Of a DNA stretch of 38,430 nt, positions 1-38,430 are shown piece after piece. Position 1 is the stretch's first letter. Every line of letters begins with the position of its first letter. The notes beneath the pieces were generated by a model, which did no database searches, had not been told where the DNA came from, and saw nothing but the letters and a program-made list of their open reading frames with translations. This stretch comes from a virus, in the IMG/VR virus record IMGVR_UViG_3300025647_006322, positions 1 through 38,430 of that record. One strand, 5' to 3'. The position numbers and the translations under genes were made by a program.

Positions 1-353
1 AATTTGTTTTCCGAGAAGAATTCTTGCATTTGTTCTTTGTACAAGTAACTCAAACTCTGCTGTCGTTTCATCCACTCGGCGTAGTTTCTTTCGCCAGAAT
101 TGATAATTTCTCCAATCCATAAATTACCTGGTGTGTCTGATGCAACAAAATTAGATACTAAAAAATCTACGATTTCTTTATCAGAATACTTACGAGAAGT
201 CTTCTCAAACCAGTACTTATCCTTTCTTTTATTAAAGGATGTCATACTAGCACGGGTTTTTGCTCCGTACTTAAAGAAATCGTATTTTGGATTTGTAAAG
301 TGATTTTTGAGTGACAAATAATGTTGATATGTTTCAAATGGTGTCACGATCAT
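1..353 (-). CDS. 59: T4 gp59-like DNA helicase loader (3' end cut by window)
   Basis: In T4, gp59 loads the gp41 replicative helicase onto gp32-coated single-stranded DNA at forks. The visible 117 residues begin MIVTPFETYQHYLSLKNHF and contain KYDFFKYGAK, NKRKDKYWFEKTSRKYSDKE and LVSNFVASDTPGNLWIGEI. These align by eye with the N-terminal half of T4 gp59 (KYDVIKYN, KRRDKYFFQKLSEKY, FISNLVANQDAWIGDI). T4 gp59 is about 217 residues, so roughly the C-terminal half lies beyond position 1. The ATG at 351-353 overlaps the gp33 stop codon as ATGA, so the two are translationally coupled; these genes are also neighbours in T4. No other family fits. Confidence 0.88.
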   Translation of the reverse strand, partial: MIVTPFETYQHYLSLKNHFTNPKYDFFKYGAKTRASMTSFNKRKDKYWFEKTSRKYSDKEIVDFLVSNFVASDTPGNLWIGEIINSGERNYAEWMKRQQSLSYLYKEQMQEFFSENK

Positions 354-610
354 ATAGGAAGTTTTGCTCTCGAAGTTTTTTTCATAAAGTTAAGTTGAGT
401 CGCATCCCACTTCAGTTTTTCTTTCAGTGGTTTTGAAACTAACTTTGCAACCGATTCTACTTCAACTTCATTGATTTCGCAATAGTGGCAAATAGCATCA
501 ATATAATTGAATTTTTCTTCTGCAACAATTTTTTCAATCTCTAGGGCAAACCTAGATGGTGTTAGAAACTTCTTTTCTATTACCTGTTCCAGTTCCTTGT
601 TCTTTTCCAT
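350..610 (-). CDS. 33: T4 gp33-like late transcription co-activator
   Basis: gp33 links the late sigma factor gp55/RNA polymerase to the gp45 sliding clamp and is needed for T4 late transcription. The reading frame is open from 691, but that start would overlap the exonuclease gene by 140 bases. I prefer the ATG at 608-610 (MEKNKELEQVIEKKFLTPSR), giving 86 residues, close to the short gp33 proteins of cyanophages. The core FALEIEKIVAEEKFNYIDAI followed by HYCEINEVEVESVAKLVSK resembles T4 gp33 (IEKMVEEFGMSYLEATTAFLEENSIPE). A GGAG lies about 14 bases before this ATG. It still overlaps the exonuclease 3' end by 59 bases in another frame. Its stop overlaps the gp59 start. Confidence 0.8.
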   Translation of the reverse strand: MEKNKELEQVIEKKFLTPSRFALEIEKIVAEEKFNYIDAICHYCEINEVEVESVAKLVSKPLKEKLKWDATQLNFMKKTSRAKLPI

Positions 611-1277
611 AAAGTTCAAGTTTATCTCCAACAAATTTTCTAATATATTTGTCGAGCAATTTGATGTACTTTGCTTTATTTCTTTGTTCATAAACTACAC
701 ATTCTCCATTTTCGCAAGACATAATAATTACAAGTTTTTTGACCATGATTCCAGTCATTTCGTAAAGCATACATCCGTATGCCATACATTGAACAAAATA
801 GTGCTCGATCCAATCTTCTGGTTTTGGTTTTGCAGATGTCTTAAAGTCGATTATCGCTAGCTCACCGTTATATTCGGCAATACAATCAACAGTTCCAGCA
901 ATACCAAGTTCCTTACTATATAGGGAACTTTCTAAAGCATGAATATTATTTATATTATTAAGTGTTGGTTTCGCAATTTTGAATAAAAAATCTGAAATTG
1001 GTTGAACTTTAGGTAGGTCTTCATTTTTAAGGTGATGCTCAACGAGAGTGTGCATATCAGTACCACGGCTAGTTGCCTTTTTAGTGATCTGATTAGCTTT
1101 TTCTTCACCTACTTTTTTTCTCCAATTAATAAAAATTTCCTTATTAAAATGACTGGTCACCGAAGTAATGGAAACCAGTCTAATAAGATCTTCTTGATTT
1201 GGAACTTTATAATAACGAACTCCATCAATAGTTTCTCTGTCGAGAGATGGAAGATTCAAATCAATATGATTAAACAT
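552..1277 (-). CDS. PD-(D/E)XK superfamily exonuclease (RecB/Cas4/MGME1-like)
   Basis: This 241-residue protein shows the full nuclease core in order: a helix with Glu (HALESSLYSKELGIAG), then GTVDCIAEY, then LAIIDFKTSAKPK, in which Asp and Lys of DFKT are the metal-binding and catalytic residues, then the QxxxY-type motif YFVQCMAYG. The pattern is that of RecB-like single-strand DNA exonucleases, and similar proteins are common beside phoH in marine T4-like phages. A role in replication or recombination end-processing, or in recycling host DNA, is inferred. It starts in a one-base TAATG overlap with the PhoH stop, so it is co-translated with phoH. The last 20 codons double as the start of gp33. 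Confidence 0.82.
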   Translation of the reverse strand: MFNHIDLNLPSLDRETIDGVRYYKVPNQEDLIRLVSITSVTSHFNKEIFINWRKKVGEEKANQITKKATSRGTDMHTLVEHHLKNEDLPKVQPISDFLFKIAKPTLNNINNIHALESSLYSKELGIAGTVDCIAEYNGELAIIDFKTSAKPKPEDWIEHYFVQCMAYGCMLYEMTGIMVKKLVIIMSCENGECVVYEQRNKAKYIKLLDKYIRKFVGDKLELYGKEQGTGTGNRKEVSNTI

Positions 1278-2035
1278 TAAAAACCTGCATCAATTTTTGC
1301 TGTAAGGTATTCTTTAACAAGACCGGATCGAACAATATCTTCGATTCCAAATTCAATTATATCAAATGATGGCATTTTACGCAATACATTCATGAAATCA
1401 ATGATACCATTTCTCTCATTTGATTTAGTTAAATCGGATTGTCTTGCATCTCCACAGAAACAAATTTTGGTATTTTCCCCAACACGAGTAATAATAGAAT
1501 CCAACTCATGAAAATTCATGTTTTGAAATTCATCGACAATCAGAATAGCATTATCAAGAGTAGTTCCACGAAGGAATGATGTGCTCCAAAACTTAATTGT
1601 TTCTTGAGATTTAAGATTTCCATAAAGCATCTCAAAATCTGCATCTGAAGGCATTTGGAACATATACTTGACCATATTCTTGTATGGAATCTGGTAAATA
1701 TCTGCCTTATCATCATGATCCCCAGGAAGAAATCCAATTTCTCTGGTAGCAACCAGTGATCTTACAAGGTATACTTTTTCATATGGTGTGTGCTCTGAAA
1801 GCACATCCATCAGGGCATTATAAAGTGTAATGAATGTTTTACCAGTGCCTGCACAACCATATGCAACTAGATGTTTTCCTTCTTTATAAGAATCAAATAA
1901 TCTTTTTTGATTTTCCGTAAGTGGATCAATATCAACCAAGTATTCTTGACTCAGAGGTTTTCTCCTCTTCATCTGCTTTGCCGTGAGACCAACCCCAATT
2001 GGTTGCTCTACAGATGATCTTTTTCTTCTTGCCAT
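1277..2035 (-). CDS. phoH: PhoH-like P-loop ATPase
   Basis: The protein has 252 residues. Walker A is GCAGTGKTF near residue 60, Walker B is ILIVDEFQN near residue 165, and a sensor-like FCGDARQSDL follows near residue 195. This is the RNA-helicase-like fold of the PhoH family. The first 30 residues are basic (MARRKRSSVEQ), as in other phage PhoH proteins. PhoH is widespread in marine phages; despite its link to phosphate regulation in E. coli its molecular role is unsettled, and RNA handling is one suggestion. It lies between a nuclease gene (TAATG overlap) and a small FmdB-like gene ending two bases upstream, within the gp59/gp33/thyX cluster, which suggests nucleic-acid work. Confidence 0.93.
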   Translation of the reverse strand: MARRKRSSVEQPIGVGLTAKQMKRRKPLSQEYLVDIDPLTENQKRLFDSYKEGKHLVAYGCAGTGKTFITLYNALMDVLSEHTPYEKVYLVRSLVATREIGFLPGDHDDKADIYQIPYKNMVKYMFQMPSDADFEMLYGNLKSQETIKFWSTSFLRGTTLDNAILIVDEFQNMNFHELDSIITRVGENTKICFCGDARQSDLTKSNERNGIIDFMNVLRKMPSFDIIEFGIEDIVRSGLVKEYLTAKIDAGF

Positions 2036-2036
2036 G

Positions 2037-2279
2037 TTAAATCTTTTTTACTGTTGAACCGGGCATTTTGGATGCTCTTCCAAGAACATCATTCCATCCA
2101 GGGTGTTTTGAAACCAGTTTATTCTGCCAATCTCCAACTTCTCCTGGAGTAGCACAACCTTCAGACCAATCTCGATGCCATTCTGGATTTTCTTTATACC
2201 ATTGCGAAATGTCATGAACACTCATTTCGATAACTTTTTTCTCACCAGTTTCTTTATGAATAATAGGATAAATTGCCAT
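2037..2279 (-). CDS. FmdB-like small conserved phage protein
   Basis: This is an 80-residue protein beginning MAIYPIIHKETGEKKVIEM. It matches the opening of short phage proteins usually labelled FmdB-like (MPTYxFxxKxTGExxE...), followed by a helix (SVHDISQWYKENPEWHRDW) and a basic, Gly-rich end. The CxxC zinc pair of bacterial FmdB proteins is absent, since only one Cys is present, so metal binding is doubtful. It sits two bases upstream of phoH in the same transcript. The function is unknown; the name is a resemblance, not an assignment. Confidence 0.6.
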   Translation of the reverse strand: MAIYPIIHKETGEKKVIEMSVHDISQWYKENPEWHRDWSEGCATPGEVGDWQNKLVSKHPGWNDVLGRASKMPGSTVKKI

Positions 2280-2305
2280 AAGTCAGAATATCAAGATATT
2301 TCTAT

Positions 2306-2941
2306 TTAGATCCACTCTAGAGCCTCAGAGACTGTAGGGAACTGTTCGGTAAACACTTGCTTACAATCCAGTGCAAGTTTCATATGCTCCTTCTGAGTGC
2401 CATTACCTGTTCTCAGAGTGATGTAATGAATCCATGAGCGACATGATCCTGTCATGTAGATTTTGGTGGGAGTTGCTAGAGGAAGCACCATACGAGCACA
2501 TTCCTTTGCCACGCCAAGATCAAGCATTTGACCATAGAGTGCCATGGCAGAATCAAATAATGTCTTTGTCTGACGCTCCAGTTTATCCACAGTTACTGGA
2601 TCGAGATCATCAATCGAATTTTGACGATTTTTTACATCTTGACGACGATATTCTGGAATAGGAATCTCTTCACCAAGAAGAGTTGAATCCGCATAGCGTT
2701 GTGAAAATTCTTGATATGTGAAGGATCTATGGCGAAGCACTTGGGCTGCGATTGCACGGGAACACTTGAGTTCCAGTGTCATGTAACTCTGCTCAAATAC
2801 AGACCAGTGATTGTGCTTGATACAATACTTCAACAATCCAGAAAAATTCTCATTATCTTGATTGTTTGGATTCGACACACGGGCAATATATGCCATGGTC
2901 TTTTCGGCATCGGGAGTGATACTTACCAGTTTTGCATTCAT
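2306..2941 (-). CDS. thyX: Flavin-dependent thymidylate synthase ThyX
   Basis: ThyX makes dTMP from dUMP using FAD, NADPH and methylene-tetrahydrofolate. The signature RHRSFTYQEFSQRY is present near residue 70, followed by ADSTLLGEE, and the nucleotide-binding end is recognisable in ARMVLPLATPTKIYMTGSCRSW and HITLRTGNGTQKEH-like segments (here YITLRTGNGTQKEHMKLAL). At 211 residues it is at the short end of the family but looks complete. The ATG at 2939-2941 overlaps the preceding 54-codon gene as ATGA. It is a standard auxiliary gene of cyanophages, supplying dTMP for replication independently of the host enzyme. Confidence 0.95.
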   Translation of the reverse strand: MNAKLVSITPDAEKTMAYIARVSNPNNQDNENFSGLLKYCIKHNHWSVFEQSYMTLELKCSRAIAAQVLRHRSFTYQEFSQRYADSTLLGEEIPIPEYRRQDVKNRQNSIDDLDPVTVDKLERQTKTLFDSAMALYGQMLDLGVAKECARMVLPLATPTKIYMTGSCRSWIHYITLRTGNGTQKEHMKLALDCKQVFTEQFPTVSEALEWI

Positions 2942-3102
2942 TTCTTAAATCCTTTTGATGTTTCTAGTTTAATTCTATCAAGTTCTTCTTCTACCGAACG
3001 AATATTTCTTTTCATCTCTATAATTTGTTCTTCGGTATAAAGATGCTCCTGTTTTAGCATTCTTTTCAGGAGTTTTAAAAGTTTAGTTGCTCTATCAGTC
3101 AT
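2938..3102 (-). CDS. Small helical hypothetical protein (54 aa)
   Basis: The reading frame starts MTDRATKLLKLLKRMLKQEH and ends LETSKGFKK. It is highly charged with a hydrophobic periodicity (LLKLLKRML, then IIEMKRNIRSVEEELDRIKL), so a coiled-coil or helical hairpin is likely. It is too short for routine ORF calling, but its start overlaps the stop of the upstream 52-codon gene and its stop overlaps the thyX start (ATGA), which strongly supports it as real and translationally coupled. I do not recognise its function. Confidence 0.7.
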   Translation of the reverse strand: MTDRATKLLKLLKRMLKQEHLYTEEQIIEMKRNIRSVEEELDRIKLETSKGFKK

Positions 3103-3253
3103 CGTCGTCCTCAAAAACTTCGTCGTAACTTACATAAGGATCGACTTGACTTTCATATTTATATGCGTCAACATCGGACAAAATTTCTGCTTTTAGTGAG
3201 TCTACCAATAGTTCTAGGTTTCGAACAATCAATTTAAGTCTTTCTCTGTCCAT
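3095..3253 (-). CDS. Small acidic hypothetical protein (52 aa)
   Basis: The reading frame starts MDRERLKLIVRNLELLVDSL and ends in an acidic tail (EVFEDDDD). The N-terminal half is an amphipathic helix. It is the first gene after the promoter at 3275-3303 and overlaps the next gene by eight bases. The leader is only about 15 bases long, with no clear Shine-Dalgarno sequence (AGAACCTTTTT before ATG), so initiation may be weak or nearly leaderless. A TATAAATA motif occurs within it at 3156-3163 and could drive late expression of the 54-codon gene and thyX. The function is unknown. Confidence 0.65.
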   Translation of the reverse strand: MDRERLKLIVRNLELLVDSLKAEILSDVDAYKYESQVDPYVSYDEVFEDDDD

Positions 3254-3274
3254 AAAAAGGTTCTTACTACTCAC

Positions 3275-3303
3275 ATTTTAGACAAAAAAAAGGGGGAAGT
3301 CAA
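3275..3303 (-). promoter_or_regulatory. Sigma-70-like promoter nested in a terminator
   Basis: On the minus strand TTGACT (3298-3303) and TAAAAT (3275-3280) are separated by exactly 17 bases, as in the second promoter at 3866-3894, and both share GTC directly before the -10. The predicted start near 3268 leads straight into the 52-codon gene and then the 54-codon gene and thyX. The -35 box is the loop of the terminator at 3284-3309. Confidence 0.6.
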
Positions 3304-3309
3304 CCCCCC
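3284..3309 (-). terminator. Intrinsic terminator of the micro-gene unit
   Basis: On the minus strand a run of six G, a short loop (TTGACTT) and five C are followed directly by eight T. This is a textbook rho-independent terminator placed ten bases after the stop of the 32-codon gene. It closes the unit that starts at the promoter 3866-3894. Confidence 0.88.
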
Positions 3310-3318
3310 ACTCTAAGA

Positions 3319-3417
3319 TCATTTTTGAATTTTACTAAGAAGTAAAACTTCTCCGTAAATTAGACTAATGAATGCTATCATACCCAAAGAACTAAGTCCC
3401 AAGAGTTGAAAGATCAT
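3319..3417 (-). CDS. Membrane micro-protein (32 aa)
   Basis: The reading frame starts MIFQLLGLSSLGMIAFISLI and ends YGEVLLLSKIQK. It is almost entirely one hydrophobic segment with a short polar C-terminus, so a single-span inner- or thylakoid-membrane peptide is likely. A very strong Shine-Dalgarno sequence (AGGAGGAGAAG) lies directly before the ATG, and the start overlaps the preceding gene's stop as ATGA. It is the last gene before the terminator. The function is unknown; cyanophages carry many such peptides. Confidence 0.72.
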   Translation of the reverse strand: MIFQLLGLSSLGMIAFISLIYGEVLLLSKIQK

Positions 3418-3563
3418 TCTTCTCCTCCTACAATTATTACCTGTTTATCATGCTTAATACCACGATAAATTTCACTAAACCAACGCTTTTGTTGGTTTGC
3501 GTGTTGCTTTTCACGACGCTCTACGGTGTCGTATGTTACACCACGATAAACTACCTTTGCCAT
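3414..3563 (-). CDS. DUF4278-like small protein (49 aa)
   Basis: The reading frame begins MAKVVYRGVTYDTVERREK and ends VIIVGGEE. The opening beta-hairpin xVxYRGVxYD resembles DUF4278-type proteins common in cyanobacteria and their phages. The middle is basic and aromatic (HANQQKRWFSEIYRGIKH). A Shine-Dalgarno sequence (AGGAG) sits eight bases before the ATG. Its last codons form the Shine-Dalgarno of the 32-codon gene, and the two overlap by four bases. It is the second gene of the riboswitch-led unit. The function is unknown. Confidence 0.7.
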   Translation of the reverse strand: MAKVVYRGVTYDTVERREKQHANQQKRWFSEIYRGIKHDKQVIIVGGEE

Positions 3564-3630
3564 GATTTTACTCCTAAAGAAATGGAAAGTTAACCTTCTC
3601 TGCTTACGCAGGATCCGTATTCCCGTTCCT

Positions 3631-3801
3631 TCAGTCGTTTGCGTCCCAGTTACAAAAATCTCTTACTGTTACAGCGTCCTTAATCGTTTCTACAAGCTCA
3701 ACCTTTACGGCATCAGGTAGATCCGAATGATCTCTGATAGAGGAAATTAATTCTCTTGCCTCAGAGCAATTTAAGGTTGTATAAAGTAATAATTCAAACA
3801 T
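3631..3801 (-). CDS. Riboswitch-controlled small peptide gene (56 aa)
   Basis: The reading frame begins MFELLLYTTLNCSEARELIS, continues with SIRDHSDLPDAVKVELVETI and ends FCNWDAND. It looks like a small soluble helical protein with a hydrophobic N-terminal strand. It is the first gene after the glutamine-riboswitch-like leader, which is the position that gave the Downstream-peptide RNA class its name in cyanobacteria and cyanophages. The only Shine-Dalgarno candidate, GGAG at 3815-3818, lies inside the RNA element 13 bases before the ATG, so translation is probably governed by the RNA fold. The molecular function is unknown. Confidence 0.8.
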   Translation of the reverse strand: MFELLLYTTLNCSEARELISSIRDHSDLPDAVKVELVETIKDAVTVRDFCNWDAND

Positions 3802-3802
3802 G

Positions 3803-3858
3803 GGATGAACGATGCTCCGTTCCGCGACTTACTTGCGTCGGGTTTCCCCGATGAACGA
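3803..3858 (-). ncRNA. Glutamine-riboswitch-like leader (glnA / Downstream-peptide class)
   Basis: Read on the minus strand: CGTTCATC (3850-3857), a GGG-GAAA-CCC hairpin, GACGCAAGTAAG, then TCGCGGAACGGAG and a second CGTTCATC (3804-3811) next to the ATG. The order CGUUCAUC / hairpin / GACGgAAGUAgG / GGAACG is the conserved layout of glnA and Downstream-peptide RNAs, an established L-glutamine-binding class found in cyanobacteria and cyanophages. P1 would be CGUUC paired with GAACG (3818-3822). The predicted transcription start, about seven bases after the -10 box, coincides with the first base of the element. I matched it from memory, not with a covariance model. Confidence 0.8.
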
Positions 3859-3860
3859 CA

Positions 3861-3875
3861 GGTCTATTATAGACC
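3861..3875. repeat. Palindrome over the -10 box
   Basis: GGTCTAT-A-ATAGACC is a perfect 7-base inverted repeat with a one-base centre, containing the -10 hexamer TATAAT of the riboswitch promoter. Its position suggests an operator, or simply a chance extension of the self-complementary TATA core. Confidence 0.55.
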
Positions 3876-3894
3876 CGATATTCTATATAGTCAA
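3866..3894 (-). promoter_or_regulatory. Near-consensus sigma-70-like promoter of the riboswitch unit
   Basis: TTGACT (3889-3894) and a perfect TATAAT (3866-3871) are separated by 17 bases. The arrangement is that of host sigma-70/SigA promoters, so early expression by unmodified host polymerase is inferred. The predicted start near 3859 begins the glutamine-riboswitch-like leader. Confidence 0.85.
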
Positions 3895-3912
3895 GTGGTT
3901 GTATTAACCACT

Positions 3913-3943
3913 ACAAAAAGTTCGGTTTGATACAACTTTTTGT
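3913..3943. repeat. Inverted repeat upstream of the promoter
   Basis: ACAAAAAGTT and AACTTTTTGT form a perfect 10-base inverted repeat with an 11-base loop, between the stop of the 114-codon gene (4010) and the -35 box at 3889. The T-run lies within the stem, so it could be a weak bidirectional terminator or a protein-binding site. The rest of 3944-4009 is AT-rich and shows nothing else. Confidence 0.5.
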
Positions 3944-4009
3944 ATTACAATTTTAAAAAACCTTAGAGAGAAAATTTTTACCGGGATTTTTTTCCGCCGA
4001 TTTTGGGAA

Positions 4010-4354
4010 TCACTTTCGCTTTTTGGTTTCGGGTGCCTTATTGCCCCAGAGTTTTGGATTGACTGTGCCATATCCATACTCGATATTTTTTACTGATAAT
4101 GCACCATAAGTATCATAGTACATATCAAACAAACTAACCTGACTCTTACAACGAGTCAAATCCATATAAGTTTCTCCATCAACAACATATGTAATCAAAT
4201 ACGCATCATTTGGGAGGGTCTTATCGTTTGCTAACTGGCGTGTTGTTTTTTCTTGCAAAACCTCACATCCATACTTTGGACCTAATGGTTTAATGCTAGG
4301 TTGTTCCATAGTTTTTTCTTTTTTCTTTGGCGGATCTGCCAGATTGTTTGCCAT
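4010..4354 (-). CDS. Conserved hypothetical protein (114 aa)
   Basis: I chose the ATG at 4352-4354 (MANNLADPPKKKEKTMEQP), which overlaps the stop of the upstream gene as TGATG. A further in-frame ATG 18 bases upstream would lie inside that gene. The N-terminus is Pro/Lys-rich and probably disordered. The core (KYGCEVLQEKTTRQLANDK, then AYLITYVVDGETYMDLTRCK) looks like a small beta-rich domain, and the C-terminus is basic (APETKKRK). No catalytic motif is visible and I do not recognise the family. It is co-transcribed with the DUF6433-like gene, so a shared process is possible. Confidence 0.7.
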   Translation of the reverse strand: MANNLADPPKKKEKTMEQPSIKPLGPKYGCEVLQEKTTRQLANDKTLPNDAYLITYVVDGETYMDLTRCKSQVSLFDMYYDTYGALSVKNIEYGYGTVNPKLWGNKAPETKKRK

Positions 4355-4935
4355 CACGAACGACCTCCCCAATGAATATCTGGATATGCTTCAGCTACAA
4401 CTTCTTTAGTTATACTATACTTATCAGAAAGTTTTTTGTCTTTAATGAGACATACAATTTCTGCTTCAAGAGGATGGAGACCTTCAAGAATATTGATGAA
4501 CATTGTTTCACGACGAATATTATTCATCGCATCATTTCCACCTTTAATAAAATGATAGAAATTCTTATATTCTCTACGAATTGTAGTACGACCTTGCTTA
4601 TCACTAGATCCTAATGAAAAAGATCCAGTCTCATACATTTTACGAACTTCTTCAGTAATCTTAGTGCTCAGTGTTCCACTATAGACATTTTGATCATCAT
4701 ATCCAGAATAAGGAACTTCACCTTCTGGAAGCATTGAAATAACACTTTCATCAAAATTCCAAATAAAAATTGATTTTAAAGAAGGATGCTCATATTTTTT
4801 TAAAATTTCTACTTTTTTAGCTTTTGATCTTTGCTTTGATGCAAGACTTAGAACTTCAAATGCTAAAGGATTATTTGGAAGATCAGGAATCTTCGTCGTC
4901 GTCTTCTTCGATACTGTTGTCATGATAGTTTTCAA
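4354..4935 (-). CDS. DUF6433-like conserved phage protein
   Basis: The open frame is 193 residues. The core FEVLSLASKQRSKAKKVEIL, then KYEHPSLKSIFIWNFDES, MLPEGEVPYSGYDD and a C-terminal INILEGLHPLEAEIVCLIKD resembles DUF6433, a family of unknown function conserved in T4-like phages. The start is uncertain: ATG at 4935 or at 4923 (MTTVSKKTTTKIP). Either overlaps the upstream membrane-protein gene by 41 to 53 bases, and neither has a clear Shine-Dalgarno sequence, so translational coupling is likely. Basic helices suggest nucleic-acid or protein contacts, but this is inference. Confidence 0.72.
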   Translation of the reverse strand: MKTIMTTVSKKTTTKIPDLPNNPLAFEVLSLASKQRSKAKKVEILKKYEHPSLKSIFIWNFDESVISMLPEGEVPYSGYDDQNVYSGTLSTKITEEVRKMYETGSFSLGSSDKQGRTTIRREYKNFYHFIKGGNDAMNNIRRETMFINILEGLHPLEAEIVCLIKDKKLSDKYSITKEVVAEAYPDIHWGGRS

Positions 4936-5116
4936 AATTAAATGCGATTACTTCATCAGGTATTAAATTCCCTTGGTTGTCAAACATTTCGGGATGAGGT
5001 CTTGGCACTTCCCGATAGTTCATCATATATTCTCTTGCTACCCAACCTGTTACAAGTCCCACAACAAGAAATAAAATGGTGAATAATACACCAAAAACTA
5101 AACTAAGTGCTAACAT
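4883..5116 (-). CDS. Small single-span membrane protein (77 aa)
   Basis: Residues 1-28 (MLALSLVFGVLFTILFLVVG followed by LVTGWVARE) form one strong transmembrane helix. The remainder is hydrophilic and ends in a very acidic tail (SIEEDDDEDS). The ATG has a strong Shine-Dalgarno sequence, GGAGGAAGAAG, directly after the structured leader at 5127-5188. Membrane-anchored micro-proteins of this shape are common in cyanophages and their roles are mostly unknown. The acidic tail is coded by the same bases that start the downstream DUF6433-like gene in another frame. Confidence 0.78.
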   Translation of the reverse strand: MLALSLVFGVLFTILFLVVGLVTGWVAREYMMNYREVPRPHPEMFDNQGNLIPDEVIAFNFENYHDNSIEEDDDEDS

Positions 5117-5126
5117 CTTCTTCCTC

Positions 5127-5188
5127 CGGGATACTATCTAATTTTTCCTAAATTTAAAGGAAAATTCGAAATAGATAGTTACTTCCCG
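5127..5188 (-). promoter_or_regulatory. Nested stem-loop leader next to a Shine-Dalgarno sequence
   Basis: Three nested complementary arms are visible: CGGGA with TCCCG (5184-5188 / 5127-5131), CTATCTA with TAGATAG (5172-5178 / 5134-5140), and TTTTCC with GGAAAA (5159-5164 / 5143-5148). On the minus strand the last arm abuts the GGAGG Shine-Dalgarno of the membrane-protein gene. No T-run follows, so it does not look like a terminator. The rest of the gap up to 5312 shows only the late-promoter-like motif and no convincing gene. Confidence 0.6.
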
Positions 5189-5298
5189 ATTTAGAAAGCA
5201 AACCATCTTTTCGAAAATAACGTGAAATGGTTGAGTGTGCTTTCTTTTACCTCCATTAAGAATGAATTCAACACCACGATTCTTGTGGTTCTTATTTT

Positions 5299-5306
5299 TA
5301 TTTATG
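5299..5306 (-). promoter_or_regulatory. Late-promoter-like motif CATAAATA
   Basis: CATAAATA on the minus strand is one base from the T4 late -10 element TATAAATA. It lies seven bases beyond the glutaredoxin stop and would start a transcript carrying the structured leader and the three genes down to 4010. Confidence 0.45.
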
Positions 5307-5312
5307 TTTGTT

Positions 5313-5567
5313 TTAGAAAACTCTATGTTCTCTGAGGAATTTGATTGCATCAACACATCCTCCTATTTTTTTTTCATCGCAAACAACTTGAGGGAAAGTA
5401 GAACCCTCCCCAAATTCAGAATAAAATTGCTCCTTAGTAAATTCTTTATCTAAAGTATAAACAACATGTTTACTTGATGTCAATTCTAAAACTTGCTTAA
5501 TTTTATAGCAATGATGACAACCTTCTTTAGAATATACTACAAAATTCATTTTCTTTTCAAGATACAT
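5313..5567 (-). CDS. Glutaredoxin
   Basis: The protein has 84 residues from the first ATG or 78 from the second (MNFVVYSKEGCHHCYKIKQV). The active site is CHHC; the cis-proline loop is STFPQVV and the glutathione-binding GGCVDA follows, in the order expected for a monothiol/dithiol glutaredoxin. The length is normal for a phage enzyme. It reduces disulfides using glutathione; in T4-like phages such proteins serve as electron donors for ribonucleotide reductase, although no nrd gene is visible in this window. The second ATG (5549) gives the usual N-terminus and may be the true start. It lies directly downstream of the carbamoyltransferase. Confidence 0.88.
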   Translation of the reverse strand: MYLEKKMNFVVYSKEGCHHCYKIKQVLELTSSKHVVYTLDKEFTKEQFYSEFGEGSTFPQVVCDEKKIGGCVDAIKFLREHRVF

Positions 5568-5577
5568 TTTTTCTTAT

Positions 5578-7263
5578 TTAGATTTTTTTAATTACAAGAT
5601 AATTTCCAATTACAAGATAATCCAAGTCGATATTTTCAAAAGTTTTAATTGCATCTTTTGGTGTCTCAACAATTGGTTGACCATTATCATTAAAAGAAGT
5701 ATTTAAAAGAACGGGGCAATCCGTTTTCTCATTATACTTTTGCAGAAGTAAAGTTACTTCTGGATGTAACTTTTCATTTACAGTTTGAATTCTACAAGAA
5801 AAATCTTTATGAGTGATCGCACCAAGTTTCTTTCTTTGATGTGGTTTTACTGTTAGAGAATAAAGCATATATTCATTTGGATAGATATCCACAAAATAAT
5901 CTTCTTGGTAGTCTTCAAGCATAATTCCTGCAAATGGTCTCCATTCTTCTCTATGCTTAATTCTGGTGTTCAGTGTTTCCTTATTTTCTTTGGGAGTTGG
6001 ATTCATAAGGATAGATCTGGATCCAAGTGCTCTAGGACCAAATTCTGATCTATTCTGAAACCATCCAACAATCTTATTATCCGCAAGATATTCTGCAGTA
6101 ATTTGACAAATATCCTCAAAGGTTTCAAATTTCTGATATTCCCACCCATCAAGTGACTCTTCAATCTCTTTATCACTATACGTGCGTCCGAGAAGTGAAA
6201 TATTATGTGGAAGAGTTACCTTCTCCTTTTCCTTGAACACACCATAACATGCTGCACCAAAGGAAAGACCAGTATCATCTGGAAATGGTGGAATATGAAT
6301 ATTCTCTGCAATATTATTCTTACGAATAACAGAATTTGCAAGAATATTTAAGAAAACACCGCCTGCTAAACAAAGATTATTATCAATGTATCCACCCTCT
6401 TTAAGTGATTTCATATAAGCAAGCATACCTTCTTCAAAATTATGCTGCAAAGTTTTTGCTTTATTTTCTGGAGTCATATTTCCAAAAACAAAATCTTGCC
6501 CAGGAAAAGAATTAAAAGTAAGAGAAGGAATACCCTCAAAACTCTGACGATAATCTTGTTTAAATTCTTTTACATTACCATATGCAGAAAGACCCATAAC
6601 CTTTCCACAAAAAGTTTCACGATACTTTGGATCAGTAATATCAATATTCTTTTTAATCATTTCGGTATAGATTTTATATGCCCATACCCAATAATAATTG
6701 CCAAAGTTATTCATCTGAGGAATTCCAGGATAATACCTGAAGATTCCCCTTTCCTTATTAAAATATCCAATTGAATGATTTTCAGTTGCAAAAGGATTTC
6801 CAGGAGCATCAAAAAGAATTGATCCAGCATTATCCATTGTAATAAATGTTCCTTCATTATAATTTGAAGAAAATACAGAAGAGTATGCATGGCAAAGGTG
6901 ATGAGAAACTATCTCAACTTTAGCTTTAGGAAAGTATCTTTTAATCTTGGAGTGAAGTGTTTTATTGATATAGTTTTTATAAAAATTAGAATTTGCCATT
7001 GATGGAATGACAACTACATCAATATCTTCTTTAGAAAGATCTCCAGCAGAAAGACAATAATCGATAGATTTGCGTGGAAAATTTCCATCATATTTAATTC
7101 CACTCAACCTTTCTTCACTAATGCTTGACACATGATTTCCATTTGTGAACAAAGTCACACTAGATCCATGTGTCCAACTTTCATTCATTTGATTTTTTAA
7201 TTTTGGATTGTCGGAGATTAAAACATTCCAACCAATCGCACCATAAAGACCAATTACATTCAT
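5578..7263 (-). CDS. NodU/CmcH-family carbamoyltransferase
   Basis: This 561-residue protein has the typical two-domain layout. The N-terminal Kae1-like ATPase domain contains SEERLSGIKYDGNFPRKSI, the metal-binding HHLCHAYSS near residue 124 and the FITMDNAG segment. The C-terminal domain has SEFGPRALGSRSILMNP, EEWRPFAGIM and CPVLLNTSFNDNGQPIVETP. Family members transfer a carbamoyl group from carbamoyl phosphate, through carbamoyl-adenylate, to hydroxyls of sugars or antibiotics. It overlaps the GT9-like gene by four bases (ATGA) and belongs with the sulfotransferase in one glycan-modifying cassette. The acceptor cannot be deduced; a host or virion glycan is the obvious guess. Confidence 0.93.
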   Translation of the reverse strand: MNVIGLYGAIGWNVLISDNPKLKNQMNESWTHGSSVTLFTNGNHVSSISEERLSGIKYDGNFPRKSIDYCLSAGDLSKEDIDVVVIPSMANSNFYKNYINKTLHSKIKRYFPKAKVEIVSHHLCHAYSSVFSSNYNEGTFITMDNAGSILFDAPGNPFATENHSIGYFNKERGIFRYYPGIPQMNNFGNYYWVWAYKIYTEMIKKNIDITDPKYRETFCGKVMGLSAYGNVKEFKQDYRQSFEGIPSLTFNSFPGQDFVFGNMTPENKAKTLQHNFEEGMLAYMKSLKEGGYIDNNLCLAGGVFLNILANSVIRKNNIAENIHIPPFPDDTGLSFGAACYGVFKEKEKVTLPHNISLLGRTYSDKEIEESLDGWEYQKFETFEDICQITAEYLADNKIVGWFQNRSEFGPRALGSRSILMNPTPKENKETLNTRIKHREEWRPFAGIMLEDYQEDYFVDIYPNEYMLYSLTVKPHQRKKLGAITHKDFSCRIQTVNEKLHPEVTLLLQKYNEKTDCPVLLNTSFNDNGQPIVETPKDAIKTFENIDLDYLVIGNYLVIKKI

Positions 7264-8159
7264 TTGTCAACTGCTTCTACAATTTTATCAAAATCGAAGA
7301 TCTCTTCATCTTCATCTACATATGGGTATTCTGCTTCAACACCAGTAAAATCAAAATCAAATAGATAACTATTTGGAAGTTTAAAGTTTGCTGGTTTCTC
7401 TGCTTGAATATTTGTGTGCATATCCCACCCAAAAACTTTGTGACTAGTTCCATTCCATAGAACAACAGATGGAAGTTTAAGTGCTGTTGCAGCGTGTTGT
7501 AAGCAACTATCAATTAAAATTCTTTTACTGCTATGCAAAAGAACACTGACCAGTTCCATGTTACTCATTGGATCTTGAATGACTTCTACGCCGTCTAGAG
7601 TCTCACTGGTGGGTTTCTTAACTTGGAAGATATGATAATCATCAGAATAATGATCAACCAATCTCTGAGCCAATGCTACAGGCATGTCTCTTGCCCATAA
7701 ATATGGTCTCTGCTCACTATACAATCCACCATTAGTTTGAAGAACCATAATAGGTTTGCCGTTTGCACGACCATTCCAAAACTCTTTAGAAATCTTTTTC
7801 TGTAAAGGATTGAATTTGATTTCTGGCATCTCTCCTTTATATTCAAGACCATACATTTTACTCCAGCTTTGAACTAGAGGAAGTCTTTTATGAATATGGT
7901 CTGTAGTAAAATATGGTTCGTTGTGGAAAATTAAAGAGTCTTGATCTTCAATATAAGTTTGATAGAAATAACTCGTATTTCCTAATTGATAAACTCGATC
8001 AATGAACGGTAGATTTGTAAAAATTTCAGGATAAACAGCACATAGAATGAGTTGCCTACTTGGATGATTATTCTTGATGCATTTAGCTACTGCTGTAGCA
8101 GCAATATGTTTACCAAATCCACCTTGAACATGAAATATCGAATACTTTTGTTTTGCCAT
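7260..8159 (-). CDS. Glycosyltransferase family 9-like (ADP-heptosyltransferase fold)
   Basis: This is a 299-residue protein. The N-terminal Rossmann part starts YSIFHVQGGFGKHIAATAVA, with a Gly-rich loop. The C-terminal donor-binding part has DPMSNMELVSVLLHSSKRIL, then DSCLQHAATALKLPSVVLWN and GTSHKVFGW. This last block is the standard GT9 pattern, where D-S-x-x-x-H-A-A marks the nucleotide-sugar site. The family adds heptose or related sugars to lipopolysaccharide. It sits one base after the sulfotransferase and overlaps the carbamoyltransferase start, so all three are made together. It could also be an inactive GT-B-fold protein; the sugar is unknown. Confidence 0.78.
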   Translation of the reverse strand: MAKQKYSIFHVQGGFGKHIAATAVAKCIKNNHPSRQLILCAVYPEIFTNLPFIDRVYQLGNTSYFYQTYIEDQDSLIFHNEPYFTTDHIHKRLPLVQSWSKMYGLEYKGEMPEIKFNPLQKKISKEFWNGRANGKPIMVLQTNGGLYSEQRPYLWARDMPVALAQRLVDHYSDDYHIFQVKKPTSETLDGVEVIQDPMSNMELVSVLLHSSKRILIDSCLQHAATALKLPSVVLWNGTSHKVFGWDMHTNIQAEKPANFKLPNSYLFDFDFTGVEAEYPYVDEDEEIFDFDKIVEAVDK

Positions 8160-8160
8160 A

Positions 8161-9054
8161 CTAACTCACTATAATTTTATTATCCTTGGTTAGGGGTGCT
8201 TTTGGTTTTAGAGAAACAATGTCGGGAGTTCCCCAAAACTCAAGACGTTGTTTGTTTTGTTTATAGAGATCTAAAATTTCTTCTGGAAGAACAGATGATG
8301 GATTTTTTGAAGTCTTTCTCAATTCTGAGCGAACTTCGTGCATATCTGCTAAACCATATGTTGAAATATCATCTTCTCTATTTGAATTATGAAGAGAATC
8401 AAAATGATGTTCATATGGTTCCTCATCAAGAAACTCATAAACCTTTGACATTGTTTCTTCAGGTCTTTCTACAAGATCATTATAATCTATGAAGTGCATT
8501 TTGTCACGCATACCTTGAACGAATCCTTCCATGATAGCATTTAAAGATTCATAAACAATACCACCACCATTCAAAAGATACATACAACGATTATAATCAT
8601 TAATTGGTGTATTTGTTTTTACAAGTTGTTCATCAACGAAATTGATTCTTGGTTGACCCTCTCGAAAAGGATTGCGATGAACCATTGAAAGAATAGATGC
8701 AAGGATTTCATCTATTTGACGAACTGGAACAAGAATCTTTGCTTGTTGACCAATGTAGTTCTCAATATACGGAACTCTAGCAGTCCATGCACGATTTTTG
8801 TCAAATACAACTGATTTTTTTATATCACTGTAAAAATGATATGGAATGCTGCCTATAATTTCTCTTACTTGATCTGGTTTTGGATAACCATGATACAACT
8901 CATTGCTTGTGAAATTTTCCTCCACAGCATACATTGCACCAAGAACAGGGCTTGATGGTCCCGAATAAAAATTTGGATTTTGATTTAAAATAGACGAAAG
9001 CAAAGTACTTCCAGATCTAGGAAGACCAGCCATAAAATAAAATTTCTTATTCAT
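8161..9054 (-). CDS. PAPS-dependent sulfotransferase
   Basis: This 297-residue protein opens with the 5'-phosphosulfate-binding P-loop, FMAGLPRSGSTLLSSILNQN, followed by a 3'-phosphate-binding segment (ILVPVRQIDEILASILSM) near residue 110. A third conserved patch is HFIDYNDLVERPEETMSKVY, typical of the Sulfotransfer_3 group, which acts on carbohydrates, lipids or tyrosine. It would move sulfate from PAPS to a hydroxyl; the acceptor is unknown. It is the first gene of the modification cassette and follows the tail-fibre locus, with a late-like motif in the 24-base gap. Confidence 0.88.
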   Translation of the reverse strand: MNKKFYFMAGLPRSGSTLLSSILNQNPNFYSGPSSPVLGAMYAVEENFTSNELYHGYPKPDQVREIIGSIPYHFYSDIKKSVVFDKNRAWTARVPYIENYIGQQAKILVPVRQIDEILASILSMVHRNPFREGQPRINFVDEQLVKTNTPINDYNRCMYLLNGGGIVYESLNAIMEGFVQGMRDKMHFIDYNDLVERPEETMSKVYEFLDEEPYEHHFDSLHNSNREDDISTYGLADMHEVRSELRKTSKNPSSVLPEEILDLYKQNKQRLEFWGTPDIVSLKPKAPLTKDNKIIVS

Positions 9055-9072
9055 TAATAATATATTTTTTTT

Positions 9073-9080
9073 TATTTATT
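9073..9080 (-). promoter_or_regulatory. Weak late-promoter-like motif AATAAATA
   Basis: AATAAATA lies in an AT-rich gap just before the sulfotransferase ATG, one base from TATAAATA. It overlaps the last codons of the glycine-rich gene. It could separate the modification cassette from the fibre operon, but AT-rich sequence makes chance matches likely. Confidence 0.3.
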
Positions 9081-9972
9081 ATACATCTGCAGTGTTAGTG
9101 CTTGGATAAGATCTCCCTGCCCCCCAAATAATTCTTACAGCACCTTGACCTCCAACACCACCTGCACGATTTGTATCATCTTCAGCTCCACCGCCACCTC
9201 CACCGTAACCACCACCATTTCCACCAGATGCTCCACTGCTTCCACCAGATCCACCAGTTCCGGGATTACCAGTGTTGCCACCATTACCATTTATTCCTTG
9301 ACCATTTAGACCTACACCGCCTCCACCATTATTTTGCGTTCCACCACCTGATTGTCCGCCTCCGCCTCCGCCTCCGCCACCAGTACCAGCATTGCCACGA
9401 CCGCCGTTACCAGTTCCTGCATTACCTCCATTACCAGAATATCCAGCAGCACCACCGCCACCGCCACCGCCATTATTATTTTGTGAAGAACCACCAAGAC
9501 CACCAGAACCACCACCATCTCTTTCAGTTCCAGAACCACTTCCTCCACTTCCTCCACTTGAAGCATTAGTTCCACCATTACCACCATTTGCTCTCAATAG
9601 TGATGTTGCCCCTCTAGCAATCTGACTAAATCCACCTTGCCCTCCAGCACCAGTGCCACTTCCACCATTTCCACGTAAACCAACGGTAATAGTTAAAGTT
9701 TCTCCCGGTGTAACAGTAAAAGTTCCATATGCAAGACCTCCACCACCTCCACCAGCTCCTGACCAAGCACTAGTTCCAGGAGATCCACTAGCACCTCCAC
9801 CAGCACCAATTACAACAGCAGAAACTGAATTGACACCAGATGGAACTGACCAATTAAATGTTCCATTTGTTTGAAATGATTGTTGACCCTCAGGAATGAT
9901 TTGAATTGGAGTTACATTAAGATTTGAACTTACTCCACCACCAAAACCATTGAGACCTAAAATTGGAGACAT
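9079..9972 (-). CDS. Glycine-rich adhesin-like protein (297 aa)
   Basis: Residues 1-35 are a variable lead. Residues 35-110 (GTFNWSVPSGVNSVSAVVIG, then TFTVTPGETLTITVGLRG) form a beta-rich glycine-rich domain as found in phage fibre proteins. Residues 110-280 are long polyglycine runs with Asn, Ser and Thr, similar in style to the polyglycine II bundles of T4-type gp38 tip adhesins. The end is conserved-looking (GGVGGQGAVRIIWGAGRSYP). It follows the 608-residue fibre gene by four bases, fitting a distal tip protein for that fibre. The same domain order ending recurs at the C-terminus of the 563-residue protein at 33879-35570. A host-receptor role is inferred. Confidence 0.72.
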   Translation of the reverse strand: MSPILGLNGFGGGVSSNLNVTPIQIIPEGQQSFQTNGTFNWSVPSGVNSVSAVVIGAGGGASGSPGTSAWSGAGGGGGGLAYGTFTVTPGETLTITVGLRGNGGSGTGAGGQGGFSQIARGATSLLRANGGNGGTNASSGGSGGSGSGTERDGGGSGGLGGSSQNNNGGGGGGGAAGYSGNGGNAGTGNGGRGNAGTGGGGGGGGGQSGGGTQNNGGGGVGLNGQGINGNGGNTGNPGTGGSGGSSGASGGNGGGYGGGGGGAEDDTNRAGGVGGQGAVRIIWGAGRSYPSTNTADV

Positions 9973-9976
9973 AGTA

Positions 9977-11803
9977 TTATGAGAAGTTGGTTAAATTAGC
10001 AAGAACTGTATAAACACCACTTGCAGTTTTAATTATTGTATAAGTGTATATATCTCTACCACTAGCACCTCCAGTAGAAGGAGCACTTCCACCATTCCAA
10101 TATTCTGTTTGACTAGATCCATCTATAGTAAGTTGTGCAGAATATCCAGCAGAAGCAGCAGTTGTAATTAAACTTACAGTGATTGCTTCACCAACTCCCA
10201 TCACACTATTCAATGAAGTGCTAGAGTTATATCTAATATTTGGCGTAGATGTTGTATTTTCTGCCACTGTAAATAAATGAACCATTCCATCTTCAAGATT
10301 AATATTTGTGCTACTACTTAAACGATTAGATACAACATTTACTTTTTCTCTTAATCCACCATCTAAAAATACGCTACCAACAACATGAAGTTTTGCAGTA
10401 GGATTAGCAACACCAACACCAAGATAATCAGAAGCAATCGTAGGAACAATTGTTGTTGTTCCGCTCGCATCAACATTAATTTTTGCAATACCTGAAATAT
10501 CATTAACGGAAAATATAGATCCACTCGAAAGATTATTATTAACAGAGAAAACTTGACCTGAATTTCCCTCCACACTCAGAGTTCCGTTATTTGTCGTATA
10601 TGATTTAATTGTAAGTCTATTTGATGCTGATGCGCTTGTTGGAGAAATTATAGCACAACAAGCAACATGCAATTTAGCTGCAGGAGATGTGATTCCACCA
10701 ACTCCAAGATTGAATGAACTGTCGCCTGAAAGCCAATAATTTGTTCCTTGACCAACGACAAATTGACAACTGGCAGTTGTGCTTGGAAAATCAATATCAG
10801 CTCCAATTGCAACATTAGAATTTCCTGATGTTAAATTACAACCAGCAGATACTCCCAAAAATGTATTGCAACATCCAGTTAAATTGCAACGACCAGCGTT
10901 AAATCCAAGAGCAGAATTGTAATCGCCACCTGTTGTGCAATATAAACTGCTATCTCCTACAGCACTATTATTATTTCCGCTGGTTTGAAATCGTAAAGAC
11001 TCTTTACCAACGGCGACATTATCATTACCTGCACCATTACAATATCCAGAATTTACTCCAAGGAAAACATTACAACACCCACTTGTGTTATATCTACCTG
11101 CATTAATACCTAGAAAAGAGTTATTATTTCCTGTTGTTCTTTCTCCAGCATATCTACCAAGAAAAGAATTTCCACTAGCAGTAGTTAAACGATGACCAGA
11201 ACATCTTCCAATTGCAACATTATAACAACCACTTGTTATACAATATCCAGATATCTCACCTAAGAATATATTATAATCACCACCAGAACCAAATGATCCA
11301 CCACCACCAGCATTACATCCTATCGCAATATTAAGACATGCAGTTCCAGAAGAAGCATTATAACTTCCACCAGCTCCTGTTCCGCCAAATAAATTTCCAT
11401 CAGCATCTTGCGAAAATCCAGCAGAAACTCCTGTAAGACCAGATCCATCACCACTAAAACACGTTGCAGTTAATGTTCCAGTACTAGGTTGAAATGTTAG
11501 TTTAGTATTAGAAACCTTTACGCCATCATTACCAGTTGTTGCATCTCCAATATGAACATAATGTGTAGAAGTTGATGAAGTATCATTAGTAATTGCAACG
11601 TTCGCTGCATTTGTAGCATCTGTAGCAGAAGCAACACTTCCCGAAGATGTCACATAAGCATTGGAATCAACACTTCCGTCTGCTTTCAAAAATTGAGAAC
11701 TAGTTCCAGAAGATTTTACAATTGAAGATGCTGTTATAATCCCAACATTATTTAAGTTGCGATCATCACTAATTACAGTTGTTCCTGCTACCTTGATTGC
11801 CAT
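9977..11803 (-). CDS. Tail-fibre-like repeat protein without S74 chaperone (608 aa)
   Basis: The start MAIKVAGTTVISDDRNLNNV is a common cyanophage fibre N-terminus, followed by a linker (SSQFLKADGSVDSNAYVTSS). Residues ~150-350 hold about 11 units of the 17-residue repeat (such as NVFLGVNSGYCNGAGND), capped by QFVVGQGTNYWLSGDSSFNL. Two AKLHV segments follow, and a C-terminal domain with YSAQLTIDGSSQTEYWNGG and YTYTIIKTASGVYTVLANLT, the usual end of unprocessed cyanophage fibre proteins. The S74 self-cleaving domain of its two longer relatives is absent. It is likely a trimeric beta-structured fibre subunit; the trimer is inferred from the family. Confidence 0.78.
   Translation of the reverse strand: MAIKVAGTTVISDDRNLNNVGIITASSIVKSSGTSSQFLKADGSVDSNAYVTSSGSVASATDATNAANVAITNDTSSTSTHYVHIGDATTGNDGVKVSNTKLTFQPSTGTLTATCFSGDGSGLTGVSAGFSQDADGNLFGGTGAGGSYNASSGTACLNIAIGCNAGGGGSFGSGGDYNIFLGEISGYCITSGCYNVAIGRCSGHRLTTASGNSFLGRYAGERTTGNNNSFLGINAGRYNTSGCCNVFLGVNSGYCNGAGNDNVAVGKESLRFQTSGNNNSAVGDSSLYCTTGGDYNSALGFNAGRCNLTGCCNTFLGVSAGCNLTSGNSNVAIGADIDFPSTTASCQFVVGQGTNYWLSGDSSFNLGVGGITSPAAKLHVACCAIISPTSASASNRLTIKSYTTNNGTLSVEGNSGQVFSVNNNLSSGSIFSVNDISGIAKINVDASGTTTIVPTIASDYLGVGVANPTAKLHVVGSVFLDGGLREKVNVVSNRLSSSTNINLEDGMVHLFTVAENTTSTPNIRYNSSTSLNSVMGVGEAITVSLITTAASAGYSAQLTIDGSSQTEYWNGGSAPSTGGASGRDIYTYTIIKTASGVYTVLANLTNFS
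10720..11340 (-). repeat. 17-residue (51-base) repeat block, about 11 units
   Basis: Units follow the pattern N-[VTS]-[FA]-[LIV]-G-x-x-[AS]-G-x-x-x-x-[TS]-[GS]-x-x in the 608-residue protein. Cysteines recur before and after the TSG element (such as NTSGCCNVFLG). Bounds are approximate. Confidence 0.8.
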
Positions 11804-11836
11804 CTACCGTCCTCGTATACACTGGGTAGTTTTTAG

Positions 11837-11844
11837 TATTTAGA
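11837..11844 (-). promoter_or_regulatory. Possible late-promoter motif TCTAAATA
   Basis: TCTAAATA (two bases from TATAAATA) lies in the 44-base gap before the 608-residue fibre gene. The same octamer also precedes the HNH gene (33863-33870), which supports it only modestly. Confidence 0.3.
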
Positions 11845-11847
11845 CAA

Positions 11848-14800
11848 TCAGTTTAATTTGGAAAGTTGATCTCTCAGTTCATTAATTTGAGATTGTTGAT
11901 CTTTAACAACTTCAATCAGAAGACCGATTAAACCATTATAATTAACAGTTTTTGGATCAGTATCATTTACAATTTCTGGAATAATTTCTTGAACTTCATC
12001 TGCAATAACGCCCATCGCTGGTTTGGAATTTTCTAACCAATTAAAAGATACACCACGAAGTTGATTTATCTTCAAAATTGGATCACTAATAGTTGCAATA
12101 TTTGTCTTTAGATTTCGATCCGACGTTGTATTGAAATCAGTTGCAGTAACTTCACCAATGACTTGAAGTTTTGTTGTAGGTAAGGCAGTTCCAATACCAA
12201 CATTAAATGAAGAATCTCCTTCAATCCAAGAAGTTCCCCCAGCACCAACAACTAGTTGATGATCTCCAGTTTTAGACCAGGCTTGCTTCATCTGGTCTCC
12301 AATAATTACATTACCAGATCCACTGGTATGATCTTTTCCTGCACATGAACCCAGGAATGTATTTCGACTTCCCGTTGTTAAAAGACCAGCATCAAATCCA
12401 AGGAAAGTATTGCAACACCCATCTTGATTCGTATATCCAGCACATCTGCCAATTGCAATATTGTAATTTCCTTCATCAATCTGTCTTCCAGAATTATTTC
12501 CAAGGAAGATATTATTAGATCCCGCCCATCCACTTGAAGTTCCACATCCAGACAACGTCCCAAGAGCAATATTATGATCACCCGTGCAAATGTTGCATCC
12601 AGCCTGTTTTCCAACGAAAATATTACAATTACCGTTGTTTATTGAATTTGCACTACCTGCTCCAGCACAATCACCAATGAAAACATTTGATACAGAAACG
12701 AAATTATTAGATCCAGTTAACGTTCCGAGGAATATATTATTAGTTCCGGTGTTAGTAGAGCATCCAGTATCTCCACGACCAGCACAAGCACCTATGTAAA
12801 TTGATCCGCAAGTATTACTTACGCAATCACCACCTACACAAGTTCCCATGAAAATAGAATCGCTATTACAGAAACTGCATATCGCGGCGCCATTACCTAT
12901 AGCAATGCTATTGGATGATGCTTGAACACAACACATACTTTGATATCCAATAGCAACGGAACAACTTGATGTTCCATTGAAACATCTCATTGCATTGCAT
13001 CCAATCGCAACATCAAATGATCCAGAAGTTCCAGATTGATGATTTCCTTGCCCTAAGAAAACACTTCCACATGTATTATCAAGATGTATTTTTCCGATAA
13101 CACTTAGTTTTTCTTGCGGAGCAGTGGAATTAATACCAACATTGTAATCACAATTACCATTAATCCAAGCAGTGGATCCACTACCAACGAGAAGTTGATT
13201 ACTTCCATTTAAAATTGGGAAATTAAGTGATCCACCATTATTACCTAGATATACATTATTACTTCCAGTGCAATTTAAACATCCTGCACCACAACCCAAG
13301 AAAACATTAGAATTACCACTGGTATTACGTAAACCAGATTGTCTACCTAAAAATGTATTAAAACAAGCATCAACAGATAGACATCCAGAATCATCACCAA
13401 CGAAAGTATTTGAAGATCCATTATTGATATTTGTACCAGATCTTGATCCTAGCATTACATTCCTGGATCCATCATTAATGCCTTGACCTGCTGCCGCACC
13501 AATAAGAACATTTATTTGAGATGCATTGGAGCATTCACCTGCTTGAGTTCCTAAGAAAACATTATTTCCGAAAGCAGTATGATTATATCCAGATTTACAT
13601 CCAATAAAAACGTTGGAATCTCCAGTTGTTAAATTATGACCTGCGCAATTTCCTAAAACAATATTACTTGCACCAGAAGTAATTGAATATGCTGCACAAT
13701 TTCCAAGGAATATATTATAAGATCCTGTTGAATCTACAGAACCATATCCTGCACAGAATCCTAAAGAAATATTATTATTTCCAGTAGTTACTCTATAACC
13801 AGATTGATGCCCAGAGAATACGTTATAACATCCATCAGTATTACAGAATCCACTATATCTTCCTAAAAATACGTTACTATCACCTTCATTTAAATTATAT
13901 GCGGCAGAATATCCAATTGCAACGTTAAATCTTCCTTGATTTACTGCAGGATCATATCCACCACCGGAATTTGAACCTGCAAATAAATTGAAATCAGAAT
14001 CTTCTTTGAATCCCAATCCAGTCAGATATTGACCATCACCATAATAAGTTACAATACCTGATGCTGCAGTAATAATACCAGAAGAAACTTCAACTGTTCC
14101 TAAAGTAGAAACTCCAGAAACAGAAAGTTGTGTAACAGAAGCAATTCCACCAATAACATCTGTAGTTGTAGAAGCAGAACTTACTGAGAAAGTGGCAGAA
14201 TTTACCCATGTTGGAGAACTTCCAGATCCATTACTTTGAAGAAGATACCCGCTCGTTCCGTTTGTTAACGTAGAAGTAGCATTATTTCCTGTTTGTAGTA
14301 CTAACTCATTTGTAGCATTAATACTTAAATCTGTTGCTAATCCAGCATTTGTTGCTGTTGCAGCATTTCCAGATGTATCTTGATTACCAGAAGTATTAAC
14401 ACCAGGAAGATCAATGTCTCCTGTTCCGTCAAATGATACTCCACCAATATTTCTAGCAGTTTCTAAAGCCGTTGCTGTTGCAGCATTTCCAGATGTATCT
14501 TGATTACCAGAAGTATTAACACCAGGAAGATCAATATCAGCAGTTCCGTCAAATGATACTCCACCAATATTTCTAGCAGTTGCTAGTGAAGTTGCAGTTC
14601 CTGCATTTCCATCAAAAGTAGTAGCAGTAATTACTCCTGCACTAAAATTACCACCAGAGTCACGAACAACTATTTTATCTCCTGTATTGGCAGAAGTTGC
14701 ATCAACACCAATTGTTATCGCAGCAGATCCATTATATGTTGTTCCAGAACTATAAGTAACATAATTTCCCTTTGTTAAACTATTACTTACTGCATTTGCT

Positions 14801-16008
14801 GTTCCAGTAAATGTAGTTCCATCAAATGTAGTTCCCGTAAAAGTAGTTCCATTAAAACTTGTTGCAGAAATATTTGTATCTGACATTGTAATGCCAGAAC
14901 CAACTGCCAACCTTACTCCACTTTGGAATTCAGTAGTTCCAACACCAAGAGCATAGTTAATTAAAAATGCATCAGTTCCTAATCCACTAAATGCTCCAGC
15001 TCGATACCATTGTATCTTTTTATATGTTACTGGAAGAGTTTCAATTCCAGCAATAACTAAATCAACTAAAGGTGTTCCTTCTGTAGAAGCAATGGCAATA
15101 CCACCACTATTAGCAGTAATATCTGTAGACGCATCATCACCATCAATATTTGTCGTATATCCGACAATAACATCTGGGTTTGTAGTTCTCAGAATTGTTT
15201 CGGTGACAAAAGCAGTTGTTCCACCAAGAGTAATATTTCCAGATACATTCAAATTTGAATTGACCTGCAAATCTCCAGCAATTGTCGGATTTCCAGGTAT
15301 TGATGTATTATTGGCTAGTGAAATTGTTGGTGTTGAACCTTCTCCAGTTCCACCAGTTACATCAATTTGACCAGCAGTTCCTGTAATAGAATCGACATAA
15401 TCACCAGTCGTATCCGATCCTAAACCAACTTGTGCAATAATTGTTGCACCAATTCCTGAAGAACTTGCAATTAATCCACTTCCAAAATTAACAATTGAAA
15501 CGCTATCCGCTGTTCCAACAGTAGATCCATCTTCTTGGATTGTAATACCACCAAAAGATCCAGAAGCAGCACTTACATCACTCCATATTGGAGCAGATCC
15601 ACTCCAAAGAATAATTTGACCAGTTGATGCTGAGCTAGCGTCTAAAAATGTTGTTGTATCTGCAGCAGATTGATATGGTATATCTCCAGTATCTCCTCCT
15701 TTTATATTTGTCGAAATACCTGCATCAGTTGCAAATCCTGCAAAAGAAGCATAAGTAGAGAATCCAGCTGTTGTTGCAAAAGCTGCTGCTTCTGCTGCTT
15801 TTGCATCAATGATATCAATAATATTTTCACCGTTTGCATAAATTGCAGTAGCACTTAAAATACCAGTAGAACCAAAAAATAAAATTGACGTTCCAATTCC
15901 AACAGTATACTGAGTCTCAGAAACTAGGGTATTAATTCCTATAAAGTTACTGTCTTCATCAAAGTTTAAAACCGACCCAAATTGAGAGAGCTCTCTGTTG
16001 TTAGTCAT
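11848..16008 (-). CDS. Large tail-fibre-like protein with C-terminal S74 chaperone (1386 aa)
   Basis: Residues 1-690 are beta-structured segments with fibre motifs (VGIGTSILFFGSTG, GNITLGGTTAFVTETILRTT), including a 40-residue duplicated segment (ETARNIGGVSFDG). Residues ~690-1270 hold two blocks of about 14 repeats of 17 residues each, each capped by QLLVGSGSTAWINGN- or LVVGAGGTSWIEGD-type segments. The last 91 residues are an intramolecular chaperone of the peptidase S74 type: SDRNLKTNI carries the Ser and Lys of the self-cleavage site (Ser near residue 1296), followed by RGVSFNWLENSKPAMGVIAD and a coiled-coil end. S74 domains fold trimeric fibres and then release themselves. It is probably a receptor-binding or side fibre. 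Confidence 0.85.
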   Translation of the reverse strand: MTNNRELSQFGSVLNFDEDSNFIGINTLVSETQYTVGIGTSILFFGSTGILSATAIYANGENIIDIIDAKAAEAAAFATTAGFSTYASFAGFATDAGISTNIKGGDTGDIPYQSAADTTTFLDASSASTGQIILWSGSAPIWSDVSAASGSFGGITIQEDGSTVGTADSVSIVNFGSGLIASSSGIGATIIAQVGLGSDTTGDYVDSITGTAGQIDVTGGTGEGSTPTISLANNTSIPGNPTIAGDLQVNSNLNVSGNITLGGTTAFVTETILRTTNPDVIVGYTTNIDGDDASTDITANSGGIAIASTEGTPLVDLVIAGIETLPVTYKKIQWYRAGAFSGLGTDAFLINYALGVGTTEFQSGVRLAVGSGITMSDTNISATSFNGTTFTGTTFDGTTFTGTANAVSNSLTKGNYVTYSSGTTYNGSAAITIGVDATSANTGDKIVVRDSGGNFSAGVITATTFDGNAGTATSLATARNIGGVSFDGTADIDLPGVNTSGNQDTSGNAATATALETARNIGGVSFDGTGDIDLPGVNTSGNQDTSGNAATATNAGLATDLSINATNELVLQTGNNATSTLTNGTSGYLLQSNGSGSSPTWVNSATFSVSSASTTTDVIGGIASVTQLSVSGVSTLGTVEVSSGIITAASGIVTYYGDGQYLTGLGFKEDSDFNLFAGSNSGGGYDPAVNQGRFNVAIGYSAAYNLNEGDSNVFLGRYSGFCNTDGCYNVFSGHQSGYRVTTGNNNISLGFCAGYGSVDSTGSYNIFLGNCAAYSITSGASNIVLGNCAGHNLTTGDSNVFIGCKSGYNHTAFGNNVFLGTQAGECSNASQINVLIGAAAGQGINDGSRNVMLGSRSGTNINNGSSNTFVGDDSGCLSVDACFNTFLGRQSGLRNTSGNSNVFLGCGAGCLNCTGSNNVYLGNNGGSLNFPILNGSNQLLVGSGSTAWINGNCDYNVGINSTAPQEKLSVIGKIHLDNTCGSVFLGQGNHQSGTSGSFDVAIGCNAMRCFNGTSSCSVAIGYQSMCCVQASSNSIAIGNGAAICSFCNSDSIFMGTCVGGDCVSNTCGSIYIGACAGRGDTGCSTNTGTNNIFLGTLTGSNNFVSVSNVFIGDCAGAGSANSINNGNCNIFVGKQAGCNICTGDHNIALGTLSGCGTSSGWAGSNNIFLGNNSGRQIDEGNYNIAIGRCAGYTNQDGCCNTFLGFDAGLLTTGSRNTFLGSCAGKDHTSGSGNVIIGDQMKQAWSKTGDHQLVVGAGGTSWIEGDSSFNVGIGTALPTTKLQVIGEVTATDFNTTSDRNLKTNIATISDPILKINQLRGVSFNWLENSKPAMGVIADEVQEIIPEIVNDTDPKTVNYNGLIGLLIEVVKDQQSQINELRDQLSKLN
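12240..13935 (-). repeat. Two blocks of the 17-residue repeat, about 28 units
   Basis: Two blocks of roughly 14 units in the 1386-residue protein are separated by a cap segment (GSTAWINGNCDYNVGINSTA). Representative units are NVFLGRYSGFCNTDGCY and NIFLGNCAAYSITSGAS. Cysteines are frequent. Bounds are approximate. Confidence 0.8.
14351..14580 (-). repeat. Tandem 120-base duplication inside a fibre gene
   Basis: 14351-14460 and 14471-14580 are nearly identical with a period of exactly 120 bases, coding twice for a segment containing SGNQDTSGNAATATALETAR-like and NIGGVSFDG sequence. Only a few bases differ (such as TCAATGTCTCCTG versus TCAATATCAGCAG on the plus strand), which suggests recent duplication or gene conversion. 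Confidence 0.9.
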
Positions 16009-16046
16009 CGCTTAAAATATCGTACTTTTTTGGTTATCTATAAAGA

Positions 16047-16054
16047 TATTTATG
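16047..16054 (-). promoter_or_regulatory. Late-promoter-like motif CATAAATA
   Basis: CATAAATA on the minus strand lies in the 55-base gap between the first FG-GAP gene and the 1386-residue fibre gene, about 40 bases before that gene's ATG. It is the same octamer as at 5299 and 25790. Confidence 0.45.
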
Positions 16055-16063
16055 TGAAAGGTA

Positions 16064-17302
16064 TTATCCATATTGAAGATCAATTGCATCATAAAGAGTG
16101 TAAACCTGTGGAGTATCATAAATGTATGCTGATCCTTGATTATTAAAACCAATATTATCAAGACGAGCACCAACAACGATCTTACCGGATCCTGCTGCGA
16201 CTGAGTATCCAAAATTATCACCAGAAGCACCATTAGAGGCAGTAATAATTTCTAGTTGATTGCCATCTAGATCATAAATGTATGCTGCTCCTTTATTGGA
16301 ATTAACATCCCCACTACAACCAACAACGATCCTACCGGATCCTACTGCGACTGGCCATCCAAATTTATCATCAGCAGAACCATCAGAAGCAGTTATTTTA
16401 ACTTCATTGGTTCCATCTAGATTATAAATGTATGCTGAACCAGAATCACTACCATTATCATTATCAAAAGGAGCACCAACAACGATCCTACCGGATCCTA
16501 CTGCGACTGATCTTCCAAATTGATCACCAGCAAAATTATCAGAAGCAGTTATTTTAACTTCATTGGTTCCATCTAGATCATAAATGTATGCTGATCCAGA
16601 GGCACTACCATTATCATCATCACCATAAGAACCAACAACAATTTTACCGGATCCTACTGCGACTGAAAATCCAAAAAAATCACTAGCAGCACCATCAGAT
16701 GCTCTGATTTTAACTTCATTGGTTCCATCTAGATCATAAATGTATGCTGATCCAGAGGCATTACCATTATCATCATCAAAAAATGCACCAACAACAATTT
16801 TACCGGATCCTACTGCGACTGACCATCCAAAATAATCACCAGCAGTACCATCAGAGGCAGTAATAATTCCTAATTGGTTACCATTTAGGTCAAAGATGTA
16901 TGCTGATCCAGTTAAATTACCATTATAATCATCACCATAAGCACCAACAACAATCCTACCGGATCCTACTGCGACTGACCATCCAAAATTATCACCACCA
17001 GCACCATCAGAAGCAAGTATTTTTTTATTCTCAGTAGTTCCAATACCAGCATTGATATTATAAATGTATGCTGATCCAGAACCAGCACCATTATCATCAT
17101 CAGCATAAGCACCAACAACGATCCTACCGGATCCTACTGCAACTGAGTTTCCAAAATAATCATCATCAGCAGCATCAGATGCTTTAATTTTAAACTCATT
17201 TGATGGAATAGTAGTTACATCACCACTTTCCCACATATAAGGAACACCATTATCAGTATATGCTGCTCTGATAGCAGTTCCTACACCAACTTTGAAAGTC
17301 AT
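16064..17302 (-). CDS. Seven-bladed FG-GAP beta-propeller protein A (412 aa)
   Basis: After a short lead (MTFKVGVGTAIRAAYTDNG) there are seven repeats of about 50-53 residues, each with the core x-ASDG-x-x-x-D-x-FG-x-SVAVGSG[RK]IVVGA followed by GSAYIYDLDG. This is the FG-GAP pattern of integrin-alpha-type propellers, and seven copies close a ring. Five inter-strand loops have DDDNG-type acidic stretches before SGSAY, resembling calcium sites. The end (QVYTLYDAIDLQYG) differs from its two neighbours. It lies four bases downstream of protein B. A role as a virion adhesin or fibre-associated domain is inferred from the location. Confidence 0.85.
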   Translation of the reverse strand: MTFKVGVGTAIRAAYTDNGVPYMWESGDVTTIPSNEFKIKASDAADDDYFGNSVAVGSGRIVVGAYADDDNGAGSGSAYIYNINAGIGTTENKKILASDGAGGDNFGWSVAVGSGRIVVGAYGDDYNGNLTGSAYIFDLNGNQLGIITASDGTAGDYFGWSVAVGSGKIVVGAFFDDDNGNASGSAYIYDLDGTNEVKIRASDGAASDFFGFSVAVGSGKIVVGSYGDDDNGSASGSAYIYDLDGTNEVKITASDNFAGDQFGRSVAVGSGRIVVGAPFDNDNGSDSGSAYIYNLDGTNEVKITASDGSADDKFGWPVAVGSGRIVVGCSGDVNSNKGAAYIYDLDGNQLEIITASNGASGDNFGYSVAAGSGKIVVGARLDNIGFNNQGSAYIYDTPQVYTLYDAIDLQYG

Positions 17303-17305
17303 TTA

Positions 17306-18535
17306 TTATCTCCCATCTAGTTGATCTAAAAAATGTGTTTGTTTTGGAGTATCATAAATGTAAGCTGATCCTTGAGTATTAACTGCAACATCTCTAGAAC
17401 CAACAACAATTTTACCGGATCCTACTGCGACTGATTGTCCAAAATAATCACTAGCAGCACCATTAGAAGCAGTAATAATTCCTAGTTGATTGCCATCAAG
17501 ATCAAAGATGTATGCTGATCCTTGATTATTATTAGAACCAATATCATCATAACGAGCACCAACAACGATTCTACCGTTTCCTACTGCAACTGAGATTCCA
17601 AAATTATCACCAGGATTACCATCAGAAGCAGTAATAATTCCTAATTGATTACCATTTAGGTCAAAGATGTATGCTGATCCCTGATTACCATTAGAACCAA
17701 CATCATGACTATAAGCACCAACAACGATCCTACCACATCCCACTGCGACTGAGTTTCCAAAAAGATCTGTAGCACTACCATCAGAAGCAGTAATAATTCC
17801 TAATTGGTTACCATTTAGGTCAAAGATGTATGCTGATCCTTGAGCAACATTAGAACCAACATCATCAGCAATAGCACCAACAACGATCCTACCGGATCCT
17901 ACTGCAACTGAGAATCCAAAAAAATCACCAGCAGCACCATCAGAAGCAGTAATAATTCCTAGTTGATTACCATTAAGGTCAAAGATGTATGCTGATCCTT
18001 GAGCATTATTAGAACCAACATCATCAGAAGGAGCTCCAACAACGATCCTACCGGATCCTACTGCAACTGAGTATCCAAATTCACCACCAGCAGCAACATC
18101 AGAAGCAGTAATAATTCCTAGTTGATTGCCATTAAGATCAAAGATGTATGCTGATCCTTGATTATTATTTTGAGAAGCACCAACAACGATCCTACCGGAT
18201 CCTGCTGCAACTGAGTCTCCAAAATGATCATTAGCAGCACCATCAGAAGCAAGTATTTTTTTATTCTCAGTAGTTCCAATACCAGCATTGATATCATAAA
18301 TGTATGCTGATCCTTGATCAGCATTAGAACCAACAACATCATTACGAGCACCAACAACGATCTTACCGGATCCTACTGCAACTGAGGCTCCAAAATCATC
18401 CCCAGCAGCACCATCAGAAGCAGTTATAATGCCAACCTCAGAAGAATAGATATTCGTACTAAACCCAGTTGTTCCTATAAAAAAAGAATTGTTATCAACG
18501 ATAATACTATTATTCGTTTTAAATGCAAAAGACAT
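17306..18535 (-). CDS. Seven-bladed FG-GAP beta-propeller protein B (409 aa)
   Basis: A distinct N-terminus (MSFAFKTNNSIIVDNNSFFI) is followed by seven blades of the form IITASDGAAGDFFGFSVAVG, then SGRIVVGA and GSAYIFDLNGNQLG. In this member most loops read DDVGSNxxQGSAY rather than the DDDNG acidic loop of protein A, so calcium binding may be weaker or differently arranged. One blade has Cys (AVGCGRIVVGAY). The end is TPKQTHFLDQLDGR. A perfect TATAAATA late motif lies 18 bases before the ATG. It is the middle of three tandem paralogues. Confidence 0.85.
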   Translation of the reverse strand: MSFAFKTNNSIIVDNNSFFIGTTGFSTNIYSSEVGIITASDGAAGDDFGASVAVGSGKIVVGARNDVVGSNADQGSAYIYDINAGIGTTENKKILASDGAANDHFGDSVAAGSGRIVVGASQNNNQGSAYIFDLNGNQLGIITASDVAAGGEFGYSVAVGSGRIVVGAPSDDVGSNNAQGSAYIFDLNGNQLGIITASDGAAGDFFGFSVAVGSGRIVVGAIADDVGSNVAQGSAYIFDLNGNQLGIITASDGSATDLFGNSVAVGCGRIVVGAYSHDVGSNGNQGSAYIFDLNGNQLGIITASDGNPGDNFGISVAVGNGRIVVGARYDDIGSNNNQGSAYIFDLDGNQLGIITASNGAASDYFGQSVAVGSGKIVVGSRDVAVNTQGSAYIYDTPKQTHFLDQLDGR

Positions 18536-18548
18536 ACTTCACATTTTT

Positions 18549-19787
18549 CTAGTATTTATAGGTTTCCAAGATCTCATCAAAATATGAACTTTGATCTTGT
18601 GGTAAATTAAAAATGTATGCTGATCCAGATTCATTACCATTGTCATCATCACGAGAAGCACCAACAACGATCCTACCAGATCCTGCTGCAACTGAGTATC
18701 CAAACCAGTCAACAGCAGCACCATCAGAAGCAGTTATTTTAACTTCATTGGTTCCATCTAGATCATAAATGTATGCTGATCCAGATGCACCACCATTATC
18801 ATCATCAGCATAAGCACCAACAACGATCTTACTGGATCCTACTGCAACTGATCTTCCAAAATTATCATTAGCAGCACCATCAGAAGCAGTAATAATTCCT
18901 AATTGATTACCATTTAGGTCAAAGATGTATGCTGATCCTTGATTATTATTAGATCCAATATCATTAAAAGGAGAGCTAACAACGATCCTACCGCTTCCTA
19001 ATGCAACTGAGAATCCAAATTGATCATCAGCAGCACCATCAGAAGCAGTAATAATTCCTAATTGATTACCATTTAGGTCAAAGATGTATGCTGATCCTTG
19101 ATTATTATTAGAACCAACCTCATGAAAAGGAGCACCAACAACAATTCTTCCATTTCCTACTGCAACTGAATATCCAAAAGAATCACCATTAGCACCATCA
19201 GAAGCAGTAATAATTCCTAATTGATTACCATCAAGATCAAAGACGTATGCCGATCCCTGATTAACATTAGAACCAACATCATCAAGATAAGCACCAACAA
19301 CGATCCTACCACATCCTACTGCAACTGACGATCCAAAACGATCATCAGCAGCACCATTAGAAGCAGTAATAATTCCTAATTGATTGCCATCAAGGTCAAA
19401 GATGTATGCTGATCCTTGATTAAGATTAGAACCAATATCATCATTACGAGCACCAATAACGATTCTACCGTTTCCTACTGCGACTGAGAATCCAAATTGA
19501 TCATCAGCAGCACCATCAGAAGCAGTAATAATTCCTAATTGGTTACCATTAAGATCAAAGATGTATGCTGATCCTTGATCAGCATTAGAACCAACATTAT
19601 GACCATAAGCACCAGCAACGATCCTACCGGATCCTACTGCGACTGAGTATCCAAAAAAATCATTAGCAGCACCATCAGAAGCAAGTATTTTTTTATTCTC
19701 AGTAGTTCCAACTCCAACTCTAGAAAAAGACTCATGAACATAAGTTCCATAATCAATAACAGTTGTAACTCCAACTTTAAAAGTCAT
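18549..19787 (-). CDS. Seven-bladed FG-GAP beta-propeller protein C (412 aa)
   Basis: It begins MTFKVGVTTVIDYGTYVHES, sharing MTFKVGV with protein A, and has seven blades (such as IITASDGAADDQFGFSVAVG then NGRIVIGA). Blades 1-5 carry QGSAYIFDLNG-type loops, as in protein B, and blades 6-7 carry DDDNG loops, as in protein A, so the protein looks like a mosaic of the two. The end is LPQDQSSYFDEILETYKY. It follows the 1987-residue fibre gene by four bases, so it is probably co-expressed with it and may bind to or cap that fibre. Its last codons contain the late motif of protein B. Confidence 0.85.
   Translation of the reverse strand: MTFKVGVTTVIDYGTYVHESFSRVGVGTTENKKILASDGAANDFFGYSVAVGSGRIVAGAYGHNVGSNADQGSAYIFDLNGNQLGIITASDGAADDQFGFSVAVGNGRIVIGARNDDIGSNLNQGSAYIFDLDGNQLGIITASNGAADDRFGSSVAVGCGRIVVGAYLDDVGSNVNQGSAYVFDLDGNQLGIITASDGANGDSFGYSVAVGNGRIVVGAPFHEVGSNNNQGSAYIFDLNGNQLGIITASDGAADDQFGFSVALGSGRIVVSSPFNDIGSNNNQGSAYIFDLNGNQLGIITASDGAANDNFGRSVAVGSSKIVVGAYADDDNGGASGSAYIYDLDGTNEVKITASDGAAVDWFGYSVAAGSGRIVVGASRDDDNGNESGSAYIFNLPQDQSSYFDEILETYKY
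18553..18560 (-). promoter_or_regulatory. T4-type late promoter TATAAATA
   Basis: CTATAAATAC on the minus strand contains the perfect T4 late octamer. It lies in the 3' end of propeller gene C, 18 bases before the ATG of propeller gene B, a normal spacing for a late start. Confidence 0.65.
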
Positions 19788-19791
19788 TTTT

Positions 19792-22700
19792 TCAACCTCT
19801 CAGTTCGTTAACTTGATTTTGCAGATCCTTGATTGCTTCAACCAACAATCCAACCAAATTTCCATAAGATACTGATTTTGTTCCATCACTTGCAGTATTT
19901 ACAACTTCTGGAATGATTTGTTCAACGTCTTGTGCAACCAATCCAATTGATGGTTTATCATTATCTACCCAATCAAATCTAACACCTTCAAGTTGCTTCA
20001 CAAGTTCGGATGCATTTTCAATTGGTCTAATGTTCTTCTTCTTACTTCTATCAGAAGTTGATGTTACAGAAAGAGCAGAAAGATTTCCTGGCATTGTAAC
20101 ATCATAAGAACTATCACCAGTAATCCAATTAGTGGATCCAGCACCAATTGCTAATTGATTACTTCCATTTATAATAGGAAGATTTCTTGCACCAATAACA
20201 ACGTTTAAATTTCCAGTGCAATTGTCCTCTCCTGCATTTCGACCAATGAAGATATTACCACATCCAGTGGTGTTGTTGCATCCTGCTTGATAACCAAAGA
20301 AGTTATTATAACATCCAGAGGTGTTGCATAATCCTGCAAAATATCCAATGAAGTTATTATAATCTCCATTATTGTAGAATCCTGCTTTATTACCAAAGAA
20401 GTTATTAGCATTTCCCAAGCAGCTCTTGTATCCTGCACACGCACCAAAGAAGTTATTACAAGATCCAGTGGTGGTGAATCTTCCTGCTCCATCACCAATA
20501 AAGTTATTTTTATCTCCAGTGGTGTTGCAGTATCCTGCAGAAAAACCAATGAAGTTATTATAACATCCAGTAGTGTTGCTGTATCCTGCGTCTCGACCTA
20601 AAAAGTTATTATAACATCCAGTGGTGTTGTTTCTTCCTGCACAACTACCAATGAAGTTATTATAACATCCAGTAGTGTTGTCGCATCCTGCACGATTACC
20701 AAAGAAGTTATTACAAGATCCAGTGGTGTTGCATAGACCTGCAGAAGAACCAATGAAGTTATTATTATCTCCGGTATTGCAGTATCCTGCACTATTACCA
20801 AAGAAGTTATTATAATTTCCATCAGTGTTGCAGTATCCTGCAAATAAACCAAGGAAGTTATTATGGGATCCAGTGGTGTTTATACTTCCTGCTCGACAAC
20901 CAATGAAGGTATTATGACATCCAGTTCTGTTCTCATATCCTGCACAGAAACCTAAGAAGTTATTATGGGATCCAGTGGTGTTAGAGAATCCTGATAGATA
21001 GCCAATGAAGTTATTACAAGATCCAGTGGTGTTGCAATATCCTGCAAATAAACCAAAGAAGTTATTATAAGATCCACTTTCGTTATTTGTTCCTGCTTGA
21101 TTACCTAAGAAGTTATTATAACCTCCAGTGATATTGGAGGATCCTGCATAGTCACCTAAGAAGTTATTATTACCTCCAATGGTGTTGCATCTTCCTGCAT
21201 TTCGACCTAAGAAGTTATTATAATTTCCAGTGGTGTTGGAGTATCCTGCACATCGACCAATAAAGATATTATGATATGCAGTGGTAATATTTGCACCAGA
21301 ACTCTTACCTATCGCTACGTTATTGGATCCAGTAGTGTAATCAGATCTACTGGAGCTTCTACCAGCGTTTTCACCTAAGTAAATATTGTTGTCACCTCGG
21401 TTCCAGTATCCTGCTTCATTACCAATGGCGATTGAGTTGCTATTGGTTTGGTTACAGTATCCTGCTTGATTACCAAAGAAGTTATTATAACATCCACTGA
21501 TATTAAATCTTCCTGCATTATCACCAAAGAAGTTATTATAACATCCAGTGGTGTTGCAGTATCCTGCACATGATCCAATGAAGGTATTACAACCTCCAGA
21601 GGTGTTGTTGTATCCTGTTTGATTACCAAAGAAGTTATTATCACTTCCAGTGGTGTTGGATCTTCCTGCATTTCGACCAAAGAAGTTATTATAACATCCA
21701 GTGGTGTTGGAGAATCCTGCTAGTTGACCAAAGAAGTTATTATTACTTCCAGTGTCATTGTTTTGTCCTGCTTGGTTTCCAATGAAGTTATTATTACATC
21801 CAATACTGTTGCAGAATCCTGCTTGACTACCAAAGAAGTTATTATTACTTCCACTGTCGTTGGTTTTTCCTGCATTAGTTCCAAAGAAGTTATTATTACA
21901 TCCAGTGTCGTTGCTTCCTCCTGCACATAGACCTATGAAGTTATTAAGAGATCCAGTGGTGTTGCATTTTCCTGCACCACAACCAATGAAGTTATTATAA
22001 CATCCACTGGTGTTATAGTATCCTGCACATTGACCAATGAAGGTATTACAACCTCCAGTAGTAATATTTGCACCAGAACTCTTACCTATTGCTACGTTAT
22101 CAGTTCCAGTAGTGTTAGCAGTTCTAGTTAAGCTCCTACCAGCGTTTTCACCTAAGTAAATATTATTGTCACCTCGGTTCCAGAATCCTGCTTGACAACC
22201 AATGGCGATTGAGTTGCTATTGGTTTCGTTGCAGTATGCTGCACATTGACCAATGAAGTTATTATTACTTCCAGTGGTGTTATTGCATCCTGCTCTATGA
22301 CCTAAGAAGGTATTAAAACTTCCAGTAGTGTTGAATTTTCCTACTTGAGAACCAATGAAGTTATTTTGACTTCCAGTGGTGTTGCAGTATCCTGCATTAG
22401 CACCAATGAAGTTATTTGAACCTCCAGTGGTGTTGCAGTATCCTGCTCTTTGACCTATGAAGTTATTAAAACCTCCAGTGGTGTTGCCAAATCCTGCTTC
22501 ACCACCAATGAAGGTATTATAATCTCCAGTGGTGTTGCGAAATCCTGCACAACGACCAAAGAAATTATTAGAACATCCAGTGGTGTTGCAGTATCCTGCA
22601 TATAAACCAATGAAGTTATTAACAATTCCAGTAGTAATATTTGCACCAGAACTCTTACCTATTGCTACGTTATTGGATCCAGTAGTGCAAGCAGATCTAC

Positions 22701-25700
22701 TGGAGCTTTTACCGGCGCATTCACCTAAGTAAATATTATTGTCGCCTTGGTTCCAAAATCCTGCTTCCTTACCAATAGCGATTGAGTGACTATTAGTTTG
22801 GTTGAGATTTCCTGCTTGATTACCAATGAAGGTATTATGACATCCAGTGGTGTTGGAGCATCCTGCTTGATTACCAATGAAGTTATTATTACCTCCAATG
22901 GTGTTGCATCTTCCTGCTCTTTGACCAATGAAGTTATTCAAAGATCCAGTGCTGTTGTCGCATCCTGCATAACGACCAATGAAGTTATTATAACATCCAG
23001 TGGAATTGGAGCGTCCTGCTTGATTACCAATGAAGTTATTATCAAATCCAGTGGTGTTGCTGACTCCTGCATAACGCCCAAGGAAGTTATTATAACACCC
23101 AGTGGTGTTGCATAGACCTGCGTAAGAACCAAAGAAGTTATTATGATTTCCACTATCGTTGCAGCACCCTGCCAGTGTTCCAAAGAAGTTATTATAACTT
23201 CCAGTAATGTTATTGTGTCCAGCACTTTTACCAAAGAAATTATTATAAGCTCCAGAGGTGTTGCGAAATCCTGCACTTTCACCAATCGCTATGTTATGAG
23301 TTCCAGTAACCCCACCAGATCCTCCATAAAGTGCTAAAGCACCAATTGCAACATTATGATCAGTTTTATTACAAAATCCTGCTTCTTTACCAAGTAAAAC
23401 ATTACAATCACCACCACAACAAATACCTGCTAAGTATCCAATAGCTACATTATGGCAAGAAGATGATTGTAAAAGTGCTCCCGCCTGCTTACCAAATAAA
23501 ATATTATAACTGCCACAATTTGCACAACCAGCAAGAGAACCTAACATTACATTCTCTTGTCCGCGAGAATCGCTACCAGCAAGACATCCAATCATAACAG
23601 ATTTGCATGTGCAAGCAGTAATTCCTGCACAGAAACCAATTATAGTAGATTCTTTTGCACAACCTAAATTGCTACCAGCAAGATAACCAATAACTGTTGA
23701 GTAGCTAACACATCCATTCGAAGCATTAGGATTCGAAACTGCAGAATAACCAATTATAGTATTTGCATCATTGCCTAATTTATTTGCTAAGCAGAATCCA
23801 GATTCATATCCAATAGTAATATTTCCTACATTGCAAGTATTTGTAGCAAGAGCACATTCTCCTATAGCAACATTTCTTTCCCCAGAAGTATTAGAAAATC
23901 CAGCACACCTACCGAGAAAAATATTATCAAAACTATCTGAAAGATTAAATCCAGCCTTACAACCTATGGCAATATTACTATAAAAACTATTGTTACCTAT
24001 GTTGGAATCACCATAACCAGCACATTGACCCATAAAAATATTATAACAAGAAGCTCCTAAATTGCGACCTGCTTGATCACCAAATATATTATTATATTTG
24101 GAGTTAGTTCCACTATATCCAGCAGCATTTCCAAAGAAGTTATTATAATGTCCGCATCTAGCATAAGCACCCGCTTCACATCCTATCCAGTTATTATTAC
24201 AAGCAATACATGATTTATGACCAGCCCCATATCCAAGAAAGTTATTAAAGTTTCCACCAGTTGTGCTATTGAGACCATGATCTCTTCCTGCAATATAACC
24301 AAGGAATGTATTATAACAACCATAACAATCATTACATCCAGACTGTTGACCCACATAGATGTTGAAGTCTGAGCATGTAGTTTGTCTTCCAGACTCGTTT
24401 CCCAAAAATATATTACAAGCCCCATAGTTAGCATCACCACCAGTAGCATTACCAATAAAAATTGAACCTCTTTGACAAAGGGATTCTGATCCAGCGTAAC
24501 ACCCTATAAAAGTGCTTTCACTAACTTTACAAGCATTACGTCCTGCTTTATAACCAATAAAGTAACCATTATTAGTGCAACATTGTGTATTACATCCTGC
24601 ATCACATCCAATAAAAATACTTAAAGTATTAGTTCCATGGTTTTCACCAGCATGTCCACCTAAGAAAACATTTGCTCCTCCATTAGCAGGACATGCTTGA
24701 CAACCAGCTTTATATCCAATAGCAACATTACTATCAGTATGGCTCAGTCTACCAGCACAAACACCAATATATACATTACAATTTCCACTCTCAATACTAC
24801 TACACCTTAAACAGTATCCAGCTTCTGCACCAATAGCAATATTCTGGAAATCAGAGCCATTTTCTGTATAATATCCAGCACATCTTCCAACAAAAATATT
24901 ATCAGTTCCAATTCCACTACTCTCTCCATTCCCAAGGAATCCAGACTTAGATCCTAAGAATATATTATTATCCCCAGTAGCATTTGGAGTGATACAATAG
25001 TTTGCAGAATATCCAATTGAAACATTGCAACAAGCACTACCAGATGCAGCGCTATAAGTTCCTCCAGCACCAGTTCCTGCTTGCAAATTCTCATCATCAT
25101 CTAAAGTAAATACTGCAGCAGCAACACCTGTTAAGAAACTTCCATCACCATAATAAGTTACAACACCAGATGTTGCAGTAATAATACCAGAAGAAACTTG
25201 AACTGTTCCTAAAGTTGAGGCTCCAGAAACATTAATTTGCTGCGCTGTTAAATCTGTAGCAGTAGTAACTCCTAAAGTAGAAATTCCAGAAACACTTAAA
25301 TTACTACCAATATCAACACTTTCGCTAATATCAACATCACCATCAACATCCAATTTTGCTGTTGGGTTTGTAGTTCCAATACCAACACTAAGATCAGATG
25401 TTATTACTAAAACATCACCATTCGAATTAACACCTAAAGTATTTGCAGTTCCAATTTGAATATATTGTAAGGGATTTGTAGTTCCAATCCCAATATTATT
25501 TACTCCTTCAGTAAACGTTACATCATCATTAAATGTTGATAAACCAGTAACATTTAAACTATTTAAAGCTCCATCAGAAAAAGAAACATCACCTACAGTT
25601 AAATCACCATCAATTTTTACATTTCCAACAATATCAACCGTAGATGTTGGAGAAACACTATTAATACCAATATTACCACCACTTTCTGCAAGTAATACAG

Positions 25701-25755
25701 TGCCACCTACGCCAATTTCTAGACCGCGCTTTACTCTAAAATTCTGATCAGCCAA
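19792..25755 (-). CDS. Giant repeat tail-fibre protein with S74 chaperone (1987 aa)
   Basis: The start is TTG at 25753-25755 (MADQNFRVKRGLEIGVGGT, a common cyanophage fibre opening); no in-frame ATG fits nearby. Residues 1-210 are GIGTTNP/AKLDVDG-type fibre modules. From about residue 240 to 1875 there are roughly 93 units of a 17-residue repeat, irregular at first and then very regular (NNFFGRNAGRSNTTGSD). A cap, QLAIGAGSTNWITGDSSYDV, leads to an 87-residue S74 chaperone: SDRSKKKNI carries the cleavage Ser (near residue 1901) and Lys, then GVRFDWVDNDKPSIGLVAQD and a coiled-coil end. It is probably a long trimeric beta-solenoid fibre released by self-cleavage. Confidence 0.85.
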   Translation of the reverse strand: MADQNFRVKRGLEIGVGGTVLLAESGGNIGINSVSPTSTVDIVGNVKIDGDLTVGDVSFSDGALNSLNVTGLSTFNDDVTFTEGVNNIGIGTTNPLQYIQIGTANTLGVNSNGDVLVITSDLSVGIGTTNPTAKLDVDGDVDISESVDIGSNLSVSGISTLGVTTATDLTAQQINVSGASTLGTVQVSSGIITATSGVVTYYGDGSFLTGVAAAVFTLDDDENLQAGTGAGGTYSAASGSACCNVSIGYSANYCITPNATGDNNIFLGSKSGFLGNGESSGIGTDNIFVGRCAGYYTENGSDFQNIAIGAEAGYCLRCSSIESGNCNVYIGVCAGRLSHTDSNVAIGYKAGCQACPANGGANVFLGGHAGENHGTNTLSIFIGCDAGCNTQCCTNNGYFIGYKAGRNACKVSESTFIGCYAGSESLCQRGSIFIGNATGGDANYGACNIFLGNESGRQTTCSDFNIYVGQQSGCNDCYGCYNTFLGYIAGRDHGLNSTTGGNFNNFLGYGAGHKSCIACNNNWIGCEAGAYARCGHYNNFFGNAAGYSGTNSKYNNIFGDQAGRNLGASCYNIFMGQCAGYGDSNIGNNSFYSNIAIGCKAGFNLSDSFDNIFLGRCAGFSNTSGERNVAIGECALATNTCNVGNITIGYESGFCLANKLGNDANTIIGYSAVSNPNASNGCVSYSTVIGYLAGSNLGCAKESTIIGFCAGITACTCKSVMIGCLAGSDSRGQENVMLGSLAGCANCGSYNILFGKQAGALLQSSSCHNVAIGYLAGICCGGDCNVLLGKEAGFCNKTDHNVAIGALALYGGSGGVTGTHNIAIGESAGFRNTSGAYNNFFGKSAGHNNITGSYNNFFGTLAGCCNDSGNHNNFFGSYAGLCNTTGCYNNFLGRYAGVSNTTGFDNNFIGNQAGRSNSTGCYNNFIGRYAGCDNSTGSLNNFIGQRAGRCNTIGGNNNFIGNQAGCSNTTGCHNTFIGNQAGNLNQTNSHSIAIGKEAGFWNQGDNNIYLGECAGKSSSRSACTTGSNNVAIGKSSGANITTGIVNNFIGLYAGYCNTTGCSNNFFGRCAGFRNTTGDYNTFIGGEAGFGNTTGGFNNFIGQRAGYCNTTGGSNNFIGANAGYCNTTGSQNNFIGSQVGKFNTTGSFNTFLGHRAGCNNTTGSNNNFIGQCAAYCNETNSNSIAIGCQAGFWNRGDNNIYLGENAGRSLTRTANTTGTDNVAIGKSSGANITTGGCNTFIGQCAGYYNTSGCYNNFIGCGAGKCNTTGSLNNFIGLCAGGSNDTGCNNNFFGTNAGKTNDSGSNNNFFGSQAGFCNSIGCNNNFIGNQAGQNNDTGSNNNFFGQLAGFSNTTGCYNNFFGRNAGRSNTTGSDNNFFGNQTGYNNTSGGCNTFIGSCAGYCNTTGCYNNFFGDNAGRFNISGCYNNFFGNQAGYCNQTNSNSIAIGNEAGYWNRGDNNIYLGENAGRSSSRSDYTTGSNNVAIGKSSGANITTAYHNIFIGRCAGYSNTTGNYNNFLGRNAGRCNTIGGNNNFLGDYAGSSNITGGYNNFLGNQAGTNNESGSYNNFFGLFAGYCNTTGSCNNFIGYLSGFSNTTGSHNNFLGFCAGYENRTGCHNTFIGCRAGSINTTGSHNNFLGLFAGYCNTDGNYNNFFGNSAGYCNTGDNNNFIGSSAGLCNTTGSCNNFFGNRAGCDNTTGCYNNFIGSCAGRNNTTGCYNNFLGRDAGYSNTTGCYNNFIGFSAGYCNTTGDKNNFIGDGAGRFTTTGSCNNFFGACAGYKSCLGNANNFFGNKAGFYNNGDYNNFIGYFAGLCNTSGCYNNFFGYQAGCNNTTGCGNIFIGRNAGEDNCTGNLNVVIGARNLPIINGSNQLAIGAGSTNWITGDSSYDVTMPGNLSALSVTSTSDRSKKKNIRPIENASELVKQLEGVRFDWVDNDKPSIGLVAQDVEQIIPEVVNTASDGTKSVSYGNLVGLLVEAIKDLQNQVNELRG
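20130..25035 (-). repeat. About 93 units of a 51-base (17-residue) repeat
   Basis: Consensus of the regular part (about 20200-23300) is N-N-F-[FIL]-G-x-x-A-G-x-C-N-T-T-G-[CS]-Y, with a 51-base period; units upstream to 25035 are more divergent and variable in length. A three-unit block (SIAIGxEAGFWN, NIYLGExAGxS, NVAIGKSSGANITT) recurs three times, with copies of the third unit near 21290, 22070 and 22640. I counted units by eye, so the number may be off by a few. Confidence 0.9.
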
Positions 25756-25789
25756 GGTTCACTATCCCCTATGCTAGTTTACTTTTTTA

Positions 25790-25797
25790 TATTTATG
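25790..25797 (-). promoter_or_regulatory. Late-promoter-like motif CATAAATA
   Basis: CATAAATA on the minus strand, overlapping the stop of the 1389-residue gene and about 35 bases before the TTG start of the giant fibre gene. It is probably the late promoter for the giant fibre and propeller gene C. Confidence 0.5.
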
Positions 25798-28700
25798 GGA
25801 AAAGTTTATTAGCAGTGAAATTGACCACATAATTTGTTGTTGTAGCTGCTCCAGCAGTTGCTACGATACGAATATATCCTCCAGCAACATCGACATTAAA
25901 TGATGCTACAGAAGAATTATTATAAACAGTACCATATTCGGAAACATATGCTGCTGTTCCATCAGAAACAGCAAGTAACTTAGTGAAATGATAGTTTGTT
26001 CCTTCAGTTGCCTGAACAGAATACTCAACTGTTCGATAAACAGTGGCATCCAAATCATCATACAATGCAGTTGGATTAGTATCAGTTGTAATTCCAGTAA
26101 TGGTATTGGAATACGTCATTGTATTCGCAAAACCAGTGTTTGATGTAATGATTCCAGAAATTATTACATTATCAGGTAATCCAATTGTAATTGTTTCATT
26201 TAGCGCCGATGTTTCAATCTCATTTGCTGTTCCAGAAATAGTTAATGTTTCTGTATCAAGAATAACATTTCCAGATCCACTATCAGCAGAAATACTTAAA
26301 TCAGTAGCATCTACATATGCTTTAATTGATTGTTGAGTAGCAAGAGAAGTATCACTATTAGAAGTAAGATCATCTTCATCTAAGATTGTTGTTACTCCTA
26401 CTCCAGATCCTACAATAATAGAAGTTACACCAACAACTCCCAGTGTTGTAATTCCAGCAACAAATAGATTTCCAGTAGATGCATCTATATTAAAAGTTGC
26501 TGCAGATCCAACTATGACTTGATCCGTTACTGTCAAAATACCAACTACAGCACCATTACCAGCTAGATCACCACTTAATGAACCAGAAATGTTAATATTA
26601 TAAGTTCCAGAAAGTCTATCTGTTCCAATTGTTCCAGAAGTAATATTCCCTGCATTAATATCAGATAATTGAGATCCATCACCATAATAAGTGATAATGC
26701 CATCATATGCAGTAATAATACCGGAGGAAATATTAACAAAATTAGTTGTTCCAATACCAACAGATGCTAATCCAGCAATTCTAATTTCATCTTCAATATA
26801 AACTTTTCCTCTAACGTCTAACTTTTCTCTAGGAGTTGTAGATCCAATACCAACTCTATTCGTATTAAAGTCAAAATTAAATTCATTAGATCCCCCAATA
26901 ACACCAATAGCATTATGGAATTGAATATTTTTTGGAGATCCTCCAGCAGTAGAAACACCTACAGCAGGAACACCACTCCATGTCCATCCACCAGCACCAT
27001 CTGCAACAGGAACTTGAGAAACTGCACCAGAATTATTACCAACATCATATAATCCACCACGAATTCTTGCATCCCCATCAACATCAAGTTTTGCTGTTGG
27101 TAAAGTCATACCAATACCAACATTATCATTCAAGTTGAAAATATTTCCAACATCATCACCTTGCCAATATAAATTGATTGATCTTGAGGCAATTCTACTA
27201 GTGCTAAAAGCAACTACTTCTAATCTATCTGTTGATGCTGCTCCAACATTTAAAACAATTGTTGTTCCACTTGTTCCAACATAATCATTACTCGATAATT
27301 TAACACCATTTAAGAAAACATCTACTAATCCAGGAGCATAAGTAACATTAAAAGTTGTCTGACCAGCACCAGCAGAGAATTCAGTTACTTGACGAAGATC
27401 TTCATTGACAAACCAATCAACGTTTCCATTTCCATCAGACTGTAAGAAAGAATTAGATACTCCATCATATTCTGGGAAAGTATATGGATCTGTAGAAAGA
27501 CCAACAGTAAGATATGTTGTTGTAGTATATCCTGTAATATTTAAATTACCATCAATAGCAACATCACCTACAACATCCAGAGTTGCTTCTGGATTTGTAG
27601 TTCCGATACCTATTTGATTTTCTGCTGATTGCAAATAAAATGTTTCATTATCAAAATTAATATCTCCACCAGTAACATTTAATCCTGCTTGCATCTCTAC
27701 AGGATTATTCAAGAAAGTTGCAAATCCTGTTACATATAAATTAGTAACAGCAACTCCAGCAAATGTTCCTTGTTCAGATGTTACTTCTTCTTGTATGTTT
27801 TGACCACCAACATCTAATGCTCCAGTGATATTAACATTTCCACGAATATCTATAATATATCCAGAAGTAGTATCAAAAGCAGTAGTTCCAATACCTATTG
27901 CCGATCCATCAGAAGGAAGAACAATATCAATATCTTGATTAAAAGAAGTATCTCCACTAAAAGTAGAAAAACCACTAAAAGTAGAAACTCCACTTACAAT
28001 TAAATTGTTAGTAGTAGTAATTCCAGATACACCAAGAGTTGTTATCGTTGCAACACCAGATACATTTAAATCATCAAGTTCCGTTTGACCATTAACATCT
28101 AGTTTTCCTACTGGTGTTAAACTTCCAATTCCAGTATTTCCATTAGAATCAACTACAAATTCAGATCCAACTTGAAGTTGTTGTGTCGGGTTTGTAGTTC
28201 CCAATCCAACATTATTAAAAAATACTGATGATCCACCAATTTGTGCTTGGTTTCCCATAGTATCATCATTATCAGATTCATAATAAAGTAATGCAGGGGT
28301 ATTTTCAGTTACTACGATTTCAGTATAAGCACCACTATTTCCAGGTGTTCCAGTAACTGTAACATCCGTAGAATACTCTATACTTCTAGCAGAATCTGTA
28401 TAGAATCTTAGAGTATGATTAGTATTTGAAGGATCCTCCTGAATAAATCTATAAGTTTTGCCAGAAACAAAAGTTAAATAAGGAGATTCTTTTCCATTTA
28501 TAAAGTATGTAATTGGTGACCCCACACCATCAAATCTATTTTCACTTGTTTTTGTGTCAGTAATTACTGCAAATTCAATACGAGGATTTTCATGAAGTTC
28601 TGCAAAGTAACTTCCAACATATCTTTGAGTATTTGCGAATCCAACTAATCCAACAAAAGTAGATACACCAGATACATTTAAGTTGTCAAGTTCAGTATGA

Positions 28701-29962
28701 CCATCAACGTCTAAATTTCCATTAGCGTCAATATCGCCAGTGAATGTAGAGGCAGCAGATACATTTAAAGTGTCTAATTCAGTATGCCCAAATACATCTA
28801 GTTCAGCATTTGGATTTGTAGTTCCAATACCAACATCAGAATTAGATGTAACTACAAAAAGTTCACCTACTTGAAATCGTTGTTTTGGATTTGCTGTCGC
28901 AATACCTAAATTAGCATCAACAAAAACAGTATCGCCAAAAGTAGATACGCCAGATACATTTAAGTTATCAAGTTCAGTATGACCAACTACATCAAGAGTT
29001 CCTACTGGATTTGTAGTTCCAATTCCAACCGTAGTTAATGTTGATAATCCAGTTATATTAAGTTGTTGCGATTCTAAAGTTCCGTATACAGTTGCACCAA
29101 AACTTGTAGTCGAAACTTTTTCAACATTATTATAGTATAAAGTAACACCAGCACCAGAATTTGCAGTAAGCAAATAATCTGTAGATGCCAAACCAATTAA
29201 TTGAATTGGATCTCCATAAATTGATACCGTGGAGATTCCGTAAATATTCTGATTTACATAAACGTCATTGAAGAATGAAGATATTCCAGAAAAAGTGGAA
29301 AGACCAGATACATTTAAATCATCAAGTTCCGTTTGACCATTGACATCTAAAACCGCCGTTGGATTTGTAGTTCCGATTCCAACCGTAGTTAATGATGATA
29401 TTCCACTTATATTTAAATTAGTTGTCTGTAAAGTATCATAAACAGTTACTCCATATCCAGTGGTTTCAAACTTTCTAGAATTCCTATAGTAAAGGTAAGA
29501 ACCATTTGTATAACCAAATCCAGCTATAGTAGAAGAAGCAGAACCAATTATTAAATCGTAAGGATTGCTTTCACTTATCTGAATATAATTTTCAGATCCA
29601 CCATGAAATATTGCTAACTCATTAGAATCGCCAAAATAAATTCCAGCACTATCTGGATAATAACTAAATGAATTATGATAAACTGAACTTTGAAAAGTAG
29701 ATAATCCAGTAAAAGTTGATAGCCCACCAACAGATAGAGACCCAAGATTTGCTGACGAATCTACTGATAAATCAATAGATGTTAAAATTCCAGAAATTTC
29801 AGCATTTCCGCGAATATCTAACGCTGCTTTTGGGTCAAAGATTGTTTGACCAATTCCTACTAAACCGACAACTTCTAATACCTTTTCACTGCCAGTTTCG
29901 CCAACAATACCAATTTTTTGCTGCTGCTGTCTGCCGCTAAGGAATCTAATTGGAGCTACCAT
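25793..29962 (-). CDS. Large virion structural / tail-fibre-like protein (1389 aa)
   Basis: It starts MVAPIRFLSGRQQQQKIGIV. Much of the protein is tandem fibre modules of the form VGIGTTNPTAVLDVNGQTEL, then DDLNVSGLSTFSG, about 60-90 residues each. Residues ~464-570 form a cupredoxin-like domain (YLTFVSGKTYRFIQEDPSNT, NHTLRFYTD, LLYYESDNDDTMGNQ) lacking the usual copper ligands. A later beta domain has QTTFNVTYAPGLVDVFLNGV. The C-terminal ~100 residues (YSVQATEGTNYHFTKLLAVS, end NYVVNFTANKLFP) form a domain typical of cyanophage structural proteins. There is no S74 domain. It follows the 114-residue structural gene by eight bases. It is likely a long fibre or whisker; the exact part cannot be told. 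Confidence 0.82.
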   Translation of the reverse strand: MVAPIRFLSGRQQQQKIGIVGETGSEKVLEVVGLVGIGQTIFDPKAALDIRGNAEISGILTSIDLSVDSSANLGSLSVGGLSTFTGLSTFQSSVYHNSFSYYPDSAGIYFGDSNELAIFHGGSENYIQISESNPYDLIIGSASSTIAGFGYTNGSYLYYRNSRKFETTGYGVTVYDTLQTTNLNISGISSLTTVGIGTTNPTAVLDVNGQTELDDLNVSGLSTFSGISSFFNDVYVNQNIYGISTVSIYGDPIQLIGLASTDYLLTANSGAGVTLYYNNVEKVSTTSFGATVYGTLESQQLNITGLSTLTTVGIGTTNPVGTLDVVGHTELDNLNVSGVSTFGDTVFVDANLGIATANPKQRFQVGELFVVTSNSDVGIGTTNPNAELDVFGHTELDTLNVSAASTFTGDIDANGNLDVDGHTELDNLNVSGVSTFVGLVGFANTQRYVGSYFAELHENPRIEFAVITDTKTSENRFDGVGSPITYFINGKESPYLTFVSGKTYRFIQEDPSNTNHTLRFYTDSARSIEYSTDVTVTGTPGNSGAYTEIVVTENTPALLYYESDNDDTMGNQAQIGGSSVFFNNVGLGTTNPTQQLQVGSEFVVDSNGNTGIGSLTPVGKLDVNGQTELDDLNVSGVATITTLGVSGITTTNNLIVSGVSTFSGFSTFSGDTSFNQDIDIVLPSDGSAIGIGTTAFDTTSGYIIDIRGNVNITGALDVGGQNIQEEVTSEQGTFAGVAVTNLYVTGFATFLNNPVEMQAGLNVTGGDINFDNETFYLQSAENQIGIGTTNPEATLDVVGDVAIDGNLNITGYTTTTYLTVGLSTDPYTFPEYDGVSNSFLQSDGNGNVDWFVNEDLRQVTEFSAGAGQTTFNVTYAPGLVDVFLNGVKLSSNDYVGTSGTTIVLNVGAASTDRLEVVAFSTSRIASRSINLYWQGDDVGNIFNLNDNVGIGMTLPTAKLDVDGDARIRGGLYDVGNNSGAVSQVPVADGAGGWTWSGVPAVGVSTAGGSPKNIQFHNAIGVIGGSNEFNFDFNTNRVGIGSTTPREKLDVRGKVYIEDEIRIAGLASVGIGTTNFVNISSGIITAYDGIITYYGDGSQLSDINAGNITSGTIGTDRLSGTYNINISGSLSGDLAGNGAVVGILTVTDQVIVGSAATFNIDASTGNLFVAGITTLGVVGVTSIIVGSGVGVTTILDEDDLTSNSDTSLATQQSIKAYVDATDLSISADSGSGNVILDTETLTISGTANEIETSALNETITIGLPDNVIISGIITSNTGFANTMTYSNTITGITTDTNPTALYDDLDATVYRTVEYSVQATEGTNYHFTKLLAVSDGTAAYVSEYGTVYNNSSVASFNVDVAGGYIRIVATAGAATTTNYVVNFTANKLFP

Positions 29963-29970
29963 TTCTTATA

Positions 29971-30315
29971 TTAGAGATTAGAGGTTTCTAGAATACTTGT
30001 CAAAAACTTGAGTTCACCAGCAAAATTATCACCAACAATTGTTAACACATCTCCTGTTTCAACAACTAATTTTCCAGGAAGAAGATTAGCAGTATCACTA
30101 GATGGTATTGCTAAATTTTTTACAATTTCAGTGTCTACTCCATCACGACGATGACCAAAACTAATACTACTGGTAGATCCACCAGTATTAGTTACTTGTG
30201 CCAAAAGAACTACTCCAGTATATCCTACTGGTGCAGTATAAATTCCGACTGTACTTGTTCCCACAACAGACGTAACTGTCTGGAATACGTTAACTGCTGC
30301 TGCTGCAATTGCCAT
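29971..30315 (-). CDS. Small virion structural protein (114 aa)
   Basis: A beta-rich protein: MAIAAAAVNVFQTVTSVVGT, then GIYTAPVGYTGVVLLAQVTN, SISFGHRRDGVDTEIVKNL and LVVETGDVLTIVGDNF. The pattern of a short sandwich domain that starts with a nonpolar helix-like stretch is common among cyanophage structural genes next to fibres. It overlaps the 1030-residue gene by one base (TAATG) and precedes the 1389-residue gene, so it may be a connector or collar between them. The function is otherwise unknown. Confidence 0.7.
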   Translation of the reverse strand: MAIAAAAVNVFQTVTSVVGTSTVGIYTAPVGYTGVVLLAQVTNTGGSTSSISFGHRRDGVDTEIVKNLAIPSSDTANLLPGKLVVETGDVLTIVGDNFAGELKFLTSILETSNL

Positions 30316-33300
30316 TATTCATTACCTCCTAATGCTAGAATAAATGGGGTTACCTGTGTAAATAAACTCTTCACATAATCAGCACCGGAAATAGATCCTG
30401 TTTGCTGATCAATTACAACTCCATCACCAATTCTAAAGTTACCTGCTTGATCTGTGCTTGTATATGCAATATCACCACCGTCAAGTTTAATTACTTCATT
30501 TTCTTGAATTGTAACTCCACCTCTAGATGGATATGCAGTTTCAATAGTATTTCCAGCACCAATATATTGGAAAGAATGAGAGCTTACAATCTGGAAACTC
30601 TGTCGAGAAAAATATGCCGTTGTTCCTGCACTTACTTCATTATTTAGAGTCTGAACTAAAGTGACTGTAGTGATACCAGATGATGGTAAAGTAGCAGAAT
30701 CAATAGCATAATAAATTGGTTGAACTCTAGCAGAAAGAGATGCTGGAGTAGAGGGGCTTCCACCACTTACAAAGACATTTGGCGTTCCAATATATTGAGA
30801 TCCTGCAGCAAGAATCGTAATTCCATTAACAGAACCAGAAGCATCTATTGTTGCAGTTGCTTGAGCCTGAATTGCAATTCCAGGACCAGTAGGAGCATCA
30901 ATAGTTATAGTTGGTGGAGTGCTATATCCAGAACCTGGATCATCAATGACAATTTCACTAACAACATTATAAATTTGATCAAAATAAACTGCTTGACCTT
31001 GATATGGGCGATTATCACCAACACCAGTTAAAACAACTTCAGCAGTGCTAACAGGCGCCGTTATAGTTGCTTCAGCAGTATAACGATCAGAGCACTTACT
31101 TGTTTGATCACCAACTCCTTGAGAAACTAATCCTCTTACTCCAAAAGAAGAGTTTGAGTTTGTTAAATCGCATTGACCACCTTGACCAGAATAAATTGCA
31201 GTATCATCACAAATAGTGAAAATAGAAACCAACTGACAATAAGCACCATTGGTAACTGATACTCCAATTCCACCCTGATTAAATTGAGTATATGAATCAA
31301 CGTTATAAGAACCTTGAACACCTATATTATTGATTAAATCTCCTTCATCAGCATTGAACCCATCAACTTTAGATCCAATACTCTTTGGAATAAAGTTGGT
31401 GCAGTTACGAACATACGGACCCTTGGTAATTACTCCAACACCAGATCCAAATGGAGGGTATATTTTTCCTCCACTTACATAAGTATGAACAATTGTGCTA
31501 ACACCAACATTTACAACAACTTGATCAGTTGATGATTCTATTACTTTAAATTTATAACCATTATTTCCTGAAGGGAATAGTGTAGAAGTAACTCCAACAT
31601 ATATTGGATCACAGGAAAACTCAAGATCTCTTAATTCTATAAACTGCCCAATTTTTGCACTTAAACCAGTAGCAGTAATTGTAGCAATTCCACTAGCATT
31701 ATCATAAGTAGCTGAAGATACATCTAACGATCTATCAATAATAAATCCACCACTTACATAAGTATGATCTAGAGTAGACATTCCTACTTGAACAGCAAGT
31801 GTTCCATCGGCATTAATTCTTTCAATTGAAAATTCATATCCATAAGCGCCTGATGGGAACAATCCTGTGGTTGTTCCAATTCCAGATCCAGAGTCACAAG
31901 AGAACACTAAATCTCTTAATTCAATTCTATCACCAGATCTATAATCAGAAGCATTTGATAACGATAAATCAACAATTCCTGTTAATTTATTATATGTTGC
32001 TCCAGTAATCTCGTCTTTATTTGAAGTTCCAGATCCAGAATTTCCAGGGTATGTTGTAGTAAATCCTGTTGTCGCAGGTAATCCATCCACACCATTTTGT
32101 ATAATTCCTGTAACAATACCGACACAGGTATAAATTGCAGATACGACGTTTCTACAACCATTAACTCCATTATTAAATCCAGTCAAGTAATCTGGTTGAA
32201 TTGATAAATCCTTTACTTGTGTATATGTTGTTTGATAATTTTGCTTTAAAGTTGCTGTTCCACCACTTACATAAGTGTGATCTATCGTTGATACACCAAC
32301 AATTACTTCAAAACTATTAGCAGGTAAACTTAAAACTGAATGTACCGGGAAAGTATCGCCAAATGTTCCATCAGGAAATATTGTGGTCGTAATACCAGAT
32401 CCTCCAGGACAAGTAAATTCTAACCCTTCTAATTCTATTGCATTTCCTTTTAGAAAACCATTTTCACCATCAGTAGTTACAGTTAATATACCAGTTGTCT
32501 TATCATATTGTGCCAATGAAATATTAACAGAATCATTACTTCCTTTCGAAGATGCCCAAGTAGCATTGTTAATAATTGATCTAACAATTTGTCTAGAATG
32601 CATAAATGCATCAATTGTTGTTGCACCAAAACCAACAATGTGATCTAAATTACCATTTATATCAAAATATGATTTTCCTGCACCAATACATTTAGAATTT
32701 CCACCTCTAGTAATATCATGACATATTGCTCGATAAACATCCTTAATATCATCAGCACAATTTGTAGAATCAATATTAATTGCAGGATTTTTATAATCCG
32801 TGCTTGTAATATATCCTACAGTCTCTTGAGCAATAAAATCTAGATTTTCTCGTATTAATCTAGCAGCATCAAAAAATCTATCAGTCGAAACTCCAGCAAG
32901 TGGTCTATATGATACTACAGCAGCTCCATCACTAGCTTCTCCACCAACAAAACTTATGTCAGTTACATGACATCCTTCACCGACATAAAATAAATCTTGG
33001 TTAAGATATCTAGGAGTAACTAAACAACGGCGAAGTTCTGCTCCCTCAACAGAAACATTATCAGGCAAATAAATTGGATTATTTTCTACATAAGTTCCAG
33101 GATAAACCTTAATCGTATCACCAGGTAATGCAATTGTTGATGCAGATTTTATGGATGCTTTTGCATCAGCATCACTCAATCCAGTATTACCATCATCACC
33201 ATTTGAGGTTACATATATTGTCTTGCCTACATTATTTCCACCGCCAACTTCAATAATTCTAGTTCCAACACCAACACTTCCTTGATCTTGTTTAAAAAAC

Positions 33301-33407
33301 AGTTTACCATCATAGAAGTTTACAGCTAACTCGCCTAGCTGGAGTTGATCTACAGTTGGTTTTTTTCCAGGTACGGCTGACCTTTTTATCCGAATCGGAG
33401 TTGCCAT
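30315..33407 (-). CDS. Virion structural protein with beta-helix-like region (1030 aa)
   Basis: It begins MATPIRIKRSAVPGKKPTVD, then QLGELAVNFYDGKLFFK, a widespread phage fibre N-terminal attachment module. Residues ~65-160 (GKTIYVTSNGDDGNTGLSDA, then GTYVENNPIYLPDNVSVEG) start a pectin-lyase-like right-handed beta-helix. Three related inserts have the form LRDLVFSCDSGSGIGTT, FPSGAYGYEF and STLDHTYVSGG. The C-terminus (QAGNFRIGDGVVIDQQTGSI, then VTPFILALGGNE) is strongly reminiscent of cyanophage structural proteins. It is probably an early-assembled, baseplate-proximal fibre or neck-associated protein. It is preceded by a perfect TATAAATA late motif and is the first gene of that transcript. 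Confidence 0.82.
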   Translation of the reverse strand: MATPIRIKRSAVPGKKPTVDQLQLGELAVNFYDGKLFFKQDQGSVGVGTRIIEVGGGNNVGKTIYVTSNGDDGNTGLSDADAKASIKSASTIALPGDTIKVYPGTYVENNPIYLPDNVSVEGAELRRCLVTPRYLNQDLFYVGEGCHVTDISFVGGEASDGAAVVSYRPLAGVSTDRFFDAARLIRENLDFIAQETVGYITSTDYKNPAINIDSTNCADDIKDVYRAICHDITRGGNSKCIGAGKSYFDINGNLDHIVGFGATTIDAFMHSRQIVRSIINNATWASSKGSNDSVNISLAQYDKTTGILTVTTDGENGFLKGNAIELEGLEFTCPGGSGITTTIFPDGTFGDTFPVHSVLSLPANSFEVIVGVSTIDHTYVSGGTATLKQNYQTTYTQVKDLSIQPDYLTGFNNGVNGCRNVVSAIYTCVGIVTGIIQNGVDGLPATTGFTTTYPGNSGSGTSNKDEITGATYNKLTGIVDLSLSNASDYRSGDRIELRDLVFSCDSGSGIGTTTGLFPSGAYGYEFSIERINADGTLAVQVGMSTLDHTYVSGGFIIDRSLDVSSATYDNASGIATITATGLSAKIGQFIELRDLEFSCDPIYVGVTSTLFPSGNNGYKFKVIESSTDQVVVNVGVSTIVHTYVSGGKIYPPFGSGVGVITKGPYVRNCTNFIPKSIGSKVDGFNADEGDLINNIGVQGSYNVDSYTQFNQGGIGVSVTNGAYCQLVSIFTICDDTAIYSGQGGQCDLTNSNSSFGVRGLVSQGVGDQTSKCSDRYTAEATITAPVSTAEVVLTGVGDNRPYQGQAVYFDQIYNVVSEIVIDDPGSGYSTPPTITIDAPTGPGIAIQAQATATIDASGSVNGITILAAGSQYIGTPNVFVSGGSPSTPASLSARVQPIYYAIDSATLPSSGITTVTLVQTLNNEVSAGTTAYFSRQSFQIVSSHSFQYIGAGNTIETAYPSRGGVTIQENEVIKLDGGDIAYTSTDQAGNFRIGDGVVIDQQTGSISGADYVKSLFTQVTPFILALGGNE

Positions 33408-33457
33408 TTATTATAATCGGTATTTACCAGAAACAACAGTATATACTGCCTTTGATT

Positions 33458-33465
33458 TATTTATA
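33458..33465 (-). promoter_or_regulatory. T4-type late promoter TATAAATA
   Basis: TTTATAAATAAATC on the minus strand, 51 bases before the ATG of the 1030-residue structural gene and just after the HNH stop codon. It is a perfect match to the T4 late octamer in a true intergenic gap. Confidence 0.7.
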
Positions 33466-33470
33466 AAACA

Positions 33471-33842
33471 TCAACTGGCATTATTTCTTCTTTTACGATA
33501 CATATAGAGATTTGTTGGTGGATCTGGTTTCATCCATTCTTTTATTTTCTCATACCTTTCAATGCTAAAAAACTCCTGAGAAAAATACCATTCTTCCCAA
33601 GGAGTATGACCTTTATCCTGATTACAATCGTGACAAGCACATACAACATTTCGAGTAAAATCAGTTCCACCTTTTGATCTTGGAACTACATGATCAATAG
33701 TAAGTTGTTCATTATCTCCACAATAGGCGCATTGATTATCCCACTTATCTTTTATCTTTCGTCTCCACATTCGCTTTGCCTCTCCTGGACTTGTTGTATC
33801 TAAGTTGAAGAGGTAGTGCTGAGGTGAATGTGGAATTTGCAT
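33471..33842 (-). CDS. HNH endonuclease
   Basis: This 123-residue protein has the complete HNH core: [20 protein letters not shown], then [20 protein letters not shown]. The two CxxC pairs (CAYC, CHDC) should bind structural zinc, and the DH of IDHVVP holds the catalytic His. The first 40 residues ([20 protein letters not shown]) and the aromatic/basic tail flank the domain. It sits alone between fibre genes, with gaps of 36 and 63 bases, as free-standing homing endonucleases often do in T-even-like phages. The target site is unknown. It might instead be a structural-module nuclease, but no other DNA-metabolism gene is near. Confidence 0.88.
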
Positions 33843-33878
33843 AAAATCTTGCGACTTGCAACTATTTAGATCATATTA

Positions 33879-35570
33879 TTATACTTTCGTAACAACTACC
33901 TGACCATCAATATTCCAATCCGTAGTATATTGAGAACTTGAAGTGCTAGATGCTGCTGGAGTTATATAAGATCCACCAGCACCACCTTTCGCTAAGGAAC
34001 CGCAAGTGCATGAAGGAAGACCGCCTCCGGCGCCACCACTATATCCGCCACCACCTCCACCACTAAATTGCCCACTAGCTCCACCACCACCAAAACCACC
34101 ATTTCTATTATTAGTTCCACCATTAGCGCCATTTGTAAAAGAAGCTCCACCATTGCCACCTGCATTACCACCATTTCCACTATATCCTCCTCCTCCACCA
34201 CCACCAGCAACACATCCATATGTACCAGAGTTTGCTCCGGTACCACCACCACCACTAGTTCCCCCAGGAACAGTATTTGAACCAGGAGCAGTAGAACCAT
34301 TTTCACTGTTTTGTGCATCAGCGAGGGTAGAGTTGTATGTTGCACCTCCTGCACCACCTCCAGCTACAAATAAAACAGTTGTTCCAGTAACAACAAAGGT
34401 TCCACCACCTCCACCACCGCTAGACCCAGAACAATTTGAAGTTCCATTACTATCATCTCCTTGTTGACCCACAGCAATTTTGATGACATCATTTTTCAAT
34501 AAACTAACTGTTCCTGATACTACGCGAGGGTATCCTCCTCTATTATTAGCATTGCCGGTTGTATATCCTCTACCACCACCAGCACCTCTTACAGAAAATG
34601 TATAATCAGCAGTTTCTGGAACAGTCCACTCCTGAATTCCTTGAGTTGTCATATTGAAATATGCAGTATTAGAAGCCCAAGTTGTAGAACTATATGCAGA
34701 TGTACAATTAGCTAAAGTAGGACCAGTTCTACCAGTAGCAGAGCAATTGGTAAATGTATGACTAGTAAAACTATATAATGGAGGATCTAAACTTGGAGCA
34801 GTTAAAGTAGCTTCAGGGTATCTATTTTTTGTTGCTACGTAATTCGTATAAACTTCATTCGCATCTAATGCTCGATTATAAACAGCAAACTGAGATACAT
34901 ATCCTGCAGTATATCTTGGTGATGCAATTAAACTTGTTGGCGATGTTGCCATCATCGTAAAATGCAAAATATTCGTGCTAGGAGATGTTCTACCGTAAGA
35001 TTGTTCACCATAAAGAATTCCATTAATATATGCTCGGCATGTTGTATCATCATGCGTTAATACAAGATTGTACCATTGATTGAATTGCTGAGCAGTAGAA
35101 CTTATTGTTTGCCAAGTAGCTCCAGATCCCCAAGTTCTAAACTTAAATGTTCCGTCAGTTTCTAATCCAATCCAAGTATCATACCAAGAACCAGTTAAAG
35201 CAGGATATTGACCTCTTTCAGCAACAATATCTCCACTTGTAGTTGGATACACCCAAATTGATACTGTTACAGCATCAGTTGGAAATTGACTATCAATATT
35301 TGTAGTGTTTGACCACGCATAATCATTTGAACCATCAAAAATTAAATATCCTCCGTTATTAGTGCTATAAGTAGGACCGTTTACTAAACTACCATTAAAA
35401 CTATTAACAGCATCATTCCAAGTTGTTCCAGATCCAGAGTATGAATCTGTCGCACCCGCATCAAGATTAAGGATTAATCCACTAGAAATTAAACCATTTG
35501 CGGCAATGTAATTTCTACCTCCTTCCGTTCCTGTTGCCCACCATTTTGCTGGCCCAAATGCTTGTCCCAT
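33879..35570 (-). CDS. LamG-like lectin domain fused to a glycine-rich adhesin region (563 aa)
   Basis: Residues ~25-245 form a concanavalin/LamG jelly-roll: SGLILNLDAGATDSYSGSGT, GGYLIFDGSNDYAWSN, VSIWVYPTTSGDIV, NLVLTHDDTTCRAYINGI and FAVYNRALDANEVYTNY are the usual strands. Residues ~300-563 form a glycine-rich domain (TQGIQEWTVPETADYTFSVR, then long Gly/Asn runs with several Cys and an end WNIDGQVVVTKV), resembling the protein at 9079-9972. The combination of a carbohydrate-binding fold with a polyglycine tip suggests a host-surface adhesin (inference). It overlaps the 424-residue LamG gene by one base (TAATG). Confidence 0.8.
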   Translation of the reverse strand: MGQAFGPAKWWATGTEGGRNYIAANGLISSGLILNLDAGATDSYSGSGTTWNDAVNSFNGSLVNGPTYSTNNGGYLIFDGSNDYAWSNTTNIDSQFPTDAVTVSIWVYPTTSGDIVAERGQYPALTGSWYDTWIGLETDGTFKFRTWGSGATWQTISSTAQQFNQWYNLVLTHDDTTCRAYINGILYGEQSYGRTSPSTNILHFTMMATSPTSLIASPRYTAGYVSQFAVYNRALDANEVYTNYVATKNRYPEATLTAPSLDPPLYSFTSHTFTNCSATGRTGPTLANCTSAYSSTTWASNTAYFNMTTQGIQEWTVPETADYTFSVRGAGGGRGYTTGNANNRGGYPRVVSGTVSLLKNDVIKIAVGQQGDDSNGTSNCSGSSGGGGGGTFVVTGTTVLFVAGGGAGGATYNSTLADAQNSENGSTAPGSNTVPGGTSGGGGTGANSGTYGCVAGGGGGGGYSGNGGNAGGNGGASFTNGANGGTNNRNGGFGGGGASGQFSGGGGGGYSGGAGGGLPSCTCGSLAKGGAGGSYITPAASSTSSSQYTTDWNIDGQVVVTKV

Positions 35571-36844
35571 TAGATTCCATACCTCCCTCGCATTACGTTA
35601 AAATTGTGCGTTATTTCTGTTGCAGATAATTCTCTATTATATAAATGCAAAACACCTATTCTTCCCCTATGATAATTACTACCACCTGAAAATCCAATAT
35701 ATTTTGCTCCATTAGGAGTTCCTATTGTTTGTGTTAAACCAGTTCCACTGTGCCACAAAGTTCCATCCAAATAAATTTTCATCTGACCAGTTGAGGCATT
35801 TTTGGTAAATACCCAATTATGCCATCCTTGATATTCTGATGAAGAAACATTTTTAGATATTCTATTATAAGTGCTAGAACCATTTCCCGCATCAAAATAA
35901 ACATTACTATCACTCCAAGGCAAATGAACATTAAGAACTCTAATGCCAGAAGAACTCTCTAGATAAATAATGGAACTCTGTCTCAAATCAACTCCATAAT
36001 TCCATGCAGAAAAAGTAAGTTCAACTCCAACTATGTCAGGGTCTGATGATAAAGTAATAAAATTGTTACTTCCATTAAAATCAAAATAATTTGCTATCTT
36101 TGTTTCAGTTGGAGTTCCAGATTGAATATAGGAACTATATCCATTAATAGAATTATCACTAAAAGGAGCTGCTTGACCAATCAAAAATGTAGTATATGCA
36201 TCTGCTTCAAGAGGACCTTGTGGCGGTGTAAATCCAGAAGCAGTATATCTAGCAATACCTCTAGACATTCTAAGATTACTCACCAATCCAATATGCCAAA
36301 ACGCACTGGGATTAAGAAAATTACCAAGACTTACATCACCACCAGCAGTTGTATAATTCGTAGAATCTGTAACAGTAGTTCCTTGCTGTGTTCCGTTATA
36401 AAATAATTTTAAATTAGTTCCTTCTCTAGTGAATGCAACATGTGTCCATACATTATTAGAAGGACCAGATACATTAAAATTATATGAACTGTTTTGCCAT
36501 GAAGTTTTTCCATTACCAAGTTCAATATTCCATACGGAAGTAGACATAAATCTACTGTAGAAATTATTATGTTGATTATAAATCCAAAACTCTACAGTAA
36601 AATCTTCTGTTCCAAATGCTGCAGCATATGACGCATCAGTATAATTTATGGAAGAAGAACCATTTAATCCAATGTAATTTGTAGTATGAGCACCAACAAA
36701 TGTTGCTCCATTTATAGTTCCATCATTACCACCACCAACATCTGACCAAATAGATCCAGTTCCACCATAAGATTTTGGTGATTCTGCATCAAAACAAGCT
36801 ACTATTCCATCACCAAATATTGCGTTATTATAAAAAGTCGCCAT
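35570..36844 (-). CDS. Double LamG-like lectin/adhesin protein (424 aa)
   Basis: Two jelly-roll domains in tandem. The first (residues ~10-215) has GIVACFDAESPKSYGGTGSI, GTEDFTVEFWIYN, WTHVAFTREGTNLKLFYNGT and LVSNLRMSRGIARYTASGFT. The second (~230-420) has NYFDFNGSNNFITLSS, ELTFSAWNYG, WHNWVFTKNASTGQMKIYLD and GVLHLYNRELSATEITHNFN. Both match LamG-type carbohydrate-binding folds seen in phage fibres. It starts MATFYNNAIFGDGIVACF after a GATAAATA late-like motif and is translationally coupled to the next LamG/glycine-rich gene. It is likely a receptor-binding or decoration protein; the sugar specificity is unknown. Confidence 0.8.
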   Translation of the reverse strand: MATFYNNAIFGDGIVACFDAESPKSYGGTGSIWSDVGGGNDGTINGATFVGAHTTNYIGLNGSSSINYTDASYAAAFGTEDFTVEFWIYNQHNNFYSRFMSTSVWNIELGNGKTSWQNSSYNFNVSGPSNNVWTHVAFTREGTNLKLFYNGTQQGTTVTDSTNYTTAGGDVSLGNFLNPSAFWHIGLVSNLRMSRGIARYTASGFTPPQGPLEADAYTTFLIGQAAPFSDNSINGYSSYIQSGTPTETKIANYFDFNGSNNFITLSSDPDIVGVELTFSAWNYGVDLRQSSIIYLESSSGIRVLNVHLPWSDSNVYFDAGNGSSTYNRISKNVSSSEYQGWHNWVFTKNASTGQMKIYLDGTLWHSGTGLTQTIGTPNGAKYIGFSGGSNYHRGRIGVLHLYNRELSATEITHNFNVMRGRYGI

Positions 36845-36862
36845 TAACCTTTATATTTTTCT

Positions 36863-37525
36863 TTATTTATCTAATGCTAAGGTCAATCCAATATTCTTCC
36901 AATCATTATCAAAAATTTCCAAACCCTTATCAGTCAGAATGTGATCATACATTTGATCAAAGATTTTTGGCGGCATTGTAACAGTAGATGCACCATTATA
37001 CCAAGACCTTACTGCTCTCTGAACACTACGAATCGAAGCAGCAAGAACTTCTGTCGGAGCACCCTGAATACGATAAAGTTCTGAGATAGAACGAACTACC
37101 TCAAGACCAGCAACAGACTGATCATCAAGTCTTCCGACAAAAGGAGACACATACTTTGCTCCTGCTCTAGTGGCAAGAACTGCCTGAGCGGTACAGAAAA
37201 TAAGAGTTACATTAACATTAATACCAGCATCACTCAATCTCTTACATGCTCCAATTCCTTGTCTTGTGCAAGGAACTTTCACAGTCGTGCATAAACCAAA
37301 CTTTTCAAAAAGTCTCATCCCCTCTTCTTCCATTTGTTGTTGAGTTCCAACAACCTCCATACTGATATCTCGAATGCCAATCTCTTTGATCTCTTCATAT
37401 ACATCATCAGGTTTTCTACCACTCTTCATAATCAAAGAAGGATTTGTTGTCACGCCATCAATAAGTCCAGTTTGATAGTAGTGACGAATCTCACGAGTAT
37501 CAGCAGTATCCAGAAAAATTTTCAT
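36863..37525 (-). CDS. talC: Transaldolase TalC (fructose-6-phosphate aldolase-like family)
   Basis: The protein has 220 residues, the short form usual in cyanophages. It begins MKIFLDTADTREIRHYYQTG, then DGVTTNPSLIMKSG, the transaldolase signature. The Schiff-base Lys is in CTTVKVPCTRQGI near residue 85, followed by NVTLIFCTAQAVLATRAGA, YVSPFVGRLDD and APTEVLAASIRS. The enzyme moves a dihydroxyacetone unit between sugar phosphates; in cyanophages it is an auxiliary metabolic gene thought to push host carbon into the pentose phosphate pathway for nucleotide synthesis. A possible promoter (TTGCAC, 18 bases, TATTAT) overlaps the end of the upstream 33-codon gene. Confidence 0.95.
   Translation of the reverse strand: MKIFLDTADTREIRHYYQTGLIDGVTTNPSLIMKSGRKPDDVYEEIKEIGIRDISMEVVGTQQQMEEEGMRLFEKFGLCTTVKVPCTRQGIGACKRLSDAGINVNVTLIFCTAQAVLATRAGAKYVSPFVGRLDDQSVAGLEVVRSISELYRIQGAPTEVLAASIRSVQRAVRSWYNGASTVTMPPKIFDQMYDHILTDKGLEIFDNDWKNIGLTLALDK
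36864..36871 (-). promoter_or_regulatory. Late-promoter-like motif GATAAATA
   Basis: GATAAATA on the minus strand, one base from TATAAATA, overlapping the talC stop and about 20 bases before the ATG of the double-LamG gene. It would start the fibre block separately from talC. Confidence 0.45.
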
Positions 37526-37553
37526 GTTGTTTGAATATCTCTCTTATATATCT

Positions 37554-37655
37554 CTACAATAATAACACGATCAGCACAGGAAGTGCAATTGTTGCCATTC
37601 CAATAAAATACCCCGCCATCGTTGTGATGACGGGGCGAATACTACCAGGATTCAT
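37554..37655 (-). CDS. Membrane micro-protein (33 aa)
   Basis: The reading frame begins MNPGSIRPVITTMAGYFIGM and ends ATIALPVLIVLLL. Residues 10-33 form one hydrophobic span that runs to the stop. GGAG lies five bases before the ATG. A strong hairpin (37611-37635) is coded inside it and is followed on this strand by TATTTTATT, so the segment could also act as an RNA element. It lies between another membrane micro-gene and talC. The function is unknown. Confidence 0.6.
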   Translation of the reverse strand: MNPGSIRPVITTMAGYFIGMATIALPVLIVLLL

Positions 37656-37677
37656 TTACTCTCCGTATTTTCAGTAT

Positions 37678-37791
37678 TTAGTTTGTAAGCATTCCAAGTA
37701 ACATAATACCAAAACAGAATATTGTAAAGATCATAATACCTATGCCAGCAACATAGACCCACTTTGGTATTGGTTCTGGATCATTGTGCAT
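37678..37791 (-). CDS. Membrane micro-protein (37 aa)
   Basis: The reading frame begins MHNDPEPIPKWVYVAGIGIM and ends in a hydrophobic segment (IFTIFCFGIMLLGMLTN). It has a short polar, Pro-rich N-terminus and one membrane span. It overlaps the upstream 77-codon gene by 11 bases, which supports coupled translation. The next ATG, seven bases further on, is out of frame. The function is unknown. Confidence 0.62.
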   Translation of the reverse strand: MHNDPEPIPKWVYVAGIGIMIFTIFCFGIMLLGMLTN

Positions 37792-38014
37792 TGTTTTCTT
37801 TCACAACATGTTCCCAAGCCTTTAAGAATTTATTATCCCAGTTATTACAATAAGGAGAATAGAAAGCATTCAGTGCAGCAGTGGTATCAACAATGCGTTG
37901 TGTGTCGTTAGTATCTACTGCTTCTTGTAGTTGGTCAAGAAGAAATGAGAATGTAGTAATTTGACTGAATGCTTCTTCAAGATCATTCATTACCTGCCAT
38001 GTTTTGTCAGTCAT
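37781..38014 (-). CDS. Small helical hypothetical protein (77 aa)
   Basis: Mostly helical and acidic: MTDKTWQVMNDLEEAFSQIT, then LLDQLQEAVDTNDTQRIVDT, with a C-terminal aromatic part (YSPYCNNWDNKFLKAWEHVV). No known domain is recognised. It overlaps the upstream 106-codon gene by eight bases and the downstream membrane micro-gene by eleven, so it belongs to a tightly packed operon of small genes leading to talC. Confidence 0.72.
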   Translation of the reverse strand: MTDKTWQVMNDLEEAFSQITTFSFLLDQLQEAVDTNDTQRIVDTTAALNAFYSPYCNNWDNKFLKAWEHVVKENNAQ

Positions 38015-38327
38015 TGTTCTCCAATGCTTCCTTGAGTGCTTCAGTTACAGTCTCTTTGAATGAAGAACGAGGAATGAAACATTCATCATCGTCAGTCTTA
38101 TACTCTGGATACTTGTCTTTGAATGTATACTCTACATCATACAGAAGAGACTGTGTGATGTCATTGATAGTTTCAAGTGTTTGTCCTTGGAGTTGATCCC
38201 AGTTGTATCCAGGAAACATATCATCCTTCACACGATCCAGCAATGCTTTCTTACAATGCCAACGTGAATCAAACAGCATAGTGAATACTTCCCAATCTTC
38301 TTGGGATTTGAAATTAGGAATTGTCAT
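38007..38327 (-). CDS. Hypothetical protein (106 aa)
   Basis: An acidic protein: MTIPNFKSQEDWEVFTMLFD, then SRWHCKKALLDRVKDDMFPG, YDVEYTFKDKYPEYKTDDDE and a C-terminal helix (FKETVTEALKEALENND). No motif or membrane span is seen. Its start overlaps the stop of the upstream short frame as ATGA. I do not recognise the family; the location in a small-gene operon upstream of talC is the only context. Confidence 0.72.
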   Translation of the reverse strand: MTIPNFKSQEDWEVFTMLFDSRWHCKKALLDRVKDDMFPGYNWDQLQGQTLETINDITQSLLYDVEYTFKDKYPEYKTDDDECFIPRSSFKETVTEALKEALENND

Positions 38328-38425
38328 TTGTTACAATCGGGATGAGGTTGAGGTAGTGTGGTACAAATGCGTTGAATACATTGCATTTGTCGATTATTGT
38401 CGGATTTATAGACTATCTTCATCAT
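38324..38425 (-). CDS. Short frame of 33 aa, possibly the 3' end of a longer gene
   Basis: The frame reads MMKIVYKSDNNRQMQCIQRI then CTTLPQPHPDCNK and stops in an ATGA overlap with the 106-codon gene. The frame is still open at the window edge (one more codon, GCC), so it may be a complete micro-protein starting at 38425 or the C-terminus of a larger gene. Three Cys in 33 residues are notable. The stop overlap supports real translation. Confidence 0.5.
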   Translation of the reverse strand: MMKIVYKSDNNRQMQCIQRICTTLPQPHPDCNK

Positions 38426-38430
38426 GGCAA

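Follow-up and report, generated by a model that had tools for sequence, protein, structure and literature searches.

Positions 3284-3894 on the minus strand of the window, i. e. of the whole stretch of DNA analysed (a record of 38,430 bases from a marine cyanobacterial virus), probably encode a variant glutamine-I (glnA-type) riboswitch that carries a gene in its P3 arm, with glutamine as the putative ligand. Comparison with related sequences supports a fold in which the RNA 5' and 3' of this gene (gene 1) would pair to form one three-way-junction aptamer with P1, P2, loop E and P3. What is new, relative to the literature searched, is a variant of a known riboswitch class in which a gene is nested in the aptamer. 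An ORF within a riboswitch aptamer was not found in this literature, which was searched by titles and abstract openings (Ames and Breaker 2011 and Klahn 2018 lay outside its scope).

The preliminary description had placed a self-contained unit of promoter, leader, three small genes and terminator at 3284-3894, and the site and most of its features stand. The sigma-70-type promoter TTGACT-17-TATAAT lies at 3894-3866 (minus strand, as are all features below) and has 11 of the 12 consensus letters. The leader was said to begin at the predicted transcription start; the aptamer opens 8 bases 3' of the -10 hexamer, which would indeed be close to the expected start. Among 162 distinct related units, 128 likewise have a -10-like hexamer that ends 7-9 nt 5' of the aptamer. 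The three small ORFs are present as described, with 56 (gene 1, 3631-3801), 49 (gene 2, 3414-3563) and 32 codons (gene 3, 3319-3417), and so is the intrinsic terminator (3284-3309), a stem at 3309-3292 followed by T8. Gene 2 has the Shine-Dalgarno sequence AGGAG at 3571-3575 and is preceded by a structured motif, ACGGAUC-hairpin-GAGAAGGUUAA (3590-3618), which is unassigned; an Rfam search of this motif with permissive settings gave no plausible match. The boundary of the leader did not stand, as half of the aptamer sits at and after the end of gene 1. To place all three genes after the leader is thus wrong for gene 1, which lies within the P3 arm.

In the window the 5' strand of P1, CGUUC (3853-3857), pairs across gene 1 with 3624-3628. 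CGUUCA is followed by the P2 hairpin UCGGGGAAACCCGA (3838-3851), whose pairs 3-5 covary strongly, by the core strand CGCAAGUA with the AGUA side of loop E (3830-3837), and by the 5' strand of P3, AGUCG (3825-3829), which pairs with CGACU at 3633-3637. The P3 arm is 197 nt long and contains gene 1. It also holds the P4 hairpin GGAACG-GAGCAU-CGUUC (3807-3823), in which GGAG at 3815-3818 is likely the Shine-Dalgarno sequence of gene 1. The 5' strand of P5, UCCC (3802-3805), adjoins the start codon and pairs with GGGA (3644-3647) within the gene 1 codons for Trp and Asp. Among the relatives, DNA conservation does not break off at gene 1: a second CGTTCATCCC lies immediately 5' of the start codon, and GGGACGCAAACGACTGAAGGAACGG is the end of gene 1. 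The downstream half of the aptamer (3623-3637) comprises CGACU (3633-3637), GAA (3630-3632), GAACG (3624-3628) and G3623; its CGACU, GAA and GGAACG are the last codons of gene 1, the stop and the next bases, so the last codons and the UGA are aptamer letters at the same time. Loop E (AGUA within 3830-3837 and GAA at 3630-3632) was read from the sequence, not from a structure; loop E and the long-range pair are described in the available text of PMC6698751.

The Rfam evidence for a glutamine riboswitch comes from relatives of the unit. When the window was searched at gathering scores, no family reached its cut-off. The leader scored 24.3 bits against RF01739 in a permissive search (cut-off 35; E 0.009 for 801 bases), and against RF01704 (glutamine-II) the window reached 17.1 bits, short of the gathering score of 33. 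An RF01704 search of the window's own record gave no match but is uninformative, as the control genomes gave none either. The folding energy of the leader was not unusual (z -0.32, single-strand folding). The earlier claim that the leader is itself a glutamine-binding RNA had been tied to a covariance-model match above threshold, and by this test it fails. The leader remains below the cut-off because the other half of the aptamer is the end of gene 1 and the bases beyond (3623-3647). In other viral contigs a short hairpin, e. g. CGTTCATCCCTTCGGGGACGCAAACGACTAAAGGAACGG, replaces gene 1. Seven of ten such short-arm loci met the RF01739 gathering cut-off, six of them with a single match of 86-97 nt that covers both halves; the seventh (L181, with an ORF elsewhere in the unit) matched over 52 nt, and L144, L156 and L226, the last at a contig end, gave no Rfam match. 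None of the five ORF-bearing isolate loci had an Rfam match. L074 had an RF01739 match of 99 nt, in a test in which three of nine loci matched. Hence the glutamine riboswitch of the preliminary description is recovered through the short-arm relatives and not through the leader of the window, and since the window scores below the RF01739 cut-off, its unit is filed as a variant rather than as a regular member.

The variant differs from the RF01739 consensus at the long-range pair. By analogy with glutamine-II, C3835 and G3623 would be the partners. All 162 units have C with G here, the RF01739 consensus G with C; 161 of the units have CGC and a G partner, the consensus CGG and C. Given this swap, an altered ligand is conceivable: the nested fold could be real and recognise something other than glutamine, or be bound by a protein, for example by the product of gene 1 in autoregulation. 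The changed position (C for G with the partner swapped) speaks for such a reading, as does the enclosure of the gene 1 family in the unit wherever it was examined. Yet units without the arm gene, some of them without gene 1 altogether, pass the glutamine-I cut-off, the C-G pair is the form found in glutamine-II (C19:G41; PMC6698751, available text), and the downstream genes are DUF4278-like, which is the main association of glutamine aptamers in cyanobacteria according to the portion of PMC6316151 consulted. We therefore consider a different ligand unlikely and retain glutamine as the putative one.

The comparisons were made on loci from collection scans, and the counts cover the matches listed in these scans and are thus at least the values given. 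One set comprises 80 of 144 relatives, and the search pattern behind the loci L120-L239 already specifies part of the downstream half. The first parse yielded 162 distinct units. Twelve candidates were unparsed (four had no second core, four no 5'b, three no 5'a and one no 3'b), and candidates whose core is not followed by GGAACG, including the later-found CAACG variants, were skipped and not counted. In a later-motif sample, 73 of 111 new loci were parsed, which gave 62 distinct new units. The 38 uncounted loci comprise 20 with CGCAC for CGCAA in the second core and an otherwise identical unit, three without a canonical P4 strand (two compensatory, one insertion), seven at contig ends and eight without GGAACG (four of the AAACG type and four that look unrelated). 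Pair counts were taken from anchored parsing, as the MAFFT alignment misplaces P3. The units are kin, and thus all counts overstate independence.

The strands are repeated, with CGUUCA...GGAACG in both halves, and therefore allow two topologies. In the tandem form each half closes on itself, and in the nested form P1 joins the outermost strands, the first 5' one and the last 3' one, around P4, the hairpin made by the two inner strands. The unit could accordingly be two ordinary glutamine aptamers in a row, with gene 1 in the P2 loop of the second, each binding on its own and together giving a steeper control of the downstream genes. Such tandems have a precedent, with 157 doublets and 4 triplets reported in the text available from PMC9481103, and 246 of 261 units could pair fully as tandems, the window's own letters included. 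Single halves score as well: in L129 the second half reached 32.8 bits and the first 19.1 bits, in L241 the second half alone passed the RF01739 cut-off with a 47-nt match, and in L149 a 51-nt stretch passed the glutamine-II cut-off (34 versus 33 bits). As the letters of the window allow both pairings, it is the relatives that decide against the tandem.

When letters 4-5 of P1 and P4 were left free, 246 of the 261 distinct units showed one letter set, 12 were compensatory and three (L133, L193, L328) were parsing misfits or insertions. Nine of the compensatory units have P4 as CAACG/CGUUG, two have in addition P1 as CGUUU/AAACG, and one has CGUUU/AAACG alone. In each of the 12, nested P1 and P4 retain five of five pairs, and one or two of the tandem pairs are lost. 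P4 is changed in 11 of them, in varied surroundings; the P1 variants (L259, L299, L365; CGUUU/AAACG) are probably one lineage. P1 has all five pairs in 260 of the 261 units, three times by compensatory change, with the misfit L133 as the exception. This test demands at least four of five P3 pairs and three P2 pairs, and therefore says nothing about P3 or P2 themselves.

P3 itself links bases 3' of CGCAAGTA with bases 5' of GAAGG and covaries between the halves, which argues against the tandem as well. It occurs as AGUCG/CGACU, AGUCA/UGACU, AAUCG/CGAUU, GGACGG/CCGCCC and in other types; every one of 162 distinct units forms its pairs 1, 2, 4 and 5, and 134 of them form pair 3. Furthermore, in 161 of the 162 units no single half holds both strands of the glutamine-I loop E, each half having one. 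The exception, L083, is the sole unit in which the topologies differ at the long-range pair, and there the pair forms in the nested topology only. Nearest-neighbour folding was applied to the 116 of 162 units in which P2 is short and a Shine-Dalgarno sequence of gene 2 was recognised. With constraints the nested fold was more stable in 76 of 83 ORF-bearing units, though in just 21 of 33 short ones, and the unconstrained ensemble of the 116 units lay at least 8 kcal/mol below both forms. Taken together, two independent aptamers appear rather improbable, and this candidate was dropped on account of the 86-97 nt RF01739 matches, P3 and the 12 compensatory units. The halves that score separately (L129, L241, L149) suggest that the tandem may exist as an alternative fold, and strand exchange between nested and tandem pairing is a possible switch. 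The accessibility of the gene 2 Shine-Dalgarno sequence was equal in the nested and tandem forms (0.40 and 0.40; 0.37 and 0.37; 116 units).

ORFs are common inside the aptamer. The P3 arm has an ORF of at least 40 codons in 210 of the 261 distinct units. In other phages the P2 loop can hold a second ORF; a long P2 loop was found in 83 units, 76 of which also have an arm ORF. The listed P2 ORFs are mostly 65-68 codons long and stop just 5' of the core, except in four units where they extend into the core and take their stop from AAG-UAA. In 120 of 126 units the aptamer itself supplies the stop codon of the arm ORF (UGA or UAA), and in 114 of the 120 the protein ends with Asp-Ala-Asn-Asp, where many loci had been obtained with a pattern that fixes part of these very letters. 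Among 66 units fetched otherwise, 41 have an arm ORF and the same downstream letters with few variants. The codon-position differences (0.33/0.14/0.53 for positions 1/2/3 of arm ORFs, 0.27/0.19/0.53 for P2 ORFs) and arm lengths divisible by three in 120 of 126 cases indicate that the ORFs look translated. P4 contains GGAG in 191 of the 210 units with an ORF of at least 40 codons versus 3 of the 51 without; the 19 ORF-bearing units that lack it include 7 of 11 P4 variants.

The stems persist around these ORFs. The third pair of P2 is formed in 41 of 41 units (24 C-G, 17 U-A; shuffles mean 31, maximum 36), with nine joint changes of both sides on the best tree; the well-supported branches contain merely two independent pairs, both concordant. 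The fourth pair of P5 is formed in 124 of 126 units (shuffles mean 108, maximum 114), and on well-supported branches 1.4 of three independent pairs are concordant on average. In the 62 units of the later-motif sample the patterns of P2, P3 and the Shine-Dalgarno sequence repeat: P2 pair 3 is formed around the ORF in 34 of 34 units (shuffles mean 30, maximum 33), and GGAG is present in 48 of 53 units that have an ORF and in 1 of 9 short ones.

These data also bear on the simplest reading, a riboswitch confined to the leader in front of three ordinary genes, in which the conservation after gene 1 would stem from the ribosome site of gene 2 or from the protein sequence. The weak RF01739 match of the leader is what such a reading has in its favour. 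The downstream half, however, is kept where the ORF ends early or is of a different family (L046, L111, L118, L121, L159) and in units without an ORF, and it covaries with the upstream half. The leader as the whole aptamer is excluded by this covariation across gene 1, and the leader-only arrangement is very improbable. Slighter still is the chance that the unit is a DNA-level cassette border, i. e. a recombination site for the exchange of small ORFs, for although its two slots hold differing ORF families or none, the stems covary, many of them carry UUCG- or GNAA-type loops as in structured RNA, 128 of 162 units open 7-9 nt past a -10-like hexamer, and exchange, which may co-occur, leaves the pairing unexplained.

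The nested gene 1 belongs to phrog_504 and to the T4-like cluster GC 430. Its product is predicted to fold as a two-helix hairpin (mean pLDDT 77), for which no match at E<=0.001 was found in the PDB; one of its two cysteines is invariant and the other is present in at least 90% of 36 aligned relatives. Two of three P2 ORFs tested match phrog_6471, the third (75 codons) does not, and the P2 ORF of L084 has no family match. A profile comparison of arm and P2 ORFs aligned 38 columns with a probability of 51% (E 0.00015), and it is thus no more than probable that the two are related. Gene 2 (phrog_5049) had been described as DUF4278-like, and this is borne out by its family: the window protein reaches 18.0 bits against DUF4278 (PF14105), below the Pfam cut-off of 25.3, and of 19 aligned proteins, including that of the window, 18 match at E<=0.01, the best of them at 1.9e-06. 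A relative of gene 2 lies directly 3' of the short-arm unit in L051, L065, L067, L074 and L083. PirA was considered as a DUF4278 relative and dropped, as the PirA paper was found without the term DUF4278. Gene 3 is conserved and encodes a membrane-type peptide, in agreement with the preliminary description, and its relatives occupy the same place in many loci.

The relatives of the window are cyanophages: the region matches 360 of 50,697 phage records at the DNA level (302 Synechococcus, 54 Cyanophage, 4 Prochlorococcus) and gene 1 matches 309 phage records; the layout with an ORF in the aptamer is probably present in hundreds of them. Genes near the fetched relatives include thymidylate synthase, phoH, nrdB, talC and glutaredoxin, a neighbourhood typical of T4-like cyanophages. 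Of 23 phage records fetched, which had been selected for similarity to the region or its genes, 22 contain the unit with an ORF-sized arm, among them Syn9 and P-HM2, which carry ORFs in the P2 slot as well as in the arm. The 23rd, the podovirus P-GSP1, has a lone relative of the P2 ORF and no unit. A host origin of gene 1 was not apparent: its profile, which finds the window gene at 6e-25, had no match in 151 genomes of the family of a Prochlorococcus genome. Of 61 genomes of a Prochlorococcus genus a single one matched RF01739, with a score below the cut-off and in a contig with a phage-type unit, and RF01704 was present in all 21 genomes sampled from such a genus.

How such a unit could work is suggested by the position of its parts. 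P4, inside P3, usually holds the gene 1 Shine-Dalgarno sequence, and P5 would tie the bases before the start codon to the last codons. Glutamine would close P1 around the gene-bearing arm. In the closed form the Shine-Dalgarno sequence would be held in P4 with the start codon beside P5, and conversely a ribosome that finishes gene 1 at the UGA would cover P3, loop E and the P1 strand. As the Shine-Dalgarno sequence would be sequestered upon closure and the terminating ribosome would cover P3, loop E and P1, closure of the aptamer and translation of gene 1 are most likely mutually exclusive, as judged from the layout. With less confidence, high glutamine may turn gene 1 down and, by analogy with characterised glutamine riboswitches, the DUF4278 and membrane-peptide genes up. 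In the sources to the extent available, glutamine turns the gene on in a glutamine-II switch (PMC6698751), and likewise with the glutamine-I aptamer of gifB (PMC6316151). A folding test for the direction of switching showed no effect on the gene 2 Shine-Dalgarno sequence.

A riboswitch is usually pictured as an untranslated leader, and here sensor and gene would be interleaved. On balance we favour the view that the aptamer is built around the gene, with letters that double as ribosome-site hairpin, C-terminal codons and stop, so that binding and translation exclude each other; that cyanophages fill P2 and P3 with varied small genes or none; and that some of the published marine tandems may be single interleaved aptamers. 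The layout would offer viruses a simple and testable mechanism for coupling a small protein to the nitrogen state of the host. It would also explain why standard searches miss such switches, and it affects the interpretation of tandem glutamine riboswitches.

Compared with known systems, the unit resembles glutamine-I (glnA RNA, RF01739) in its parts: P1 with CGUUC/GAACG, P2, loop E with AGUA/GAA, P3 and a long-range pair are shared, and the short-arm relatives pass the cut-off. It differs in that a 197-nt P3 arm encloses a gene, that the long-range pair is C-G and not G-C, that P4 and P5 are additional stems and that relatives may hold a second ORF in P2. Introns that carry an ORF in one of their peripheral loops likewise have coding sequence within a loop of a structured RNA, but the fold here is a riboswitch aptamer. 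With glutamine-II (Downstream-peptide RNA, RF01704) the unit shares the CGCA core, the C-G long-range pair and small downstream genes including DUF4278 (PMC6316151, as far as its text was available). Glutamine-II, however, is a pseudoknot fold (PMC6698751) and has its ORF 3' of the aptamer and not inside it (PMC2864571), both as given in the available parts of these papers, and the window scores just 17.1 bits against its model. Yfr6 of Prochlorococcus, about 240 nt long, likewise combines a Downstream-peptide-type 5' end and a short ORF in one RNA, but in the accessible text (PMC1242208, PMC2864571) the ORF is described as 3' of the aptamer, and the gene is cellular. Gene 2 resembles the DUF4278 of the N-terminal part of IF17 (gifB), which is controlled by a glutamine riboswitch and whose N-terminal part is reported as dispensable for IF17 function (PMC6316151, in part); unlike IF17, gene 2 has 49 residues and nothing besides the DUF4278-like domain. 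This resemblance is the sole link to the earlier suggestion that the peptides may influence nitrogen metabolism in the host. Finally, the tandem glutamine riboswitches (PMC9481103, available text) also line up two 5' and two 3' strands, whereas here the strands would pair crosswise to make one aptamer that encloses a hairpin and usually a gene as well.

Between the aptamer and gene 2, on the minus strand at 3590-3618 of the window, lies a structured motif of the form ACGGAUC-hairpin-GAGAAGGUUAA. It is also found in the later sample of 111 new loci (L255-L365), in 103 of which it follows GGAACG, in the downstream half of the aptamer, at a distance of 4-8 nt. The hairpin covaries, and its loops are often GNAA or UUCG. 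Comparison of the window with Rfam gave no plausible match to the motif, which is possibly an unnamed RNA element. Within 3275-3309 of the minus strand a promoter-like sequence, TTGACT-17-TAAAAT, overlaps the terminator of the unit and could be a start point for the next small genes.

The phage-type unit was also present in two contigs from genome collections, one assigned to Prochlorococcus sp. AG-418-C09 (L240) and one labelled Rhodospirillaceae (L241). Both are probably phage DNA within single-cell or metagenome assemblies. In the Prochlorococcus podovirus P-GSP1 (L254), an unannotated ORF at about 901-1053 is related to the proteins encoded in the P2 loop of some phage aptamers; it is flanked by a high-light gene and psbA and has no aptamer.

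In the first unit of locus L328 there is an insertion within the P4 loop itself, and GGAG is still in place. In two further loci, L083 and L086, both halves of the unit contain a fuller glutamine-I core, and these units may be intermediates that bridge the interleaved arrangement and genuine tandem aptamers.
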